Part shown: piece after piece, positions 1-64,000 of the stretch | Layout: every line of letters starts with the position of its first letter | Position numbering within the stretch: the stretch's first letter is position 1 | DNA from: Elusimicrobiota bacterium | GTDB taxonomy: Bacteria > Elusimicrobiota > Elusimicrobia > UBA1565 > UBA9628 | DNA length: 64,000 nt | Reading direction: 5' to 3' | NCBI GenBank assembly: GCA_027451985.1 | Contig: DAIDHS010000013.1 | Location: forward strand, 1 to 64,000 | The notes under the pieces: model-generated | Told to the model about the DNA's origin: nothing | Database searches by the model: none | What the model saw: the letters and a program-made list of their open reading frames with translations, nothing else | Position numbers and translations under genes: made by a program

Positions 1-1
1 C

Positions 2-127
2 GCGCATCGCGGCGAGGCGCTCGGTCTCTATCGCGCCGCGCTGGCACGGCTGACGGCCCCAGGCCTGGCGGCGCAGCGCGCCGTGGTGCGCCACAACCTG
101 CTGATCGCCGGGCAGGCGCCGGGCTGA
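2..127 (+). CDS. 3' end of a TPR-like protein (partial, probably foreign)
   Basis: An open frame enters from the window edge and ends at a TGA at 125-127, giving 41 residues. The pattern (ALGLYRAALARL... LAAQRAVVRHNLLIAG) looks like the last helical pair of a tetratricopeptide-type protein, but it is too short to name. It lies on the + strand while everything from 330 to 14.6 kb is on the minus strand, and it sits next to a break in purB. It is therefore probably DNA joined to this contig by misassembly. The reading frame is plausible; the family call is weak. Confidence 0.4.
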   Translation, partial: AHRGEALGLYRAALARLTAPGLAAQRAVVRHNLLIAGQAPG

Positions 128-332
128 CCGGCGGGCGCGCCGGCGCCTCGGTATCCACGGAAACCTGTTGCGCGCCCCGGTGGCGGTGTGTCACGCTGCG
201 GTGCAGCAAGGCGGGCGGATGCCGCGTGGATGTCCGCCACCGGGGAAGAAGCGACCGGAAGCAGGCCCGACCCCCCGGCCGCGCGCCCCGTTGCCGCGGT
301 CCCAACCAGGAGGCTGTGCCGATGGCGGACCA
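128..332 (+). other. Spacer and start of a second + strand gene, ending at a probable assembly junction
   Basis: About 190 bases without a convincing gene follow the TGA at 127. Then an AGGAGG motif (309-314) precedes an ATG at 322 (reading MADHDF) with ideal ribosome-binding spacing. Only 3-4 codons later the same DNA becomes the antisense of purB. This is what is expected if an intergenic region and gene start of another genome were fused to this one near 325-335. A genuine rearrangement is the alternative. Confidence 0.45.
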
Positions 333-468
333 TGATTTCGGACGCCGGGATGCGCTTGTCGCGCGCGAGAACCTCGAGGAATACGGTCTCGACTTCAAGC
401 ATGGCCAGCAGGCGGCTCTCGTCGGACCACAGACGCGCCATCTCGGGACGGCTGTAGCGCTCGATCAT
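333..468 (-). pseudogene. purB: 5' fragment of adenylosuccinate lyase (purB), truncated
   Basis: Reading leftward from the ATG at 466-468, the first ~45 residues (MIERYSRPEMARLWSDE..., LLAMLEVE, RIPASE) match the N-terminus of PurB, which splits adenylosuccinate and SAICAR in purine synthesis. Beyond about position 333 the frame stays open but PurB sequence stops: the conserved histidine segment expected next (HDV-type) is missing and the translation is low-complexity Gly/Ala/Pro/Arg. The ATG is one base beyond the TAG of pyrE, so pyrE-purB formed an operon. The break most likely reflects a contig-end join rather than gene decay, because the remaining N-terminus is pristine. Confidence 0.7.
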
Positions 469-469
469 G

Positions 470-1063
470 CTATTCGCCCTCCTGCGGCGCTCCGGCGCCG
501 CGCGCCTTGGCCAAAGGTTCTCCCGCGGCGCATTGGGGGCAGGACTCCGGCGCGATGGCCTCCAGGGGATAGGAAACCAGCGCGCGCACGGGCAAGTCGA
601 AGCAAAGGGTCGAGACGGAGCGGTCCACCAGCGCGCCCACGCCCAGCGGCCTGGCGCCGCGGGACCGGGCCAACGCGGTCATTTCGGTCACCAGCCGCCC
701 GCTGGCCAGCACGTCCTGCACGAGGAGCGCTCGTTCTCCGCGCTTAATCTCAAAATCTCGCCGCAGCGCCAGCGCGCCTCCGGACTGCTCGGCGAAGATG
801 GCGCGGCACTTCTTCACGCGGGCCAACTCCTGGCCCAGGATGATGGAGGACGTTCCAAGGGCGACGATGACGTCGCAGTCCTGGGGAAACTTGGCCGCTA
901 GTGCCTTGGCGATCCGGTGTGCGACGTGGGGATACTGCAGGACCATCGCGGTTTGGACGTAAGTAGGGCTGTGCAGGCCGGAGGGCATTTGAAAATGGCC
1001 AGCGACCAGCGCGCCGTGCTCCTGTAGGATTCCCAGGACGTCGCTTTTGTTCATGGTTCCCAT
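470..1063 (-). CDS. pyrE: Orotate phosphoribosyltransferase
   Basis: 197 residues, usual for PyrE, which joins orotate to PRPP to give OMP in pyrimidine synthesis. Visible features are the substrate loop (MPSGLHSP), the GTSSIILGQELAR helix, FAEQSGGALALRR, and the PRPP-binding strand-loop LLVQDVLASGR. In most relatives the PRPP motif carries two acidic residues and TTG; here it reads QDVLASG, so one acid is replaced by Gln. The ATG at 1063 has AAGGAG eight bases upstream. The next gene, purB, starts one base after its stop. Orotate specificity is inferred from overall similarity; another type I phosphoribosyltransferase is possible. Confidence 0.82.
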   Translation of the reverse strand: MGTMNKSDVLGILQEHGALVAGHFQMPSGLHSPTYVQTAMVLQYPHVAHRIAKALAAKFPQDCDVIVALGTSSIILGQELARVKKCRAIFAEQSGGALALRRDFEIKRGERALLVQDVLASGRLVTEMTALARSRGARPLGVGALVDRSVSTLCFDLPVRALVSYPLEAIAPESCPQCAAGEPLAKARGAGAPQEGE

Positions 1064-1101
1064 GTCGGTGTCTCCTTAAAGCGTCTTGTGTCCCGGCCGC
1101 T

Positions 1102-3351
1102 TTAGCGATCTCCCTCGCGCAGGCTTTCCCGCGCCCGGGCCTCGGCCTTGGCCAGCGCCCGTTCGATTTCGTGCGCGCCCATCTTCTGCAGGCGCGGCTC
1201 GATGGTGGGATGATCCAGGCTGCCTTTAACCCAAAATCCGATGGCCGGCCGGCCCAACTCGTCCACCCACCACTCGGGCAGCGGCGCGTCATAGTGGGAG
1301 AGCCTGGTCAGCACTTCCATGTTCACGGTCTCCTTGGCGAAGTCGGCTTCCCCTTGGGCGAAGGCCGCGATCTGCGGGCTGTCCACGTGGAAAAAGCGGG
1401 TGCGCACGAGCCCATCATGGACGCTGTACTGCCCTCCGATGCGGTTGAAGTCGAAGGTATCAGGGTAGGCGGTCGCGGTGGAGAGGACGGAGAAGCTGTT
1501 CATCTTGTGCATGTAGACGTAGGGGAGAAAAGCCACCTCCATGAATTTGCTCGACTCGAGGATGGACTGCAGGTTGTCAAAGTGTCCTGGCCCCAGGCCC
1601 AGGCGCACTTCGCCGTTGGCGGTGTTGAGTCTAGGCGTGACGCCCCGCAGGCTCCAGACCAAAGAGGCGTTCTTGAACCAGAAGTCCTTGTCTTTGACCT
1701 CCGAAACCGTGATGCGGCCGGAGGTGGCGGGGAATCGCTTCGGGATGTGGTACTTGAAGAAGGCGACCCAGTGGCGCTCGGGCGACGGCGGCGCCGCGCG
1801 GGAGCGCTCGCGCCTGAGCCGGGAGAGATAGGCGGCGACATCAACGGCAAGCTGGCGCGCGCGGCTCCAGCGCAGCGGGCCAAACCACGCACGCAGATAG
1901 ATACGCTCTGGGCGCGCCACGTTCGCGATGTCGCCGCTGGCGATGACGCGAGTTCCTTCCCAGTCGCAGGAGAGCCTTCGGATCGCCAAGCGGCCGCGGG
2001 CCAAGTTCGCCTGCAAAAACGCGCCAGTCAGCGAGTGGCCTAAGGCGCGCAGGGAGCCCCGGTCCGCCGAGAGGGAGAACTTTGAAAAGTTGCTAGAGGC
2101 GGAGGCGGTAAGGAGGCCGGCGGCGACGGTGAAGGGCTTGAGGCGCGCGGAAAAATCCTCAATTCGGACATCGGCCCGATCTGCGCGCAGCTTAGTCCAG
2201 GGGCCGCTGAGCTGGGCGTCGGCTTCGAGCTTGCCGCGCATGTCGTCCCGCGCGAGCCCGGGGGCCAGGAATGAGAAGTTCTGCAGGGGGGCGGAGGAGA
2301 CCTGCACGCGGGCTTGAAGGCTGAAGGGCGCGGACGAGAAGTCAACTGCCCCGCTGGCGCGGGCGGAAAAGGCCTGAGCCGTCATCTCTAGCTCCGAGAC
2401 GATCATCCGTTGCGTCGAGGGAAATTTCAGCGCGAAGCTCCAACGGCTCTGCGGCCAGGGGAAGGCCGCGTGCCGGCCGGTCTGGGTCGAGAGCCAATCT
2501 TGGCTCAAGGCCGGCGCCAGAAAATGCCCCTGGACAAAAGGATGGGAGAAGTCGCGCAGGGCCAGGCGGCCGCTGAAGACCGCGCCGCCGACCGCGACGG
2601 AGGCCTCATCGGCGGTCACGGTTGCTGAGGAGAGGTTGAGCCCGTCCAGGGAGACGGTTCCCGAAAGCGCGCACAAGGCCGTGACTTTGCTGTGCTTGAA
2701 CTGGAAGGTGTTGGCGAAGGACGCGGAGAACGGGAAGGGCCGGAGCGCGTCCGGGTTACGGATCGTCATGTCCAGACCGCTGATGGTGATGACGCGCCCG
2801 CGGTAGCGATCGTCGATGATGACGGCTCCGTTTTTGATTATGGTCTTGCCGGCGTAGAGCGAGACCGGCATGGAGAAAAACCGCGGAACCGTGGATCTCA
2901 CCGGCTCCGTCGAATGGAGAATGTCCGAGAAGCTCCAGAGGCCGTCTTTCTCGCGCACCAGGCGGATCACGGGATGGAAAATGCGCACGGTATTTATTTC
3001 CAGGCGGCGGCGCAGCAGGGGCAGGATTTTGACCGTCACGACTGCGCTTTCGCCATTGAGCAGATCGCCTTCGCCGGGGAGCTTGTTGGCAATCTCAACC
3101 GCGGAAATCTTGATGCCCTGGGGCGCCAGGACTACTTGGCCGATGGAGACCGGGCGGTGCAGAGCGTCTTCCAGCCGCCCGACCATCGCGGATTTTATTC
3201 GGGAGGAGCCCGCCAGGCGGGGAAGAACAACGTACGCCGCGGTCGCGAGGAGCAGGAGCAGGGCCAGGAAAACCACGCCCAGGCCGTTGACGAGGAGCAT
3301 GGCCACGCGCCAAGCGAACCGAAAGTTACGTATCTCGTCGGGCTCCCGCAT
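1102..3351 (-). CDS. AsmA-like envelope protein
   Basis: 749 residues with one N-terminal membrane anchor (about residues 16-44, LLVNGLGVVFLALLLLLATAAYVVL), then a long beta-rich periplasmic part opening with the AsmA-type segment LEDALHRPVSIGQVVL. The C-terminal part (FAQGEADFAKETVNMEVLTRL, then GFWVKGSLDHPTIEP) is the typical AsmA/DUF748 ending. Proteins of this bridge-like group are linked to outer-membrane lipid transport or assembly. It precedes pyrE by 38 bases; the functional tie to pyrE is unclear. Family call is firm, precise role unknown. Confidence 0.8.
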   Translation of the reverse strand: MREPDEIRNFRFAWRVAMLLVNGLGVVFLALLLLLATAAYVVLPRLAGSSRIKSAMVGRLEDALHRPVSIGQVVLAPQGIKISAVEIANKLPGEGDLLNGESAVVTVKILPLLRRRLEINTVRIFHPVIRLVREKDGLWSFSDILHSTEPVRSTVPRFFSMPVSLYAGKTIIKNGAVIIDDRYRGRVITISGLDMTIRNPDALRPFPFSASFANTFQFKHSKVTALCALSGTVSLDGLNLSSATVTADEASVAVGGAVFSGRLALRDFSHPFVQGHFLAPALSQDWLSTQTGRHAAFPWPQSRWSFALKFPSTQRMIVSELEMTAQAFSARASGAVDFSSAPFSLQARVQVSSAPLQNFSFLAPGLARDDMRGKLEADAQLSGPWTKLRADRADVRIEDFSARLKPFTVAAGLLTASASSNFSKFSLSADRGSLRALGHSLTGAFLQANLARGRLAIRRLSCDWEGTRVIASGDIANVARPERIYLRAWFGPLRWSRARQLAVDVAAYLSRLRRERSRAAPPSPERHWVAFFKYHIPKRFPATSGRITVSEVKDKDFWFKNASLVWSLRGVTPRLNTANGEVRLGLGPGHFDNLQSILESSKFMEVAFLPYVYMHKMNSFSVLSTATAYPDTFDFNRIGGQYSVHDGLVRTRFFHVDSPQIAAFAQGEADFAKETVNMEVLTRLSHYDAPLPEWWVDELGRPAIGFWVKGSLDHPTIEPRLQKMGAHEIERALAKAEARARESLREGDR

Positions 3352-3365
3352 GAAGGGAATTTTAG

Positions 3366-3959
3366 CTATTTTCGCAGCGTCAGTTGGAGCGCGCCGGCGG
3401 CGACTAAAGGCATCCAGAGATTGTCGTTGAACCAGGAGGTGACCGGGGCGTATTCCACCGCAGTCGCGGCTGCGGCCGCGAACAAGGAGGGCGCCCAGCC
3501 CAAGCCCAGGAACAGGCCAATGCCCATGCAGACGGCCAGGCAGGAGAGTGTGCCCTCCAGGGTTTTGCCCGGGCCGATGGAATGGCGGCCCAGGGCCTTG
3601 CCGCCCAAAGCCGCAGCGGCGTCGCCCAAAGCGGCGCAGCCTAGGGCGAAGGCCACCGACTTGGGATCTTTTCCAAAGAAAACAAAGGCCAGCAGGCTTC
3701 CCAGGGTCGTGTGGAAGAGCGCGCTTACGCGATTATTTTCTTCGGGCCGGACGATGCTGGAAAAGGGCCGGAGGATGATCCGGTTCCAAGCCGGAAAACA
3801 CAGCCGCGCGGTTTCGGCCGCGCTGACCGCGATGGTCCAGAGCGCCATCCAGAAGATCGTGCGCTTAAGCCCCAGGGTCCGGTAGAGAACGTAGTAGAGG
3901 AGCGATAGGAGGTGGAAGATTTTGCGCGGCATCTCGCGCAAGAGCGAGGTTTCGTTCAT
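3366..3959 (-). CDS. Dolichol kinase / phosphatidate cytidylyltransferase-like membrane protein
   Basis: 197 residues with about six hydrophobic segments. The motif ALGDAAAALGGKALGRHSI followed by PGKTLEGTL is the signature of the CTP-dependent polyprenol/diacylglycerol/phytol kinase group (SEC59, DGK1, VTE5), related to CdsA. The bacterial members probably phosphorylate a membrane lipid alcohol using CTP; the substrate cannot be told from sequence. Its start overlaps the stop of the upstream HExxH protein by four bases (ATGA), implying translational coupling. Confidence 0.72.
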   Translation of the reverse strand: MNETSLLREMPRKIFHLLSLLYYVLYRTLGLKRTIFWMALWTIAVSAAETARLCFPAWNRIILRPFSSIVRPEENNRVSALFHTTLGSLLAFVFFGKDPKSVAFALGCAALGDAAAALGGKALGRHSIGPGKTLEGTLSCLAVCMGIGLFLGLGWAPSLFAAAAATAVEYAPVTSWFNDNLWMPLVAAGALQLTLRK

Positions 3960-4672
3960 GCGCGCAGGCGCCTTAAGGCCCGCCCGCCCAGCGCCGCGGC
4001 CGCAAGCCAGAACCTAGCGCCCAGCGACCATGACGAGCGCACGGTCGCCAGGAAAAAGACCGAGCGGGGGAAAAGAGCCCCCGCCAGGGCCAGGATGACC
4101 AGGCCGTTAACCGCGGCAATGGCGGAGAGAGAAAAGACCACGCCGCCGGCGGCGTGCAGGTCCGGCTGGGAGAGGTCCCAGACGTATTCGACGGTTTTGG
4201 TCAAGTGGAAAGCGATGGTCACGCCGACCAGCGCCAAAAACGGAGCCGACGGGAGACCGGGCTTGAAGGCCGCAGCGATTCGCCACGCCAGGAGAGTCGC
4301 GGCGGTATAGACCGGCAGGCAGTAGGGAGCCAGGGCGATAAATGAGTTGCTCTTGTCCAAATCGACGTGGCCCGAGCGCCGGCCCACGTGAAAGGTGAAG
4401 ACCTTCGCGCCGAAGAGCCAGGCAGCCAGCGCGTGGGAGAGTTCGTGGCCGAAGATGTAGATGCGCCTCTGGGCCGCGTCGTAAAGGCGCGCCGGCCCGC
4501 TTCGCGGCGAAAAAAAACGGGCCGCCAGCCAGGCCAAGGCGGCGCAGGCGAATCCGATGGAGAAAGGCGCGGCGCCGGCGCGGCCGACGGCCAGGAAAAG
4601 GGCTTTGAGCGCCAAGGCCAGAAGAGCCGCCGCGAAGGGCGCCAGCGCGGTTCCGATGATCCAGAAGATCAC
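3956..4672 (-). CDS. Membrane HExxH zinc metalloprotease-like protein (M50-like)
   Basis: 238 residues, GTG start, with five or six membrane segments. The central FGHELSHALAAWLFGAKV contains an HExxH zinc motif placed in a hydrophobic helix, as in M50 site-2 proteases and related integral-membrane proteins. The second M50 motif (Asn/Pro...Asp-Gly near the C-terminus) is not evident, so activity as an intramembrane protease is uncertain. It sits four bases after the upstream hypothetical gene and overlaps the lipid-kinase-like gene, so the three are probably cotranscribed. Confidence 0.6.
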   Translation of the reverse strand: MIFWIIGTALAPFAAALLALALKALFLAVGRAGAAPFSIGFACAALAWLAARFFSPRSGPARLYDAAQRRIYIFGHELSHALAAWLFGAKVFTFHVGRRSGHVDLDKSNSFIALAPYCLPVYTAATLLAWRIAAAFKPGLPSAPFLALVGVTIAFHLTKTVEYVWDLSQPDLHAAGGVVFSLSAIAAVNGLVILALAGALFPRSVFFLATVRSSWSLGARFWLAAAALGGRALRRLRA

Positions 4673-4675
4673 CGG

Positions 4676-5134
4676 CTACTCCAGCATGTAGTCTTTGTAA
4701 GGGATTTTCTCGGTCGCGAGCTCTTTTTCCCAAAGCGCCTTGGCCTTGGGCATCTCAGCGCGGCAGAGGCGGGTCCAGTGGTTCTCCGGAGGGGAGAAAA
4801 GCTCGGCGCCGGTCTCGAACCAGACGTAGGCGTACTTAAGCGAACTTTCGGACAGGGCCTGATCGTGACGGATTTTGGCTAGGGCGCTCTTCTGTTCGAA
4901 TTCGTTTTGACCGATGCTCCCCGCTTGGCGCTCTTTTGCGAGCGCGGCTTCCTGCCGGGCTAGCACGCCGTCGTAGTAGGATTTTTTGAGCGAGGGGTTC
5001 TGCGCCCAGAGCAGGTATTTCTTGCCTTCCTGGTAGGCCGCGCGCGCGCGCAGGTCCAAATCCAGGCGGACTAGGCCATAGACGGCGGCGGCGCACGCAA
5101 GCACGGCGGCCGCGGCGCGCAGCGGCCGGCTCAT
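4676..5134 (-). CDS. Hypothetical membrane-anchored protein
   Basis: 152 residues; not recognised. One N-terminal hydrophobic segment (LRAAAAVLACAAAVYGLVRL) is followed by a charged, helix-rich domain with many Lys/Glu/Ala and several Tyr/Trp residues (YAYVWFETGAELF), possibly TPR-like. A signal anchor facing the periplasm is likely. Its ATG overlaps the TGA of the upstream receiver gene (ATGA), so it is probably made together with that regulator. Confidence 0.6.
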   Translation of the reverse strand: MSRPLRAAAAVLACAAAVYGLVRLDLDLRARAAYQEGKKYLLWAQNPSLKKSYYDGVLARQEAALAKERQAGSIGQNEFEQKSALAKIRHDQALSESSLKYAYVWFETGAELFSPPENHWTRLCRAEMPKAKALWEKELATEKIPYKDYMLE

Positions 5135-5535
5135 GTCCCGCTTTTGGCGCCCAGGGCCTTGCGCACGGCCTGTACCAGGATCGCGGTGCGCAGGGGCTTC
5201 TCGAGGAAATCCTTGACGGCCGGCTCTTGGCGCAGAGCCTCCCGACGATCTGGAGCAAGATGTTGGCCCGTGACGGCGACGATGGGAATTCCGCCGTTGC
5301 CGGACTCGCGCAGGGCGCGCACGACGGCGTGCCCGTCCATACCGGGCAGCAGAAAGTCGAGGAGAATCAAATCGGGCTTCAAAGCCTGCGCCTTGCTCAG
5401 CGCCTCCTTACCGTCGGTTGCGCGCTCGGTCCTGAAACCCTCCCTGCGCACCATGTGCTCCATCAAATCGACGATGCTCTCGTCGTCGTCTACGATGAGC
5501 ACCAGCTTTTGCGCGGCCGCGGCTTCATCGCTCAT
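5131..5535 (-). CDS. Single-domain response regulator (receiver)
   Basis: 134 residues comprising only a CheY-like receiver: acidic pair in LVLIVDDDES, phosphoacceptor Asp60 in LILLDFLLPGMDG, the Thr in VAVTG and the Lys in LEKPL. No output domain and no adjacent histidine kinase, so it probably acts by protein contact or in a phosphorelay. GGAG lies about eight bases before the ATG. It begins the short operon running down to the lipid-kinase-like gene. Confidence 0.88.
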   Translation of the reverse strand: MSDEAAAAQKLVLIVDDDESIVDLMEHMVRREGFRTERATDGKEALSKAQALKPDLILLDFLLPGMDGHAVVRALRESGNGGIPIVAVTGQHLAPDRREALRQEPAVKDFLEKPLRTAILVQAVRKALGAKSGT

Positions 5536-5589
5536 GCAAGGGCTCCTATTCGGTAGATTTTAGGATTAAACAATAAGCGCGGCGGCCGT

Positions 5590-7263
5590 TCAATAGGCGC
5601 GGCCGCGCGGGAGGATGCGCGCGAAGAAGAATTCGTCGAGCGGCGCGCGGCTTAAGGCGTAGGGTAAAAAACCGAAAACGCTAGAGTAGAACCCTGCCTC
5701 GTCGCCCCGGGCGCTCATCAGGCGCAGGGGGAGGGGATTTGCCCAGTCGATTTGCTTCGCGTTGATGAGGAAACGCCGGTTGGGCGGCAACTGGTTCGAG
5801 TTGACCCGGCTCCAGACTACGGCGTCGCCCGGGCGAACTTGGCTCCAGCCGCCGCGTAGAGCGTCGAGTTCGCGCCCGCCTTCTCTCTCCACGTAGTACT
5901 GCAGGCCCCAGTGGGACGTCGTCCACAAGCGCCCGCCCTTGGCGGGCAGAGCGGCGGCCACCCGGGCCGCCTGCGCCTGGGCGTCGGCGTAGCAGCTGTC
6001 CACCCAGGCCAGGCTCAAGCTCAAGGCCAGCGTAGCCGCGAGGCTCAAGGCGTAAAGGGCGGCCCGCGGCTTTTGCTCCAGCGTGCGCTCGAGCATTCCG
6101 GCCCAGGCAAAAATCAGGGGAGGCACCAGGAGCGCCGTGACCCGCGCCATCACCGACCAGTAGGCGAACGCCTCCATGAGCAGGACGGCGCCGGCCCACG
6201 AGAGCCACAGAATATCCTCGGAGCTCCGTGTCCGTCTTTCCAGGATCCGGGCCAAGCCATAGAGCGCGGCAAAAGCCATGGCGATTCCCATCATGCGGGC
6301 GAGAAGGTCCGGCGCAGGTCCGCCCGCATCCCAGAGCGGGAGGAAAAGCAAAAACGCCGCCGCCAGAGCCGCGGCTGCGGGTTTCCAGCGCGGGCGGCCG
6401 GCGAAAAAAGGCCACAAGGCTGCGGCCGCGCAGCAGCCGCCGACGCCGGCCAAGACCGCGCGCCAGCGCCTGGCCCAGGAAGCCGCGCCCAAGCTTTGCG
6501 CGGTCGTGCGCCACGCCGAGGAAAAGGCAGCGCCTCCGTGGAGTAGATTGACCGCCAAATAGAGCCCTACGGGAGCGAGCGCCGCGGCCGGCAGCATCAT
6601 TTTTGCGACAGGCTTGCGCCGCGCGGCGGCATAGGCAGCCGCGGGGACGAGGAACACCACGGCGAGGTATTTGGAGAGGAGCGCCATGGCCAGCGCGCCC
6701 AGGGCCGCGTAGGTCCAGCCGGATTTGTCCTCGTCAATGCCGCGGACCCAGGCGTAGAGGCCGAAAAAGCCGAAGGCTGCGGCGGCCTTGTCGGGATAAA
6801 GGAGGTTCAAGCCCACGAGGAATCCCGGGGTGGCCAGGGCTACGAGGGTCGGCACGAGCGGCTTTTTCAGGAAGCGGCTGGCCAGCAGGAACAGCGAGAC
6901 CGCCGCCAAAAGATCAAGCGGCAGGAAGAAAAGCCGCATGGCGAAGGGCCGCCCACCGGTGCATTTCCAGGCCAGGGCCAAGAGATAAAGGAAGAGCGGC
7001 GGGGTGTTGTTGATCGACGACATGGGCACGGTCTGCCCGTACCAGTTGAAAGAGAAGGCCAGCGGGTGGAGTGGATCCTTGAGGATGTGCAGCGCCGGCG
7101 CCAGGAACAAGGGCTCGTCCATGGTGTAGGCCTTACCCATGAAGGGGACGTAGGCGAAGACGACGAAGGCGAGGACGAGGACAAGGCCCAGAGCGGCCGG
7201 GCTTACCTCTTGGCGTTCCAGGATTCGCTCCGGTATTTTTCGGCCAGGCTCCGCCCGGCCCAA
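5590..7263 (-). CDS. GT39/PMT-2-type integral-membrane glycosyltransferase
   Basis: About 557 residues with roughly a dozen membrane helices. An early loop after the first helix carries YTMDEP, the acidic motif of lipid-linked-sugar glycosyltransferases such as ArnT and protein O-mannosyltransferases; NNTPPLFLYLLAL follows. It likely transfers a sugar from a polyprenyl-phosphate donor to an envelope acceptor. The start is unsure: no ATG precedes the first helix. The TTG used here overlaps the lplA end by 61 bases, while a CTG at 7191 just after lplA would remove the overlap. Gene identity at family level is good. Confidence 0.72.
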   Translation of the reverse strand: MGRAEPGRKIPERILERQEVSPAALGLVLVLAFVVFAYVPFMGKAYTMDEPLFLAPALHILKDPLHPLAFSFNWYGQTVPMSSINNTPPLFLYLLALAWKCTGGRPFAMRLFFLPLDLLAAVSLFLLASRFLKKPLVPTLVALATPGFLVGLNLLYPDKAAAAFGFFGLYAWVRGIDEDKSGWTYAALGALAMALLSKYLAVVFLVPAAAYAAARRKPVAKMMLPAAALAPVGLYLAVNLLHGGAAFSSAWRTTAQSLGAASWARRWRAVLAGVGGCCAAAALWPFFAGRPRWKPAAAALAAAFLLFLPLWDAGGPAPDLLARMMGIAMAFAALYGLARILERRTRSSEDILWLSWAGAVLLMEAFAYWSVMARVTALLVPPLIFAWAGMLERTLEQKPRAALYALSLAATLALSLSLAWVDSCYADAQAQAARVAAALPAKGGRLWTTSHWGLQYYVEREGGRELDALRGGWSQVRPGDAVVWSRVNSNQLPPNRRFLINAKQIDWANPLPLRLMSARGDEAGFYSSVFGFLPYALSRAPLDEFFFARILPRGRAY

Positions 7264-7916
7264 ATCCAGTCGGAAGCAAGGACGCTCTCGGGCTCCCGGC
7301 TCCAGAGCGGGCGCAGGGCCTCGGCGACGAGTCTTTCGATCTCCTGTCTGGGGGCGGAGAAAAATTCCTGGCGCAGGGAGCCCTGATAGAGCCCCCGGCC
7401 GCGCTTCTTACGCAGGGCGCCGCCCAGGATCTTGCGGCCCGCGCCATCGACGAGATCGGCGGCAGAGGGCGCGGCGAAGCACGCCGTTTGGAGCGGAAAC
7501 TCGGGGCCTTCTCCGGCCCAGAGTTCGGCCGGGCCGCCCATGCGGCCGAGCGCGCGGCCCAGGGCCGCATGCAGGCTTTGGTAGACGAGCATGGGAGAAG
7601 AGAGTCGATCCCACGGGAAGATCAAGGAAAAAGTCACGTCCCCGTCGTGGAAGACCACGCCGCCGCCGGTCGGCCGGCGCACCGGCGGCCGAGGCAGAAA
7701 CCCCCGCGCCGCGGCCAGCTGCACCGCGTGCGCGCGCTTTTGCCCGTAGCCGAACGTGATCGCCGGGCCGTCCCAGCGATAGAAGCGCAGGACGACGTCC
7801 TCGGGCGCGGACAAGTCAAGCACGGCCTCGTCCAGGCCCATCTGCCCGGGCCCGTCCATGACGGGCCCCGTCGGAGCCGGGCTAAGAGCAGGAGCAGACG
7901 AAATTACGGTCGCCAT
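7203..7916 (-). CDS. lplA: Lipoate-protein ligase A family
   Basis: Up to 237 residues of the biotin/lipoate protein ligase fold. Motifs seen are [19 protein letters not shown] (lipoyl-AMP site) and the catalytic Lys region [14 protein letters not shown] followed by LYQGSL. The family attaches lipoate or octanoate to lipoyl domains. Here it directly follows gcvP, so GcvH is the obvious target. The separate C-terminal accessory domain of E. coli LplA is absent, as in LipM/LipL-type enzymes. The ATG at 7916 overlaps gcvP by 35 bases; an internal ATG at 7859 would avoid overlap. Neither has a strong Shine-Dalgarno. Confidence 0.8.
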
Positions 7917-10773
7917 AGGCGTTGTCGATGCGGGCCACGGCCGGCCAGAACTTGTGCTCCTTGAGCCACGGCGCGGGATAGGCCGCCTGCTCGCGAGAGT
8001 AGGGGTGGGTCCATTCGGAGGCCGTTGCGGCCTGGGCGGTGTGGGGGGCGTTCTTAAGTGGATTGTCGGTTTTCCCCAGGCGGCCTTCCTCGACGGCGCG
8101 GATTTCTTCGCGGATAAGGAGCATGGCTTCGCAGAATCGGTCCAGCTCGGCCTTGGATTCGCTTTCGGTGGGTTCGATCATCATGGTGCCGGGCACCGGC
8201 CAGGAGATCGTGGGTGCATGAAAGCCGTAGTCCATCAGCCGCTTGGCGACGTCCTCGACCTGAACGTCGGCCGTTTCCTTGAAGCGGCGCAGATCCAGGA
8301 TGCACTCGTGCGCAACCAGCCCGTGGCGACCGCGGAACAAGACGGGGTAGGAGCCCCCGAGTTTTTTGGCAACGTAGTTGGCGTTCAAGATGGCGGCTTG
8401 CGAGGCGCGCGTCAATCCTTCAGCGCCCATCTGGGCGATGTAGGCCCAGGGAATGGGCAAAATCATGGCCGAGCCCCATGGCGCGGCGGCCACCGGACCG
8501 CCCGAAGGGGCGCCCGCGCTGCCGGCGCGCGGATCCTGGCCCAGCGGATTGCCCGGCAGGAACGGGGCCAGGTGCTTGGCCGCTGCGATGGGCCCCATGC
8601 CGGGCCCGCCTCCTCCGTGCGGGATGCAGAAGGTTTTGTGCAAATTGAGGTGGCAGACGTCCGCTCCCAGTTCGGCCGGGCGGCACAGGCCCACCATGGC
8701 GTTCATGTTGGCGCCGTCCAAGTAGACCTGGCCTCCCGCGGCGTGCACGGCCAGGCAGGCGTCCTTGATGCCCTCTTCGAACACGCCGTGAGTCGAGGGG
8801 TAGGTGACCATCAGGGCGCAGAGCCGCCGCGAGTGCTCCACGACTTTGGACTTGAGATCGTTCAAGTCGATGTCGCCCGATGGCGTCGTGGCCACGGTGA
8901 CGACCTCAAGTCCCGCCATCGCGGCCGACGCGGGGTTGGTGCCGTGGGCCGAGGCCGGAATAAGGCAGATGTCTCGCTGGCCCTGGCCGCGGCTTTCTTG
9001 GTAGGCGCGGACGGCCAGAAGCCCGGCGTATTCGCCTTGCGAGCCGGCGTTGGGCTGGAAGCTCACGGCCGAAAATCCCGTGATTTCGCACAGCCAAGTC
9101 CCCAAGTCGTTCAAGAGATACTGGTAGCCTTCGGCCTGCTCGGACGGGGCGTAGGGATGGATGTCCGCGAATCCCGGCCAAGTGACGGGAAGCATCTCCG
9201 AGGCGGCGTTCAACTTCATGGTGCAGGACCCCAGCGGAATCATGGACGTCGTGAGGGATAGATCGCGCGCCTCTAAGCGCTTGATGTAGCGCAGCATCTC
9301 GGTCTCGCTGTGGTACTGGTTGAAGACCGCCTGGCGCAGAATCGGCGCGGTCCGCAGAAGAGTTTCCGGAATGCGCGAGGCGGCGCCGGACGCATCGGGC
9401 TTGGGTGCATCCACGCCTTTGCCCGCGGCGAAAATCGCCAGAAGCTCGGCCACATCCTCCATCGAATGGGTCTCGTCTAGGGAAATCGCCAGGGCGTCCT
9501 TCATGACGCGCAAGTTCATCCGGCGGGCCTGGGCCTCGGCGAGGATCTTGCGGGACTGGGCGGGCAGAACCTCGACGCAGACGGTGTCGAAAAAGGCTTT
9601 GCCGCGCAGGGCGTAGCCCAGGCGTTCGAGCCCATCGGCCAGCGCGCCGGCCAGGCCGTGAGCCTTGCGGGCGATGCGCGTGAGCCCATCGGGTCCGTGG
9701 TAGGCGGCGTAGAAGCTCGAGATGACGGCCAGAAGCACCTGGGCGGTGCAGATGTTGCTGGTGGCTTTTTCCCGGCGAATGTGCTGCTCGCGGGTCTGCA
9801 GGGCCAGGCGGTAGGCGGTTTTGCCCGCCGCGTCCTTGGACGCGCCGACCACGCGGCCGGGCATCAGGCGTTTGTAGGCCTCGCGCGTGGCGAAGTAGGC
9901 GGCGTGCGGGCCGCCCGCACCCAGGGGCACGCCGAAGCGCTGGAGGCTCCCCACCGCGATGTCCGCGCCCAAGTCGCCCGGGGATTTGAGCAGGACCAGG
10001 GCCAGAGGATCGGCCGACACGACGCAGAGCGCGCCGGCTTCTTTCGCGCGCCGGCAGACCTCGGCCGGATCCGCGACAGTTCCATCGGTCTGGGGGTACT
10101 GCAGCAGCACGCCGAAGGGCTTGCGATCAAAATCAAAGCGCGCGGCGGGGGCGACCTCGGCGGTGATGCCCAAGGCCTTGGCGCGCGTGCGGACCACGGA
10201 GATAGTCTGGGGGTGGCAGGCGTCCGAAACGAAGAACAGCGGGGTCTTGTTGGGCGAGGCGGCCTGGCAGACATGCATGGCCTCAGCCGCGGCCGTGGCC
10301 TCGTCCAAAAGGGACGCGTTGGCCACGGGAAGGCCGGTGAGCTCGATGACGAGGGTTTGGAAATTGATCAAGGCTTCCAGCCGGCCTTGCGCGATTTCGG
10401 CTTGGTAGGGGGTGTAGGCCGTGTACCAGCCGGGGTTCTCAAGCACGTTGCGGCGGATGACGGTGGGCGTGAGGCAGCCCGAGTAGCCCACGCCGATGAA
10501 GGATCGGAAAATCTGGTTTTTGTCGGCGAGGCGGGCCAGACGCCTGCCCGCGTCCGCCTCGGAGAGCGCGGGAGGCAGATCGAGAGGCTGCTTGGCGCGC
10601 AGTTCCGGAGCGATGGCCGCTTGGCAGAGCTCGCCCAATGAGGCGAAGCCCGTCGTGCGGAGCATCTCTTTGAGCTCGGCCTCGCGCGGGCCGATGTGGC
10701 GCGAGGCGAAATCGTCCCTATCGGAAACGGCAGGCGCGGCGGCCGGCCGGGCGGCGGGCTCAGTGATCGCCAT
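7882..10773 (-). CDS. gcvP: Glycine dehydrogenase (decarboxylating), P-protein
   Basis: 963 residues, the full-length form in which the two halves that are separate subunits in many bacteria are fused. It is the PLP enzyme that decarboxylates glycine and loads aminomethyl on GcvH. The N-terminus shows [17 protein letters not shown] and [19 protein letters not shown]; the C-terminal half carries the PLP-lysine segment [18 protein letters not shown] near residue 711. It overlaps gcvH by 14 bases and is followed by lplA: gcvT-gcvH-gcvP-lplA reads as one operon. Confidence 0.97.
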
Positions 10774-11161
10774 GAGCCGCGGTGGACTTCAGGTGTTCGA
10801 GATAATGAGGATAATCCATGAGCGCGTCCATCTCGGCCGCGCTGTCCGGCTTTATCTTGAAAATCCAGCCCTCGCCGTGCGGGTCCTTATTGATGAGCCC
10901 CGGGTCCGCGGTGAGGGCCTCGTTGGCAGCGACGACCTCGCCCGAGACCGGCGCGTAGATGTCGAAGGCTGCCTTGACGGATTCCACTACGCCGCAGCTT
11001 TCGCCGCGCTTCAACTTGCGCCCGGGCTTGGGCGGGTCCACAAAAACCACGTCGGTGATCTCCTTCTGCGCATGATCGGAGAGCCCGACCACGGCGGTGC
11101 CGTTCTCGGGTGAAATCCACTCGTGGGTCTGTGCGAAGCGGCAGGACTCAGGCTTTGGCAT
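10760..11161 (-). CDS. gcvH: Glycine cleavage system H protein
   Basis: 133 residues from the ATG at 11161 ([15 protein letters not shown]). This start gives the normal GcvH N-terminus; an upstream in-frame start would add residues unlike the family and run deep into gcvT. The lipoyl-lysine motif is [20 protein letters not shown], with the modified Lys in ESVKA. GcvH shuttles the aminomethyl arm between P, T and L proteins. It overlaps gcvT by 14 bases and gcvP by 14 bases. No L-protein (lpd) gene is in this window. Confidence 0.96.
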
Positions 11162-12260
11162 TCTTGGCTCCTTGGCGGCGGTAGAAAGGCGTCGGAACGA
11201 TTTCGGCCGGGATGCGGCGTCCATGCACGGCGACGCTCACGCGGGTTCCCGCGGACAAATCGGCAGGGACGAGGTAGGCCGTGCCCAGTCCCGCGCGCAG
11301 GCTGGGAGAGTAGGTGGCGCTGGTGAACACCCCGATCGCGCGATCTTCCAGGAACACCTCGCAGCCGGGCCGCGGCACGCCGCCTCCCAGAAGCTTGACG
11401 CCGCGCAGGCGCCGGGAGACGCCCTCTTTCATATGCCGCTCCAGCACGGCGCGGCCCAAAAAGTCTCCCTTGCTCGGCTTGACCACCCAGCCGTAGCCGG
11501 CCTCCACGCTGGTGTGCTCGTCGTCGATGTCCTGGCCGTAGAGCAAAAGTCCCGCCTCCAGGCGCAGGGTGTCGCGCGCGCCCAGGCCGCAGGGCGCGGC
11601 GCCCAGGCCTAAAAAACGATCCCACAGCTTCTCCGCGACGGCGTGGGGCACGATGAATTCGAAGCCGTCCTCGCCGGTGTAGCCCGTGCGGGTGACGAGT
11701 CCGAGCGCGCCAAAAATTTCCGCCTCGATGGCGCCGAAGCGCGGCAACGAGGCGGCCTGGGGATAGTCTGCGGCGGCGATTTTCGCCGCGTCCGGCCCCT
11801 GCAACGCGATCATGGAGTAGAAATCGCTTTTGTCGGTGAGGCGGGCGTCAAATTCTGGGATCCGCGCCGAGAGCCAGGCGAGATCCTTTTCGCGTGTGGC
11901 GGCGTTGACCACCATGAAGTAGCGTCCCGGCGCAAGGCAGGAAATGATGACGTCGTCGACCACCCCGCCCTTCTCGTTGGGCAGGTGGGAGTAGAGGGCC
12001 TGGCCGGGCGCGAGCTTCGCCATGTCGTTGGTGTTGGTCTTTTGCAGGAAGCCAAGCGCTCCCGGACCGGAAATCTCGAACTGGCCCATGTGCGAGACGT
12101 CGAAAATCCCGGCGCGCGCCCGGACCGCTTCGTGCTCCTTTAAAATGCCCGCGTACTGGAGCGGCAGTTCCCAGCCGTGGAAATCCACCAGCCGCGCGCC
12201 CAAGGCTTGGTGCCGGGAATAAAGGGCGGTACGCTTCAATTGGAAAACGGCCGCAGACAT
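11148..12260 (-). CDS. gcvT: Glycine cleavage system aminomethyltransferase, T-protein
   Basis: 370 residues. The N-terminus (LYSRHQALGARLVDFHGWELPLQY, then FDVSHMGQ) and the folate-site sequence TGYTGEDGFE are characteristic. GcvT releases ammonia from the aminomethyl-lipoyl arm of GcvH and passes the carbon to tetrahydrofolate. It is the first gene of gcvT-gcvH-gcvP-lplA; the 52 bases between it and the penicillin-binding protein gene contain no clear terminator. Together with glyA at 49-50 kb it links glycine, serine and one-carbon pools. Confidence 0.96.
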   Translation of the reverse strand: MSAAVFQLKRTALYSRHQALGARLVDFHGWELPLQYAGILKEHEAVRARAGIFDVSHMGQFEISGPGALGFLQKTNTNDMAKLAPGQALYSHLPNEKGGVVDDVIISCLAPGRYFMVVNAATREKDLAWLSARIPEFDARLTDKSDFYSMIALQGPDAAKIAAADYPQAASLPRFGAIEAEIFGALGLVTRTGYTGEDGFEFIVPHAVAEKLWDRFLGLGAAPCGLGARDTLRLEAGLLLYGQDIDDEHTSVEAGYGWVVKPSKGDFLGRAVLERHMKEGVSRRLRGVKLLGGGVPRPGCEVFLEDRAIGVFTSATYSPSLRAGLGTAYLVPADLSAGTRVSVAVHGRRIPAEIVPTPFYRRQGAKNAKA

Positions 12261-12312
12261 GAGCCGATCATAGAAAATCCGACGGGAAATGCCAAACCGG
12301 GCGCGCGGACTT

Positions 12313-14589
12313 TCAGCGGTCGAAGATTCTCTCGAACCAACCTTTGAGGCCGCCGGCGCGGACCGGATCGTAGTGCGTGGGCGCGGTTCCGGCCAAAAAC
12401 ACTTCGCCGCGCTGCGGCGACGTCCCCCAGCGCGCCAAAAGCCCGGTTTTCGGATCGATGGCCGCGGTCACGACGCCCGGCGGCTTCTCAAAGCCGAGCG
12501 GGGCGAAATCCAGGGACGCGTCCTTCATGAAGGCGACCCAGACCGGGAGGGCGGCCGATGAACCGTAGAGGCCCAGCGCCCGCGGCTTATCCGAGCCGAC
12601 CCAGACGCCGGCCAGGAGCTGCGGCGTATAGCCGATGAACCAAGCGTCCGCGCCGCCGTTGGTGGTGCCGGTCTTCCCGGCTGAGGGCCGCGTCCAGCCC
12701 AAGGCTTTGGCGTTATGCGCCGTGCCTATCTGGAGCACGCTTTCGAGCAGGGAGGTCATCACGTAGGCCAGGGCCGGGCTGATGACTTTCGTGCGCTTGG
12801 GTGCATCGGTCTCCAATATCCGCTGCCGTGCGTCGCGAACCTGCGTGATGAGAAAAGGCGAGATGCGGTAGCCGCCGTTGGCGAACGGAGCATAAGCTGC
12901 GGTCAAATCTTCCAAGGTCGTGTCCGAAGCGCCGATCATGACGGCGAGGTTATCGGGAATGGGCGTCTCCAAGCCCATCCGGCGCGCGAAGGCGATGGCC
13001 GTTTCCGCGCCGACTTTCTGGGCCAAGTCGAGGCTCGCGGCGTTGAGGGAAAAAGCCAGGGCCTTGCGCAGGCTGACGTCGCCGTAGTAGCGGTTCTCGG
13101 AATTTTTGGGCCGCCACCAGCCGCGCCCGCGGCCGCGCGAAAAGACTTGAGGTTCGTCCTTAAGACGGGTGGCCGGCGTGAATCCCATCCGGAGCGCGGC
13201 GCCGTAGAGAAAAGGCTTGAAGGCGCTGCCCGTCTGGCGCAGGGCCTGCGTCGCACGGTTGAACTGGCTTCGCTCGAAGTCGCGCCCGCCGCAAAGCGCC
13301 AGCACCGCGCCCGTCTGCGGATCGAAGGCGATGAGCGCACCCTGCGGGCGGGCTTTTTCGGACACGGCGGCCTGCGCGGCCTTCTGCAGGAGAGGATCCA
13401 TGGTCGTGTGAACGACGAGCCCGCGATGAAAAACCTCGTCGTCGCCGTAGCGCGCGGAGAGTTCCTTGAGCACTTCGGCCGCGAAATAGTCATCGGCAAG
13501 GCCGCGCATTTGCGCCGGACTTTCCGCGCGCAGGCCCAAGGGCTCCTTGAGCGCGGCGCTAAGCTCGTAGAGCGTGATGCGGCCCTGGGCGCGCATTTGG
13601 TTTAGGACCTCGTCCCGCCGGCGCAGGGCCGCCTGCGGGTATCGATACGGGTTATACAGGTAGGGGGAGCGCACCAGGCCCGCCAGCAACGCGCATTGGC
13701 CGAGCGTGAGCCGGCTTTGATCCCTGCCGAAGTAGAACCGGGCCGCGGCCTGTGCGCCCAGTACCGAGGACGGGCCGTCTTGGCCCATGTAGACGTGGTT
13801 CAGATAGAGCGCGAGAATTTGCTCCTTGGTGAAGCGCTCGGTCAGATAAAGGGAGAGGGCGGCCTCCAAAGCTTTTCGCCAAAGGGTGCGGCGCGGAGTC
13901 AGGAAAAGATTCTTGGCCAGCTGCTGGGTGATAGTGCTTCCGCCCTCGAGCTTTCCCGGATGACGGAGATCGAACCACAGCGCGCGCGCGATGCCGCGCA
14001 TGTCGAGGGCGCCGTGAGAATAGAAGCGGCGATCCTCTGCCGAAACCAACGCGGCCTCGAGCGCTGGCGAAATTTTTCCGGGCGGCAGAATCGTGCGGGC
14101 GATGCGGCATCCGCCGGAGAATTCGGCGATGACTTCGGGCTCGATGCCCACGTCCGCGACGCCCAATCCCGCCGCGTCTTGGATACCCCAGCCTCCGGCC
14201 CGGTCCTGCCCCCCGCGCGGCTTCCAAGTCAAGGTGAAGACGCCCGGCTTTTGCGCGTAGCCGGGGGACAAAAAGCCGCGCAAGCCGACCGTCAAGACCG
14301 GGGGCTTCCACGCGTAGGTGCCGGTGGACGGAGGGGATCTTCGGGCTTGCCGATAGTCCAGGCGCGAGAGCCGCTCAAGGAGGCGTTCGGGGGGCTCGGC
14401 GGTGTTGGCGTCAATGATGAACGGCGCCGAATAGATGACCGTGACCCGCCCGGCGTCCATCGTTCCAGATTTGAATTCCGAGATGCGGCGCTCGGCCCAG
14501 AAGGCTAGGACCGCCAGGGCCGCGGCGGAGGCCAAGGCCAGGGCGGCGAGCGCGGAAAGGGCGCGGGAAGCCGTGCGCTTGGAAGCCAT
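12313..14589 (-). CDS. Class A penicillin-binding protein (transglycosylase/transpeptidase)
   Basis: 758 residues from the ATG at 14589, which places a signal-anchor helix at about residues 9-31; longer in-frame extensions lack it. A UB2H-like segment follows (RLLERLSRLDYRQ), suggesting a PBP1b-type protein. GT51 motifs: SAEDRRFYSHGALD with the catalytic Glu, then GGSTITQQLAKN and a second Glu in RFTKEQILALYLN. Transpeptidase motifs: SAFK (active-site Ser), SLN and KTGTTNGG. It polymerises and crosslinks peptidoglycan in the periplasm. A TAAAAT -10-like box sits ten bases before the ATG. Confidence 0.93.
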   Translation of the reverse strand: MASKRTASRALSALAALALASAAALAVLAFWAERRISEFKSGTMDAGRVTVIYSAPFIIDANTAEPPERLLERLSRLDYRQARRSPPSTGTYAWKPPVLTVGLRGFLSPGYAQKPGVFTLTWKPRGGQDRAGGWGIQDAAGLGVADVGIEPEVIAEFSGGCRIARTILPPGKISPALEAALVSAEDRRFYSHGALDMRGIARALWFDLRHPGKLEGGSTITQQLAKNLFLTPRRTLWRKALEAALSLYLTERFTKEQILALYLNHVYMGQDGPSSVLGAQAAARFYFGRDQSRLTLGQCALLAGLVRSPYLYNPYRYPQAALRRRDEVLNQMRAQGRITLYELSAALKEPLGLRAESPAQMRGLADDYFAAEVLKELSARYGDDEVFHRGLVVHTTMDPLLQKAAQAAVSEKARPQGALIAFDPQTGAVLALCGGRDFERSQFNRATQALRQTGSAFKPFLYGAALRMGFTPATRLKDEPQVFSRGRGRGWWRPKNSENRYYGDVSLRKALAFSLNAASLDLAQKVGAETAIAFARRMGLETPIPDNLAVMIGASDTTLEDLTAAYAPFANGGYRISPFLITQVRDARQRILETDAPKRTKVISPALAYVMTSLLESVLQIGTAHNAKALGWTRPSAGKTGTTNGGADAWFIGYTPQLLAGVWVGSDKPRALGLYGSSAALPVWVAFMKDASLDFAPLGFEKPPGVVTAAIDPKTGLLARWGTSPQRGEVFLAGTAPTHYDPVRAGGLKGWFERIFDR

Positions 14590-14599
14590 TAATGCCCGT

Positions 14600-14605
14600 A
14601 TTTTA
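14600..14605 (-). promoter_or_regulatory. -10-like element for the PBP gene
   Basis: TAAAAT on the minus strand ends ten bases before the ATG at 14589, inside an AT island (TTTTATAAAATA) in otherwise GC-rich DNA. No good -35 hexamer is visible. Transcription would begin within a few bases of the start codon. Confidence 0.45.
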
Positions 14606-14630
14606 TAAAACCCGCTTTCCTTAATGCACC

Positions 14631-14673
14631 GGCCCGGGGCCCAACGGTCCTGGCCCGGGACCCCAACGGCCCA
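14631..14673 (+). repeat. Two imperfect tandem GGCCCGGG repeats in a divergent intergenic region
   Basis: Unit 1 (14631-14651, GGCCCGGGGCCCAACGG then TCCT) and unit 2 (14652-14673, GGCCCGGGACCCCAACGG then CCCA) are nearly identical. They lie between the PBP gene and the divergent LssY-like gene, upstream of both -10 boxes, so they could be protein-binding sites or mRNA structure. Similar GGCCC palindromes occur at 35895-35945. Confidence 0.6.
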
Positions 14674-14696
14674 GGCGGCCGGCGCGTCCGATCGAC

Positions 14697-14702
14697 TACA
14701 AT
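14697..14702 (+). promoter_or_regulatory. -10-like element for the LssY_C-domain gene
   Basis: TACAAT lies seven bases before the ATG at 14710, so a transcript would start at or next to the start codon. No Shine-Dalgarno is present in the gap. A -35 match is not obvious. Confidence 0.5.
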
Positions 14703-14709
14703 AGCCGCG

Positions 14710-15537
14710 ATGCACGGACATTTTTCCGGCCGATCCGAACGCGCGGGAGGCTTAGTGCGGAGCGCGTGGACGGCTGCGGCGCTTTGCGTACTGCCCGTCG
14801 CGGTCCGCGCGCAGGGCGGATCCGGGCTCCCCCGCGCTTTTTCCACGCTTGAGGGCCGAATTAGGGAGCGGCCGCTGCGCGCCTTTGGCAAGAAGTCTTT
14901 TCGCGGGCTTTCGTCCGCGCAAAAGCTCGGCCTGGCATCCTCATTGCCCGGGCGAGCCAAGTCCCGGGACGGACGGCCTTCGGTCCCTCTGAACTTGGTT
15001 TTTTTAGGGAGCGCGGCGCAGATTCGGGGGGCCTTGACCGCGGCTGGCTGGAGCGAGGCTCCGGTCTCGATTTACGCTTCGTTCAGCGAGAGCCTGGATC
15101 AGTTGATGAACCGGCAGATTCCTCGCATCGACTTTCCGCCCTTCAAGACCTTCTACGTGCGTGGACGTCCGGAAGTCTTTAATTGGGTGATGGTGGTCCG
15201 GATGTTCTACAAGCGCCATCATTTTCGGCTTTGGGATATGGGCCGCAGGGACGCTTTGGGTCGTGAGATTTGGTCCGGCGGCGGAAACTTGGACGTTTCC
15301 ATCGATTGGACGAAGGCTACTCATAGGGTCGATCCGAACATTGACGCGGAGCGCGCCTTTTTGGCGCGCGGTCTGGCGCTTTCCGGCGCGCGGCTGCGCT
15401 TAAGTCTAGTGCCGTCTCCAAACGTGCCGCGCCGCGGCAAGGACAGCGACGGGTTTCCGTTTTACACGGACGGCTCCGTCCTGATGGTGGAGTTTCCGCC
15501 AGCCCGCGATTTTTGTAAAATAATCCGTTCTCGATGA
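14710..15537 (+). CDS. Exported protein with LssY C-terminal-like domain
   Basis: 275 residues. An N-terminal hydrophobic segment (AWTAAALCVLPVAVRAQG) ending in Ala-Gln is a likely signal peptide. The body from about residue 95 (VPLNLVFLGSAAQIRGALTA, GWSEAP, then RHHFRLWDMG and DVSIDWTKATHRVDPNID) matches the LssY_C domain, a widespread domain of unknown biochemical function often joined to PAP2 phosphatases. Its TGA overlaps the ATG of otsB (ATGA), so the two are translationally coupled; a link to trehalose or to the envelope is only suggested by that. Confidence 0.65.
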   Translation: MHGHFSGRSERAGGLVRSAWTAAALCVLPVAVRAQGGSGLPRAFSTLEGRIRERPLRAFGKKSFRGLSSAQKLGLASSLPGRAKSRDGRPSVPLNLVFLGSAAQIRGALTAAGWSEAPVSIYASFSESLDQLMNRQIPRIDFPPFKTFYVRGRPEVFNWVMVVRMFYKRHHFRLWDMGRRDALGREIWSGGGNLDVSIDWTKATHRVDPNIDAERAFLARGLALSGARLRLSLVPSPNVPRRGKDSDGFPFYTDGSVLMVEFPPARDFCKIIRSR

Positions 15538-16307
15538 GCGGCTGGCCAAAGCTTAAAGCCCACCTAAAGTCGGACGGCGTTCTCTCCAACAATATCCTTC
15601 TGGGGTTGGACTTCGATGGAACCCTGGCGCCCATCACCGCGCATCCGGACCACGCAGCCATGCCGGCGGACACGATGAAGATACTTTCATCCCTGGCCCG
15701 GAGGCGAAAAATCCGCATCGCCATAGTCAGCGGACGCAGCGCCAAGGACATTAAGGCCCGCATCGGCGTGCCCGGGGTTTTTTACTGCGGCAACCATGGG
15801 TTGGAGATCGACGGCCCCGGCATCCGCTGGACGCACGCAGCGCTCAGGCGCTCGCGCGCCAAGCTCGCGGCGCTGGGCTGCGCGCTGCGGGAGGACTTGA
15901 AAGGCGGCGCCGGCGAGTTTTTAGTGGAGGACAAGGGCGGCAGCCTGAGCGTGCACTACCGCGGCGTCTCGCCTATTTTGGTGCCTCTGGCGCATAAGAT
16001 CGTCCTGAAGAATTACCGCAGGCTGCGCGGAGACTTCCGGCTCATGCCCGGCAAAAAGGTTTGGGAGATCGTCCCCCGCTTGGTTTGGAGCAAGGGCGAT
16101 GCCTTGCTCCGGATCGGCAGGTTGACGGGCTGCGAGAAGCTGATTTTCGTGGGCGACGACCGCACGGACGAGGAGGGCTTCAGAACCTTGCGCGGCCGTG
16201 CGCTGACGGTGCGCGTTGCTCGGAACGGGCCGTCCTACGCGAAGTTCTTTCTCAAAGACTACCGGCAGGTGCGGGCGTTTTTGGAGTTATTGGCCCTCAG
16301 GCCTTGA
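15534..16307 (+). CDS. otsB: Trehalose-6-phosphate phosphatase
   Basis: 257 residues of the HAD superfamily. Motif I is LGLDFDGTLAPI, with the nucleophile Asp and general acid Asp, followed by VSGRS and the metal-binding GDDRTDEEGF near residue 210. CGNHGLEI and GKKVWEIVP are typical of OtsB. It removes phosphate from trehalose 6-phosphate in the cytoplasm. The partner synthase gene is convergent and the two 3' ends overlap by 11 bases, an unusual arrangement compared with the common otsBA operon. Confidence 0.93.
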   Translation: MSGWPKLKAHLKSDGVLSNNILLGLDFDGTLAPITAHPDHAAMPADTMKILSSLARRRKIRIAIVSGRSAKDIKARIGVPGVFYCGNHGLEIDGPGIRWTHAALRRSRAKLAALGCALREDLKGGAGEFLVEDKGGSLSVHYRGVSPILVPLAHKIVLKNYRRLRGDFRLMPGKKVWEIVPRLVWSKGDALLRIGRLTGCEKLIFVGDDRTDEEGFRTLRGRALTVRVARNGPSYAKFFLKDYRQVRAFLELLALRP

Positions 16308-18534
16308 ATTCCTGGCTGGGGCTCAGGCGAATCTGCGCCAGCCCGTCGATGAGTCTGGCGGCCCACGCGTAGACGTTGTTCTCCCGCACCATGGCCCGCA
16401 TGGCCACCATGCGTGATGTCTGCTCTTCCGAAGTCATCTCGATGGCCTGAGCGATGGCGTCTGCGGTCTGCTCGAAATCGTAGGGATTGATGATGAGCGC
16501 GTCACGGAGTTCCCGCGAGGCCCCGGTGAAGCGGCTTAAAATAAGGACGCCGTTTTCCTCGTCTCGAGAGGCGATGAATTCCTTGGCAACCAAGTTCATG
16601 CCGTCGTGCAGCGAGGTCACCATGCACAAATTGGCGGCCTTGTAGTAGGGCTCGATGTCCGCGTGGTTGTGGTGGCTGGCCATGAGCACGATGGCCGCGT
16701 AGTCCTTGGCCGCGAATTTCGCGTTGATGCGCTTGGCCTCGGACTCGAGCTCCTCCTGAAGATCTCGGTATCGCTTGATGCGGGTTCGGCTTGGTGCGGC
16801 GATCTGGACGAAGGTGAAGCGTCCGCGGTATTTGGGATATTTTTCCAGGAAACGTTCGATGCCCGCGAAGCGCTCTAAAAGTCCCTTGGTGTAGTCGATG
16901 CGGTCGATGCCGACGCCCATGAACTCGGCTTTCAGCCCCGCGCGGCGTAAAAGCTCTGCTGCGCGGGGGTTGGGCTTGGCCGCGACTGGATTGGGAAAGG
17001 CCACGCTAATGGGGTAGGGGCGCACGCTCGCCGAGTGCCCGCCGCGGCGCACCGCGAAGCGCTCCCAGTCGATGCGGCACTCCATGGTCCGATCGAGGGT
17101 CTCCAGGAAATTGTTGCAGTGGAACTGGATGTGGAAGCCCACGATGTCCGCCGCGATCATGCCTTCGAGGATTTCCCGCTGCCATGGGCAGACGGCGAAG
17201 GCCTCGGGGTTCGGCCAAGGGATGTGCCAGAACAGGGCCACGCGTGCGTCCGGGCGTTTCTTCTTGATGAGCTTGGGCAGCAGGGCGAAGTGGTAGTCCT
17301 GGATGAGCACGCAGGGCTCGCGCACTCCGGCCATCTCCTCGATGAGGGCGTCGGCAAACTTCTGGTTGGCGACTTGGTAGTAGTTCCAGTCCGAAGCTTT
17401 GAACTGCGGGCGAGTGTAGGCGATGTGGCATAAGGGCCAAAGCCCCTCGTTGGCGAATCCGTAGTAGTAGCCTTCCTCTTCCTCTTTGGTAAGCCACACC
17501 CGGCGTAGGGTGTATTGTGGCGAATCTGGAGGCACCGCGATGCGCCCGTGGGCGTCGGCGCTTGCCTGGTCCGCATCCCCCGCGCCGTGTGCCACCCAGA
17601 CGCCGCCGCAAGCCAGCAAAATGGGCTCGATGCCGGTGACCAGGCCGCTGGCCGGAGTGAGGACCTCGACTTTTCCGCCTTTGCGCGCATGCATGTAGGG
17701 CTCGCGGTTGGCTACGACGAAAATGGGCCGGCCTTCCAAGGTGGTCTTGACGTGCTCCTTGAGGCGTTCGGCGGTCCAGAGCGAGGCGGCCTTGTTACGC
17801 AGGTGCGCCTCCTCCTCCGCCACGGCGCGCGCCTCGGCCAAGCTCTCCGCCAGGAAGGATGCCTCGGCGGCCAGAGGCTGCAGACCCTTAGGCAAGGGCG
17901 GGGCCGCTGCGGGCTCGCCCGCGCGCGTTTTGCGCATCCAGTCGGTGAGATCGTCGAGTGGGCTCATGATGTTCCAGCGCACAATCCAAAGAGTCACCAG
18001 GGAAATGATGAAGACCTCGATGAGCAGGCGCAGGAAGTTGTTCTTCCACAGCTCATCAATGCGGACTTGGATGTAGGACGCGTCGTGCACCACGGCCAGC
18101 GCCCCCACCACCCCGCGGCTGGGCGCCAGAGGCATCACGTAAACGTGGAAGTCCCCTTCTGGGGATTTCAAAACGGCGTCCGCGGGACTCTGCTGGGCCA
18201 GGGCCCGCCGCACCGGTCGAGCCAGGGCCGCAGTTTCTCCGGAAAGCGCGGGCGTGAAAGCCAGGGGCTTGTCTTCCGCGTTGAAGACGGCGATGCCGTT
18301 GAGGCGTCCGTGGCTGCCGTATTTTTTGACGACGTTCTCAAGCCGGCGCTGGCTGCCGGACTCAAGAGCCGACTGCACCAGGTCGCCGAAGGTTTGGGAG
18401 AGAATCTCGCCACGGCGGTTGAGATCGTCCAGAAGACCGCGTCGTTCCTGGCGCGCCTGGAAAAACGTGGAGCCCGCCGCGACGAGAGTCGCGGCGATGG
18501 CGAGGGCGGCGATGAGTCTGGCCGTAATGCGCAT
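16297..18534 (-). CDS. otsA: Membrane-anchored sensor-type trehalose-6-phosphate synthase
   Basis: 745 residues from the ATG at 18534 (upstream in-frame ATG at 18567/18576 possible). Order: membrane helix (about 4-22), an extracytoplasmic domain of ~130 residues, a second helix (about 163-183, LLIEVFIISLVTLWIV), a HAMP-like linker (IMSPLDDLTDWM), then GT20 catalytic domain. GT20 motifs seen are HIPWPNPEAF, VGFHIQFHCNNFL, DYTKGLLERF and DGMNLVAKEF. It makes trehalose 6-phosphate from a nucleoside-diphosphate glucose and glucose 6-phosphate. The histidine-kinase-like input suggests control by an outside signal; ordinary OtsA (about 470 residues) lacks it. Confidence 0.9.
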   Translation of the reverse strand: MRITARLIAALAIAATLVAAGSTFFQARQERRGLLDDLNRRGEILSQTFGDLVQSALESGSQRRLENVVKKYGSHGRLNGIAVFNAEDKPLAFTPALSGETAALARPVRRALAQQSPADAVLKSPEGDFHVYVMPLAPSRGVVGALAVVHDASYIQVRIDELWKNNFLRLLIEVFIISLVTLWIVRWNIMSPLDDLTDWMRKTRAGEPAAAPPLPKGLQPLAAEASFLAESLAEARAVAEEEAHLRNKAASLWTAERLKEHVKTTLEGRPIFVVANREPYMHARKGGKVEVLTPASGLVTGIEPILLACGGVWVAHGAGDADQASADAHGRIAVPPDSPQYTLRRVWLTKEEEEGYYYGFANEGLWPLCHIAYTRPQFKASDWNYYQVANQKFADALIEEMAGVREPCVLIQDYHFALLPKLIKKKRPDARVALFWHIPWPNPEAFAVCPWQREILEGMIAADIVGFHIQFHCNNFLETLDRTMECRIDWERFAVRRGGHSASVRPYPISVAFPNPVAAKPNPRAAELLRRAGLKAEFMGVGIDRIDYTKGLLERFAGIERFLEKYPKYRGRFTFVQIAAPSRTRIKRYRDLQEELESEAKRINAKFAAKDYAAIVLMASHHNHADIEPYYKAANLCMVTSLHDGMNLVAKEFIASRDEENGVLILSRFTGASRELRDALIINPYDFEQTADAIAQAIEMTSEEQTSRMVAMRAMVRENNVYAWAARLIDGLAQIRLSPSQEFKA

Positions 18535-18574
18535 ATCGGGGCGGGCTTGCCGGACCTGAGGGGCCATCGCCCGC

Positions 18575-18597
18575 AAAAAAACGGAGCGGACGCCGCT
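18575..18597 (-). terminator. Intrinsic terminator of tRNA-Val
   Basis: On the minus strand a 5-bp stem AGCGG-CGT-CCGCT is followed by CCG and seven T residues. It begins seven bases after the tRNA CCA end. The stem is short but the T run is clear. Confidence 0.6.
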
Positions 18598-18603
18598 GTA
18601 AAA

Positions 18604-18678
18604 TGGTGCCCAGTATAGGATTTGAACCTATGACCTTTCCCATGTCAAGGGAACGCGCTACCACTGCGCCAACTGGGC
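18604..18678 (-). tRNA. tRNA-Val (anticodon GAC)
   Basis: 75 nt with CCA encoded. Arms read from the minus strand: acceptor GCCCAGT/ACTGGGC (7 bp), D arm GCGC/GCGC with loop AGTGGTA, anticodon stem TTCCC/GGGAA with loop TTGACAT (anticodon GAC, decoding GUC/GUU), T stem ATAGG/CCTAT with loop TTCAAAT, discriminator A. All stems pair fully. Confidence 0.98.
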
Positions 18679-18688
18679 CTGTCTTCTT

Positions 18689-18718
18689 ATTTTACCTATG
18701 TCGGCGCCTGGTGATCAA
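18689..18718 (-). promoter_or_regulatory. Sigma70-type promoter of tRNA-Val
   Basis: On the minus strand TTGATC (18713-18718) and TAAAAT (18689-18694) are separated by 18 bases. The -10 ends eleven bases before the mature tRNA 5' end, leaving a very short leader. Confidence 0.65.
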
Positions 18719-18737
18719 CTGTATGCGGCAACGAAGG

Positions 18738-20018
18738 CTACGGTGCCAGGTCTCCGTAGTAACTCAGGATGCTCTTGAACTTGGTGCCCGCCGCTGGATC
18801 ATTTTTTTCATAATAACCCTGGACGGCGCGGATCATGGCTTGGTGAAATCTCCAGCCGCGCTGCTCAGAAGCCGTTTGAATAATGATTCCTTTTTCCATT
18901 CGCTCGGCTTCGGACACGTCGTAATACATGTTGGCGATGTGGGCCGGGTCGGAATGAACGCACCACGCTTCACTTATATACGCCTTTGCCAAGAAGTCCC
19001 TGCTGAGCTTTAATTCCTTGCGGTATGCGTCCTCGGTCTTGAGCTTGGACCAGCGCCAGCGCGCGGCAGGCGCGAGCCAGCCGCGTTTTGAAATCCCGCG
19101 CGCCAGAGCCAGCGCTAGGAGCCATTCTCCGTGCAGCGAGGGGTGGGCGAAATCGAGAAGGCAATCGGGCACGACATTCGGGCAGGCGCGCTTGCGTAGG
19201 AAGATTCGCCGGGCATCAACGAAAGAGACGCCCGGTCCTTGCTGTGAGCGGAGAAATTGGCTGTGGGGGGACGCCGCCATGGGGTTAGCGAGGATTGCCC
19301 AGTTCACTTGTCCCAGGAGAACGACGGGGACGTGCTGAGTCCGGGCCAGTTCGATCATTGCGCGGACGTTGCGTTTATAGAGCGCCATGAGGACGGCGGC
19401 GTTGGGCCGATGGGTATGCAAACGCGCCGCAATCCGGCGGATCAGCGGGAAATAGTCCCCTATCCAATAGACGAAGCGGCCGAATCCATTGCCCATTCGT
19501 TCCTGAATGAGCCGCAGCTGAGGTTGAATGCCCTCGTTGTTCCCTTCATAGAGAACGAGCAGATCGGGATGGTAGCCCAGAACTTCCTGGACGATGGGAA
19601 GGTCGCGGAAACTGTCCGATCCCGAGACGCCGGCGTTTATGACCTCGATTTTTTTGCCCGGGAGGACATCCGCGAGGATTTCCCCAAGCCACTTCGGATA
19701 GCCGGCCTCGGGTTGGAACGGAGCGCCTTCCGTTGTGGATTGTCCGATGCAGAAGATTCGGAGGGTTCCGGCCGGCTTCGCAACCGGAAAGCTTTTGGGG
19801 TAGTCCGAGCTTGTCACAACCGTCCATGGATTGGGCACGGCCCAAAGCGCGTCGCGCACGGTTTCAACGTGATAGAGGGGCCGCCGGGATAATATCCAGT
19901 AAGTGCCCCGGCTTTGCGGCGGCTCGCCGAATCTGAGCAAGTGGAGGGGAACCAGGACTGCCGCCGTCGCGAAGAGGGACAAGGCGAGACGCGGAAGCCA
20001 GCGCTTTTTGTTTGTCAT
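18738..20018 (-). CDS. SGNH/GDSL-fold membrane-anchored protein
   Basis: 426 residues from the ATG at 20018 (MTNKKRWLPRL), which places a signal-anchor helix at once (ALSLFATAAVLVPLHLL). The N-terminal half holds an SGNH-hydrolase pattern: IFCIGQSTTEG (block I, Ser in QST), VINAGVSGSD (block II Gly), LLVLYEGNNEG (block III Asn), and near the end a DFAHPSLHGEWLLA segment with the Asp/His pair. Such enzymes are esterases or acyltransferases acting on sugars or lipids. The last ~100 residues are helix-rich and of unknown function. The substrate is unknown. Confidence 0.68.
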   Translation of the reverse strand: MTNKKRWLPRLALSLFATAAVLVPLHLLRFGEPPQSRGTYWILSRRPLYHVETVRDALWAVPNPWTVVTSSDYPKSFPVAKPAGTLRIFCIGQSTTEGAPFQPEAGYPKWLGEILADVLPGKKIEVINAGVSGSDSFRDLPIVQEVLGYHPDLLVLYEGNNEGIQPQLRLIQERMGNGFGRFVYWIGDYFPLIRRIAARLHTHRPNAAVLMALYKRNVRAMIELARTQHVPVVLLGQVNWAILANPMAASPHSQFLRSQQGPGVSFVDARRIFLRKRACPNVVPDCLLDFAHPSLHGEWLLALALARGISKRGWLAPAARWRWSKLKTEDAYRKELKLSRDFLAKAYISEAWCVHSDPAHIANMYYDVSEAERMEKGIIIQTASEQRGWRFHQAMIRAVQGYYEKNDPAAGTKFKSILSYYGDLAP

Positions 20019-20096
20019 CTCGAATAGCCGCCCAAGGCTTTTGGGAGTGCCGGAACATGGTAACAAATGGACGCGGTTTTTTGTGCGGACAAAAAG

Positions 20097-20102
20097 TAAA
20101 AT
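20097..20102 (+). promoter_or_regulatory. -10-like element for the lipoprotein gene at 20111
   Basis: TAAAAT ends eight bases before the ATG at 20111. It is preceded by an AT-rich stretch (GTTTTTTGTGCGGACAAAAAG) but no matching -35 at normal spacing. Confidence 0.45.
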
Positions 20103-20110
20103 GGATCCGG

Positions 20111-20950
20111 ATGAAAGCCAAACGAATCGCGGCGCTTGCGTGCCTGGGTCTTTTGTCGTCCTGCGCCAAGCCCCGGCCGCCGCGAGCGCTTCTCCCGGGA
20201 AGCCTTCTCGTCACTTATTACGGCAACCCCCTCTCCAAGAAGATGGGCATCCTGGGCCAGTTGCCTCCCACGGAGATGATGAATCGATTGGCGGACACGG
20301 CCCGGATGTGGCAGCGGGCCGACCCCGGCGCCCGGATCCGGCCGGGTTTGGAGCTCATCGCCGTGGTCGCCTCGGGCAAGCCTGAGGGGGGCTCCTACTG
20401 CCTGCGCACGCCCCGGCCCGTCATCGAGGAAGTCCTGCGCTGGGCGCGCCGCCGCGGCTGGCTCCTCGTTCTAGACATCCAGCCCGGGCACAGCACGGTG
20501 CGCTCGCAGATTGAGTACTTGCGTCCTTACTTGGAGCGGCCCGACGTTGAGCTTGCGTTGGATCCGGAATTCGAGATGTCCCGGGGAGGCAGGCCGGGAA
20601 CCCGCATCGGCGGCAGCGACGCCGAGGACGTCAACGTCGCCATCATCGAGCTCTCGGACATCGTGCGGGCGCGGCATCTTCCGCCAAAGCTTCTTTTGGT
20701 GCATCGCTTCACGGATGGGATGCTGCGCCGCCGCGACCGCATCCGGCTTGATCCGCGGGTGCAGGTGGCGATGGTCATGGACGGCTTCGGCACACCTGGT
20801 TTGAAAACCGCCATCTATCGGCGGGAAATCGCCGATCGTCCAGTGGAATACGCCGGCATCAAGCTCTTTTACAAGAACGACAAGCCGATGCTGACCCCGG
20901 CCCAGGTGCTGGCTTTGAAGCCGCGTCCCAGCGTCATCATTTACCAGTAG
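20111..20950 (+). CDS. Hypothetical lipoprotein
   Basis: 279 residues from the ATG at 20111, chosen because it gives a classic lipoprotein signal: MKAKRIAALACLGLLSSC, with the lipobox LSSC. An upstream in-frame start would bury this signal. The mature part (LLVTYYGNPLSKKMGILG, LIAVVASGKPEGG, LLVLDIQPGHSTV, LALDPEFEM, LLVHRFTDGM) alternates strands and helices with acidic residues, compatible with a TIM-barrel glycosidase-like fold. No family can be named with confidence. Its 3' end overlaps the convergent alpha/beta-hydrolase gene by 14 bases. Confidence 0.6.
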   Translation: MKAKRIAALACLGLLSSCAKPRPPRALLPGSLLVTYYGNPLSKKMGILGQLPPTEMMNRLADTARMWQRADPGARIRPGLELIAVVASGKPEGGSYCLRTPRPVIEEVLRWARRRGWLLVLDIQPGHSTVRSQIEYLRPYLERPDVELALDPEFEMSRGGRPGTRIGGSDAEDVNVAIIELSDIVRARHLPPKLLLVHRFTDGMLRRRDRIRLDPRVQVAMVMDGFGTPGLKTAIYRREIADRPVEYAGIKLFYKNDKPMLTPAQVLALKPRPSVIIYQ

Positions 20951-21794
20951 GCGCGCTCAGGGCGTTCTTGAAAAAGCGCACCAGCCGCGGCCGGTATTCT
21001 CGCCCGAAGAGCGTAAACGCCTGGACGTGATCGCCGCCCGCCACGGTCCACATCTCCTTGGGTTCGCGAGCCGCGCGGTAGAGCGCCAAGCCTTCTTTAT
21101 AAGGGACGGTCTTATCTGCAGTCCCGTGCACCACCAGCACCGGAATTCGAGGTAACTGCCGGACCATTTTGAGCGGATCATAGCGGTCGGAAACCAGGAG
21201 CCAAGTCAACGGCCAGGCCAGCAGGCGCGTGAGCCAAAAGCGGGATAGCTTATCGCGCGCGATGGCGCGCCAGGATGAAAAAGGGGACTCCAGTGCCAGG
21301 GCGCGCACGCCGTGGGGAGACAGCGCGACCGCGGCCACGGCCACGGCGCCGCCCAGGCTTTGTCCGAAGACCAGAAGCTTGTCCGCGTCGACGTCTGGGC
21401 GCGAGCGCACGTAGCGCAGGGCCGCGACCGCGTCTTTAACCGCGCCGGACTCCGTGGGGCGTCCTTCCGAGGCGCCGAAGCCCCGGTAGTCCGGAATGAA
21501 GACGTTGAAGCCGTCCTTGGCGAGCCAGGCGGAGAACCCCCATTGGGAGGTGATGTTTCCTCCGTTGCCGTGGAAGTGGACCACCGTCCCCAAGGCCGGT
21601 GTTACGGCCGAATGAAAAAAAATTCCGGTAAGTTTCGTGCCGTCGAGGGATTCGAAGACCGGAGTGTCGAAGGCCAAGCCCAGCCGCTGCGGCTCCTCGT
21701 AGACATGGCTGTCGGGATAGAAGAAATAGCGTGTGCAGCCGCACAAAAGGGCTGCGGCCGCGCAGCCCAAGATCGCCCAACGCCGTGCGCGCAC
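20937..21794 (-). CDS. Alpha/beta-hydrolase lipoprotein
   Basis: 285 residues from a GTG at 21794, one base after the deaminase stop. This start gives a compact lipoprotein signal (RARRWAILGCAAAALLCGC, lipobox LCGC). An ATG further upstream would overlap the deaminase by 53 bases and hide the signal. The catalytic triad is visible: nucleophile elbow FGQSLGGA, Asp in VHGTADKTVPY and His in GGDHVQAF; the oxyanion stretch is VHFHGNGGN. It resembles BAAT/YqkD-like serine hydrolases of unknown substrate anchored in the envelope. Confidence 0.82.
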   Translation of the reverse strand: MRARRWAILGCAAAALLCGCTRYFFYPDSHVYEEPQRLGLAFDTPVFESLDGTKLTGIFFHSAVTPALGTVVHFHGNGGNITSQWGFSAWLAKDGFNVFIPDYRGFGASEGRPTESGAVKDAVAALRYVRSRPDVDADKLLVFGQSLGGAVAVAAVALSPHGVRALALESPFSSWRAIARDKLSRFWLTRLLAWPLTWLLVSDRYDPLKMVRQLPRIPVLVVHGTADKTVPYKEGLALYRAAREPKEMWTVAGGDHVQAFTLFGREYRPRLVRFFKNALSAPTGK

Positions 21795-21795
21795 G

Positions 21796-22242
21796 TCAGC
21801 GCCCGATGTCCTCGTTCCAAAGCTTCGGGTTTTTGGCGATGAACTCACGCATGAGCGCGACGCACTCGGGATCGTTGAGGATTCGGATCTCGATGCCGCG
21901 TCCGCGCAGGAACTCGGGTGCGCCCGCGAAATTCTGTGCTTCTCCGGCCACCACGCGCGGAATGTTGAACTGCGCCGCGGCGCCCGAGCAGAGGTAGCAG
22001 GGGCTCAGCGTGGAGTAAAGGGTCGCGCCGCGGTAGGAGCCCAGGCGCCCGGCGCGGCGCAGGCAGTCGATTTCCGCGTGGGCGGTCGGATCTCCTTCTT
22101 GGACGCGGCGGTTGTGCCCGCGCCCGATCACGGCGCCGCCTTGGACCAGCACCGAGCCGATGGGAATGCCGCCCTCGGCCAAGCCCAGACGCGCTTCCTC
22201 GAGCGCCTGGCGCATGAAGTCCTCGTCGCTCACGGGCTCCAT
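21796..22242 (-). CDS. Cytosine deaminase, fungal (FCY1) type
   Basis: 148 residues of the zinc cytidine-deaminase superfamily: HAEID supplies the His ligand and catalytic Glu, and SPCYLCSG the two Cys ligands. Unlike TadA or guanine deaminases, it resembles yeast cytosine deaminase over its whole length: GGIPIGSVLV, RGHNRRVQEGD, GRLGSYRGATLYSTLSPC, VAGEAQNF, and the ending PKLWNEDIG. It should convert cytosine to uracil for pyrimidine salvage. This is a different family from bacterial CodA. The stop is one base before the alpha/beta-hydrolase GTG. Confidence 0.8.
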   Translation of the reverse strand: MEPVSDEDFMRQALEEARLGLAEGGIPIGSVLVQGGAVIGRGHNRRVQEGDPTAHAEIDCLRRAGRLGSYRGATLYSTLSPCYLCSGAAAQFNIPRVVAGEAQNFAGAPEFLRGRGIEIRILNDPECVALMREFIAKNPKLWNEDIGR

Positions 22243-22312
22243 TGTGCGTCATCCGGGCGCGGGTGTCAAGGCGCGGCCTGGGACGGGGCCCCCGCGCGTC
22301 CTTCGTAAAGAC

Positions 22313-22633
22313 TTAAGCTGCCGCGGCCAGCGCGCGCAGAATGGCGCTGGAAAGCTCGCGCTTGAAGACTTCATCGGTGAAAACCGCTTCCGCGCGAAAA
22401 AAACCGTCGCCATCCTTTTCGGCGCGCGCGATTCGCGCCGGCGCGGGGCCCAGTCGCCGGCCGCCGATGGAAAAATTAAGGAAAAGGCGCTCGTCTTGAC
22501 GCAAAACGCAAAGGGTCAAGAGCCGGACCCGCGAGACGGAGAGCTCTTCCATCCAGCCCCAGGCGTCCTGGCGGGCGGATTCGGGGGGAAAGGAGATCAC
22601 CGCCGGAATTTTCCGCGGCAGCCGGGCGCTCAT
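22313..22633 (-). CDS. Small hypothetical protein, possibly PilZ-like
   Basis: 106 residues, not firmly recognised. The strand pattern VRLLTLCVLR, LFLNFSIGGRRLGP, ARIARAEKDGDGFFRAEAVF resembles a degenerate PilZ beta-barrel (c-di-GMP receptor), but the N-terminal RxxxR motif is not clear, so binding cannot be claimed. Its ATG overlaps the TGA of the upstream pseudoreceiver-propeller gene by four bases, linking the two. Confidence 0.45.
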   Translation of the reverse strand: MSARLPRKIPAVISFPPESARQDAWGWMEELSVSRVRLLTLCVLRQDERLFLNFSIGGRRLGPAPARIARAEKDGDGFFRAEAVFTDEVFKRELSSAILRALAAAA

Positions 22634-23784
22634 GAGCCGACCCTCAGCGTGGGGTGCTTAAAAATGCGCGCCGGGCCCGCGCCGTGAGGAATTCTCTCGC
22701 CGATGGTCCAGAAGTTGCGGCCGTCCCAGGCCAGGCCCGCGGGACGGTAGCGGCCGTCGGCGTACTCGGGCAGGGGCATGTAGCCCACGGCTTCGTCGGG
22801 CCGATTGAGATTAAGGCGCACCAACTCGCGGTCGGAAGAGTCCAGCACCCAAAGGGTCCTACCGTCGTAGACCACCGCCGTCGGGTCGGGATCGGGGCAG
22901 TGATAGGACGCGATCTCGGTCAGGTCCACGTCCAGGATGTGTTTGTGCAGCACGTGTTTGTTGTCCAGCGTCCAGAGGTAGATGCCGTCGTAGGCCATAG
23001 AGACGGTGCCCGGATTCGTGCGGTACTTCTGCAGGGGCGTCAAATCCTGATCGTCCAAGCCGCGCGTGATGACGCCGGAGGCGGAGAGCCGCCAGGACGC
23101 GCCTTGGGCGAAAAGAATGTCCAGCGGCGTCTGGTTGGTGTAGTGGACGGTGCGGACGATGTTGAGATCGGGCAGGGCATGGACGAAAAATGATTGGGCG
23201 AACCAATCGGCCGCCCAAAGGTTCTTGCCGTCGAAGTCGAGACCCGCCGGATGGCGGTAGGGCGCGCTCCACGAGTCAACACGCGCGGCTTTGCGCGCCC
23301 GCTCCTGCGCGGCGTGGCGCTCGGAGAGGACGCCGAAGCACAGGGCCAAAAAAACCGCGAGCGCGAGGAAGTAGGCCGGAACCCGGCGCCTCTTCGGGAG
23401 CGGCCGAAGCGAAATCGCGGTTCCTGCGGAGCGGACGGATTTGTCCAGGCACGCTTCGAGGCTTTCCCTCGTCCAAGGTGGGGGAACGACCTCACAAACG
23501 CCCAGGCGCATGAGCTCCACGGCACGGGAGGCGTCCCGGCGCTCGGCGGCCACGACCACGGGCATTGTTGGGGAGACGCGCAGGATTTCCCGCGCGTGCG
23601 CCGCCGCGTCGTCTTTCTCGGCGTCGGCGATGAGCACGATGTCCGGGCGCCGCCCGCCCAGAAGTTCTAGAACGTCCTCCAGGCGGCCCGCGGAGCGCAC
23701 GCCGTAGCCGGCCTCACCAGCCAAAAGCGCGAGGCGCGAGCGCTCCTGGGCGTCCGCGCATAGGAGGCTAAGCAGGGGGGCCAC
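22630..23784 (-). CDS. Pseudoreceiver - membrane helix - beta-propeller protein
   Basis: 384 residues, GTG start with GGGAG upstream. Residues 1-120 fold like a receiver (LLSLLCADAQERSRL, RRPDIVLIADAE, MPVVVAAERRD, GVCEVVPPP), but the phosphoacceptor position is Ala53 and the conserved Lys is Pro, so it is unlikely to be phosphorylated. A membrane helix follows (about 135-153, AYFLALAVFLALCFGVL). The C-terminal ~220 residues repeat strand motifs such as GLDFDGKNLWAADW, MAYDGIYLWTLDN, VVYDGRTLWVLDS and LAWDGRNFWTIGE, a propeller of the glutamine-cyclotransferase/NHL kind. This predicts a cytoplasmic receiver joined to an extracytoplasmic binding domain. It lies 3 bases after the PorV-LysM gene. 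Confidence 0.75.
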   Translation of the reverse strand: MAPLLSLLCADAQERSRLALLAGEAGYGVRSAGRLEDVLELLGGRRPDIVLIADAEKDDAAAHAREILRVSPTMPVVVAAERRDASRAVELMRLGVCEVVPPPWTRESLEACLDKSVRSAGTAISLRPLPKRRRVPAYFLALAVFLALCFGVLSERHAAQERARKAARVDSWSAPYRHPAGLDFDGKNLWAADWFAQSFFVHALPDLNIVRTVHYTNQTPLDILFAQGASWRLSASGVITRGLDDQDLTPLQKYRTNPGTVSMAYDGIYLWTLDNKHVLHKHILDVDLTEIASYHCPDPDPTAVVYDGRTLWVLDSSDRELVRLNLNRPDEAVGYMPLPEYADGRYRPAGLAWDGRNFWTIGERIPHGAGPARIFKHPTLRVGS

Positions 23785-23787
23785 GGC

Positions 23788-25155
23788 TTATTCTCCCTGC
23801 CGCGGCGCAGGAATGGTCAGCACGGCGCCGGGAACCGGGAGGCCCTGATTGAACTTGCTTTCGTTGGCCCTGTAGATTTCCTCCCATAGATCTGGATCGC
23901 CGTAGTAGCGCTGGGCCAGGGAGCGCAGGGTGTCGCCTTCCTGGACCGCGTGCGTCTTGGGCCAGCGCGGCGCGGAGGCGCGTTTCTTGGGCGCGGGCGG
24001 CGCCGGTTTAGGCGTGAGCATTTGGATTTGGAGCTTGGACTGTTCCAATTCGTAGCTCATGACGTCTTTTTCTCGGCTCATCAGCCGGTATTCGTCCTTG
24101 AGTTCTCCGATGCGCTTTTGCAGCACGTCCGCGTCGCCTTCCAATATCTGGTTGTTGGTGGCCGCCGCCTGCGCCTGGCTCTCCAGGTCCTTTTTCTGCT
24201 GGGTCAGGCGGGCGATGTCGCTGGTCAAGCTCGAGGCGTCCGCCGCGGCCTGGCCCACGAAGTTGCCAGAAAAGGACGGGGCACCGAATTTGTAATTGAC
24301 GGACACCTCGTAGCCGCCGCCCGGCTTGTTGGTCCCGTCCCAGGGAACGGTCATGGCCGCGTCGATGACCAAAGGCGAAAAGTCGACTCCGAAGCCGAAG
24401 GCCAGTGTGTTCACGCCGTCCATCTCGAAGCCGCGGCCCAGGCGCAGCTTGAGGAGGCCTTGGTCCAAAGATGCCTCCACGCCCGGATCGAATTCCAGGA
24501 GGCCGCTGCGCATGCGCAGATCGCTCGCGAAGGTCAGCCACTGCCGCCAGGTGTAGGCCGCGCCGAGGCTTATGATGGGGTAGGGCAAACCCACGCCGGT
24601 GGCGAAATTTGTGACGGAGAGCCCGCCCTTCAAGCCGTAGTTGGAATCGGCCATGACCCCGCCGTCGAAGCCGAGGCCGATGTGGCTCTTGGATCCTGGT
24701 CCGGGCGAGACGCTTAAAATCTTGAAGTTGCCGCCGACCTTGAGCGGTCTGGATAGGTAAAGCGCAGCGGGCGCGCGCAGGAGCTGGCTGTAGTTGAAAA
24801 TCACGTTGTCCGCGGCGTCGCCGTTGCCCTGGCGCTCGCCGTAGTAGCCCAGGCCGACAGTCGCGGTGTTGATGGGGTCGAACGGCCGGACGTAGGCGAA
24901 AGAGTTCAGAGTGAGGGGGCCTTCTTTCGAGTCCAGGCGCCCGAAGTCGCCTGCGGCTTGGGTGTAAGGTGTGTTGGCCATGCCGGCCGGATTGAAGAAC
25001 ATGCCGAACGGATCGTCCGCGACGGCGGTGTAGGCCATGCCCATGCCCAGGGCCCGCGCGCCCGGCCCGATGTCGTAGAAGTCGGCCGCGCGCGCCGGAA
25101 AAATGGATAGGGATAGGAATAGGCACAGCGGTAGAACGAGCCGCGAGGCTTTCAC
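23788..25155 (-). CDS. PorV/UPF0164-type outer-membrane barrel with coiled coil and LysM
   Basis: 455 residues, GTG start. Signal peptide about 1-23 (LVLPLCLFLSLSIFPARA). Residues ~28-300 have the PorV/UPF0164/FadL-like pattern: GPGARALGMGMAYTAVADDPFGMFFNPAG, then alternating beta strands ending in VNYKFG. A coiled coil follows (about 310-385, TSDIARLTQQKKDLESQ...). A LysM domain closes the protein (HAVQEGDTLRSLAQRYYGDPDLWEEIYRAN). It probably sits in the outer membrane with LysM gripping peptidoglycan. It precedes the pseudoreceiver-propeller gene by 3 bases. Confidence 0.8.
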   Translation of the reverse strand: MKASRLVLPLCLFLSLSIFPARAADFYDIGPGARALGMGMAYTAVADDPFGMFFNPAGMANTPYTQAAGDFGRLDSKEGPLTLNSFAYVRPFDPINTATVGLGYYGERQGNGDAADNVIFNYSQLLRAPAALYLSRPLKVGGNFKILSVSPGPGSKSHIGLGFDGGVMADSNYGLKGGLSVTNFATGVGLPYPIISLGAAYTWRQWLTFASDLRMRSGLLEFDPGVEASLDQGLLKLRLGRGFEMDGVNTLAFGFGVDFSPLVIDAAMTVPWDGTNKPGGGYEVSVNYKFGAPSFSGNFVGQAAADASSLTSDIARLTQQKKDLESQAQAAATNNQILEGDADVLQKRIGELKDEYRLMSREKDVMSYELEQSKLQIQMLTPKPAPPAPKKRASAPRWPKTHAVQEGDTLRSLAQRYYGDPDLWEEIYRANESKFNQGLPVPGAVLTIPAPRQGE

Positions 25156-25162
25156 GCTCTAA

Positions 25163-25168
25163 AATATA
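25163..25168 (-). promoter_or_regulatory. -10-like element for the PorV-LysM gene
   Basis: TATATT on the minus strand ends seven bases before the GTG at 25155, with no room for a Shine-Dalgarno. The spacing implies a leaderless transcript. Confidence 0.5.
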
Positions 25169-25241
25169 GCGGAGGCTCGTGAATAAAATATTGCGGGCAA
25201 AGACTTTTTAGCGGAGCGGCTAGTCGTGGGCCGGGCGCGCG

Positions 25242-25562
25242 TCAGCCCAGCTTGTATTTGACACCCATGCCGCCTTCGGGCCAGTCGCAGACGATGTTGT
25301 CGAAGGGGCAAAGCATGCGGCAGGCGCCGCACTCGATGCAGTTCTCGTAGTTGACGATGACTTTCTTGCCGTCCTCATGCCATTCGTAAACCTTGGCCGG
25401 GCAGACGGTCGTGCAGGGCTTGGTCTTGCACTCCATCGCGCAGGGCGATTTCTCGGAGGCGTCCTTCAGGGTGATGTGGCTGTTGGGCGATTTCTTCCAT
25501 TCGAGCGTGCCCAGCTTCGCTTCGACGGTGAACTCGATTTTCGCGTCTTTGAATTCGGCCAT
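25242..25562 (-). CDS. fixX: Ferredoxin-like protein FixX (ETF-quinone oxidoreductase partner)
   Basis: 106 residues with Cys motifs CAMECKTKPCTTVCP and CIECGACRMLCPF. The second is a [4Fe-4S] binding set, and the conserved NYENCIECG / GVKYKLG ending is typical of FixX and of the C-terminal ferredoxin part of ETF:quinone oxidoreductase. It passes electrons with FixC from electron-transfer flavoprotein to quinone. Eight bases separate it from fixC. The ETF subunits fixA/fixB are not in this window. Confidence 0.92.
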   Translation of the reverse strand: MAEFKDAKIEFTVEAKLGTLEWKKSPNSHITLKDASEKSPCAMECKTKPCTTVCPAKVYEWHEDGKKVIVNYENCIECGACRMLCPFDNIVCDWPEGGMGVKYKLG

Positions 25563-25570
25563 GGCTCAGC

Positions 25571-26875
25571 TTATACCGCGGCCTTGCGCAGGGGCCAGAG
25601 GTCGCGCGCGATGCGTAAAAATCCGCGCTTCTTGACCAGGGCCAAGGCCTTTTTGAGGTGATCCTTCTTGGGTTGCCCGTCGGCGGAAAAGCGCATGTGC
25701 GCCAGGTCGCAGGCGAGCTTGGGGTAGAATTCCAAAAATCCCGGACTCTTCTCGACCGCTTCCTCCAAATACATGGTCTCTTCCATGTCCTTGAGCACGT
25801 AACTGTTCTGCAACTTGTCCACGTAGGCGGAGAGCGAGGTCTTGGAAAAATCGCCCTTGGCTTTGGCTTCGATGACGGTTTCGCCGGCGAGCTTGCCCGA
25901 AGTCATGGCGAGGTTCGAGCCTTCGCGGAAGGCGGGGTTGGTCATCTGCGCGGCGTCTCCCGCCACCAGGAAGCCGTCCGAGGCCAAGGGCGGCATGGAG
26001 CGGATGCCGCCCTCGGGGATCAAGTGCGCGGAGTACTCCAAAGTCTTGCCGCCGGAAATGAGCTTCTTGATGAGCGGATGCGACTTTAAAATTTCCAGGT
26101 GGTCGGAAGGGCGGAGGCCCTTTTTCTGGTACTCGGAGAGTTTACAACCCACGCCGAGGGACACGCTCTCCTTGTTGGTGTAGATGAAGCCGTATCCCAG
26201 CATGCCCAGCGTGACCGAGCCGAAGAGCTCCATGGTGGCGCCTTCGCCGGGGTTTAGGGCAAAGCGGTCCTCGATGACCTTGGGATCTAGCGCGATGACT
26301 TCCTTGGCGCCCAACGCGACCTCGGAGGATTTCAGTTCGCCGCGGAAGCCCGCCTTCTGGGCCAGAAGCGAGTTGACGCCGTCACAGGCCAGAACCACGG
26401 AGGCCAGCAGTTCGTCGCCCTCCGAGGTCTTGATGCCGATGATTTTGCCGTCCTTCTTGACCACGTCGCGCACGGTCACGCCCGTAAAGACCTCAGCGCC
26501 CGCGGCCTCGGCTTTCTGTGCGTACCAGCGGTCGAATTTGACCCGGATGATGGTGAAGCAGTTGGGCACGCCTTCCAAAAACTTGAGCGACTTGTAGCCG
26601 ACGGTGATCCAGGAGTCCTGGGTGGTGATGCAGGTCTTCTGCTCGACCACGGGGCGCTCGACCGGAGCGTCTTGCTCTTTCCAGAAATCGGGCACGATCT
26701 CGTGGAGCATTCGGGAGTAGAGCACCGCGCCCTGCACATTCTTGGCTCCGGGATATTCGCCGCGCTCCAAAAGGGCGACTTTCAAACCTGCCTTGGCCAT
26801 GACGATGGCCGCCGAGGTGCCGGCGGGGCCGGCTCCAACGACGATGGCGTCGTAGGCGTCTCCGGATTCGGACAC
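25571..26875 (-). CDS. fixC: ETF-quinone oxidoreductase flavoprotein FixC
   Basis: 434 residues, GTG start. The N-terminal FAD-binding motif is DAIVVGAGPAGTSAAIVMAKAG; the downstream FAD motif is DGFLVAGDAAQMTNP. GAVLYSRMLHEIVPDFW is characteristic of the FixC/ETF-QO family. It oxidises electron-transfer flavoprotein and reduces quinone at the membrane. The gene lies between a receiver gene (6-base gap) and fixX; the co-transcribed receiver is unusual for a metabolic pair and may be incidental. Confidence 0.94.
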   Translation of the reverse strand: MSESGDAYDAIVVGAGPAGTSAAIVMAKAGLKVALLERGEYPGAKNVQGAVLYSRMLHEIVPDFWKEQDAPVERPVVEQKTCITTQDSWITVGYKSLKFLEGVPNCFTIIRVKFDRWYAQKAEAAGAEVFTGVTVRDVVKKDGKIIGIKTSEGDELLASVVLACDGVNSLLAQKAGFRGELKSSEVALGAKEVIALDPKVIEDRFALNPGEGATMELFGSVTLGMLGYGFIYTNKESVSLGVGCKLSEYQKKGLRPSDHLEILKSHPLIKKLISGGKTLEYSAHLIPEGGIRSMPPLASDGFLVAGDAAQMTNPAFREGSNLAMTSGKLAGETVIEAKAKGDFSKTSLSAYVDKLQNSYVLKDMEETMYLEEAVEKSPGFLEFYPKLACDLAHMRFSADGQPKKDHLKKALALVKKRGFLRIARDLWPLRKAAV

Positions 26876-26881
26876 GGCAGG

Positions 26882-27259
26882 CTAGCCTTGGGCGGCGCGG
26901 CCGGTGGCGCTGTTGGCGGCTTCCAAGAGCTCCTCGGGCTTGAATGGTTTGGTCATGAAGCATGCGACCTGGGGGAACTTCTGGAACAGGGCGCGGGAAG
27001 GCTCCAAGGCCGTCAGGACCACGACCGGGATGTTCTTGGTTTTCTCATCCTGGGAGACGGTGTTCTGTAGAGAGTAGCCGTCTACGCCCGGGAGCATGAC
27101 GTCTAGGACCAGCAAATCGGGAGAGACCCGGCCGATTTCCTCCATGGCCGCGCGGCCGTTGTCGCAGGAAAAGACCTCGAAACCGCCCTGTTCGAGGGTG
27201 TACTTAATGAGGTTGACCATCTCCGGCTCGTCGTCCACGACGAGGACTTTCTTGGCCAT
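26882..27259 (-). CDS. Single-domain response regulator (receiver)
   Basis: 125 residues from the ATG at 27259 (MAKKVLVVDDEPEM). Receiver motifs: Asp9/Asp10, phosphoacceptor Asp53 in LLVLDVMLPGVDG, Thr in VVVLTAL, Lys in MTKPF. There is no output domain and no kinase nearby. A longer frame upstream would run into the promoter region of pcrA and is rejected. It shares a 67-base divergent region with pcrA and is followed by fixC-fixX. Confidence 0.88.
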   Translation of the reverse strand: MAKKVLVVDDEPEMVNLIKYTLEQGGFEVFSCDNGRAAMEEIGRVSPDLLVLDVMLPGVDGYSLQNTVSQDEKTKNIPVVVLTALEPSRALFQKFPQVACFMTKPFKPEELLEAANSATGRAAQG

Positions 27260-27311
27260 GCGCAAAGACGATATCAATTCGCGCGCGCGAGTGTCAAACC
27301 GCGGCTTTTGG

Positions 27312-27317
27312 TATAAT
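27312..27317 (+). promoter_or_regulatory. -10 element for pcrA
   Basis: A perfect TATAAT ends nine bases before the ATG at 27327; the gap TGACCTCCA has no clear Shine-Dalgarno. The transcript would be nearly leaderless. Confidence 0.6.
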
Positions 27318-27326
27318 TGACCTCCA

Positions 27327-29531
27327 ATGCCCATCAATCTGGATAACCTGAACCCCCGGCAGAAGGAAGCGGTCCTGCACGGGGAGGGGCCGCTGCTCAT
27401 CCTGGCCGGAGCGGGCACCGGCAAGACCCGCGTCATCACCCACCGCATCGCGCGGCTCATCGAGCAGGGCGTGCCGGCGTCGCGTATCCTGGCCGTGACC
27501 TTCACCAACAAGGCTGCGGAGGAGATGCGCCGCCGCATTGAGGAACTTTCTGTCGGTGCGGGCGCCCAGGTCTGGGCGCACACCTTTCACGCCTTCGCCG
27601 CGAGACTTTTGCGCCAGCACCACCAGCTTTTGGGCCTCTCGCGGCACTTTACCATCTACGACTCGTCGGATCAGAAACGCCTGGTCACCGAGGCCATGAA
27701 GCAGATCGGCCTGGGCGACCAGGCGTCGAAGGCCTCGATGTACTTGAGCCTCATCTCGCGGGCTAAGGACGATCTCCTCGACGCAAAGTCCTACGCCATC
27801 TACGCTGCGGCCTCCTCGGACCTCGCTCGGCAGACGGCCGCGCGCATCTACGAAATCTACCAGCGCCGGCTGGACGAGTCAGGCGCGCTCGACTTCGGCG
27901 ACCTTCTGCTCAAGGCGTGCGCGCTTTTGAAGGAGCACCAGCCCGTTCTCGAGTATTACCAGGAATATTTCCTGCACTTGCTGGTTGACGAGTACCAGGA
28001 CACCAACCACGCCCAGTACGTGCTGACCAAGGCCCTGGCGGCCAAACGGCGCAACCTTTGCGTGGTGGGCGACGACGATCAGAGCGTCTACTCCTTCCGA
28101 GGCGCGGACATCCGCAACATCCTCGAGTTCGAGCGCGATTTTAAGGACGCCAAGGTGGTGGCTCTGGAGCAGAACTACCGTTCGACCGCAAGGATCATCG
28201 AGGCCGCGGGCCTGGTCATCCGCAATAACGCGCGCCGCAAGAGCAAGAGCCTTTGGACTGAGGCGGCCGCGGGCGAGAGCATCGGCGTTCTGGAGTTGCC
28301 TAACGAGGCGGAGGAAGCGCGCTGGACCGTCGGCGCCATCCGGGGCCTGCTGACTCGCGGGCGCAAGCCCTCCGATATCGCCGTCTTTTACCGGACCAAC
28401 GCGCAGAGCCGCTCGTTCGAAGAGGCGCTTTTGCGCGCCGGCATCGCCTACCGGATCGTAGGCGCCATGCGATTCTACGAGCGCAAGGAAGTTAAGGACG
28501 CCTTGGCTTACGCGCGCCTCATGCTTAACGAGAGCGATTCTGCGAGCTTGGAGCGGATTATCAACGTACCGCCCCGCGGCTTCGGCCAAACCAGCCTGGA
28601 CCGGGTCAGGAACTACGCGCAGGGACAGGGGCTGAGCTTATGGGAGGCCCTGCGCCGCGCGGAACAAATCCCCAATTTGACCGGGCACGCCCGCAAGGCG
28701 GCCTTCTCCGTCGTCTCGACGCTGGAGAAGCTGCGCGCCGCCGTTTCGTCCTTGCCCGTGGGTCAGGCGATGACGCGCATTCTGGCGGACACCGGATATT
28801 GGCAGTGGCTCGAAACCGAGGCCGAGAAGGATCCGGAGGCCCGGACTCGGATGAGCAACCTGCAGGAACTCTTGAACGCCGTGCAGGAGTACCAGGAAAA
28901 AGCCCTGGCAGCGGGTGAAGACGCGTCCCTGGCGCGCTACCTGGAGGCCGTGGCCCTGCAGAGCGATCTTGATCGCGCCGATTTCAACGAGGCGGCCGTC
29001 ACCTTGATGACCGTGCACTTGGCCAAGGGACTGGAATTTCCCGTGGTGTTTTTAACCGGGCTCGAGGAGGGGCTCTTCCCCATCGGGCAGAGCCTGGCCC
29101 AGGATGACTTGGAGGAGGAACGGCGGCTGTGCTACGTGGGGATGACTCGGGCCAAAGAGCGGCTCTTCATGCTCTACGCCGCCACGCGCCGCCTCTTCGG
29201 CCACGTCTACGCCAATTTGCCCTCTCGCTTCTTGCTGGAGGCGGGCCTCTTGGGGGGGGCTCCGGCGCCAAAAACGACCGCCGCCTCAGCCGCCGCGGCG
29301 TTTTCTGGAGCGGTGCCCGCCGGTCCGGCGGTTTGTGCGGTTCCCGCGGAGGCTCCCAGGCGGCGCATCACTTCGGCCCGCATCGGTATGCGCGTGCGCC
29401 ACCCGGACTTTGGCCTGGGACTGGTGATGGAAAAATCCGGATCCGGCGACGGCTTGAAGCTTACCGTGCGCTTTGACAACGGCCGCACCGCCAAGCTGCT
29501 GGTCCGCTACGCGCCTTTAGAGCCGGCGTGA
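27327..29531 (+). CDS. pcrA: UvrD/PcrA-type ATP-dependent DNA helicase
   Basis: 734 residues, superfamily 1A. N-terminal NLNPRQKEAVLHGEGPLLILAGAGTGKTRV carries the Q motif and Walker A; VDEYQDTN is Walker B; then QSVYSFRGAD, LEQNYRST, TVHLAKGLEF and VGMTRAKERL. The C-terminal IGMRVRHPDFGLGLVMEK is the Tudor-like RNA-polymerase-binding domain typical of PcrA. It unwinds 3'-5' in nucleotide excision and replication-conflict repair. malQ starts 12 bases downstream. Confidence 0.95.
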   Translation: MPINLDNLNPRQKEAVLHGEGPLLILAGAGTGKTRVITHRIARLIEQGVPASRILAVTFTNKAAEEMRRRIEELSVGAGAQVWAHTFHAFAARLLRQHHQLLGLSRHFTIYDSSDQKRLVTEAMKQIGLGDQASKASMYLSLISRAKDDLLDAKSYAIYAAASSDLARQTAARIYEIYQRRLDESGALDFGDLLLKACALLKEHQPVLEYYQEYFLHLLVDEYQDTNHAQYVLTKALAAKRRNLCVVGDDDQSVYSFRGADIRNILEFERDFKDAKVVALEQNYRSTARIIEAAGLVIRNNARRKSKSLWTEAAAGESIGVLELPNEAEEARWTVGAIRGLLTRGRKPSDIAVFYRTNAQSRSFEEALLRAGIAYRIVGAMRFYERKEVKDALAYARLMLNESDSASLERIINVPPRGFGQTSLDRVRNYAQGQGLSLWEALRRAEQIPNLTGHARKAAFSVVSTLEKLRAAVSSLPVGQAMTRILADTGYWQWLETEAEKDPEARTRMSNLQELLNAVQEYQEKALAAGEDASLARYLEAVALQSDLDRADFNEAAVTLMTVHLAKGLEFPVVFLTGLEEGLFPIGQSLAQDDLEEERRLCYVGMTRAKERLFMLYAATRRLFGHVYANLPSRFLLEAGLLGGAPAPKTTAASAAAAFSGAVPAGPAVCAVPAEAPRRRITSARIGMRVRHPDFGLGLVMEKSGSGDGLKLTVRFDNGRTAKLLVRYAPLEPA

Positions 29532-29543
29532 GCCGGCGCTGAG

Positions 29544-31094
29544 ATGAGTCCTCAAGCCGGCCTCTCCCGACGCAGCGCCGGCATCCTGTTGCACCCGACG
29601 TCCTTGCCCGGGCCGTGGGGTTCCGGCGATCTGGGTCCGGCCGCGCATGAATTCCTTAAAACGCTCGCGGGCTGCGGCCAGTCCTGGTGGCAGATGCTGC
29701 CCGTGGTCCCGGTCGGAGCCGGGTCCTCGCCCTACAGCGCGCGCTCGGTTTTCGCGGGCGAGCCCCTGCTGGTCAGTCTGGAGGCATTGGTTGAGGCGGG
29801 CTATTTGTCCTCCGCGGATTTGAAGCCGCCGCAGCTTTCCGAAGGGCGGGCCGATTTCGAGTCAGCCTGGCGCGCCAAGCGTCCGCTTTTTGACGCGGCC
29901 TTCGAGGCTTCCGAGCGGAGGGCGAGCGCCGAGGCGCGGCGCGCCTTCGAGTCTTTCCGCGCCGAGAACGCCGTTTGGCTCGAGGACTACGCCTTATTCG
30001 CCGCCCTGCGCGAGGCCCACGGCGGCGCCAGTTGGGCCAGTTGGGAAAAGCCCCTGAGGCATCGCGAGGCCGCAGCCTTGGAGTCGGCGCGCCGCTTGCT
30101 GGCGCGGGAAATCCGCTTTCACGTGTTTTTGCAGCACCATTTCTCCAGGCAGTGGGAGAGCTTGCGCGAAAAAGCCCGCGCCTTGGGCATCGGGCTCATC
30201 GGAGATATCCCGATTTTCGTCGCGCACGACAGCGCCGAAGTCTGGGCCCACCAGGATCTTTTTCAGTTGGACTCCGAAGGCCGTCCGACCGCGGTCGCGG
30301 GCGTGCCGCCGGACTATTTCAGCCGCACGGGCCAGCTCTGGGGCAACCCGCTCTATCGCTGGGATGAAATGCGCCGGCGCGGCTACGCGTGGTGGATCGC
30401 GCGCTTCAAATCCGTCTTCGCGCGCTTCGACGCCGTGCGTCTGGATCATTTTATCGGCTTTCACAACTACTGGGAGATCCCGGCGGACGCGCCCACGGCC
30501 GAGACCGGGCGCTGGGTGCCGGGACCCAACGAAGACTTGTTCCTGCGCGCGCAGGAGGCCCTGGGTCCGCTCGCGCTCATCGCCGAGGACCTGGGCGTGG
30601 TGACGCAGGGCGTCAAGGACCTGAGGGAGCGGCTGGGCTTTCCCGGCATCCGGGTGATGCAGATGGCTTTTGGGACCGACCCGGAGGCGGAGTCCTACCG
30701 GCCGCACAATTATCCCGAGAACTGCGTGGCCTATACCGGCACGCACGACAACGACACCACGCTGGGCTGGTTCCGCGACGACGGCGGCAAGAGCAGCACG
30801 CGCACGCGCGCGGAAATCGAGACAGAGCGCGCCGCGGTGCTTGGCTACGTCGGCACGGACGGCCGGGAGCTGAACTGGGATTTCATCCGGCTGGCCTTTG
30901 AATCCAAGGCGAACACGGCCGTCGTGCCCCTGCAAGACGTCCTGGGCTTGGGCTCCGAGGCGCGCATGAACCTGCCCGGCACAGCCGAGGGCAACTGGCG
31001 CTGGCGCATGAAGGACGGGGCGCTGACCCCCGAGCTCTCCGGGCGTCTGGCCGAGATAGCCGCCGAGTCCGGCCGCCGGCCGAAGCGGGATTAA
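29544..31094 (+). CDS. malQ: 4-alpha-glucanotransferase (amylomaltase)
   Basis: 516 residues, GH77, the short amylomaltase form. Motifs: LPGPWGSGDLGPAAHEFL, GDIPIFVAHDSAEVWAHQDLF, the nucleophile Asp in VRLDHFIGFHNYWEIP, the acid Glu in LIAEDLGVVT, and YTGTHDNDTTLGWF with the third Asp. It transfers glucan segments between maltodextrins in the cytoplasm, releasing glucose. It converges with the MFS carrier gene, 3' ends overlapping by four bases, and belongs with the carrier and the secreted amylase in an alpha-glucan module. Confidence 0.96.
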   Translation: MSPQAGLSRRSAGILLHPTSLPGPWGSGDLGPAAHEFLKTLAGCGQSWWQMLPVVPVGAGSSPYSARSVFAGEPLLVSLEALVEAGYLSSADLKPPQLSEGRADFESAWRAKRPLFDAAFEASERRASAEARRAFESFRAENAVWLEDYALFAALREAHGGASWASWEKPLRHREAAALESARRLLAREIRFHVFLQHHFSRQWESLREKARALGIGLIGDIPIFVAHDSAEVWAHQDLFQLDSEGRPTAVAGVPPDYFSRTGQLWGNPLYRWDEMRRRGYAWWIARFKSVFARFDAVRLDHFIGFHNYWEIPADAPTAETGRWVPGPNEDLFLRAQEALGPLALIAEDLGVVTQGVKDLRERLGFPGIRVMQMAFGTDPEAESYRPHNYPENCVAYTGTHDNDTTLGWFRDDGGKSSTRTRAEIETERAAVLGYVGTDGRELNWDFIRLAFESKANTAVVPLQDVLGLGSEARMNLPGTAEGNWRWRMKDGALTPELSGRLAEIAAESGRRPKRD

Positions 31095-32440
31095 GCCGCG
31101 GGAGCGGGCGCCGGCGCGGCTTGTGCCTCGGGCTCGAAGCGGCGCAGCCCCGGAGTTAAGGCCGCGGCGAAGAGGATGAGCGCTCCGCCCAGAGCCACCA
31201 CCGCCGCGTCGTTGTTGTGCAAGAAGGTCTCCATCACGCCGCCCAGACCCAAAGACACCAGGATTTCCGGCAGCACGATGAACATGTTGAAGATGCCCAT
31301 GAAGATGCCGTAGCGCTCGGCGGGCAGCTGCTCAACGAGGATCACGTAGGGCATGGAGACGATGGAAGCCCAGCCGATGCCGGCCGCGATCATGGGAAGG
31401 TAGAGCATTTCCGGGTTGTGAATCCAGGGGATGGCGAAGAGCCCAAGGCCGCAGAGTAAAAGCGAGAGGCCGTGAGTGTAGGCCCGGCCAATGTAGCGCA
31501 CAAGAAACGGCAGGCACAAGGCAAAGACCGGTGCCGCCACGCCTTTGACCATCATGGTCCGCGCCGCCCAGCGGATGCCGTGTTCGTAGAGCGCGGTGTG
31601 CGGATTGACCGCGCCGAAGACGTCCTGGGCCACGGCGATGGAGTAGTATATCCACATGCAGAATAACCCCATCCAAGTGAAAAACTGGATGACGGCCAGG
31701 CGCTTCATGGCCGACGGCATGTGGATGTAGCAGTCCGCAGTCTCGGCCAGCCACCTCTTGAGCGCGGGCCACAGGGCCTCCGCTTCGCGGCCGACGCGCG
31801 CGAAGGGTTCGTCCGGCGGGTACTCCGGCGTGGTCGCGACGCTGTAGGCCACCGAGAGGAACAGGATGACGGCGCAGGCGTAGAAAGAGAGGTGCGCCGC
31901 ATCCTTGCCGAAGCGCGAGAGAAAGGGAAAAACCTGGTTCAGATCGACGGAGGCGATGTAGTTGCCCAGGATGGTGCCCAGGCCGATCATGAGGCTCTGC
32001 AGGGCGTAGCCCGTGGGACGCTGGTCCGAATTCTGCGTGTCCGCGACCAAGGCGCGGAAGGGCTCCATGGTGATGTTCAATGACGCGTCCAAAATCCACA
32101 GGAGCCCCGCCGCCATCCAGAGGGAGGAAGCGTCCGGCATGAAGCACAAGGCCATCGAGGCCAAGGCGGCGCCGGCCATGAAGTAGGGGCGGCGGCGCAT
32201 GCGCAGAGGCGCGATCCAGGTCTTGTCGCTCAAATAGCCGATGATGGGCTGGATGATGAGCCCGGTCGCGGGCGCGGCCAGCCAGAGGAGCGGAATCTGG
32301 GCCGGCTTGGCGCCCAGCTTCTCGTAGATGGAGCTCATGCGCGCGAACTGGATTTCGAAGCCGTGTTGGATTCCGAAGAATCCGACGCTCATGTTGATGA
32401 GTGCCAGGAGGGAGAGGTTGGGCCGCTTGGCGTCGGCCAC
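31091..32440 (-). CDS. MFS sugar carrier, SLC45/sucrose-maltose type
   Basis: 449 residues from a GTG at 32440; TGGAGA stands eight bases before it and the upstream amylase stop is two bases away. A longer frame would invade the amylase gene. About twelve membrane helices. Motifs typical of the SLC45/GPH-like disaccharide group: PIIGYLSDKTW, RMRRRPYFMAGA, MEPFRALVADTQ, GYALQSLMIGLGTILGNYI. It probably moves maltose, maltodextrin, sucrose or trehalose by proton symport. Its position directly behind the secreted amylase gene and against malQ favours alpha-glucosides. Confidence 0.84.
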   Translation of the reverse strand: MADAKRPNLSLLALINMSVGFFGIQHGFEIQFARMSSIYEKLGAKPAQIPLLWLAAPATGLIIQPIIGYLSDKTWIAPLRMRRRPYFMAGAALASMALCFMPDASSLWMAAGLLWILDASLNITMEPFRALVADTQNSDQRPTGYALQSLMIGLGTILGNYIASVDLNQVFPFLSRFGKDAAHLSFYACAVILFLSVAYSVATTPEYPPDEPFARVGREAEALWPALKRWLAETADCYIHMPSAMKRLAVIQFFTWMGLFCMWIYYSIAVAQDVFGAVNPHTALYEHGIRWAARTMMVKGVAAPVFALCLPFLVRYIGRAYTHGLSLLLCGLGLFAIPWIHNPEMLYLPMIAAGIGWASIVSMPYVILVEQLPAERYGIFMGIFNMFIVLPEILVSLGLGGVMETFLHNNDAAVVALGGALILFAAALTPGLRRFEPEAQAAPAPAPAA

Positions 32441-32442
32441 GG

Positions 32443-35400
32443 CTATCTCCAGAATCCCGTGTGGGCGGCGACGGAGGTAGCCACGAAGAAGGCGGCCCAA
32501 AGGGCCGCGGAAAGGGCGACGGCGGCGAAGCGGTTCTTGGGGTAGAGCTTCGCGGCGACAAGCTGCGGGCCCAGGATGAGGAGCGGCCCCAGGATGCCGA
32601 TGGCGTTTCCGGTCACGTTGTACCAGCGGCCCGCGGACATGAAGATGGGGACCAGGAACAGGTTGCCGACCATGCCGACGATAAGATAGAGCGGACGGAT
32701 GCCTTGCAGGCTTTCAAAGGCCTTGCGGCGCGCCTCCGGAGCGGCCGTGGGGTCCTTCATCTCTCTCAGGGCGCGACGATTGGCGAGAATTTGGGGCAGC
32801 GTGAACCCCGTGAAGACCGCAGTGGCCGCGATGCCCATGGCTTGCACCAGCCAGGCGTGGGCGATGATGGGCCAGGCTACGGCGACGGCGGCCGCGGAGC
32901 CAAGGACGACGAGTCCCCATTTCCAACGCGGGAAGACTTTTCCCGAAGCCAGCTGCGCGAGGATGTAAACAGAGCCGGCGGCGCCGATGAGCGCGTTGCC
33001 GATGAGCGCGGCGCTGCCGCTGGCCAGAAAGGTTGGGAAATTAAGCAGATTGCCTGCGATGAGCGTCATCTGGGAGAGAGCGCTCACGCCCGAGAGTCGC
33101 TGCCGGGCCTGGACGGCCGCTTGTCCGCCTTCTTTTAAAAGCCGCAGGTTCTTGCGGTTGGCGGCGATTTGCACCCAGGGAAAGAAGAAAAAGGTCACAT
33201 TGGCGGCCCAGCCCGAGATAGAGGAGAGAAGCGCGTAGTGCGCGATGACCCACGGGGCGGCCAGGGCGGCCGCTCCGACCAGAGCCGCGGCGCCTGCGGC
33301 GAAAAGGATGGCGGCGGGGGTTCCGAAGCCCGAGTCCGTCCGTGTGCGGCCCGCGGATTTTCCGGCCCTGGCCAAGCGCAGGACCGCGCCTTCACCGGGC
33401 GCTAGTTCGGCGGCGGCCGCGGCGGCGTAGCCGGGGACTTGGGCGCCGGCCGTAAGCGGGGCTTGGGTTGGGTTGGCCAGGACGGCGTAGACCGGAGCCT
33501 CTGGGTTGTTGGCGGACTTGAGCAGGTAACCGACCCAGGCGGCGCTTTGATCCGCGGGCTCAAGGGGCTCTAGAACGGGTGAGCCCAACTCCTTCTTGAT
33601 GTCCTTGGCCTGGGCGAAGAGCGACTCGAAGAACGGGGCGTATTCTGGGTGCTGGGCCGACCACTGGGACCAATCCACGCTGACGGGAACGGAGAAGGGA
33701 ACGGCCTTGGGAAAATCGCCAGGATCGGGATGGTCGTAGCCGATCTCCTGCGAGGCGTAGAAGAGCAAGTTGCCGGGCAAGAGCAGCGTCATGAGCGCGG
33801 CGGCCTTCCAGAGCCGGCCCAGGCCGCTCACGGGCCGCCTGTCGATGGCGGCTTGGCGCTCGGGCGCGGCTTCATCATGGTTGCCGATGAACTCAAGGCC
33901 CGTGGCGCCGCCCTTCTGCCAGGTCAGGAAGGCGGCTTCGCGCACGGCCTGCCGGATGTCGCCCACGGAGGCGTTCATCCACGCGTCGTACCATCCGTAC
34001 TGGCCCTCGCCCGTATTCATGTCGTTCTTGTTGTAGATGGAGTCGAAGCCCGCGGCAGAAAGAGCGTCGCGAAAGGCGTAGGCTTCCGCGAGGTAGGCCG
34101 CGGAGGGGTTTTGCCGCCGCCCCGTCTCGATGAGCTGGGCCAAAAATTCCTTGGGCGGCGTCTGCACGCCCCAGAGGCTCGAGAAAGCGCCGTTGAGAAG
34201 CTGGTAGGCCATGTCCACGCGCAGGCCGTCGACGCCGCGGGCGATCCAGCGGGCCGCGATGGCCGACATGGCGTCGCGCGCGTCTTGGCGGGAATAGTCG
34301 AGCTGGGCGGTGTCCTTCCAATAGGCGCGGGCTCCGAAGGAGTTGTAGCCGCCGTGGCTCACCCAGATCCAGCGGCCGAGCTTCTGGCTGAAGTACGAGA
34401 AGTAGCCTTCAGGCGGCTTCTGCGCATCCCCTTCGACCTCGCGATGGATGAAGAACTCCGGATGCTCGGCCAAGAGGCTAGAGTCCATCGAGGTATGGTT
34501 GGGCACGAAATCGAGCACGACCTTCAGGCCCGCGGCGTGGGCGCGGCGGACGAAGCCCTCGAAGTCCTCCATTGTCCCCAACTCGGGGTTGACCGCGGCG
34601 TTGTCCTGGATGGAGTAGGGCGAGCCGCCGGCGGTCCCGATGCGGTTTCTTTCGCCGATGGGGAAGATGCCCATGGTCCAAACCGAGTCGTAGCCTTGGG
34701 ATTTAAGGTCAGCCAAATCCTCTGCGGAAAAATCGGCGAAAAACTTTCCGGTTGAAGAGCCCTCCGACCGGCCGCGCCAGGCGCGCCAAGACTGAAGGTT
34801 GAAGGCGCGGGGGAAAATCTCGTAGATGCGGCTTTTTTGCATCCAGGCGGAGGGCCAGAACTCGAGCGCCGCAGTCTGCAGGGCCTTGACGCCGTCCTCG
34901 AGCAGCCCTTGGAGGGCGGAGTTCTTGCGCGTGGGGCTCATTTTCGCCTGGCGCAAGGCGTCCGTGCGGGCCTGCAGCGCGGCCGCGGCGGGAATTTCGC
35001 GTGCGGGGGAAAGCAGCGCGTCCAAATACTCGAAATATTGGTCCAGGTGATGGAGGATGGACGCGGGACCGAGGTCCGACTCGATTTCCCGCTTGGAGTA
35101 CGTGAAGCCTTCCAGGCCGGCGCTGCGGGCGGAGAACGTCTCGTCCGGCCGGCCCGCGATGTGGAAGACGAACGGGTTGACGCGCTGGCCTTGGGCATTC
35201 CTGGTGCCGGCGCTCAAGACCGCGCGTAACAGCCCCGCGCGGCGCAGGCTCGCGTCAGGCAGGACGGGAGAATCGGCGGAACCAGCGGGAAGATCAAGTC
35301 TGGCGTCCCGGCTCAAGGATTCGGCGGAAGCGGCGGGTGAGGAAGAGGCGAGTTGTTTCGAGAGCCGCCGGGACATTTCCTCCTTGAGGTGCTGCAGGTA

Positions 35401-35850
35401 AGCGAAGGGACGCGGCGTCTGCGATGGAGAGCCGCCCTCGGTTCCGGCTTTCCGGCTTTGCGCGTCGCGCGCCGCCGGAGACGCGGGCAGAGCCGCAGCC
35501 TCTTCCAGCCGAACCGCGGCTTGCGGTTCCGCGGGGGCTTTTTCCGCGGCCGCCGCAGTGCGCGGCGTTTCCGAGCGGAGCAAATCGGCGGCGTTGGGGG
35601 CCGGCAGGGCCGATAAATTGGCGTCGGGGGAGAGATCCGCCGGCAGGGTCGGCAAGCTCGGGATGGCGGGCACGGCGCCCGTCCCGGCGGCCGTGGGAAG
35701 TTCCTGCGGGGCCTCGTCCGCTGCGGAGAACTCCTGGGCGGCCAGACGGTAGCCTTCGAGCTGAGGGCCGACTCCCAGGATGAGGAAGCTTATAAGGATG
35801 CTGAAGGCTTTGCGGAGGACGAAGGGGAAGTCATCCTTGCTTCCGTTCAT
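32443..35850 (-). CDS. Secreted GH13 alpha-amylase fused to a duplicated SWEET/PQ-loop-like membrane domain
   Basis: 1135 residues from the ATG at 35850. Hydrophobic signal or anchor at 12-30; Ala/Pro/Ser-rich linker about 40-200; helical region to ~335; GH13 barrel ~338-830. All four GH13 regions are present: Asp447 (VVLDFVPNH), nucleophile Asp546 (GLRVDMAY), acid Glu589 (YLAEAY), Asp659 (FIGNHDE). The C-terminal ~270 residues hold seven or eight membrane helices in two similar halves (~872-980 and ~998-1108), each with an ANRK/ANRR-type loop after a P-x-x-Q or PQ motif (PWVQIAANRK, TLPQILANRR), a GN-hydrophobic-P helix and a KxFP/KLYP end. This resembles PQ-loop/SWEET transporters. Catalysis outside and sugar passage in one chain is inferred. 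A maltodextrin-type carrier gene follows. Confidence 0.82.
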   Translation of the reverse strand: MNGSKDDFPFVLRKAFSILISFLILGVGPQLEGYRLAAQEFSAADEAPQELPTAAGTGAVPAIPSLPTLPADLSPDANLSALPAPNAADLLRSETPRTAAAAEKAPAEPQAAVRLEEAAALPASPAARDAQSRKAGTEGGSPSQTPRPFAYLQHLKEEMSRRLSKQLASSSPAASAESLSRDARLDLPAGSADSPVLPDASLRRAGLLRAVLSAGTRNAQGQRVNPFVFHIAGRPDETFSARSAGLEGFTYSKREIESDLGPASILHHLDQYFEYLDALLSPAREIPAAAALQARTDALRQAKMSPTRKNSALQGLLEDGVKALQTAALEFWPSAWMQKSRIYEIFPRAFNLQSWRAWRGRSEGSSTGKFFADFSAEDLADLKSQGYDSVWTMGIFPIGERNRIGTAGGSPYSIQDNAAVNPELGTMEDFEGFVRRAHAAGLKVVLDFVPNHTSMDSSLLAEHPEFFIHREVEGDAQKPPEGYFSYFSQKLGRWIWVSHGGYNSFGARAYWKDTAQLDYSRQDARDAMSAIAARWIARGVDGLRVDMAYQLLNGAFSSLWGVQTPPKEFLAQLIETGRRQNPSAAYLAEAYAFRDALSAAGFDSIYNKNDMNTGEGQYGWYDAWMNASVGDIRQAVREAAFLTWQKGGATGLEFIGNHDEAAPERQAAIDRRPVSGLGRLWKAAALMTLLLPGNLLFYASQEIGYDHPDPGDFPKAVPFSVPVSVDWSQWSAQHPEYAPFFESLFAQAKDIKKELGSPVLEPLEPADQSAAWVGYLLKSANNPEAPVYAVLANPTQAPLTAGAQVPGYAAAAAAELAPGEGAVLRLARAGKSAGRTRTDSGFGTPAAILFAAGAAALVGAAALAAPWVIAHYALLSSISGWAANVTFFFFPWVQIAANRKNLRLLKEGGQAAVQARQRLSGVSALSQMTLIAGNLLNFPTFLASGSAALIGNALIGAAGSVYILAQLASGKVFPRWKWGLVVLGSAAAVAVAWPIIAHAWLVQAMGIAATAVFTGFTLPQILANRRALREMKDPTAAPEARRKAFESLQGIRPLYLIVGMVGNLFLVPIFMSAGRWYNVTGNAIGILGPLLILGPQLVAAKLYPKNRFAAVALSAALWAAFFVATSVAAHTGFWR

Positions 35851-35856
35851 ACGCTC

Positions 35857-35862
35857 ATTGTA
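35857..35862 (-). promoter_or_regulatory. -10-like element for the amylase-fusion gene
   Basis: TACAAT on the minus strand ends six bases before the ATG at 35850. No strong -35. The spacing predicts a transcript starting at the AUG. Confidence 0.5.
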
Positions 35863-35906
35863 TCTTGCGAAGATTCCGGAAGCCTGAAGCCAATGGCCCA
35901 AAAAAG

Positions 35907-35929
35907 CTGGGCAATAAGGCCCAGTTTTT
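35907..35929. terminator. Short bidirectional terminator-like hairpin in the amylase/gatC intergenic region
   Basis: CTGGGC-AATAAG-GCCCAG (35907-35924) is followed by five T residues on the + strand, and on the minus strand by a C and T-runs (A run 35900-35905 on +). It could terminate in either direction, or act as an attenuator, but both genes read away from it. Further GGCCC palindromes flank it. Confidence 0.45.
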
Positions 35930-35930
35930 G

Positions 35931-35945
35931 GGGCCTTAAAGGCCC
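35931..35945. repeat. GGGCCTTAAAGGCCC near-perfect palindrome
   Basis: A 15-base inverted repeat (GGGCC-TTAAA-GGCCC) lies midway between the divergent amylase-fusion gene and gatC. GGCCC also occurs at 35895 and 35919, giving competing pairings. It may be a regulator site; none is proven. Confidence 0.55.
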
Positions 35946-35988
35946 AGGCGCTCCAAGCGCGCGTGGGCGTGATTTCGCGGCGATTTGA

Positions 35989-35994
35989 TATAAT
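35989..35994 (+). promoter_or_regulatory. -10 element for the gatC operon
   Basis: A perfect TATAAT (context TTTGATATAATTG) lies 23 bases before the ATG at 36018. No clear -35 match is seen 16-18 bases upstream. Confidence 0.6.
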
Positions 35995-36017
35995 TGACGC
36001 GCCTAAACCAACCAACC

Positions 36018-36308
36018 ATGAGCCTCGGCCTCGAAGACGTCCGAAAAATCGCCAAGCTGGCGCGCCTGCGGCTCTCCGCGGATGAGGAAGCCCTCTACCG
36101 CGAGCAGATGGGCAAGATTTTGGACTCAGTCGCGGAACTCTCGCGCCTGGACACGGCGGACGTGCAGCCCACCGCCTCGGTCTCGGGCGCCGCAAGCGCC
36201 TGGCGGGAAGATCGGGCGATTGCGTTCCCTGGCGCCGAAAAAATCCTGTCCCTCGCGCCCGAGCGCGAAGGCCCTTATTTCAAGGTGAAGAAGGTCATCG
36301 AGGGATGA
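36018..36308 (+). CDS. gatC: Aspartyl/glutamyl-tRNA amidotransferase subunit C
   Basis: 96 residues from the ATG at 36018; a TTG at 35994 would add eight residues but lies on the -10 box. The family pattern is clear: LEDVRKIAKLARLRLSADEE, YREQMGKILDSVAELSRLDT, and the ending EGPYFKVKKVIEG. GatC wraps GatA and GatB in the GatCAB complex that converts Glu-tRNA(Gln) and/or Asp-tRNA(Asn) to the amidated form. Its stop overlaps the gatA ATG by four bases. Confidence 0.95.
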   Translation: MSLGLEDVRKIAKLARLRLSADEEALYREQMGKILDSVAELSRLDTADVQPTASVSGAASAWREDRAIAFPGAEKILSLAPEREGPYFKVKKVIEG

Positions 36309-37759
36309 CGACCATCGGGCTTTCGGCTGCGGACATCGCCGCGGGCGTTTCGGGTGGCGCGTTTTCCGCCGAGGACGTCGCGCGCGAGCACTTGGCCCGC
36401 ATCAAGGAAAAGGACGCGGGCATCCGCGCCTTCGTGACCGTCCTCGAGGAGCAGGCCCTGGCCCAGGCGCGCGCGGTCGACGCCAAGAAAAAACGCGGGG
36501 AGAAGCTGGGCGCCCTGTGCGGCGTCCCGGTCGCGGTCAAGGACAACATTCTCATCGAAGGGGTGGAGACCACCTGCTCCTCGAAAATTTTGAAGGGCTA
36601 CGTCGCTCCTTACGACGCCGATGTGATCGCGCGGCTGCGCAAGGCCGACGCGGTCTTCATCGGTAAGACCAACCTGGACGAGTTCGCCATGGGCTCCTCG
36701 ACCGAAAACTCGGCGTTCTTCAAGACCGCCAACCCCTGGAACAAGGACTGCGTGCCGGGCGGCTCCTCGGGCGGCTCGGCCGCGGCCGTGGCCGCAGGCT
36801 TTGCGCCTCTGGCCTTGGGCTCGGACACTGGCGGGTCCATCCGCCAACCGGCGGCCCTGTGCGGCGCCGTGGGCCTGAAGCCCACTTACGGCGCGGTTTC
36901 GCGCCGCGGGCTCATCGCCTTCGCTTCTTCTTTGGATCAAATCGGCCCCATCACGCGCACCGCGGCCGACGCGGCCCTGGCCCTCTCCGTCATCGGCGGA
37001 CACGATCCGCTTGATTCCACCTCCTCGCCGGAGTTCGATGCGGGCAAGGCCCTGGAACCCGCGCCCAAGAGCTTTGTCGGATTGCGCGTGGGCATCCCCA
37101 AGGAATATTTCATCAAGGGCATCGATCCCGAGGTTGAAAAAGCCGTGCGCGAGGCGATCGCGGTCTTCGAGAAGCTGGGCGCCAAGACGAGCGAGGTGTC
37201 CCTGCCGCACAGCCAGTACGCGATCAGCACCTACTACCTCATCGCGCCCTCGGAGGCCAGCTCCAACCTCGCGCGTTTCGACGGCATCCGCTATGGGCGA
37301 CGGGCTGCGGAAGCCGCGACTCTGGAGGAAGTCTACGAACGCTCACGCGGCGAGGGCTTCGGCCCCGAGGTCAAGCGGCGCATCATGCTGGGGACCTATG
37401 CCTTGTCCTCAGGCTATTACGACGCCTACTACGCCAAGGCCCAGCGCGTCAGGACCCTCATCAAGCAAGACTTTGAGAAGGCGTTCGCGTCGGTCGATTT
37501 GCTGCTCACGCCCACCGCGCCGTCTCCCGCCTTTAAGTTCGGCGAGAAAACTAAGGACCCGCTGTCGATGTACCTCTCAGATGTCTTCACGATTCCTTCC
37601 AACCTCGCCGGCAACGCTTCCATTTCGGTGCCCTGCGGGCTGACGCGCTCGGGCTTGCCCATCGGTCTGCAGATCATCGCAGATCAATTCCAAGACGGGC
37701 GCCTTCTGGCCGCGGCCGCGGCCTTCGAGCGCGAGCGGCCCTTCCCGAGGCTCAGCTGA
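36305..37759 (+). CDS. gatA: Aspartyl/glutamyl-tRNA amidotransferase subunit A
   Basis: 484 residues of the amidase-signature family. The catalytic Lys-cisSer-Ser triad is visible: the Lys in PVAVKDNI, then GGSSGGSAAAVAAG and GSDTGGSIRQPA with the two serines. FGPEVKRRIMLGTYALSSGYYDAYY is GatA-specific. It hydrolyses glutamine and supplies ammonia to GatB. One-base overlap with the following Nudix gene. Confidence 0.97.
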   Translation: MTTIGLSAADIAAGVSGGAFSAEDVAREHLARIKEKDAGIRAFVTVLEEQALAQARAVDAKKKRGEKLGALCGVPVAVKDNILIEGVETTCSSKILKGYVAPYDADVIARLRKADAVFIGKTNLDEFAMGSSTENSAFFKTANPWNKDCVPGGSSGGSAAAVAAGFAPLALGSDTGGSIRQPAALCGAVGLKPTYGAVSRRGLIAFASSLDQIGPITRTAADAALALSVIGGHDPLDSTSSPEFDAGKALEPAPKSFVGLRVGIPKEYFIKGIDPEVEKAVREAIAVFEKLGAKTSEVSLPHSQYAISTYYLIAPSEASSNLARFDGIRYGRRAAEAATLEEVYERSRGEGFGPEVKRRIMLGTYALSSGYYDAYYAKAQRVRTLIKQDFEKAFASVDLLLTPTAPSPAFKFGEKTKDPLSMYLSDVFTIPSNLAGNASISVPCGLTRSGLPIGLQIIADQFQDGRLLAAAAAFERERPFPRLS

Positions 37760-38157
37760 TGCGCGAGGAATTTTCCGCCGGCGGCGTAGTCCTGCGGGGC
37801 GGCGAAATGGCCTTGGTGCAGGTGACCAATCTCAAGGGCGAGACAGTCTGGACCTTCCCAAAAGGGCACCTTGAGGCGGGCGAGTCGGCCCAGGAGGCCG
37901 CGTTGCGCGAGGTGGAGGAGGAAACCGGCTGGCGCTGCAAGACGATTAAGCCCCTCATCAAGGTGCACTACCAATTTTCCCGGCAGGGCGTGCCCGTTTC
38001 CAAGAGCGTCGAATGGTTCCTGATGGAGCCCCTGGAGAAAGTCGGCGAGCCGGCCGAGGGAGAAATCCTCTCCTGCCGCTGGGCCACGGCCGAGGCCGCG
38101 CGCAAGCTGGTGCGCTATCCCTCGGACGTCGAGCTTCTGGGGCTGGTGGCGGCTTGA
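37759..38157 (+). CDS. Nudix hydrolase
   Basis: 132 residues. The Nudix box is present (GHLEAGESAQEAALREVEEETGW, matching Gx5Ex7REUxEExGU). The start REEFSAGGVVLRGG and the T/VWTFPKGH lead-in resemble the Ap4A-hydrolase/MutT-like group, so a diadenosine polyphosphate or nucleotide substrate is likely but unproven. It sits between gatA and gatB with single-base overlaps at both ends, a placement not explained by the amidotransferase itself. Confidence 0.88.
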   Translation: MREEFSAGGVVLRGGEMALVQVTNLKGETVWTFPKGHLEAGESAQEAALREVEEETGWRCKTIKPLIKVHYQFSRQGVPVSKSVEWFLMEPLEKVGEPAEGEILSCRWATAEAARKLVRYPSDVELLGLVAA

Positions 38158-39605
38158 TGGCGAGCTACGAGATGGTGGTGGGCCTTGAGGTCCACGCGCA
38201 GCTGGCCACGGAGAGCAAACTTTTCTGCTCCTGCCCGACGGACGGCTTCGGCGCGACGCCCAACAGCCGGATTTGCCCGGTGTGCACCGGACAGCCGGGC
38301 GTTCTGCCGGTTTTGAACCGAAGGGCCGCGGAGCTGGCCTTCCGCGCGGCCGCGGCGCTGGGCTGCCGCATCGCACCCGTCTCCATCTTCGCGCGCAAGA
38401 ACTACTTTTACCCCGATCTGCCCAAGGCCTACCAGATCTCCCAGTACGAGCTGCCCTTCTCCGAGCACGGGGGACTTGAAATCCGGGACAAGGAGGGCCA
38501 TACTCAGCGGGTGCGCATCCACCGCATCCACATGGAGGAGGACGCGGGCAAGCTTCTCCACGCCGTGGGCGCGGAGAAGCTTGATTACTCCTTGGTGGAC
38601 TTCAATCGGGCCGGCACGCCGCTGGTCGAAATCGTCTCGGAGCCCGACATCCGCAGCTCCGATGAGGCCTACGCCTATCTCACGGCTTTGAAGGAAATCC
38701 TGCAGTACGCCGGAGTCTCGGGCTGCAACATGGAAAAAGGCGAGATGCGCTGCGACGCCAACGTTTCCCTGCGCCCCGCCGGGACGGAGAAGTTCGGCAC
38801 GCGCGCCGAAATCAAGAACTTGAACTCTTTTCATAACGTCAAGCTCGCCTTGGATTACGAGTTCGCGCGCCAAGCCGAGATTCTGGACTCCGGCGGCCGC
38901 GTCGTGCAGGAGACCAGGCTTTGGGACGCTGAGCGGGGAGCGACCGCCTCCATGCGCTCCAAGGAAGAGGCTCACGACTACCGCTATTTCCCCGATCCGG
39001 ACTTGCTGCCGCTTCACGCCGACGCGGCCTGGGTCGAGCGCGTCAAAGCCTCGGTGCCGGAACTGCCCGCGCAGCGCCGCGCGCGCCTGGCCGCCGAGTT
39101 CGGGCTCTCGGACTATGACGCCGAAGTTTTGACTGCTGAAAGAGCTTTGGGAGATTTTTTTCTTGAGGCAAATCCTGAGCGGGGATCCGCAAAAACTTTG
39201 GCAAACTTTATAACAACGGAACTTCAGGGGAAACTTAATTCGGAAAATATCCCTATAGAGGAAATCCCGATTAAACCACTTCAACTCTGTAGTTTGGTCG
39301 GCTTGACTAATACAGGAATAATTTCAAGCAAAGGGGCAAAGGAAATCTTCTCCGAGATGTGGAAAACAGGTAAAGATCCAAAGGAATTAGTGCAGGAACT
39401 GGGCCTGGCCCAGGTCTCGGACGAGGGACAAATCAAGGCCTGGATTCAAGAGGCTTTAGCCGCCAACCCCAAGGCGGCCGAGGATTTGCGCGGCGGCAAG
39501 GAGCGCGCGGCCGGCTCCATCGTCGGCGCGGTCATGAAGCTCTCCAAGGGCAAGGCGAATCCGGCCCTGGTCAACCGCCTTATTAAGGAAGCGGTCAAGG
39601 CATGA
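38157..39605 (+). CDS. gatB: Aspartyl/glutamyl-tRNA amidotransferase subunit B, with a low-GC internal patch
   Basis: 482 residues from the ATG at 38157 (MASYEMVVGLEVHAQL). GatB motifs: FCSCPTDGFGATPNSRICPVCTG, the HMEEDAGK kinase-site segment, DFNRAGTPLVEIVSEPD and KSKEEAHDYRYFPDPDL-like RSKEEAHDYRYFPDPDL; the C-terminal tail domain (GSIVGAVMKLSKGKANPALVNRL) binds tRNA. It activates the misacylated tRNA with ATP. Bases 39121-39400 have about 41% G+C with AAA/GAA/TTT-type codons, whereas the preceding 60 bases have 75%; the frame is intact and the protein still looks like GatB. Recombination with a lower-GC gatB is the simplest explanation. Confidence 0.96.
   Translation: MASYEMVVGLEVHAQLATESKLFCSCPTDGFGATPNSRICPVCTGQPGVLPVLNRRAAELAFRAAAALGCRIAPVSIFARKNYFYPDLPKAYQISQYELPFSEHGGLEIRDKEGHTQRVRIHRIHMEEDAGKLLHAVGAEKLDYSLVDFNRAGTPLVEIVSEPDIRSSDEAYAYLTALKEILQYAGVSGCNMEKGEMRCDANVSLRPAGTEKFGTRAEIKNLNSFHNVKLALDYEFARQAEILDSGGRVVQETRLWDAERGATASMRSKEEAHDYRYFPDPDLLPLHADAAWVERVKASVPELPAQRRARLAAEFGLSDYDAEVLTAERALGDFFLEANPERGSAKTLANFITTELQGKLNSENIPIEEIPIKPLQLCSLVGLTNTGIISSKGAKEIFSEMWKTGKDPKELVQELGLAQVSDEGQIKAWIQEALAANPKAAEDLRGGKERAAGSIVGAVMKLSKGKANPALVNRLIKEAVKA
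39121..39400 (+). other. Low-GC segment inside gatB (recombination candidate)
   Basis: 115 of 280 bases are G or C by direct count (41%), against 45 of 60 (75%) immediately before and 36 of 60 (60%) just after 39421. The edges are abrupt and third codon positions become A/T-rich. It covers the linker and start of the GatB tail domain. Confidence 0.75.
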
Positions 39606-42600
39606 GGCGTTTTCGCGCCGTTCTCGGCCTGTCTTGCGCCCTCTTGGGCTTGGGCGCCCTCTCGGTCCGCGCCTACGACACCATCCATTTCCTGCCGCCC
39701 GTGCCTCTCAAGGACGCGCGCTGGCCGGTGGCTCTCGCCGCGGGCTCGGGCCGCTTCTACGTGGCCGACCGCAAGAAGGACCGGGTGGAGATTTACTCCC
39801 TTTCAGACGGCAAGCTCTTGGGGACGACGGCCGGCCGCGGCGCGGAGAGCCTCGATTCTCCCGAGGGCCTCGCGGTCGGACCGGACGGGCGCGTCTACGT
39901 GGCCGATACGGGCAACGACCGCATCGTCGTGCTGGACCAGGACGGCGGCTTTTTAAGCGCTTTCGGATCCGAGGGTTCGGGTCCGGGACGCCTCGACAAA
40001 CCCGAGGGCGTGGCGGTGGGCCAAGACGGCCGGGTCTACGTGGCCGATACGGGCAACGACCGCGTGCAGGTCTTTACGCAGGACGGCATCCTGCTTTTCC
40101 GTTTCGGACGCTCCGGCAAGCTGCCGGGAGAATTTCGCGAGCCCGCCAAGATCCAGGTCGACGCGGCGGACAACGTCTACGTGCTCGACCCGGACAACGG
40201 GCGCATCGACAAGTTCGACAATAAGACCCGGTTCGTCCGGTCCTTCGCCGTCGCCGGACGCGACTTTGTCCTGGATCCCTACGGCTTCTCCTACGTTCTC
40301 GACGCGGACGACGCGAAGGTGAGCGAGGTCGATCCCAACGGCTCGGTGCTGGGCGTCTTCGGCACCTGGGGCCGCGGCGCGGGCGAGTTCCGCGATCCGC
40401 AGGCCGTGGCGCTGGGGCCCGACGGGCGCATCCTCGTTTTGGACAGCGAGAACGAGCGCGTGCAGGAAGTCGAGCTTACCAACAGCTCGAAAACCGCGCC
40501 CATCGCCCCGGATTTGGAGACCAAGATTTTCATCGCGGCTTCCACGCGGAGCTGGAGCGCCGACGCCGGCGCCCTGGCCGCGGACGGCGGCGATCTCTAC
40601 GCCTATCTGCCCGAAAAAGGACGCTTCGTCGCCTTGTCTTCGGGGACCGTTCCGCAGGGCTTCGGCGCGGGACGCGGCAGCGGTCGGGGGCAGACTAACG
40701 GGGCTCGCGGCTTTTCCGCGAGCCCCTTAGGCTTCTACGTCTCGGATACGGGCAACGATCGCATCGAGGCATTCGACTCCTCGGGCGCGTGGACGGCGGA
40801 CTTCGGCGGCGGTCACGGCCTCTTCGGCTTCATGGGCCGCTCGAAAGAAGGCCGCGTGGATTCTCCACGCGGCGTTGCGGTTAATCCCCAGGGGACCGTT
40901 TACGTGGCCGACGCGGGAAACCACCGCGTCGAGGCCTTCAGTCCGGACGGGACGTTTTTATTCACCATCGGACCGCAGTTGACGCTCCAGGGCAGCACGC
41001 AGACCTTTACGCTGCAGGAGCCCGTGGCCGTGGTCTGGGACAAGGAGGGCTTCGTCTACTTCATCGACCAGGGCCTGGACAAGATATTCAAGTGCGAGCC
41101 GTCGGGGGCGCTTGTGGCCGCCTGGGGTGCGCAAGGCGACGCGCCGGGGGATTTCGAGAAGCCCGCGGCCTTGGCCTTCGACGGACGCGACTACCTCTAC
41201 GCTTTGGACGCAGAGTTGAAGCGCGTCTCGGTCTATGACAAAGACGGACGCTGGATGACGGATTTGTTCTCGCCTGGTAAAGGGCCGGGAGAGCTTTCGG
41301 AGCCCGCGTCCCTGGCCGTGGCGGACAATGCGCTCTTCGTTTCCGACCCGGGACGCGGCAAGGTGATGTCCTTCGGTCTGCGCCCGTCCTTGGCGCCGCC
41401 CGTGGCGGTAAGCACATCGGTCAAGGACGGCATGGCCGAGCTTTCCTGGCCGCCCTCCGAGGATCCGTGGTTCTACGGTTACCGTATCTACCGCGCGGAT
41501 AAGGTCGGGGGGCCTTACGCCTTGGTCGGCGAGTCGGGCGCGCCGATGTTCGAGGACATCGGGGTCAACCCCGGCGGGGTTTATTTCTACCGCGTCGCGA
41601 CCGAGGCCGAGACGCATGATACCGGCCTCATGGGGCCGCCCGTGGAGCTGGTGGTGCCTGGCGTCGCGAATTTGCCGCCGGTGGAGATTTCCTCCGTGAC
41701 GCTGGGCGACATTTTCCCGGCCAACTACAAGTGGTACCTGAAAAACCCAGTGGGCCAGGCCGTCGTGGTCAACAACGAGAATGTCCCGTTCCATGACTTG
41801 ACCTTCAGCTTCCGCTTGAAGGATTTCATGGACTTCGGCTACGACACGACGATTAAGATCCTGCCGCGCCGGGGCAGCGTGACGATTCCGCTCATCGCCA
41901 CGCTCAACAACAGCATCCTGGGCGTGACCGAAGACACCCCCGTCCAGGCGGAGTTCTCGCTGACCTACTTCGACGAGGGCCGGGAGCGCACGGCAACGCT
42001 GACCGAGCCCTTGCGGGTCTACTCCAGGAACGCCATCGTCTGGAACGACCCGCGGCGCATCGCCAACTTCGTCACGCCGCAGGACCCGCCCGTGGTCGAC
42101 TTCGCGCGCGAGGCGCTTTTGTCCGCGCCCGCGGACGCCCGCACCGCGGCCTTGAATCCCAACGCGGTGGCGGCTTTGAATTTGTGGGACGCGCTCTCGG
42201 CCGCGGGCGTGCGCTACTTCGCCAAGCCGAACAGCCCTTACGAGACAGTCTCCCAGGACAAGACCTTCCCCGTGGACTACACGCAGTTCCCCAGGGAGAC
42301 CTTGGCGCGCAAGAGCGGGCAGTGCGACGATTTGACGACCCTAATGGTCTCTCTTCTTGAGAGCGCGGAAATTCCCTCGGCCATTCTCGACTATCCCGGC
42401 CACATGGCGCTGATGTTCGACACGGAAAGCCAGTCGCCCGAACGCTCGGGCCTGCCCGCGGATTGGCTCGTCAAATATGACGGGCGCTACTGGGTGCCGG
42501 TGGAGGCCACGCTGCTCGGCCAGGGCTTCGTCCAGGCGGTGCAGAAGGCCGTCTACGACTATAAGACCCTCTCGGCGCAGAAGTCGGCGCGCGTCATCGA

Positions 42601-43153
42601 TTTGCAGCAGGCCTGGGCGCGCTTCGAACCCGCGACCCTGCCGCCTGCGTCCGCCGCGCCGCCGCAGCCCGACGCCAAAGCCGCCGCCGCGGATTTTTCC
42701 GCCGCCGTCAAGACCATGTTCGAGGCGGAGTACGCGAGCTTGAAGGGCCAGCTCGCGGCGGCCCTGAAGGCCGACCCTAAGGATTCCGCGAGCCGCATCC
42801 AATTGGGGATTCTGGAGTACCAGGCCGGACATAAGGAGGCCGCGCGCAAGGCTTTCGAGGCCGTCTTGAAGGCTGATCCGTCGGATGCCGCGGCAGTCAA
42901 CGATCTTGGAAACATTGGCTTTTTCGCCGGCGACTACGTCCAAGCCGCCAAGATGTACCGCAAGGCGGCCGAGGATTCGGCGTCCTCGGGCGCGGCGGAT
43001 CCGGACTACTCCATGAACCTGCTCAAGGCCGAGCTTAAGAGAAAGGACATGGTCGCGGCGAAAAAAGCCGGCGACGCGGCCGAGGCCTTGGACGCTGACT
43101 TGACTCCGGCGGTGCAGGCCTTAATCGAGGGCTCGGGGGCGCAGGCCCAATAG
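39602..43153 (+). CDS. Large exported NHL-repeat / FN3 / transglutaminase-like / TPR protein
   Basis: 1183 residues, overlapping the gatB stop by four bases. Signal peptide about 1-24. Residues ~30-600 are NHL repeats (YVADTGNDRIVVLDQDGG, VYVADTGNDRVQVF, YVADAGNHRVEAF), one or two six-bladed propellers. An FN3 domain follows at ~606-695 (AELSWPPSEDPWFYGYRIYRA). A further beta domain leads to a transglutaminase-like core: Cys near 906 in KSGQCDDLTTL and His near 933 in YPGHMALMFD. The C-terminal ~130 residues are TPR-like (ASRIQLGILEYQAGHKEAARKAFEAVLKADP). It likely works in the periplasm or at the surface as a protein-binding or crosslinking scaffold. Function unproven. Confidence 0.82.
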   Translation: MRRFRAVLGLSCALLGLGALSVRAYDTIHFLPPVPLKDARWPVALAAGSGRFYVADRKKDRVEIYSLSDGKLLGTTAGRGAESLDSPEGLAVGPDGRVYVADTGNDRIVVLDQDGGFLSAFGSEGSGPGRLDKPEGVAVGQDGRVYVADTGNDRVQVFTQDGILLFRFGRSGKLPGEFREPAKIQVDAADNVYVLDPDNGRIDKFDNKTRFVRSFAVAGRDFVLDPYGFSYVLDADDAKVSEVDPNGSVLGVFGTWGRGAGEFRDPQAVALGPDGRILVLDSENERVQEVELTNSSKTAPIAPDLETKIFIAASTRSWSADAGALAADGGDLYAYLPEKGRFVALSSGTVPQGFGAGRGSGRGQTNGARGFSASPLGFYVSDTGNDRIEAFDSSGAWTADFGGGHGLFGFMGRSKEGRVDSPRGVAVNPQGTVYVADAGNHRVEAFSPDGTFLFTIGPQLTLQGSTQTFTLQEPVAVVWDKEGFVYFIDQGLDKIFKCEPSGALVAAWGAQGDAPGDFEKPAALAFDGRDYLYALDAELKRVSVYDKDGRWMTDLFSPGKGPGELSEPASLAVADNALFVSDPGRGKVMSFGLRPSLAPPVAVSTSVKDGMAELSWPPSEDPWFYGYRIYRADKVGGPYALVGESGAPMFEDIGVNPGGVYFYRVATEAETHDTGLMGPPVELVVPGVANLPPVEISSVTLGDIFPANYKWYLKNPVGQAVVVNNENVPFHDLTFSFRLKDFMDFGYDTTIKILPRRGSVTIPLIATLNNSILGVTEDTPVQAEFSLTYFDEGRERTATLTEPLRVYSRNAIVWNDPRRIANFVTPQDPPVVDFAREALLSAPADARTAALNPNAVAALNLWDALSAAGVRYFAKPNSPYETVSQDKTFPVDYTQFPRETLARKSGQCDDLTTLMVSLLESAEIPSAILDYPGHMALMFDTESQSPERSGLPADWLVKYDGRYWVPVEATLLGQGFVQAVQKAVYDYKTLSAQKSARVIDLQQAWARFEPATLPPASAAPPQPDAKAAAADFSAAVKTMFEAEYASLKGQLAAALKADPKDSASRIQLGILEYQAGHKEAARKAFEAVLKADPSDAAAVNDLGNIGFFAGDYVQAAKMYRKAAEDSASSGAADPDYSMNLLKAELKRKDMVAAKKAGDAAEALDADLTPAVQALIEGSGAQAQ
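40700..40726 (+). repeat. Perfect 11-bp inverted repeat inside the NHL gene
   Basis: GGGGCTCGCGG-CTTTT-CCGCGAGCCCC, in frame within a linker between propeller blades (encoding residues near GARGFSASP). It has terminator-like form without a long T run. Confidence 0.7.
40851..40873 (+). repeat. Perfect 10-bp inverted repeat inside the NHL gene
   Basis: GCCGCGTGGA-TTC-TCCACGCGGC, 125 bases after the previous hairpin, also in frame (encoding GRVDSPRG). Both stems lie in the same 180-base stretch. Confidence 0.65.
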
Positions 43154-43163
43154 GAGGCTTGTC

Positions 43164-43652
43164 ATGAAAAACACGATGGCGGCGGCGTTGATTTTGATTT
43201 TAGGCGCGTCCATAGCCAGGGGCGCGGAAGGCACAGCCAAGCCCAAAACCGCCGTTGAAATTCCGGATTCGGCCAGGACCTGGCTTCTTCATCTTAAGGA
43301 AGCGCTGACCCAGACGACTCTCGCGGGAGACTATCAGAAGGGCGACGTCGCCGAGGTGGCGGCCGTGCGCGGCGCGCCGCAACGGGCCGTCAACCCCGAC
43401 GTTCCGGTATGGAAAGGCGGCTTTTCGGACAAAGCCCGCGCGGAGCTTAAGACCGAGCGCGCGGCCCTGGCGCAGGGCGTCGAGCTGATTTTGGACGGCC
43501 ATGCGGCCGAGGGCCGCGCGAAGATTCGCGCTTTCGAGACGCAGTATCCCCGCAGCCGCCTGCGCGGCGCCGCGGAAGAGGCGCTCCGAAAGACCGCCTC
43601 CGCGCCGGCGGCTACGCCCGGCGCCGCGCCAGCCGGGAAATCTTCTCGATAA
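43164..43652 (+). CDS. Hypothetical exported protein
   Basis: 162 residues; AGGAGG precedes the ATG by eight bases. Signal peptide about 1-20 (AAALILILGASIARGAEG). The mature part is helical (ARTWLLHLKEALTQTTLAGDYQKGD, ARAELKTERAALAQGVELILDGHAAEGRAKIRAFETQYPRSRLRGAAEEAL), the last part like a single TPR or YbgF-type repeat. It lies 10 bases after the NHL gene and probably works with it. Its 3' end overlaps the convergent rfaE2 by 41 bases. Confidence 0.65.
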   Translation: MKNTMAAALILILGASIARGAEGTAKPKTAVEIPDSARTWLLHLKEALTQTTLAGDYQKGDVAEVAAVRGAPQRAVNPDVPVWKGGFSDKARAELKTERAALAQGVELILDGHAAEGRAKIRAFETQYPRSRLRGAAEEALRKTASAPAATPGAAPAGKSSR

Positions 43653-44106
43653 TCCCGGTCGTTGAGCGTCCGGGGGCGAGGGGAATTAGAGCCACCTTGC
43701 CCGCGTATTGCCGCCCCGCCACCTCGCTCTTGCGGTAATCCGCGCCTTTGGTGAGCACATCGGGCTTGAGGCGGCTTAAAAGTTCGGCCGGCGTGTCCTC
43801 GCCGAAGGCCACCACCGCGTCCACGCAGGCCAACGCCGATAGCACCGCGGCGCGGTCCTTCCAGGCGTTGATGGGGCGCCCGGGCCCCTTGCCCAAGCGC
43901 CTGGCCGAGGCGTCCGAGTTCAAGCCCACCACCAGGATGTCACCCAGACTGCGGGCCTTTTCCAGGCTCTGCACGTGCCCGGCGTGCAGAAGGTCGAAGA
44001 CCCCGTTGGTGAAGACCACGGTCTTTCCTTCCCAGCGCCAGGCCTCCCGCAGCTCCAAGAGGCGCTTCAAGGTTTTTATTTTATCGCGGAAATTAAATGC
44101 GGGCAT
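43612..44106 (-). CDS. rfaE2: D-glycero-beta-D-manno-heptose 1-phosphate adenylyltransferase
   Basis: 164 residues, the nucleotidyltransferase half only (HldE C-terminal type). The signature VFTNGVFDLLHAGHVQSLEKAR contains the HxGH motif, with VVGLNSDASARRLGKGPGRPIN and GIIEKI near the end. It adenylates heptose 1-phosphate to ADP-heptose for LPS core. gmhA, another step of the pathway, is 28 bases upstream; a separate heptose kinase is not in the window. Confidence 0.95.
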   Translation of the reverse strand: MPAFNFRDKIKTLKRLLELREAWRWEGKTVVFTNGVFDLLHAGHVQSLEKARSLGDILVVGLNSDASARRLGKGPGRPINAWKDRAAVLSALACVDAVVAFGEDTPAELLSRLKPDVLTKGADYRKSEVAGRQYAGKVALIPLAPGRSTTGIIEKISRLARRRA

Positions 44107-44134
44107 GGGATGTCCTTTTGATTCCGGAACGCTC

Positions 44135-44734
44135 CTAGTGCGCCTTGGGGGCGTTGGGAAACAGCGCGTCCTCGATGAGGCCGCACCAAATCTGGATGAC
44201 GGCGATGTGCGCCTCCTGGATGCGCGCGACCGTGTCCGAGGGCACGCACACGCAGACGTCGCACAGGGCCTTCAGCTTGCCGCCCTTGCGGCCGGTGAGG
44301 CCGATGACGAGGAGATTTTTCTTCTTGGCGGCTTCGACGGCCTTCAAGACGTTGGCCGAATTGCCCGAGGTGGAGATGGCGACCGCGATGTCACCCGGCT
44401 TGGCGTGGGCTTCCAACTGCCGCGAGAACACGTTCTCGTAGCCGAAATCGTTGGCGATGGAGGTCAAATCGGAGGTATTGACGGTCAAGGAGATGGCCGG
44501 CAGCGGCGGGCGGTTGCGCTCAAAGCGTCCCACGAGTTCGTCGGCGAAGTTCTGCGCGTCGCAGGCCGAGCCTCCGTTGCCGAAGGTCATGATCTTGTTG
44601 CCGGCGCGGAAAGTGGCGATCAAAGCCTCGGCGGCTTTTTCCAGGGTGGGCAACTGGGTTTGAGCCGTTTCGGCAAGCGTCTTGCTTGAATCAAGCAGCT
44701 GCCGCTGGATGTCGTTCTTGAGCGTCTCGATCAT
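44135..44734 (-). CDS. gmhA: Phosphoheptose (sedoheptulose-7-phosphate) isomerase
   Basis: 199 residues with a SIS domain: FGNGGSACDAQNFADELVGRFE, DLTSIANDFGYENVFSRQLEA and AISTSGNSANVLKAVEAAK. It converts sedoheptulose 7-phosphate to heptose 7-phosphate, the first step toward ADP-heptose. The ATG at 44734 has GGAG seven bases upstream and overlaps the accC end by 44 bases, a rather long overlap. Confidence 0.94.
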   Translation of the reverse strand: MIETLKNDIQRQLLDSSKTLAETAQTQLPTLEKAAEALIATFRAGNKIMTFGNGGSACDAQNFADELVGRFERNRPPLPAISLTVNTSDLTSIANDFGYENVFSRQLEAHAKPGDIAVAISTSGNSANVLKAVEAAKKKNLLVIGLTGRKGGKLKALCDVCVCVPSDTVARIQEAHIAVIQIWCGLIEDALFPNAPKAH

Positions 44735-46073
44735 GAGTGGTCTCCAATATCTTCTCGGATAGATGCGTGTCGAAGTCGCCGCCGATGAAGTCCGGGTGCG
44801 CGAGCACCTTCTGGTGAAAGCCGATGGTGGTGCGGATGCCCGCGATCTCGAATTCGGACAAGGCGCGGCGCGAGCGGGCCAAGACCTCGGGCCTGGTGGG
44901 CGCGAAGAGCACGAGCTTGGCCAACAGGCTGTCGTAGTGGCTGGGCACGGTGTAGCCCGCGTAGAGGTGCGTTTCCAGGCGCACGCCGGGGCCGCCCGGC
45001 AGGCGCAGCGCCTCGATTTTGCCCGGGCAAGGCGCGAAATTGTGTTCGGGGTCCTCGGCGTTGATGCGGTGTTCCATGGACCAGGCGCGGATTTCCGCGG
45101 CGCGGGCCTGGTCGAAGGGGAGCTTTTCCCCGGAGGCGATGAGGATTTGCGCCTGCACGAGGTCTAAGCCCGTCACCGACTCGGTCACCGGGTGTTCGAC
45201 CTGCAGGCGGGTGTTGACCTCGATGAAGTAGAACTGCCCGTCCTGCACCAGGAACTCGACCGTGCCCACGTTGCTGTAGCCGCTCTCGCGCGCCAGGCGC
45301 ACGGCGGCTTCTTGCATCTCGCGTCGCATCTTTGAGTCCAACGCCGGCGAGGGGGACTCCTCGATGAGCTTCTGGTTGCGGCGCTGCACCGTGCAGTCGC
45401 GCTCGGGGAAAGCCACCGCGTTGCCGCGGCCGTCGGCTGCGATCTGGATCTCCACGTGCCGTGGGTGGCCCAAGTAGCGCTCCAGGTAGACCGCGTCGTC
45501 GCCGAAGGCCGCCTTGGCCTCGCTCTGCGCGGTCAAGAGCTGGGTCTTGAGCTCGTCTTCGGTCTTGGCCAGGCGCAGGCCCTTGCCGCCGCCGCCGGCC
45601 GCGGCCTTGATCATGACCGGAAGCCCGATGGCCCGGGCTTCCTTCAAGACGTCGCCGCGCACCAGGCCGTCGGTGCCGGGAACGATGGGCACGTGCGCCT
45701 TCTTGGCCAAGGCTTTAGCCTCGCTTTTATAGCCCAGGGTGCGGATGGCGTCCGGCTTGGGGCCGATGAAGACCACGCCCGCCTGCGCGCAGGCCTCGGC
45801 GAAATCCTCGTTTTCGGACAAAAATCCGTAGCCGGGGTGGATGGCCTCCGCGCCCGTGATTTTGGCCGCGGCCAGGACCGAAGCCATATTCAGATAGCTC
45901 TCGCGCGACGGCGCCGGCCCGATGCACACGGCCTCGTCGGCCGCGCGCACGTGGAGGGACTCCCGGTCGGCCTCGGAGTAGACCGCGACGGACTTGATGC
46001 CCATCTCGCGGCAGGCGCGCAGCACGCGCACCGCGATTTCGCCCCGGTTGGCGACGAGAATTTTCTTGAACAC
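44691..46073 (-). CDS. accC: Acetyl-CoA carboxylase biotin carboxylase subunit
   Basis: 460 residues from a GTG at 46073 (VFKKILVANRGEIAVRVL); a TTG two codons upstream (46079) is an alternative. GAGG stands close to the GTG. ATP-grasp features: AAAGGGGKGLRLAK and the biotin-carboxylase signatures HPGYGFLSEN, ERDCTVQRRNQKLIEESPS, FIEVNTRLQVEHPVTE. It carboxylates biotin on AccB with ATP and bicarbonate, the first half-reaction of fatty-acid synthesis. accB lies directly upstream; accA/accD are not in the window. Confidence 0.95.
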   Translation of the reverse strand: MFKKILVANRGEIAVRVLRACREMGIKSVAVYSEADRESLHVRAADEAVCIGPAPSRESYLNMASVLAAAKITGAEAIHPGYGFLSENEDFAEACAQAGVVFIGPKPDAIRTLGYKSEAKALAKKAHVPIVPGTDGLVRGDVLKEARAIGLPVMIKAAAGGGGKGLRLAKTEDELKTQLLTAQSEAKAAFGDDAVYLERYLGHPRHVEIQIAADGRGNAVAFPERDCTVQRRNQKLIEESPSPALDSKMRREMQEAAVRLARESGYSNVGTVEFLVQDGQFYFIEVNTRLQVEHPVTESVTGLDLVQAQILIASGEKLPFDQARAAEIRAWSMEHRINAEDPEHNFAPCPGKIEALRLPGGPGVRLETHLYAGYTVPSHYDSLLAKLVLFAPTRPEVLARSRRALSEFEIAGIRTTIGFHQKVLAHPDFIGGDFDTHLSEKILETTHDRDAQERHPAAAA

Positions 46074-46075
46074 CG

Positions 46076-46459
46076 TCAAGCCTCGATGAAGAACAGGAGC
46101 CGCCCGTAGTCCGCGGGATTGCCCTCTTCAATGAATATCTTGGCCAAGCGGCCGGAGATGGGGGCCTTGACCGGCAAAGAGGCTTTGGGCCCCTGCTCAA
46201 CGCGGCCCAAGATCTGTCCCTCCTTGACCGCGGCGCCCTCTTCGAGAGCCGCCGCGCGGCCGGGCTCGCCCCACTGGAAGAGGCCCACGCCCGGCGAGAC
46301 CACCGGCGCGTAGCGGCTGGAGAGATCGGGCTGAGGGATCATCGGCGCCGCGTCCGGAAGCGAAAAGGAAAAGCCATCCGGGCCTTTCTCCAGCGCGACC
46401 TCCGTCAAATCTGTGGTCTTGATCCAGGACAGAACGTCCTTGAGTTCCTCGGTGGTCAT
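46076..46459 (-). CDS. accB: Biotin carboxyl carrier protein-like, atypical biotin site
   Basis: 127 residues from the second of two adjacent ATGs (46459; AGGAGG five bases upstream). The N-terminus (EELKDVLSWIKTTDLTEVALEKG) and the C-terminal biotinyl/lipoyl-type beta domain (GAAVKEGQILGRVE ... ISGRLAKIFIEEGNPADYGRLLFFIE), together with the position before accC, identify it as BCCP. The usual EAMKM motif is not present; the turn reads EQGPKASLP. Lys92 keeps the right distance to the following SG, but the flanking Met residues and spacing are changed. Whether it can be biotinylated is open. Confidence 0.75.
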   Translation of the reverse strand: MTTEELKDVLSWIKTTDLTEVALEKGPDGFSFSLPDAAPMIPQPDLSSRYAPVVSPGVGLFQWGEPGRAAALEEGAAVKEGQILGRVEQGPKASLPVKAPISGRLAKIFIEEGNPADYGRLLFFIEA

Positions 46460-46950
46460 CATTTCCTCCTGGCCTTGGGCCGCTTGGCCGAGATCGAGCT
46501 GCGGGCTTTGATGAGGTTCTGCGGGTGCGCGGGCAGAAGCCCCGAGCTCAATGGGTCGAAGGCTTCGGGCAGCATCTTGTGCACGTAGGTCCGCCGCACC
46601 TTTTGCCGGCGCGTGCGGGGGTTCAAATCGACGAGGTAGAGCTCCGTGTCGCGGGTGGAGAACTCGAACATGACTTGCCGGCAGGCGCCGCAGGGCCTGG
46701 CCGAGTTGGCCACTACGCAGACGGCTTTTAGGCCCAGCTGCTTGCGGGCGATAGCGGAGAAAATCGCGACTCGCTCGGCGCAGAGGGAAAGCCCGTAGGA
46801 GGCGTTCTCCACATTGCAGCCCGCGAAGATGCGGCCGGACTCGGTCAGCACGGCCGCACCCACGGGGTAGCGCGAGTAGGGGCAGTAGGCGTTTTTCTGC
46901 GCGGAGACGGCGGCGGCGATGAGGCGAGAGACGAGCTTAGACGGGTTCAT
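46459..46950 (-). CDS. cdd: Cytidine deaminase
   Basis: 163 residues. The homotetrameric CDA pattern is clear: AYCPYSRYPVGAAVL, GCNVENASYGLSLCAERVA with the zinc Cys and catalytic Glu, and SARPCGACRQVMFEF with the other two Cys ligands. It deaminates cytidine and deoxycytidine. The ~40-residue C-terminal tail rich in Lys/Arg is longer than in the common ~135-residue form. It overlaps add by 14 bases, forming a nucleoside-salvage group with add and mtnP. Confidence 0.94.
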   Translation of the reverse strand: MNPSKLVSRLIAAAVSAQKNAYCPYSRYPVGAAVLTESGRIFAGCNVENASYGLSLCAERVAIFSAIARKQLGLKAVCVVANSARPCGACRQVMFEFSTRDTELYLVDLNPRTRRQKVRRTYVHKMLPEAFDPLSSGLLPAHPQNLIKARSSISAKRPKARRK

Positions 46951-47995
46951 GGGCCTCCTTGAGCGCGGCGGCGGCTTCCTTTTGGAAACGAGCTTTCAGG
47001 GCCGCGCGCTCTTGCGACGGCAAAAATAGGTGGTCGACCGAGGCGACGCTCAAGTCCGCGAGCTCGCGGACCGAAAATCCCAGCTCCAGCGCCTGGGCGT
47101 ACTCGCCAGTCAAGTTGATGGCGAAGACGCCGCGGTCGTCAGTGTTGAGCGTCAGCCGTACGCCGGCCTCGTAAAAACGCCGCACGGGATGGTCCTTGAG
47201 GCTTGCCACCGCCTTGGTGCGCACGTTGGATGTAATGCCGATCTCAAGCGGGACCTTCCGGCGCACGACCTCGGCCAAAAGCGCGTCATCCTCCATTAGG
47301 TGCACGCCGTGGCCGATGCGGTCGACCGAAAACTCCAGGGCCGAACGCAGGTTCTCGGTGCCGCTGGTCTCCCCGGCGTGGCAGGTGGTGTGGATGCCGA
47401 GTTTCTTGGCCTCGGCGTAGTAGTCCGCGAATTCGCGCGTCGGGTGCCGGGCTTCGTCGCCGGCCAAATCCAGCGCCGCGACCGCGGGCTCCTTGAGAGA
47501 GAGCTTGGGGTTGAAGGCCTTTTTAAGCACGGAGAAGGCGCGGCGGTTTTCCTTGGGTCCGTGCGCGCGGAAAAGGCAGAGGATGACGGAACTGCTGGTT
47601 CCGAAGTCCTTCAAGCCCTTCTTTAGGCCGCGCAGGACAGCCTCGACCGACTCCTCGGAGCTCATGCCCGAAGAGCACAAAAGCTCGGGCGCGAAGCGGA
47701 CCTCCACATGCCGGATGTTGTCTTCGGCGGAATCCTCGACGAGCTCGTAGGCCGCGCGCTCCAAGGCCTGTGGGCGGCACAAGAGCGGACAGATGATGTC
47801 GAAGGCTTTCAGGCATTCGCCCAATGACTCACAAGAAGGCGAGGTCTGTACGAACGGAATGAGTTCCTCCAGGGTGTCGGCGGGCAGCTTGGCGCCGGAC
47901 TTGCGCCCCAGCTCCAGAATCGTCTGGGGGCGCAGAGCGCCGTCTAAATGGCAGTGCAGCTCGGCCTTGGGAAGTTTTCTTAAGACCTCGTTCAT
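46937..47995 (-). CDS. add: Adenosine deaminase
   Basis: 352 residues from the ATG at 47995 (MNEVLRKLPKAELHCHLDGALRP). Motifs: zinc ligands in HCHLDG, the His in TCHAGETSG with catalytic Glu, GHGVHL and the Asp in LNTDDRGVF. It converts adenosine (or deoxyadenosine) to inosine; an adenine or N6-modified nucleoside substrate cannot be excluded. It overlaps mtnP by four bases. Confidence 0.93.
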   Translation of the reverse strand: MNEVLRKLPKAELHCHLDGALRPQTILELGRKSGAKLPADTLEELIPFVQTSPSCESLGECLKAFDIICPLLCRPQALERAAYELVEDSAEDNIRHVEVRFAPELLCSSGMSSEESVEAVLRGLKKGLKDFGTSSSVILCLFRAHGPKENRRAFSVLKKAFNPKLSLKEPAVAALDLAGDEARHPTREFADYYAEAKKLGIHTTCHAGETSGTENLRSALEFSVDRIGHGVHLMEDDALLAEVVRRKVPLEIGITSNVRTKAVASLKDHPVRRFYEAGVRLTLNTDDRGVFAINLTGEYAQALELGFSVRELADLSVASVDHLFLPSQERAALKARFQKEAAAALKEAHEPV

Positions 47996-48885
47996 GCCTT
48001 TTTCTCCAGGTACTTGCCCGCGATGAGCGCGAGCCGCTTGTCCGCCGCAGCCTTGACCTTGCGCGCGTCCGTCACCAGTGCGCCGGCCAGGGCGTGCGGG
48101 CAGGCGCAGGCTCGTTCGCGCGCGGCAATAGCTCCCGCGCAGGCCTGTAAAATCCTCTGGGCGTTCTGGGCATTGGAGGACAAGGTCGCCATCACTTTGT
48201 CGCTGGTGACCTCGTCGCCCTCCTTCCAGCAATCGTAGTCCGTCACCATGGCCATCAGGGAGTAGCAGATCTCGGCCTCGCGCGCGAGCTTGGCCTCCTG
48301 CGCCGCGGTCATGCCGATGATGTCGTAGCCCTGGCGGCGGTGGTAGGCCGACTCGGCGCGGGTGGAGAACTGCGGGCCTTCCATGCAGACGTAGGTGCCG
48401 CCACGGTGCAAATCGAGCCCCAGTTCGCCGGCGGCCTTGGCGAGAATCGCCGTCTGCGCGGGGCAGAAGGGCTCCGCGAAAGCCACGTGCGCGACCACGC
48501 CGCCGCCGAAGAATGTGGATGGCCGGCCCCTGGTCTCATCCACGAGCTGGTCCGGAAAAACGAAGCGCTTGGGCTCCAGTTCCTCTTTGAGCGAGCCCAC
48601 GGCCGCGACGCCTATCAGGCGCTCGACGCCCAAGGCTTTGAAGGCGTAGATGTTGGCGCGATAGTTGATTTCGGATGGCAGCAAGACGTGGTCGCGGCCG
48701 TGCCGGGCCAAAAAGACGCACGAGACGCCGGACATCTTTCCTACGACGAGCGGGCCGGAGGGATCGCCGTAGGGCGTCTTGACCGGGATTTCTCGCGCGT
48801 CGGTCAGGCCGGGCATGCGGTAGAGCCCGCTGCCGCCGATGAATCCCACCGCAGCCGCGATTTTGGACGCCTTGGCGCGCATCAT
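47992..48885 (-). CDS. mtnP: S-methyl-5'-thioadenosine / purine nucleoside phosphorylase
   Basis: 297 residues of the PNP/MTAP family: GFIGGSGLYRM, KTPYGDPSG, FLARHGRDHVLLPSEINYRANIYAFKALG, TYVCMEGPQFSTRAES and GMTAAQEAKLAREAEICYS, followed by VTDYDCW. Phosphate-dependent cleavage of methylthioadenosine or a related purine nucleoside is expected. The adjacent add and cdd genes support a salvage function. It overlaps the receiver gene by four bases. Confidence 0.92.
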   Translation of the reverse strand: MMRAKASKIAAAVGFIGGSGLYRMPGLTDAREIPVKTPYGDPSGPLVVGKMSGVSCVFLARHGRDHVLLPSEINYRANIYAFKALGVERLIGVAAVGSLKEELEPKRFVFPDQLVDETRGRPSTFFGGGVVAHVAFAEPFCPAQTAILAKAAGELGLDLHRGGTYVCMEGPQFSTRAESAYHRRQGYDIIGMTAAQEAKLAREAEICYSLMAMVTDYDCWKEGDEVTSDKVMATLSSNAQNAQRILQACAGAIAARERACACPHALAGALVTDARKVKAAADKRLALIAGKYLEKKA

Positions 48886-49265
48886 GGGGCGAAGCCTCCC
48901 AGGGGCAGAAGCTCCCGGATGGCCGCCTCGAGCTTTTTGAAGTCGATGGGCTTTTGCACGAAGCGGGTCTTGGGGCTCTGGGGGATGATGGTCTTGATTT
49001 TTTCGAAGGGATGCGCGGAGATGAAAATGACGGGGATTGCGGCCGTGCGCGGGTCGTCCTGCAGCGACTGGTAAACCGAGGAGCCGTAGGCGCCCGGCAT
49101 CTGAATGTCCGTGATGATGAGGTGCGGGTGATGATCGGAGGCTTTTTGGCGCAGGTCGAAGCCGTCCATGGCGACGGCGACCAGGTGGCTGCGCGCCGTA
49201 AGGAATTCTTCGAGCAGCACGGCGATGTCCGGGCTGTCCTCGCCGATTAGAATCTGCGCTCTCAT
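48882..49265 (-). CDS. Single-domain response regulator (receiver)
   Basis: 127 residues from the ATG at 49265 ([13 protein letters not shown]), overlapping the glyA stop by four bases; a longer frame would enter glyA. Receiver features: Glu9/Asp10, phosphoacceptor Asp53 in [13 protein letters not shown], Ser in IFISAH, Lys in VQKPID. It is a stand-alone receiver embedded in a metabolic gene run. Confidence 0.85.
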
Positions 49266-50533
49266 GCCGCGCCGCTCCCGATTTCGGCCATGAGCTCGGG
49301 ATAGATGGGAAAGCGGGCGCACAGAGCGCGGACTTCGTTCCGGATAGCCGAGAGTTTGGCGGGATTCTCCCGCGCGGCCACGGCCTCGTCGATAAACTGC
49401 GCCACGGCCTCCATCTCCTTTTCGCCCATGCCGCGCGTGGTCACGGCCGGAGTGCCGAGGCGCACGCCCGAGGCGATGAAGGGCTTCTGCGGGTCATAGG
49501 GGATGGCGTTTTTGTTGACCGTGATGCCGGCCGCGTCCAAGGCCGCCTCGGCCTCCTTGCCGGTGACGCCCTTGGGGCGCAGGTCGAGGGAAAATAGGTG
49601 GCAGTCCGTGCCGCCGGCCACGATGCGAAAGCCCTTGTCTTTTAAGAATCTTGCGAGGGTGCGGGCGTTGGCCAGGACGCGCGTCTGGTAGTCCTTGAAC
49701 TCGGGCTTCAGAGCCTCGCCGAAGCACACGGCCTTGGCCGCGACCGCGTGCATCAGCGGGCCGCCCTGCGTACCGGGAAAATTGATCTTGTCGACGGCCG
49801 CGGCGTGCTTGGCCTTGCAGAGAATGAGGCCTCCGCGCGGGCCGCGCAGGGTCTTGTGGGTTGTGGTGGTGGTAAAATCCGTCAGCGGCACCGGGGAGGG
49901 GTAGAGTCCGGCGGCGACCAAGCCCGCGTAGTGGGCGATATCCGCCGCGAAGTAGGCGCCGACCGAGTCCGCGATGGCCTTTAAGCGCGCCCAGTCGAAG
50001 ACGCGGGAGTAGTTGGAGGCGCCGGCGAAAATCATTTTGGGCTTGTGCTCCTGCGCCGTGCGCGCGGCCTCGTCGTAATCGATGAGCTCGGTCTCGCGCG
50101 AGACGTTGATGGGCGCGATCTTAAAAAACTTGCCGGAGAAATTCAGGGGATGACCGTGCGAAAGGTGGCCGCCATGGGCGAGGTTTAGGCCCATCACCGT
50201 GTCGCCGGGAGAGAGCACGGAAAGATAGACCGCGACGTTGGCCTGAGTGCCCGAGTGCGGCTGCACGTTGGCGTGCTCGGCGCCGAAGAGCGCTTTGGCG
50301 CGCTCGATGGCGAGCGTCTCGGCCTGGTCCACGAACTCGCAGCCGCCGTAGTAGCGCTTGCCGGGATAGCCCTCAGCGTATTTGTTGGTAAGCACCGAAC
50401 CTTGCGCCTCCATGACCGCGACGGAGGCGTAGTTCTCGGACGCGATGAGCTCCAAATTCTCGGATTGGCGCCGGGCTTCGCGCGCCACGGCGCCGTAGAC
50501 CTCGGGGTCCTGCGCCTTCAAAGTCTTCAGCAT
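49262..50533 (-). CDS. glyA: Serine hydroxymethyltransferase
   Basis: 423 residues from the ATG at 50533 ([13 protein letters not shown]). Signatures: [41 protein letters not shown] and the PLP-Lys region [14 protein letters not shown]. It interconverts serine and glycine with tetrahydrofolate and complements the glycine cleavage genes at 8-12 kb. It overlaps tsaC by 7 bases. Confidence 0.97.
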
Positions 50534-51168
50534 GCGGCCTGCCCCGCCGCTTCCCGGACGGCCGCGGCTGAAATGGCGCCTTCGCGCAGAATGCGCGGCG
50601 CGGCCTCGGTAGCGTCGACGACCGTGGACTCGGCGCCCGGCGCTGCCCCGGCCGCGACGACGTAGTCGACCAAATCTTTGAACTGCTCCGCCACCGCTTC
50701 GCCGTCGGTCAAGGCTGGCGAACCGGAGACATTCGCGCTGGTCTGCGCCCACGGGACGTCCGAAAGCTCCAGGAGCTTGAGCAGCAGCGGATGATTGGGC
50801 ACGCGCACGGCCACGGTCTGGTATTCGCCGAAGGTCAGGAGGCGCCCTTCTTTAGTTGGCCGCAGGACCAAGGTGAGCATGCCGGGCCAGAATTTTTTCG
50901 CCAGGGCGTCGGCCAGCGGCGTCCATTCGACCCAGCGCTTGGCCGCTTCGGCGGACTTGACGAAAGAGGGCAGGGGCTTGGCCGAGGGCCGGCCCTTGAT
51001 CTGGTATATGCGCCGCCCTGCGGCCTTGATGAGCGCGGTCGAGCCCAGGCCGTAGACGGTATCCGTGGGAAAAGCCAGAATCTTGCACGACTTGGCCGCC
51101 TGGGCGAGCTCGGCGAGAGTTTCCGGCGGGGGCAATTCTCCGGCTTTAAGCCTGATGATGACGGCCAT
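50527..51168 (-). CDS. tsaC: Threonylcarbamoyl-AMP synthase (Sua5/YrdC family)
   Basis: 213 residues from the ATG at 51168 ([11 protein letters not shown]). YrdC-domain motifs: [54 protein letters not shown] and the [18 protein letters not shown] ending. It makes TC-AMP from threonine, bicarbonate and ATP for the t6A37 tRNA modification. The Sua5 C-terminal domain is absent, so this is the short TsaC form. It overlaps rsmI by 23 bases. Confidence 0.93.
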
Positions 51169-51844
51169 TGGCGCGCTCCTTTGCGGGATGGAACAGGACG
51201 ACGAATTCGCCCAGGACCTCGCTTTTGCGCGAGAGGGCGCCTTTGACGTCTTGAAGGCTTCCCGAAATCCACTCCTCGTAGACCTTTGAGATTTCCCGGG
51301 CCGCGCAGGCCAAGGCGTCCGGGCCGAAGACATCGGCTGCTTCGGATAAAAGTTCAGCCACGCGGAACGGCGACTCGTAGACCACGACGGTCTTTTTCAG
51401 CGTCGCAGCCTGCGAGAGAATCTTCTTGCGCTTGCCGGAGGAGCGCGGCAAAAATCCCAGGAAGACAAAAGAGTCCGCGGGCAGGCCCGAGCCCGCCAAG
51501 GCGGCGGTCAGGGCGCTGGGGCCCGGCAGGGCCGTGACTGCCAGTCCTTCCTGCCGGGCGCGGCTGACGATGGAAAGACCGGGGTCCGAGATGGCGGGCG
51601 AACCCGCGTCCGAGACCAAGGCGATGGACGCGCCGTCCTTTAAGCGCTCGAGCATCTTTTCTAAACAGCGCGGGTCGTGCTCGTCGTAGCGCACCAACTC
51701 CTTGGCCAAGCCGAAGTGGGTCATGAGCGCCCGGGTGCGGCGGGTGTCCTCGCAGTAGACCGCGTCGGCGGTCTTTAGGGCCGTCAAGGCGCGCGCGGTG
51801 ATGTCTTCAAGGTTCCCGATGGGCGTGGGCACCAAGGAGAGCAT
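51146..51844 (-). CDS. rsmI: 16S rRNA (cytidine-1402 2'-O) methyltransferase
   Basis: 232 residues of the tetrapyrrole-methylase fold: LVPTPIGNLEDITARALTALK, CEDTRRTRALM, ALVSDAGSPAISDPG, ALPGPSALTAALAGSGLP, FLGFLPR and AREISKVYEEW. It methylates the ribose of C1402 in 16S rRNA using SAM. One-base overlap with the HD-GYP gene upstream and 23 bases with tsaC. Confidence 0.96.
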   Translation of the reverse strand: MLSLVPTPIGNLEDITARALTALKTADAVYCEDTRRTRALMTHFGLAKELVRYDEHDPRCLEKMLERLKDGASIALVSDAGSPAISDPGLSIVSRARQEGLAVTALPGPSALTAALAGSGLPADSFVFLGFLPRSSGKRKKILSQAATLKKTVVVYESPFRVAELLSEAADVFGPDALACAAREISKVYEEWISGSLQDVKGALSRKSEVLGEFVVLFHPAKERANGRHHQA

Positions 51845-53103
51845 TATTGCGCGGGGCGGCGAGCCTCGTTCTTGCCGGCGGGCGTGCGCTCCGCGGCGTG
51901 GTCCGCCCCGTGTTCCGGGGCTTCCGACTCGAGGCTTAGGAAAATTTCCACGATTTTAGGATCGAACTGGGTCCCCGCGCCCCGGCGCAGCTCCCCAACC
52001 GCGACCTCGCGCGGCAGGGCCTTGCGGTAGGGCCTGTCCGAGGTCATGGCGTCCCAGGCGTCGATGATGGCCACGATGCGCGCGCCAAGCGGAATGTCCT
52101 CGCCTTTCAATCCTTCGGGGTAGCCCTGGCCGTTGTACCACTCCTGGTGGTGCAGGACCATCTGCGCCACGGGGCCCAGGAACTTGACCGGGGAGAGTAT
52201 CTGGTGGCCGATGATGGGGTGCTTCTTCATGACCTCGTATTCCTCGGCGGTGAGCTTGCCGGGCTTGAGCAAAATAGCCTCGTCGATGCCGATTTTTCCG
52301 ATGTCGTGCAGCAGCGCCGCGTACTCGACGTAGCGGATCATGGGCGCGGGCAAATCCAATTCCTGGGCCAGGCGCCGCGCGACGCCGCTTGCGCGCTCGG
52401 AGTGCTCGTGCGTGTAGGCGTCCTTGGAGTCGACCGCCCGGGCCAGGGTGCGGACCATTTCCAGGTAGAAGGTCTCCAGGCTGTCGAACAAATCGATGTT
52501 GTGGAGCATGACTGCGGCCTCGCCGGCCAAGAGGGTCAAAAACTTGACGTTGTAGTCGCTAAAGGGCTTGTGGCCTTCCTTGGAGTTGAGGTTCAAGACG
52601 CCCACGGGCTTGGATTTGACCAGGAGAGGCATGGACAAGAATGGCTCGCTGTCCGTGCCCTTGACGTAGCGCGGGTCGTTCTTGGGGTCTTCGATGAAGA
52701 TGGGCTGGCCGGTGACGAAGGCCTTGCCCGCGACGCCCTCGCCGGGCTTCAAGGAAAGCGCCCGGGTCCACTCGCGCGCCGGGTTCTTGGCTGCGGCGGT
52801 CTTCAAGCACCCTTCCTTCTCGTCCCAGAGCATGATGGTGCCGCGGTCGCAACCCATGAGCGCGCAGGCGTTGTCCAAGACCGCCTGGCCGAACTCCTCT
52901 TTGGAAACGGTGCCCGAGCGGGCGATGCCTTTTTGCTGCAGGGACAAGAGGCTCGAAAGCAGGAGATCCAGTTTGTCGGAGTCCGGCTCGGGCGCGGTCC
53001 AGGCCTGGCTTTTCTTGAGCGCGGACATGCGGGCCAGGGCCCAAGTCAAAGCGGCGGCCAGGGCCAGGACGGCGACGCCGGCGGCGATCAGGAGCGTTGA
53101 CAT
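51844..53103 (-). CDS. GAF + HD-GYP cyclic-di-GMP phosphodiesterase-like protein
   Basis: 419 residues. One N-terminal membrane anchor (about 3-25), a GAF domain (~60-200: LMGCDRGTIMLWDEKEG, GVAGKAFVTGQPIFIED), then HD-GYP (~205-385). HD-GYP residues seen: HEHSERAS, ALLHDIGKIGI, KHPIIGHQIL, VLHHQEWYNGQGYPEGLKGEDIPLG and DAWDAMTSDRPYRKAL, all metal ligands and the GYP triplet retained. It should hydrolyse c-di-GMP under GAF control. It heads the twelve-gene minus-strand run ending at rfaE2. Confidence 0.93.
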   Translation of the reverse strand: MSTLLIAAGVAVLALAAALTWALARMSALKKSQAWTAPEPDSDKLDLLLSSLLSLQQKGIARSGTVSKEEFGQAVLDNACALMGCDRGTIMLWDEKEGCLKTAAAKNPAREWTRALSLKPGEGVAGKAFVTGQPIFIEDPKNDPRYVKGTDSEPFLSMPLLVKSKPVGVLNLNSKEGHKPFSDYNVKFLTLLAGEAAVMLHNIDLFDSLETFYLEMVRTLARAVDSKDAYTHEHSERASGVARRLAQELDLPAPMIRYVEYAALLHDIGKIGIDEAILLKPGKLTAEEYEVMKKHPIIGHQILSPVKFLGPVAQMVLHHQEWYNGQGYPEGLKGEDIPLGARIVAIIDAWDAMTSDRPYRKALPREVAVGELRRGAGTQFDPKIVEIFLSLESEAPEHGADHAAERTPAGKNEARRPAQ

Positions 53104-53157
53104 GAAAAATCAGTTTTTTGCGCGAGCGACCGTCTTAGATTAGCAAATTTTTGCCCG

Positions 53158-53454
53158 TCAGCCGAGGAGGCGGACTTTGTAGCCGCGGGCCTGCAAATCC
53201 GCGGCCAGGACATCGCGATGGTCGCCCTGGAACTCAAGGACCCCGTCCTTGATGGTTCCGCCGCAGCCCAGGCGCCTCTTGAGCTCGGAAAGAAGGCGAT
53301 CCTTGAGAGTCGGATGCATGATGAGCCGTTCCAGTCGCGTGACGCCGCTGCCCTTGGCGCCGCGCCTAAATGAAAGCCGCACGGGCTCGGGCTGCCGGGG
53401 CGTGCCCTTCTTGCCCCAGTTCGGATCGGTCGAGTAGACGATACGGTCGCCCAT
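53158..53454 (-). CDS. yciH: SUI1/YciH-type translation factor homologue
   Basis: 98 residues from the ATG at 53454 (MGDRIVYSTDPNW). The eIF1/SUI1 domain shows VRLSFRRGAKGSGVTRLERL, LKRRLGCGGTIKDGVLEFQGDHRD and LQARGYKVRLLG. YciH-like proteins bind the 30S subunit and influence start-codon fidelity; in bacteria the role is minor and not essential. It follows the HEAT-like gene by 8 bases. Confidence 0.9.
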   Translation of the reverse strand: MGDRIVYSTDPNWGKKGTPRQPEPVRLSFRRGAKGSGVTRLERLIMHPTLKDRLLSELKRRLGCGGTIKDGVLEFQGDHRDVLAADLQARGYKVRLLG

Positions 53455-53462
53455 GCGCGGCT

Positions 53463-54626
53463 TTACTGCGTCGAGGCGGAGGGTTTCGCGGCCTGGTTTG
53501 GCGCGGTCTGGCTGGAGGACTCCACCGCCGGGGCCGCCGCAGCGGCCGTCGCCGAGGAGGCGGAGACTTGCTCCTGGGCGAAATCTCTGAGCGAGGCATC
53601 CGCGTCGTTCTGCGCGGTCCAAAGCGCCAGCGTCCTGAAGTCCGCGGGACTCGCGATCTCCTTTAGTTCGATCAGAGCGCCGCGCCGCGCCGCCGGATCG
53701 GGATTGGTTTTTAAGTCGTTCTCAAGGAGGGGGACCGCCTTCGGGCTGCGCGAGGCGAAGATGGCGCCCAGCAGGTAAAGCTTGGTTTGGGCGTCGGCCG
53801 TCTTTTGGCGCCTTTGAATCAGGTCGGCGACCTGCGCATCGTCGGAGCACAGTCCGACCTTGATCGCCAGGAAATGGCGCACGTCGGCGGGCTCCCCGGA
53901 ATCGAGAACCAATTTGAGCATGGCTGCGCGGGTCGGCCGCAGGTTTGCGACGGGAACGTCGGCGGAGAGTCCTTGATGGGCCGCGTTCCGCCGGTTCCGC
54001 CGATCGGAGTTGGCCCAGTCGGTGAAAAGCGGCAGGGCCTTGGGCCAGAAGCGCGCGGCCAAGATGCGGGCCACGTCGGGCGCGGCCAGCGCCTGCTTTT
54101 TGACCAGCTTGAAGGCGCTTTCGCCTTTCCACGCGGCCAGCGCGTCCAAAGCCTCGTACTGGGTCCACCAGGCGTCCCGCTGGCCCGAAAAAGGCGTGTT
54201 TCCCGCCGATTTCAGGGCGAATTTCTGCCCGGCCAGCTGCTCGATGAGGGGCAGGGCCTTGGGGTCGCGCAGGCGCAACTCGGCCAGGATGGCGAAGAAC
54301 TGGGTCTTGGGGTCGGGCTGGGACAGGTAGTCGCGCAGCAGGGGCGCGAAGGCGTAGTCGTCGGGGCCGATTCGGTTGATGGAGGCGACGGCTGCGGCGC
54401 GCGTCTCGCTTTGGGGATAGCGGGCGAAGAGATCGAAGAGGTCGTCGAGGTCGCGGGACGACTGGGGCTTCATTTTGGAAATTTCGGACAGGATGCGGAT
54501 CTGGTCGGCGCGGTCGGTGCTGGAAACGAAGTCGTCGTGGAGCTGCCACAGGCTTTCGTTCGCTGTGGGCGTGGACTGCGCCCGGGCCTGAAGGAGAGCG
54601 ATGCCGAGAATGGCGGCGACGATCAT
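53463..54626 (-). CDS. Exported HEAT-like repeat protein
   Basis: 387 residues. A short signal peptide (IVAAILGIALLQARAQS) starts it. The body is all-helical with HEAT/ARM-like periodicity (SETRAAAVASINRIGPDDYAFAPLLRDYLSQPDPKTQFFAILAELRLRDPKALPLIEQLAG and later units), and the last ~30 residues are low-complexity Ala/Ser/Thr/Gln. Such solenoids bind proteins; no enzyme motif is seen. It overlaps nagZ by four bases and belongs to the dsbA-nagZ-HEAT-yciH run. Confidence 0.7.
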   Translation of the reverse strand: MIVAAILGIALLQARAQSTPTANESLWQLHDDFVSSTDRADQIRILSEISKMKPQSSRDLDDLFDLFARYPQSETRAAAVASINRIGPDDYAFAPLLRDYLSQPDPKTQFFAILAELRLRDPKALPLIEQLAGQKFALKSAGNTPFSGQRDAWWTQYEALDALAAWKGESAFKLVKKQALAAPDVARILAARFWPKALPLFTDWANSDRRNRRNAAHQGLSADVPVANLRPTRAAMLKLVLDSGEPADVRHFLAIKVGLCSDDAQVADLIQRRQKTADAQTKLYLLGAIFASRSPKAVPLLENDLKTNPDPAARRGALIELKEIASPADFRTLALWTAQNDADASLRDFAQEQVSASSATAAAAAPAVESSSQTAPNQAAKPSASTQ

Positions 54627-56116
54627 GAGAGCCTCCCGCGTCCTAAAATAACCTCCAGCGCCGCCCGCAGCTGGCAGTTCCTAAATCCCAGGGCGTCGAC
54701 CACCGTGAGCGGAGCGGGCGCCAAATCCTTGTCCCAAGGATTGCGGATGAGGCAGGCGGCGGTTTTGCGCGGCGCCAGCCGGCGCAGCAGGGAAAGCGTC
54801 TCGCGCTGGCCGGGGAAGCGCATGGCCTCGAAGCAGAAAAAGATCACGGCCTGAGCTTTGGAAATTTTATTCCTCAGTCGCGCCAGCGTTGCAGGATCTC
54901 TGGAGACGACGGGCGCCCGGTCCAGGGTAAAAGGCGTCCGCCGCAGCAGACTGTGGACGAAAGCGGCCGGACCCCCGGGGCCGTTTTCCAGGCAGAACAA
55001 GTCGACGACTTCCTTGAAGTCGGGGAGAATCAAAAGCGGCGGGTCGGAAGCGGGTTTAAGCGGTAGCTTGAGCGCTCCCTCGCGCACGATGGAAACGGCC
55101 CGCCGAGCGATGCGGAGGTCCAAGTCCGCGGGAGCGGCTTCGCCTCGGACGCGGGGTGCCGCGCGCGGAGGCCGGGCCAGGGCCTCGATGCGCTTCATTG
55201 ATTTCCTGGCCGCGTCCTGCGCGGCGGGCTCTGCCAGGGCCTCTTCCAGCGCTTCGGCCGCCTCGATCTGAACGTCCTGGTTGTGGGACACGATGAAGAG
55301 GTCGTGGCCGGCCTTGAGCGCGTCCTGGGCCGCTTGCGGCACGCTGCGCTTTGTCGTGGCACCCGCCATGCCCAAGTCGTCCGAGACGATGACGCCGGAA
55401 TAACCCATTTTTTCACGCAGAAGCCCTCGGATGACGGGCTCGGAAAACGTGGCGGGCCGGGAGTCCAAGGCGGGCAGGACGACGTGCGAGCTCATGACGC
55501 AGGAGACCTCCGCGCGCATCGCGGCCGCAAAGGGCTTTAAGTCCCGCGCGATCTGCGCGCGGGAGGAGCGGATGACGGGCAGGGCATAGTGGGCGTCCTT
55601 GCGCGCGGCACCCTTGCCCGGAAAGTGTTTGGCGCAGGCCCAAACGCCGTTGCCCTGCAGCCCTTCGACGAAGGCGGCGCCCATTTTCGCGCAGAGCGCG
55701 GCATCTTGGCCGAAGGAGCGGATGAGGATGCCGGGGTTGTATTGGGGCCCGAGCACATCGAGGACAGGGGCGAGGTTGAGGGTGACGCCGAGGCGCCTGA
55801 GCTCCTCCGCCATGCGGCGGCCGACCGCGCGGGCCAGGGACGGGTTTCCCGTGCGCCCCAAAGCCGCGTTGCCGGGAAAAGCCGTGAGGCCGTCCTTGAA
55901 GCGCACGACCCAACCGCCTTCGTGATCCACGGAGACGACGAGCCGGCGCCCCAGGCGCTGCCGGAGGTCTTCAACCAGCGCGCGCACCTGGGCGGCGCTC
56001 TCGATGTTGCGCGAGAGGAGCAGAATCCCGGCGGGCTTGGTCTTGCGCAGATGCGCGATCATGGGCCGGTCCGCCTTCCGGCCGTAGACGCCCAGAATGA
56101 GAGGAAGGACCCTCAA
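54623..56116 (-). CDS. nagZ: Beta-N-acetylhexosaminidase, GH3 (NagZ-like)
   Basis: 497 residues, TTG start three bases after the dsbA-like stop. GH3 motifs: PAGILLLSRNI, VSVDHEGGWVVRF, the KHFPGKGAARKDAH loop that carries the NagZ catalytic Asp/His pair, and the nucleophile Asp in VSDDLGM. The N-terminal ~320 residues match NagZ, which removes GlcNAc from peptidoglycan fragments. The C-terminal ~170 residues form an extra domain (GH3 C-like: LLILPDFKEVVDLFC ... AVIFFCFEA) that E. coli NagZ lacks but Gram-positive and some other homologues have. No obvious signal peptide. Confidence 0.88.
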   Translation of the reverse strand: MRVLPLILGVYGRKADRPMIAHLRKTKPAGILLLSRNIESAAQVRALVEDLRQRLGRRLVVSVDHEGGWVVRFKDGLTAFPGNAALGRTGNPSLARAVGRRMAEELRRLGVTLNLAPVLDVLGPQYNPGILIRSFGQDAALCAKMGAAFVEGLQGNGVWACAKHFPGKGAARKDAHYALPVIRSSRAQIARDLKPFAAAMRAEVSCVMSSHVVLPALDSRPATFSEPVIRGLLREKMGYSGVIVSDDLGMAGATTKRSVPQAAQDALKAGHDLFIVSHNQDVQIEAAEALEEALAEPAAQDAARKSMKRIEALARPPRAAPRVRGEAAPADLDLRIARRAVSIVREGALKLPLKPASDPPLLILPDFKEVVDLFCLENGPGGPAAFVHSLLRRTPFTLDRAPVVSRDPATLARLRNKISKAQAVIFFCFEAMRFPGQRETLSLLRRLAPRKTAACLIRNPWDKDLAPAPLTVVDALGFRNCQLRAALEVILGRGRLS

Positions 56117-56119
56117 GGG

Positions 56120-56929
56120 CTAGCCCTTATTGGCGGCGTTGATCTTCTGGATGATGTTCTGGAAGTAATTCAGGGGATAGGCCCCGAAGACGGGCACGCC
56201 GTTGATGAGGAACCCGGGCGTTCCCTGGAAGCCGAGCTTCTTGAACTCCGCGGTGTTGTCGCTGATGAGCTGGGCGACCTTTGTGCCGTTGAGGTCCTTC
56301 TTGAGGCGCTGCATATTCACGCCAAGGCTTTGCGCGGTCTGCTTGCAGAAGGCCTCGCCCTGGCTGTCCAGTTGCGTTTGGTTCGCGAAAACCTTGTCGT
56401 GGTATTCCCAGGCCTTCTTGTGCGATTGGAGCGAGATGGCCTCGAAATATTTCGCCGCGATGAGCGCGTAGGGGTGGATGTTGACCAAGGGCATCACCTT
56501 GAAGACAAAGCGCATGTTCTTGCCGTACTCCGTGCGCAGCGATTGAACGGTGGGGACCGCCTCGGCGCAATAGGGGCACTGGAAGTCGGCGTATTCAACG
56601 AGCGTGTATTTGGCGTGCTTGCTTCCGCGGACCATGTCGTTGGGTCCGATATCCGGCTTCAAGGGGTTCTTGATGGCTTCCGCGATCCGCTTCTGGTCTT
56701 CCTCCGCTTGGTCCTTCGCCTGCTGCTCCTGATCCTCCTGCGCCGCCTGCTTTACGATGGCGAAAAACTTCTCTTTGTTCTGGCTCAGCACGTCGAGCAC
56801 GATGTCGGGGTTCGCCTCCAGAACGGCCTTGATTTGGGCGGCGGTGGGGGCCGGGTTCGAATCGGAGTTCGCCTTTGCGGTCGGGGCGAACAAGGCCAGA
56901 GCGGCTGCGGCGACGGCGAATTTTTTCAT
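56120..56929 (-). CDS. DsbA-family thioredoxin-fold protein
   Basis: 269 residues; AAGGAG lies six bases before the ATG. Signal peptide about 1-20 (FAVAAAALALFAPTAKA). A ~70-residue Gln/Glu/Lys-rich helical region precedes the thioredoxin fold, which has the active site FQCPYC and the cis-Pro region GTPGFLINGVPVFGAYP. It resembles Com1/BdbD-type periplasmic disulfide oxidases or isomerases. Its codon use is slightly less GC-rich than its neighbours. It follows the TlpA-like gene by 72 bases and is upstream of nagZ. Confidence 0.86.
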   Translation of the reverse strand: MKKFAVAAAALALFAPTAKANSDSNPAPTAAQIKAVLEANPDIVLDVLSQNKEKFFAIVKQAAQEDQEQQAKDQAEEDQKRIAEAIKNPLKPDIGPNDMVRGSKHAKYTLVEYADFQCPYCAEAVPTVQSLRTEYGKNMRFVFKVMPLVNIHPYALIAAKYFEAISLQSHKKAWEYHDKVFANQTQLDSQGEAFCKQTAQSLGVNMQRLKKDLNGTKVAQLISDNTAEFKKLGFQGTPGFLINGVPVFGAYPLNYFQNIIQKINAANKG

Positions 56930-57001
56930 GGTGTTCTCCTTGAGAAGGCCTGCGTCAGGCCGCTGCAGGCGCTTGAAGTATGGGGCGCGTGTGTATCGTT
57001 T

Positions 57002-57529
57002 TCATGTCTTCTTGCCCCCAGGGGCCTTCGACATGAGCTTGAGAATATCATTTTCCAGGTCCGTCGGATCAATCGGGCCGATGTAGTGCCGGACAATTTC
57101 CCCGTCGGGACCGATAAGGAAGCTGTCCGGCAGCTCGTAGACGTGGTAGGCGTCGGCCGTCTCCGGATCGCAAAGAAGCACCGGGTAGGTGATGGGGGAG
57201 CTGGCCAGGAAGGGCAGCACCGCGGTCTTGCCGCCATCGTCGACCGAGACGCCAAGGATGGTGAATCCCGAGCCCCGGTAGCGCTGGTAGACCGATTCCA
57301 GAGCCGGAATCTCCTCCTGGCAGGCGGGGCACCACGTGGCCCAGAAATTCACCAGGACCGTGCGGCCCTTGAATTGCGAGAGGGAGACCGTCTGCCCGGA
57401 CGTGTCGGAGAGTTGAAAGCCCGGGGCCGCGTCCGAGAGCGCGCCACCCGTGCGCCTCCGCAGCCAAAAAAATCCCCCCAGCGCCAGTGCAGCGGTGAAA
57501 AGGGCGATGAAAATTTTTTTCTGGCTCAT
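57002..57529 (-). CDS. TlpA/ResA-type thiol-disulfide oxidoreductase
   Basis: 175 residues. One N-terminal membrane anchor (IFIALFTAALALGGFFWL), then a thioredoxin fold with FWATWCPACQEEIPAL active site, GVSVDDG and PDSFLIGPDGEIV with the cis-Pro nearby. Such membrane-tethered thioredoxins reduce periplasmic disulfides, for example in cytochrome c or redox maturation. The neighbouring DsbA-like gene suggests a paired redox system. A TATAAT-type box lies in the loop of the TetR terminator upstream. Confidence 0.9.
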   Translation of the reverse strand: MSQKKIFIALFTAALALGGFFWLRRRTGGALSDAAPGFQLSDTSGQTVSLSQFKGRTVLVNFWATWCPACQEEIPALESVYQRYRGSGFTILGVSVDDGGKTAVLPFLASSPITYPVLLCDPETADAYHVYELPDSFLIGPDGEIVRHYIGPIDPTDLENDILKLMSKAPGGKKT

Positions 57530-57547
57530 CAGTTGACCGGCTTGGGG

Positions 57548-57610
57548 AAAAAACGAAACCCCCGCCCCGTCTTCCCCATTATATATTAAGGGAAGAGCGG
57601 AGCGGGGGCG
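57548..57610 (-). terminator. Strong intrinsic terminator after the TetR gene, with a TATAAT in its loop
   Basis: The arms are 57559-57577 and 57590-57610: about 18 base pairs, rich in G+C, with one bulge. On the minus strand they are followed by TTTCGTTTTTT. The loop (57578-57589) reads TTAATATATAAT on the minus strand, so it may also hold the -10 box (57578-57583) for the TlpA-like gene. Confidence 0.8.
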
Positions 57611-57620
57611 TTTTGGGGTG

Positions 57621-58265
57621 CTAGCACCCGCAGGGGGTCTTGGGTCCCATGGTCTTATGCCTCCTTGTTACGAGCTTGTGCTGCTCTAAAAGCGAAGCCG
57701 CGGCGCGCCCGACGCGCGCGAAAATAGAGGGGTCTCTTTGGGTGCGGGCGAGCATGACCGCGCCCTCATAAAGCGAAACGACCGATTCGGCCGCGGACCG
57801 GGGGTCGAGCGAGCGTCCGAAAAACCCTTCTTTTTGCGCATTGGCGAGGCGTTCGGCCACGCGCCTGGACCACTCTTTGAAGAAAAGTCCCGCTCTTTGC
57901 CGGAAGACGTCGTTGACGTCGGACATCTCCAGCGCGATGTTGGCCACGAAGCAGCCGGCCTTGCAGCCGTTGGCGCGGAAGAGCTTGGCGGCGTTCTCGA
58001 ACATCTTCTCGACCGCGGAGACGGGGTCCAAGCAGTCGCACAGGGGGGAGACGCGGCGCTTCTGGTAGTCGGAAATCTTGGCGTCTAGGACGGCCAGCCC
58101 GAGGTCTTCCTTGGACTTGTAGTAGTGGAATAAATTGGCCTTGGACATGCCGCAGGACTCCGCGATCTCGTCCATCGAGGTGCGGTGGTAGCCGCGCAGG
58201 TGGATGATGTGCTCGGCCTCGGCTAGAAGGCGCTCGCGCGCCGCAGGGTCCGCTTTTCTGCCCAT
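57621..58265 (-). CDS. TetR/AcrR-family transcriptional regulator
   Basis: 214 residues from the ATG at 58265 (MGRKADPAARERLLAEAEH); a TTG at 58289 would extend across the operator and is rejected. The N-terminal HTH is typical: TSMDEIAESCGMSKANLFHYYKSKEDL. The C-terminal ligand domain contains several Cys (CDCLD, GCKAGCF) and the protein ends TPCGC, which is unusual and might sense metal or thiol stress. A palindrome (58275-58284) directly in front of the gene suggests autoregulation. The controlled genes beyond itself are not obvious; the TlpA-like gene or DUF4105 are candidates. Confidence 0.9.
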   Translation of the reverse strand: MGRKADPAARERLLAEAEHIIHLRGYHRTSMDEIAESCGMSKANLFHYYKSKEDLGLAVLDAKISDYQKRRVSPLCDCLDPVSAVEKMFENAAKLFRANGCKAGCFVANIALEMSDVNDVFRQRAGLFFKEWSRRVAERLANAQKEGFFGRSLDPRSAAESVVSLYEGAVMLARTQRDPSIFARVGRAAASLLEQHKLVTRRHKTMGPKTPCGC

Positions 58266-58274
58266 TTGATTTAT

Positions 58275-58284
58275 CAACCGGTTG
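58275..58284. promoter_or_regulatory. Probable TetR operator (CAACCGGTTG palindrome)
   Basis: A perfect 10-base palindrome, CAACCGGTTG, sits between the predicted transcription start and the ATG of the TetR gene. Position and form fit autorepression by TetR-family proteins. Confidence 0.6.
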
Positions 58285-58292
58285 GTCAATTA

Positions 58293-58321
58293 ATTTTACA
58301 CCAAAGCCGGCCTGCTGTCAA
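58293..58321 (-). promoter_or_regulatory. Sigma70-type promoter of the TetR gene
   Basis: On the minus strand: a perfect TTGACA (58316-58321), 17-base spacer, TAAAAT (58293-58298). It is the best promoter match in the window and is followed by the operator palindrome. Confidence 0.8.
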
Positions 58322-58339
58322 GGGCCGCCGGGACGAGAG

Positions 58340-60274
58340 CTAAAAGTAGCGAACTAGGTCCAGCGACGCCTCGCGCGAAAGACCGTAGCGTTGGGCGCGC
58401 AGCTGAAGAGACCATCGGCTGGAGAGGTCCAGCGCCGCGCCCGCGCGCAGGCGGACCACGCCGCCCAAATTGCCCAGGACGTAGCGCCAATAGGAGGCCT
58501 CGGCCCAAAGACGCCAGCGGCTTTTCGGTTCGATGAGAAATCCGCCCGAGGTGCCGGGCCCCAGGCGGGCGTCGTCTCGAAACACGGCGCCCGCGCCGCC
58601 GTCGACGCCGGCGAGGGCGTAGAGAATCGCGGGCAGGCGGAAAATTCGGAGCGCGGCGCCGCTGCCCAGGGTCGCCCCGAAATACTGGGACGCCCACGGA
58701 GCCTTGCCCAATTCCTGAGCCTGGCGCAGTCCAGCCGAGATCTCCCACGAGGGCTTGCGAATCCACCGATCAAGCGGCGCCAGGGAAAGGATGTGGATGA
58801 GTCGCAGGGAATTGATGTAGGTCCGATTCGATTTATCCTCGTGACGAACGTCCAGGCTGAACATCTCGAGCGCGCTCCACGGGGCGTAGCCCCGCGGCGG
58901 ATCGAGCGGGTCATGCAGGGCCGGGCGAATTGAAAAATCCTCGAACCCCCGGCCGTTTAAAAAGCCGTAACCTAGGCGCAGGCGGCCGCTCAAGTGCCCG
59001 CTTTCGGGCGGCGCTGGCGGCGGCACGGGATTCTCGGGCGCGATGACCCCGGTCTTGGCCAGGGCGACGTAGATCCGGTGCTGGCGATCCAAAAGCGCGG
59101 GCGCGGCGTCCTTGCGGTAATCAATGAGATACTCAAGATATTCGCTGGCCGAGGTCAGCGTCCGGGCCTGCGTGGGTGCCGAGAAGGCGGATAAGCGCCG
59201 CCAGCCGCGGCCGCGGCGAGCCAGGCTCGTCGCGATTTCGATTCCGCCGGGCTTCAAGAGGCTTCTGTCATAGAGCAGGCGGCTTAGATGCGAAGGGCGG
59301 TAAGTCCGCCGCGCCACCAGCCCCGGATGGGAGTCCAATCGGCGGATGGTGTCCAGCGGAATGACGTAGAGAGGCCAGCCGCGAGCCAAGTTTAGGCTGG
59401 GTTCGGCGGCGTCTAGGAGGGGCAGAAGCTCATAGGAGCAGTTGCGGTTGAAGAAATAATAAGGAAAGACGGCCGTGCGCAGCTCCCAGATGTGATCTGT
59501 GAGCCGGTCAAGCGCGCCGGAGGAGAGGTTCAAACGGTACTCCCAGAGATCGCGGCTCTCCAGGTTGGAGTATTCCTGGACCTTGAGGTAGTACGGCATC
59601 GCGGAGTAGCGTCCTGGAAAAACGCCGGTCAGGCCGTCGATGGCGAAGAGAGCGCCGTTGTTGGTATCGGCGCGGGCCGCGTAGTTGACGGCGTAGTCAA
59701 GCAGGCGCTCGTCGGTCGGCCGGCCGGCATGGTGGACGAGCAAAAATGTGTGCCCGTACATGGACGACGGATTGTCGAGATAAGCCGAGGCGAAGACGAC
59801 CGACATCGACCCCGGGTCGAGCTTGCGCTTCCAGCGCTCCAGCAAAGGGCATGCGCGGGGGGCGAGCTTGTCGGGATTAAAGCGGAGTTGAGAGTCAAGC
59901 CAAGCGTAGCGGGCCGGAAATCGGCACTGGGCCTGGTCGTCCGGATTTTTGGCGTCCTTGAAAAATGCGGCCAGATCGGCGTCTAACTCCGCTTGCGGAT
60001 CGGTGCGCCCTTTAGGGGAGATGAAAAACGGGCCAGGGCTGACCTGGCTGTGAAAGCCCGTCAGGGTCCAGCCATAGTGCAGGAGGTTAAGCCACTCCGT
60101 TTGATGGGCCAGGAAGAGGGCGCGCGCCCGGGCCTGGAGAACGGCGGGATAATCTCCAGCGGCCCTGGCCCGGATGGCGCTTATTAAGGAAAGGGCTGCC
60201 GCTAGGAGCGCGGGGGCAAAAAAGCGCGGGCGCAAGCGTGAAGCCTGCGCCCGCGCGCGGCGGGCCTCCGGCAA
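58340..60274 (-). CDS. Exported DUF4105 (Lnb N-terminal periplasmic-like) protein
   Basis: About 644 residues. A signal peptide RPRFFAPALLAAALSLISAIRARA follows the start. DUF4105 motifs: SVVFASAYLDNPSSMYGHTFLLVHH (His and Ser as in cysteine/serine transferase folds), LDYAVNYAARADTNNG, and FFNRNCSYELLPLLD with a conserved Cys. The domain is related to Lnb lipoprotein intramolecular transacylase. The C-terminal ~200 residues alternate short strands and may form an outer-membrane barrel, ending in LVRYF with a C-terminal aromatic. The start is unsure: the ATG at 60274 lies in a terminator-like hairpin; a TTG at 60235 is possible. Confidence 0.75.
   Translation of the reverse strand: MPEARRARAQASRLRPRFFAPALLAAALSLISAIRARAAGDYPAVLQARARALFLAHQTEWLNLLHYGWTLTGFHSQVSPGPFFISPKGRTDPQAELDADLAAFFKDAKNPDDQAQCRFPARYAWLDSQLRFNPDKLAPRACPLLERWKRKLDPGSMSVVFASAYLDNPSSMYGHTFLLVHHAGRPTDERLLDYAVNYAARADTNNGALFAIDGLTGVFPGRYSAMPYYLKVQEYSNLESRDLWEYRLNLSSGALDRLTDHIWELRTAVFPYYFFNRNCSYELLPLLDAAEPSLNLARGWPLYVIPLDTIRRLDSHPGLVARRTYRPSHLSRLLYDRSLLKPGGIEIATSLARRGRGWRRLSAFSAPTQARTLTSASEYLEYLIDYRKDAAPALLDRQHRIYVALAKTGVIAPENPVPPPAPPESGHLSGRLRLGYGFLNGRGFEDFSIRPALHDPLDPPRGYAPWSALEMFSLDVRHEDKSNRTYINSLRLIHILSLAPLDRWIRKPSWEISAGLRQAQELGKAPWASQYFGATLGSGAALRIFRLPAILYALAGVDGGAGAVFRDDARLGPGTSGGFLIEPKSRWRLWAEASYWRYVLGNLGGVVRLRAGAALDLSSRWSLQLRAQRYGLSREASLDLVRYF
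60218..60256 (-). terminator. Terminator hairpin after the DUF3015 gene, overlapping the DUF4105 5' end
   Basis: On the minus strand GCGCGGGCGCAGGC-TTCAC-GCTTGCGCCCGCGC (14-bp stem, one mismatch) is followed by six T residues. A smaller perfect stem CCTCCGGC-AAA-GCCGGAGG (60265-60283) comes before it. Together they end DUF3015 transcription or attenuate readthrough into DUF4105. Confidence 0.75.
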
Positions 60275-60297
60275 AGCCGGAGGTTCGCTTGATGCCG

Positions 60298-60804
60298 TTA
60301 TATCAGCGTGCAGGAGCGCGAGAGCGCCGCGTCCTTTTTAACGTCAAGCTTCAGCGCGCCCAGAACCTGGTTCGGTTCCGCGGTTTTTCCCGGGAACAGC
60401 TGGCTGTAGTTTTTCTGGGTCATCTTTCCGAAGGAGGCTGTCGCGTCAGGCGAGCATCCTAGGAGAGCGGCCAGCGAGGTCAGATACTCGCCCTGGCCCT
60501 GCGCCATGTCCCGGGAAAGGTTCCGGTAGTTGACGTTCACGAAATTCTTCTGCGCCCGTTCGACATCTGCGCGAGTCGACTGGCTCAGGTTTCCGGAGGC
60601 CGTGCAACCGAGAGTCCCGGTGGTGATGCCGAAGGTCTGGTTGCCGAAGGTCCCGTTGGTGGTCGCGGCTAGGATTTGCGCGCCCATATCGTTGTTCTTG
60701 AAGATGAGGCTTCCCACGCCGCAGCCCGCGTCGTTCTGCGAGCCCGCGAAGGCGACAGAGGCAAAAAGCATCGCGCCCGCAGCCAGCGTCGCTATTTTTC
60801 TCAT
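60298..60804 (-). CDS. Exported DUF3015-family protein
   Basis: 168 residues; AAGGAG is six bases before the ATG. Signal peptide about 1-20 (IATLAAGAMLFASVAFAG). The mature start CGVGSLIFKNNDMGAQILAATTNGTFGNQTFGITTGTLGC is the DUF3015 hallmark; YLTSLAALLGCSPDATASFGKMTQKNY follows. Four Cys residues could form two disulfides in the periplasm. The function of DUF3015 is unknown. Its DNA is less GC-rich than neighbours, which suggests strong expression, and it has its own promoter and terminator. Confidence 0.88.
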   Translation of the reverse strand: MRKIATLAAGAMLFASVAFAGSQNDAGCGVGSLIFKNNDMGAQILAATTNGTFGNQTFGITTGTLGCTASGNLSQSTRADVERAQKNFVNVNYRNLSRDMAQGQGEYLTSLAALLGCSPDATASFGKMTQKNYSQLFPGKTAEPNQVLGALKLDVKKDAALSRSCTLI

Positions 60805-60842
60805 TTATTTCTCCTTTATTTTTTAATTTTTGCGGAACGACG

Positions 60843-61463
60843 TTAGTATAGCCTTAAAGTCCCGCGCGCGCAAGACTTTTTGCTACGGCCGGAGCGCAGG
60901 AAAGCCGCGAGGTGGCGCGCCAGGACGTCCGCCTCCAAATTGACCTCGGCGCCCGGCTTGCGCGCGGCGAGATTGGTGCGGCGCAGGGTCTCCGGAATGA
61001 GAGCCGCCTCGAAGAATCCGCGCCCCGCGCGGCTGACGGTCAAGCTGATGCCGTCGACGGCCACGGAGCCTTTCTCCGCGATGAGGCCCTTGAGCGCCGC
61101 GGGAAGCTCGACGCGCAGGAGCGCGAAGCCGCCGGGCTGTCCGCGCAGAGCCAGAATTTTCGCCGTCTTGTCCACGTGGCCCGTGACGAAATGGCCGCCC
61201 AGCGCGTCCCCGGCCTTGAGGGACGCCTCCAGATTGACCGCGTCGCCGGCGCGCAGCGACGAGAGGTTCGTGCGGCGCCAAGTTTCTTCGCTGACGTCGA
61301 AGGAGAGGACGCCGCCGTGCGCTCGGACCACGGTCAGGCAGGCCCCGTTGACGCAGACGCTGGCGCCTTGCTTTTGGCGGCCCAGCCGCCGCGTTTGGAC
61401 GTCTAAGCCCCGCGCGGTCCGCTTTTGGACGCGGCCCAGGGATTGGATTAGTCCCGTGAACAT
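60843..61463 (-). CDS. ribE: Riboflavin synthase (alpha chain)
   Basis: 206 residues from the ATG at 61463 (MFTGLIQSLGRV), the conserved N-terminus of the family; longer frames upstream belong to ribD. The two lumazine-binding repeats are visible: VCVNGACLTVV ... GHFVTGHVD in the first and GSVAVDGISLTVS ... in the second, each with TWRRTNLSSLR / TLRRTNLAARK-type ends. It dismutates two 6,7-dimethyl-8-ribityllumazines to riboflavin. It overlaps ribD by 16 bases; ribA/B and ribH are outside this window. Confidence 0.95.
   Translation of the reverse strand: MFTGLIQSLGRVQKRTARGLDVQTRRLGRQKQGASVCVNGACLTVVRAHGGVLSFDVSEETWRRTNLSSLRAGDAVNLEASLKAGDALGGHFVTGHVDKTAKILALRGQPGGFALLRVELPAALKGLIAEKGSVAVDGISLTVSRAGRGFFEAALIPETLRRTNLAARKPGAEVNLEADVLARHLAAFLRSGRSKKSCARGTLRLY
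60845..60850 (-). promoter_or_regulatory. -10 element for the DUF3015 gene
   Basis: TATACT on the minus strand, with TTGCGC 17 bases upstream as a weak -35, overlaps the last codons of ribE. The leader to the ATG at 60804 is about 33 bases and includes a good Shine-Dalgarno. Confidence 0.6.
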
Positions 61464-62500
61464 GAGAGCCTCCCGGAGATGAGAAAGTCGCTTCCCATTT
61501 TTTTCAGGCGCGGGCTCGGGAGCGTGGGCGCGGCGTTGGGATTCCGGCTGCCGGAAATCATTTTGGGCGCGATGAACACGCGCGCCTCGTCCGCCAGGCC
61601 TTGCGCTAGAAAGGCCGCGTGCAGGGTCGGGCCGCCCTCGATGAGGAGGGTGTTGATGCCGCGCCTGCAAAGCTCCTTCAGGGCCGCGCGCAAGTTTAAG
61701 CCGCCCGCGGCCTTGGGAATGCGGACGGTTTCCGCGCCCGGAATTTTCCGCCAAGACGCCGTGAAGACGATGGTCGGCGCCGAGCCGTCGAGCAGGCGCG
61801 ATTTTTTGGACAGCCGCAGCCGCGTATCCATCACCACGCGCAGCGGATTTTTCCCCGCGCCGTGGCTGGTGAGAGCCGGATTGTCCGCCAGGGCCGTGCC
61901 CGAGCCGACCATCACGGCTTGGGCTTGGGCGCGCCAGTCGTGGACCAGATTCCGCGCCGGAGCGCCCGTGATCCAGCGCGAGGCGCCGCCCGGGGAGAAC
62001 GCCCGGCCGTCCAAGCTCAAGGCTATTTTTAAGATCACGTAGGGCCGCTTTTTTCTCATGCGCGCGAAAAAATGGGGGCTTAGGCCCCGCGCTTCGGGGG
62101 CCAAAAGCCCTGACTCAGCCTCAATATTGGCTCGGCGCAGGAGCGCCAAACCTTTGCCGGACACGGCCGGGTTGGGGTCAATCGCGGCCGCGACCACGCG
62201 CGCGACGCCGGCGCGGGCCAGGAGCTCGGCGCAGGAGGGGTTTTTCTTACCCGGATGCGCCATGCAGGGCTCGAGCGTGACGTAGGCCGTGGCCCCTTGG
62301 GCGCGCGCGCCGGCTTTTTTGAGCGCCACGGCCTCGGCGTGCGGACCGCCCAGCTTCGGGTGCCAGCCCTCGGCGACGACGCGGCCGCCTTTGGCCAGGA
62401 CGCAGCCGACCATGGGATTGGGGAACACGGCGTCTTTGCCGCGGCGCGCCAAGGCCAGCGCTCGGCGCATCATGCGGCGGTCGAATGCGGACGGCTTCAC
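61448..62500 (-). CDS. ribD: Bifunctional pyrimidine deaminase/reductase of riboflavin synthesis
   Basis: 350 residues, GTG start. The N-terminal deaminase domain shows NPMVGCVLAKGGRVVAEGWH, GGPHAEAVAL (His/Glu) and EPCMAHPGKKNPSCAELL (Cys ligands). The C-terminal reductase (HTP) domain shows PYVILKIALSLDGRAF and NTLLIEGGPTLHAAFL. It deaminates and then reduces the GTP-cyclohydrolase product. It overlaps the alcohol dehydrogenase stop by four bases and ribE by 16, so all are cotranscribed. Confidence 0.95.
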   Translation of the reverse strand: MKPSAFDRRMMRRALALARRGKDAVFPNPMVGCVLAKGGRVVAEGWHPKLGGPHAEAVALKKAGARAQGATAYVTLEPCMAHPGKKNPSCAELLARAGVARVVAAAIDPNPAVSGKGLALLRRANIEAESGLLAPEARGLSPHFFARMRKKRPYVILKIALSLDGRAFSPGGASRWITGAPARNLVHDWRAQAQAVMVGSGTALADNPALTSHGAGKNPLRVVMDTRLRLSKKSRLLDGSAPTIVFTASWRKIPGAETVRIPKAAGGLNLRAALKELCRRGINTLLIEGGPTLHAAFLAQGLADEARVFIAPKMISGSRNPNAAPTLPSPRLKKMGSDFLISGRLSCSRD

Positions 62501-63534
62501 GGGATGACCGCCGCCTTGGGGATGGAGCGCTCCGCATTGTCGCGGAAAAATTTCGGCAGTTCGTCCAGGGGCACGCGGCCCGAGATGAAGAGTTCGGGCG
62601 AGATTTTGCCCGCAGCCAGGAGCTCGACGGCCGCGTGAAAATGCCCAGGCGCGTGGTGGAACACGCCTTCAAGGCGCAGCTGCTCGTAATGAACCCGTTG
62701 GGCGTCCACGGGCACCTGCGTCTTGGGCGCGCAGCCGCCGAAAAGGCAGACCCGTCCGCCCTTGCGGGCCAAGGCGACCGCGCTCTGCCAGGCCTCGGGC
62801 GTTCCGACGGCTTCGAAAACGGCGTCGGCGCCGCGGCCTTGCGCGGCTTGGCGCGCGGCCGAAACGGCGTCCGGCAAGAGCGCGCTGAAGGTCTCTTTCG
62901 CGCCGGCGGCCTGGGCGCGGGCCAGGTTCTCGGGACTGCGGCCCAGCACGAGCACGCGCGCGCCCGCGGCCTTCAAGACCTGGATGAGCATGAGCGCCAT
63001 GGGCCCGGAGCCGACGACCGCGGCGGTTTGCCCGCCCGAGACCTCCAAGGCCTGCGCCGCGTGAACCGCGCAGGCCAGGGGCTCGGCCAGGGCCGCGGAG
63101 GCGAAATCGAGGCCGTCCGGGATGGCCGCGGTCTTGTGCTTCAAGACCTTGGCCGGGACCAGGAGATACTGGGCGTAGGCGCCGCAGAGGATTTTTAAGT
63201 TGTCGCACAAGGGGCTTTGGCCCGCGCGGCAGAAAAAGCAATCCTCGCAGGGGGCCGAGTCTCCCACGACGACGCGCGAGCCCTCCGGGAAAAGCCGTTC
63301 GGCGCCTTGGCCCGCCTTGGTCACCACGCCCGCCATCTCGTGGCCGAAGGGGCAGGGCGTTTGCGGCAGCATGACGGGGTGCCCGCGGCGGTAGGCCTTG
63401 AAGTCCGTGCCGCAGGTGAGCGCCGCCTCGATTTTGACCAGGGCTTCGCCGGGGCCGGGTTCCGGCACGGGTGCCTCCACGAGCCGGACATCGCCCGGGC
63501 CGTAGAAATGGACGGCCTTCATGGTCCCGGCCAT
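62497..63534 (-). CDS. Zinc-dependent medium-chain alcohol dehydrogenase
   Basis: 345 residues from the ATG at 63534 (MAGTMKAVHFYGPGDV; a second ATG at 63522 is also possible). Motifs: ALTCGTDFKAYRRG with the catalytic zinc Cys, CPFGHEMAGVV, the structural zinc set CEDCFFCRAGQSPLC, and the Rossmann VVGSGPMALM. It resembles sorbitol/threonine-dehydrogenase-like enzymes; the substrate is unknown. It is preceded by a second related gene and followed by ribD with a four-base overlap. Confidence 0.85.
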   Translation of the reverse strand: MAGTMKAVHFYGPGDVRLVEAPVPEPGPGEALVKIEAALTCGTDFKAYRRGHPVMLPQTPCPFGHEMAGVVTKAGQGAERLFPEGSRVVVGDSAPCEDCFFCRAGQSPLCDNLKILCGAYAQYLLVPAKVLKHKTAAIPDGLDFASAALAEPLACAVHAAQALEVSGGQTAAVVGSGPMALMLIQVLKAAGARVLVLGRSPENLARAQAAGAKETFSALLPDAVSAARQAAQGRGADAVFEAVGTPEAWQSAVALARKGGRVCLFGGCAPKTQVPVDAQRVHYEQLRLEGVFHHAPGHFHAAVELLAAGKISPELFISGRVPLDELPKFFRDNAERSIPKAAVIP

Positions 63535-64000
63535 CAGCGCGGCACCAGAATCGCCTTCATCACGCGACGCGCGCGCGCGTCGTAGACCGCGCGGGAGAAC
63601 TCCTCCAGGGCGTAGCGCCCGGAGGCGATGGGCGAGAGGGAGATTTGGCCGCCGGAGATGAGTTCGGCCGAACGGCGCAAATCCTCGGGCGTCGCGGAGT
63701 AGCTCGCGAGCACGCGCAGTTCGCGGTGGTAGACCATGTCCAAATCGAAGACTGCGGAAGACGGCTTGGGCGCGGCGAAGACGTTCAAGGCGCCTCCGTG
63801 GCGCAGCCAACCGAGGCTTTGCCGGGCCAAATCCGCGGGGCCGGCGGTGATGACGACGGCGTCCAGGCCCCGGCCCGCGGTGGAGCCCTTGGCGGCGGCT
63901 TCGAGCTCACGCGCATCCGACAAGCCTTGGATCCAGGGCGCCGCAGCTTTGAGCCGCGCTGGGTCGATATCCAATCCAAACACGCGCACGCCGTCCAAGC
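63534..64000 (-). CDS. Zinc-type alcohol dehydrogenase, C-terminal part (cut by window edge)
   Basis: About 155 residues are visible and the frame continues past the window end. What remains is the Rossmann and C-terminal lobes of an MDR dehydrogenase (VFGLDIDPARLKAA, LDAVVITAGPADLARQSLGWLRHGGALNVFA, LDMVYHRELRVLASYSATPEDL). It is a second, non-identical paralogue next to the gene at 62497. The N-terminal zinc-binding half cannot be seen. The shared base at 63534 indicates a common transcript. Confidence 0.8.
   Translation of the reverse strand, partial: LDGVRVFGLDIDPARLKAAAPWIQGLSDARELEAAAKGSTAGRGLDAVVITAGPADLARQSLGWLRHGGALNVFAAPKPSSAVFDLDMVYHRELRVLASYSATPEDLRRSAELISGGQISLSPIASGRYALEEFSRAVYDARARRVMKAILVPR

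Follow-up and report, generated by a model that had tools for sequence, protein, structure and literature searches.

SWEET transporters of eukaryotes (MtN3/saliva; AtSWEET13, OsSWEET2b) have a 3+1+3 arrangement of helices with two homologous bundles, a proline in TM1 of each half and an asparagine early in TM3. Bacteria harbor SemiSWEETs and also 7-helix SWEETs, the latter formed by duplication according to the parts of Jia et al. used here; these parts describe a SemiSWEET gene near an alpha-amylase gene in Nitrosomonas communis and mention no hydrolase fused to a bacterial SWEET, and the proteins treated there share the PQ-loop clan with the domain described below but are separate proteins (PMC5972207, PMC5742349). 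Regarding the enzyme, the nearest PDB sequences to the GH13 part studied here are 3dhu and AmyB of Thermotoga neapolitana (4gkl), which share the GH13 barrel and the catalytic residues but are both soluble and possess no membrane domain. A GH13-fold ectodomain is paired with a transporter, as in the present protein, in rBAT/4F2hc (SLC3) with SLC7, and rBAT is among the matches of the GH13 part. SLC3 subunits have no catalytic activity and form a chain of their own, and their partner is an amino-acid transporter. Within the Elusimicrobiota, tandem PQ-loop proteins with a HAD-like domain or a uridine/adenylate kinase share the signal, the linker and a homologous PQ-loop domain with the present protein, whereas their enzymes are others and the kinases are located C-terminal to the membrane part.

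The protein considered here is encoded in the window (the whole stretch of 64,000 nucleotides of an Elusimicrobiota bacterium that was analyzed) and joins an amylase to a SWEET-like membrane domain. Unlike the eukaryotic SWEETs, this domain is bacterial, lies under the Pfam threshold, carries extra helices at both ends, has the binding tryptophan replaced in a by-eye alignment and is fused to an amylase. No glycoside hydrolase fused to a SWEET/PQ-loop domain was found described in the open-licence PMC literature, covered mainly through titles and abstracts; both parts are of known kinds, and it is the joined design and its recurrence that appear to be new. We consider it reasonably probable that the fusion is a membrane-tethered starch-degrading enzyme carrying its own SWEET-like sugar facilitator, transport being predicted.

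Chain layout and the amylase domain

The fusion reading frame encodes 1135 aa on the minus strand, from the ATG at 35850 to the TAG at 32443 (Table 1). A Sec-like signal is followed by an Ala/Pro linker, the GH13 domain and, from about residue 841, the membrane domain; this single-chain composition, already proposed in the initial annotation, was confirmed by the reading frame, Pfam and hydropathy, whereas the seven or eight membrane helices counted there have to be corrected to nine hydrophobic helices in the C-terminal ~290 residues. The GH13 domain (PF00128, E 2e-25, residues 379-707 in the Pfam search) has the catalytic barrel, the Asp/Glu/Asp set and the four conserved regions of a GH13 alpha-amylase; DFVPNH, GLRVD546, AE589 and NHD659 are all intact and align column by column with the relatives. 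The three acids previously named as catalytic (Asp546, Glu589 and Asp659) fall in the catalytic columns of these relatives.

Table 1. Features of the fusion gene and its neighbors (window positions), and related chains at other loci
Feature	Position	Strand	Evidence
Sec-type signal segment, residues 1-37 (MNGSKDDFPFVLRKAFSILISFLILGVG...RLAAQ)	35740..35850	-	sequence, hydropathy; A-x-A Sec signals in unfused relatives
Ala/Pro-rich linker, residues 38-200	35251..35739	-	sequence
GH13 amylase domain with C-terminal beta-sandwich, residues 336-800	33451..34845	-	PF00128, 3dhu/4gkl, AF2 composite, Foldseek GH13 matches
Catalytic nucleophile Asp546 codon	34213..34215	-	GH13 region II aligned
Acid/base Glu589 codon	34084..34086	-	GH13 region III aligned
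Transition-state Asp659 codon	33874..33876	-	GH13 region IV aligned
Extra hydrophobic helix TM0, residues 845-863, putative span	33262..33318	-	hydropathy 2.21; low-confidence AF2 helix
First three-helix bundle TM1-3, residues 872-969	32944..33237	-	AF2, repeat test, SWEET fold matches
Linking helix TM4, residues 975-995	32866..32928	-	AF2 helix 135-155 of domain
Second three-helix bundle TM5-7 with LPQ motif, residues 999-1098	32557..32856	-	AF2, repeat test, weak PF04193 (14.7 bits)
C-terminal helix TM8, residues 1105-1128	32467..32538	-	AF2 helix 265-288
MFS sugar transporter (GPH/SUT-like), likely GTG start 2 nt past fusion stop	31091..32440	-	MFS_1 3.5e-24; TIGR01301 4.5e-31
4-alpha-glucanotransferase MalQ (GH77), convergent neighbor	29544..31094	+	Pfam GH77 3.6e-174
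HAD-like/PQ-loop fusions	L116:4784-6952:-, L122:1404-3575:+, L126:1928-4285:+, L132:2106-4322:+, L133:3520-5718:-		
Kinase/PQ-loop chains	L118:1645-4566:+, L119, L120, L121, L123, L124, L127, L128		

Two separate genes joined through a sequencing or assembly error would agree with the components being separate genes ~74 kb apart in the genome G024, and with related components being adjacent genes in G014. Such an error is nevertheless hardly credible: two families contain the same fusion in genomes that are independent of each other, and the window and G026 share the FWR-stop end beside the MFS start. The search of other genomes put forward with the initial annotation recovered the fusion in a sister species (G001) and in another family (G333), which excludes chance and sequencing error; an assembly artefact was rejected on the same recurrence.

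Fold and sequence affinities of the membrane domain

By hydropathy and AlphaFold2 (AF2), the nine helices consist of TM0, a 3+1+3 core and TM8. The template-free AF2 model of the membrane domain, obtained from seven sequences (pLDDT 85.7, pTM 0.79), recovered the triple-helix bundle, with SWEETs as the best fold match, so that structure prediction came out on the side of the initial annotation. In Foldseek against the PDB, the top seven matches were AtSWEET13, five OsSWEET2b chains and Arabidopsis cystinosin, with probabilities of 0.99-1.00, E values of 0.01-0.06 and TM scores of 0.37-0.65 (0.42-0.65 for the SWEETs alone), and the probability dropped to 0.25 at the eighth; the modest E and TM values mean that the SWEET fold is supported while the match is not close. 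The homology of both halves, another point of that annotation, was borne out by hhalign (probability 98.3, E 2e-14, score 79, with no score above 20 among 60 column shuffles). Model and repeat test together give the arrangement of the SWEET clan, two homologous triple-helix bundles and one joining helix, and the membrane domain is thus shown, at the level of a predicted structure, to fold as a duplicated triple-helix bundle like the SWEET/PQ-loop carriers. An AF2 model of the GH13 and membrane parts together reached a pTM of 0.49, at which the relative placement of the domains is undefined and no docking is claimed.

Direct sequence searches were less telling. The window domain scored 14.7 bits with PF04193 in Pfam and missed the cut-off of 22 bits; searches with the membrane domain in Pfam, NCBIfam and PDB sequences returned only this sub-threshold PQ-loop match, and no SWEET was recovered when PDB sequences were searched with a profile. 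PF04193 is matched by all five A1 members, with a best E of 6.9e-5. Elusimicrobiota SemiSWEETs, which coexist as separate genes (open frames mostly of ~85-140 aa), yielded nothing useful when compared with the halves by hhalign from a quick MAFFT alignment; this alignment was poor, and the result is not counted against the relationship. However, an alignment of ~207 columns links the membrane family to tandem PQ-loop proteins of the phylum that do pass the PF04193 cut-off (hhalign probability 97.7, E 1.4e-12, score 90.7 compared to a shuffled maximum of 31.7), and the standalone member of G024 is matched by all three membrane-family profiles at ~1e-8 or better, so that the gap left by the sub-threshold Pfam score is filled by sequence. 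The PQ-loop/MtN3 match anticipated for this region consequently fails when taken directly and holds through its homologous tandem families. The plan of eukaryotic SWEETs ascribed to the domain is supported by these links above the Pfam cut-off, by the fold comparison and by the repeat test.

The motifs named beforehand are present (FPWVQ/LPQ, ANRK/ANRR, GNLLNFP/GNLFLVP and GKVFP/AKLYP), although half 1 reads P-W-V-Q and has no literal PQ. The TM1 proline of both halves, which represents the Pro(-Gln) signature, is invariant across all five A1 members, as is the TM3 asparagine of half 1; the TM3 asparagine of half 2 is kept in most members and is a cysteine in the GH14 fusion described below. 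Substrate binding in LbSemiSWEET involves Trp48 (TM2) and Asn64 (TM3) in the part of the source used here (PMC5972207). When aligned by eye, the window domain carries asparagine (half 1) and leucine (half 2) at the substrate tryptophan position of SWEETs and SemiSWEETs.

Relatives and repeated enzyme-membrane association

Matches to the window-type membrane domain were found in 7 of 341 Elusimicrobiota genomes. The GH13-membrane fusion of G001 is the same as that of the window, and in G333 a GH13 is joined to the same membrane domain. The GH13 parts are of different lineages according to the GH13 tree, where a single clade of the window/G001 and G333 fused domains was rejected (AU p 2.8e-11). 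G026 harbors the same membrane domain with a GH14 beta-amylase instead of the GH13, the GH14 domain being full-length (PF01373 4e-135, 1-402 of 402); since GH14 is above the cut-off in only this one of the 56 genomes of the order, the beta-amylase looks acquired. G024 and G014 possess the membrane domain with signal and linker and without enzyme, while G334 and, in the same family, G053 combine a GH13-like domain devoid of catalytic acids with only half of the membrane domain, which hints at an old link between amylase and membrane part. These pseudo-GH13 chains are located at L050:5631-10787:- (G334), where the frame also includes a subtilase and HEAT repeats, and at L136:4208-8413:- (G053).

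A second GH13 group carries, by inspection, a divergent PQ-loop-like tail with an LPQI helix in nine genomes (G056, G046, G008, G034, G045, G022, G013, G018 and G025), the other members of the group being without tail. This tail is related to the window domain (hhalign 93.7%, E 1.9e-7, score 57.9; 56.8 in the reverse comparison vs a shuffled maximum of 21.7). In G014 the GH13 and this divergent membrane domain are encoded by neighboring separate genes, both of which have a signal. Together, the GH14 swap, the distinct GH13 lineages, the divergent tails and the split pair indicate that amylases and SWEET-like modules have been associated repeatedly, through either several fusions or one old fusion that was lost many times. 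Amylases of several lineages joined to such membrane parts suggest that starch cutting and sugar movement across the membrane are coupled.

Other enzymes accompany tandem PQ-loop domains in the phylum. Chains with signal, linker, HAD-like domain and tandem PQ-loop were found in five genomes of two families (one with a weak HAD-IIB match), and further chains consist of signal, linker, tandem PQ-loop and a C-terminal uridine-kinase-like domain, followed in several by an adenylate kinase domain (Table 1); a signal peptide ahead of ATP-dependent kinases is unexpected. Additionally, G333 encodes a 3414-residue, polyprotein-like frame (L125:1254-11495:-) with apparently two ABC-transporter parts and a PQ-loop match. 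Its L049 locus contains repeated elements of ~50-100 nt, partly as inverted copies (669-767, 3434-3532, 4648-4746, 1145-1199), that are in frame within the GH13-membrane fusion and MFS genes and lengthen loops, as protein-coding repeat elements.

Orientation, gene neighborhood and proposed function

The GH13 enzyme is most likely exported, given that classic Sec signals with A-x-A are found on fused and unfused relatives. Positive charge occurs in loops TM1-2, TM3-4, TM5-6 and TM7-8 in most members, so that TM1 would begin on the outside, like that of SWEETs. An exported enzyme fits this orientation only if TM0 does not span the membrane; a spanning TM0 would bring it into conflict with the positive-inside rule. 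TM0 of the window is as hydrophobic as any other helix and is strongly hydrophobic in 4 of 6 members. An enzyme that stays in the cytoplasm, with an N-terminal segment that is no working signal and a SWEET-like part that exports sugar from intracellular glycogen or dextrins, would agree with the positive charges ahead of TM0 in most members and, should TM0 span, with all of the strongly positive loops, and the kinases on the sister fusions require ATP. We regard this arrangement as improbable: the signals are of the classic A-x-A type, the GH14 fusion has a weak TM0 (1.14), an exported enzyme runs directly into TM1 in the divergent GH13 fusions, which lack TM0 altogether, and the C-terminal kinases are also cytosolic under a seven-helix, N-out reading.

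Downstream, the window, G001, G026 and G333 share the order fusion, MFS gene and convergent malQ, with MFS proteins at 67-96% identity to that of the window. The window MFS is closest to the sucrose/proton symporter subfamily (TIGR01301), although far under the cut-off of that model. The last fusion codons are TTC TGG AGA TAG in both the window and G026, the likely MFS start follows 2 or 3 nt on, and the GGAG at the ribosome-site position for the MFS is supplied by these codons (CTGGAGATAG). In the gut Elusimicrobiota examined, an MFS relative adjoins MalQ in two of three loci.

With the enzyme outside, the favored facilitator reading proceeds as follows. The signal would export the GH13 domain, which, judging from its family, would cleave alpha-glucans to maltose, short maltodextrins or glucose beside the inner membrane, and the small products would most likely diffuse across through the SWEET-like C-terminal domain. 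The MFS symporter, which may handle another sugar size or provide active uptake, and cytosolic MalQ would complete the pathway, their gene order being observed and their roles presumed. Direct passage of product through the membrane domain is predicted and plausible, and it gains strength from the exchange of GH13 for GH14 and from the cluster of sugar genes; the same module on a beta-amylase in G026 argues for selection on the coupling of saccharification to the membrane module and not on one particular enzyme. Against a facilitator, an MFS importer is already adjacent, so that a second pore is not obviously needed, and the SWEET binding tryptophan is not conserved in the by-eye alignment.

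The latter two points would suit a membrane domain that has kept the PQ-loop fold but lost transport and serves merely to anchor the amylase or to sense sugar as a receptor, the enzyme being held at the membrane so that its products reach the neighboring MFS. A SWEET-like fold can indeed be a receptor, as the KDEL receptor illustrates in the part of the source used here (PMC7561476), and the pseudo-enzymes with half a membrane domain in G334 and G053 point the same way. We consider such a role unlikely, though deserving of attention, because one helix or a lipid anchor would be enough for tethering, whereas the full duplicated bundle is maintained in many genomes, even enzyme-free in G024 and G014, and the invariant TM3 asparagine of half 1 also speaks against it. 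A broader proposal, that a vectorial saccharification module of exported GH13/GH14 amylases covalently bound to their own SWEET-like channel, into whose pore the product would be released, was built repeatedly from different enzymes in the Elusimicrobiota lineage, is put forward tentatively, as possible rather than probable.

Should sugar pass through the membrane part, the chain would unite an enzyme covalently with the channel of its own product; this would be a simple example of vectorial metabolism and would offer a natural template for taking up starch with one chain. That amylases of several lineages recur on such modules is evidence for selection on the coupling itself, and a duplicated, eukaryote-like SWEET architecture in bacteria bears on the origin of SWEETs from SemiSWEETs.

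Upstream of the fusion, on the other strand, the window contains gatC, gatA, a NUDIX gene and gatB (35994-39605), which are unrelated to sugar use. G026 additionally harbors a starch/glycogen synthase (GT5, Pfam 1e-75; L038:150-2024:+) near MalQ and the GH14 fusion, with an apparent signal peptide and an Ala/Pro linker even though ADP-glucose, the usual substrate, is cytosolic.
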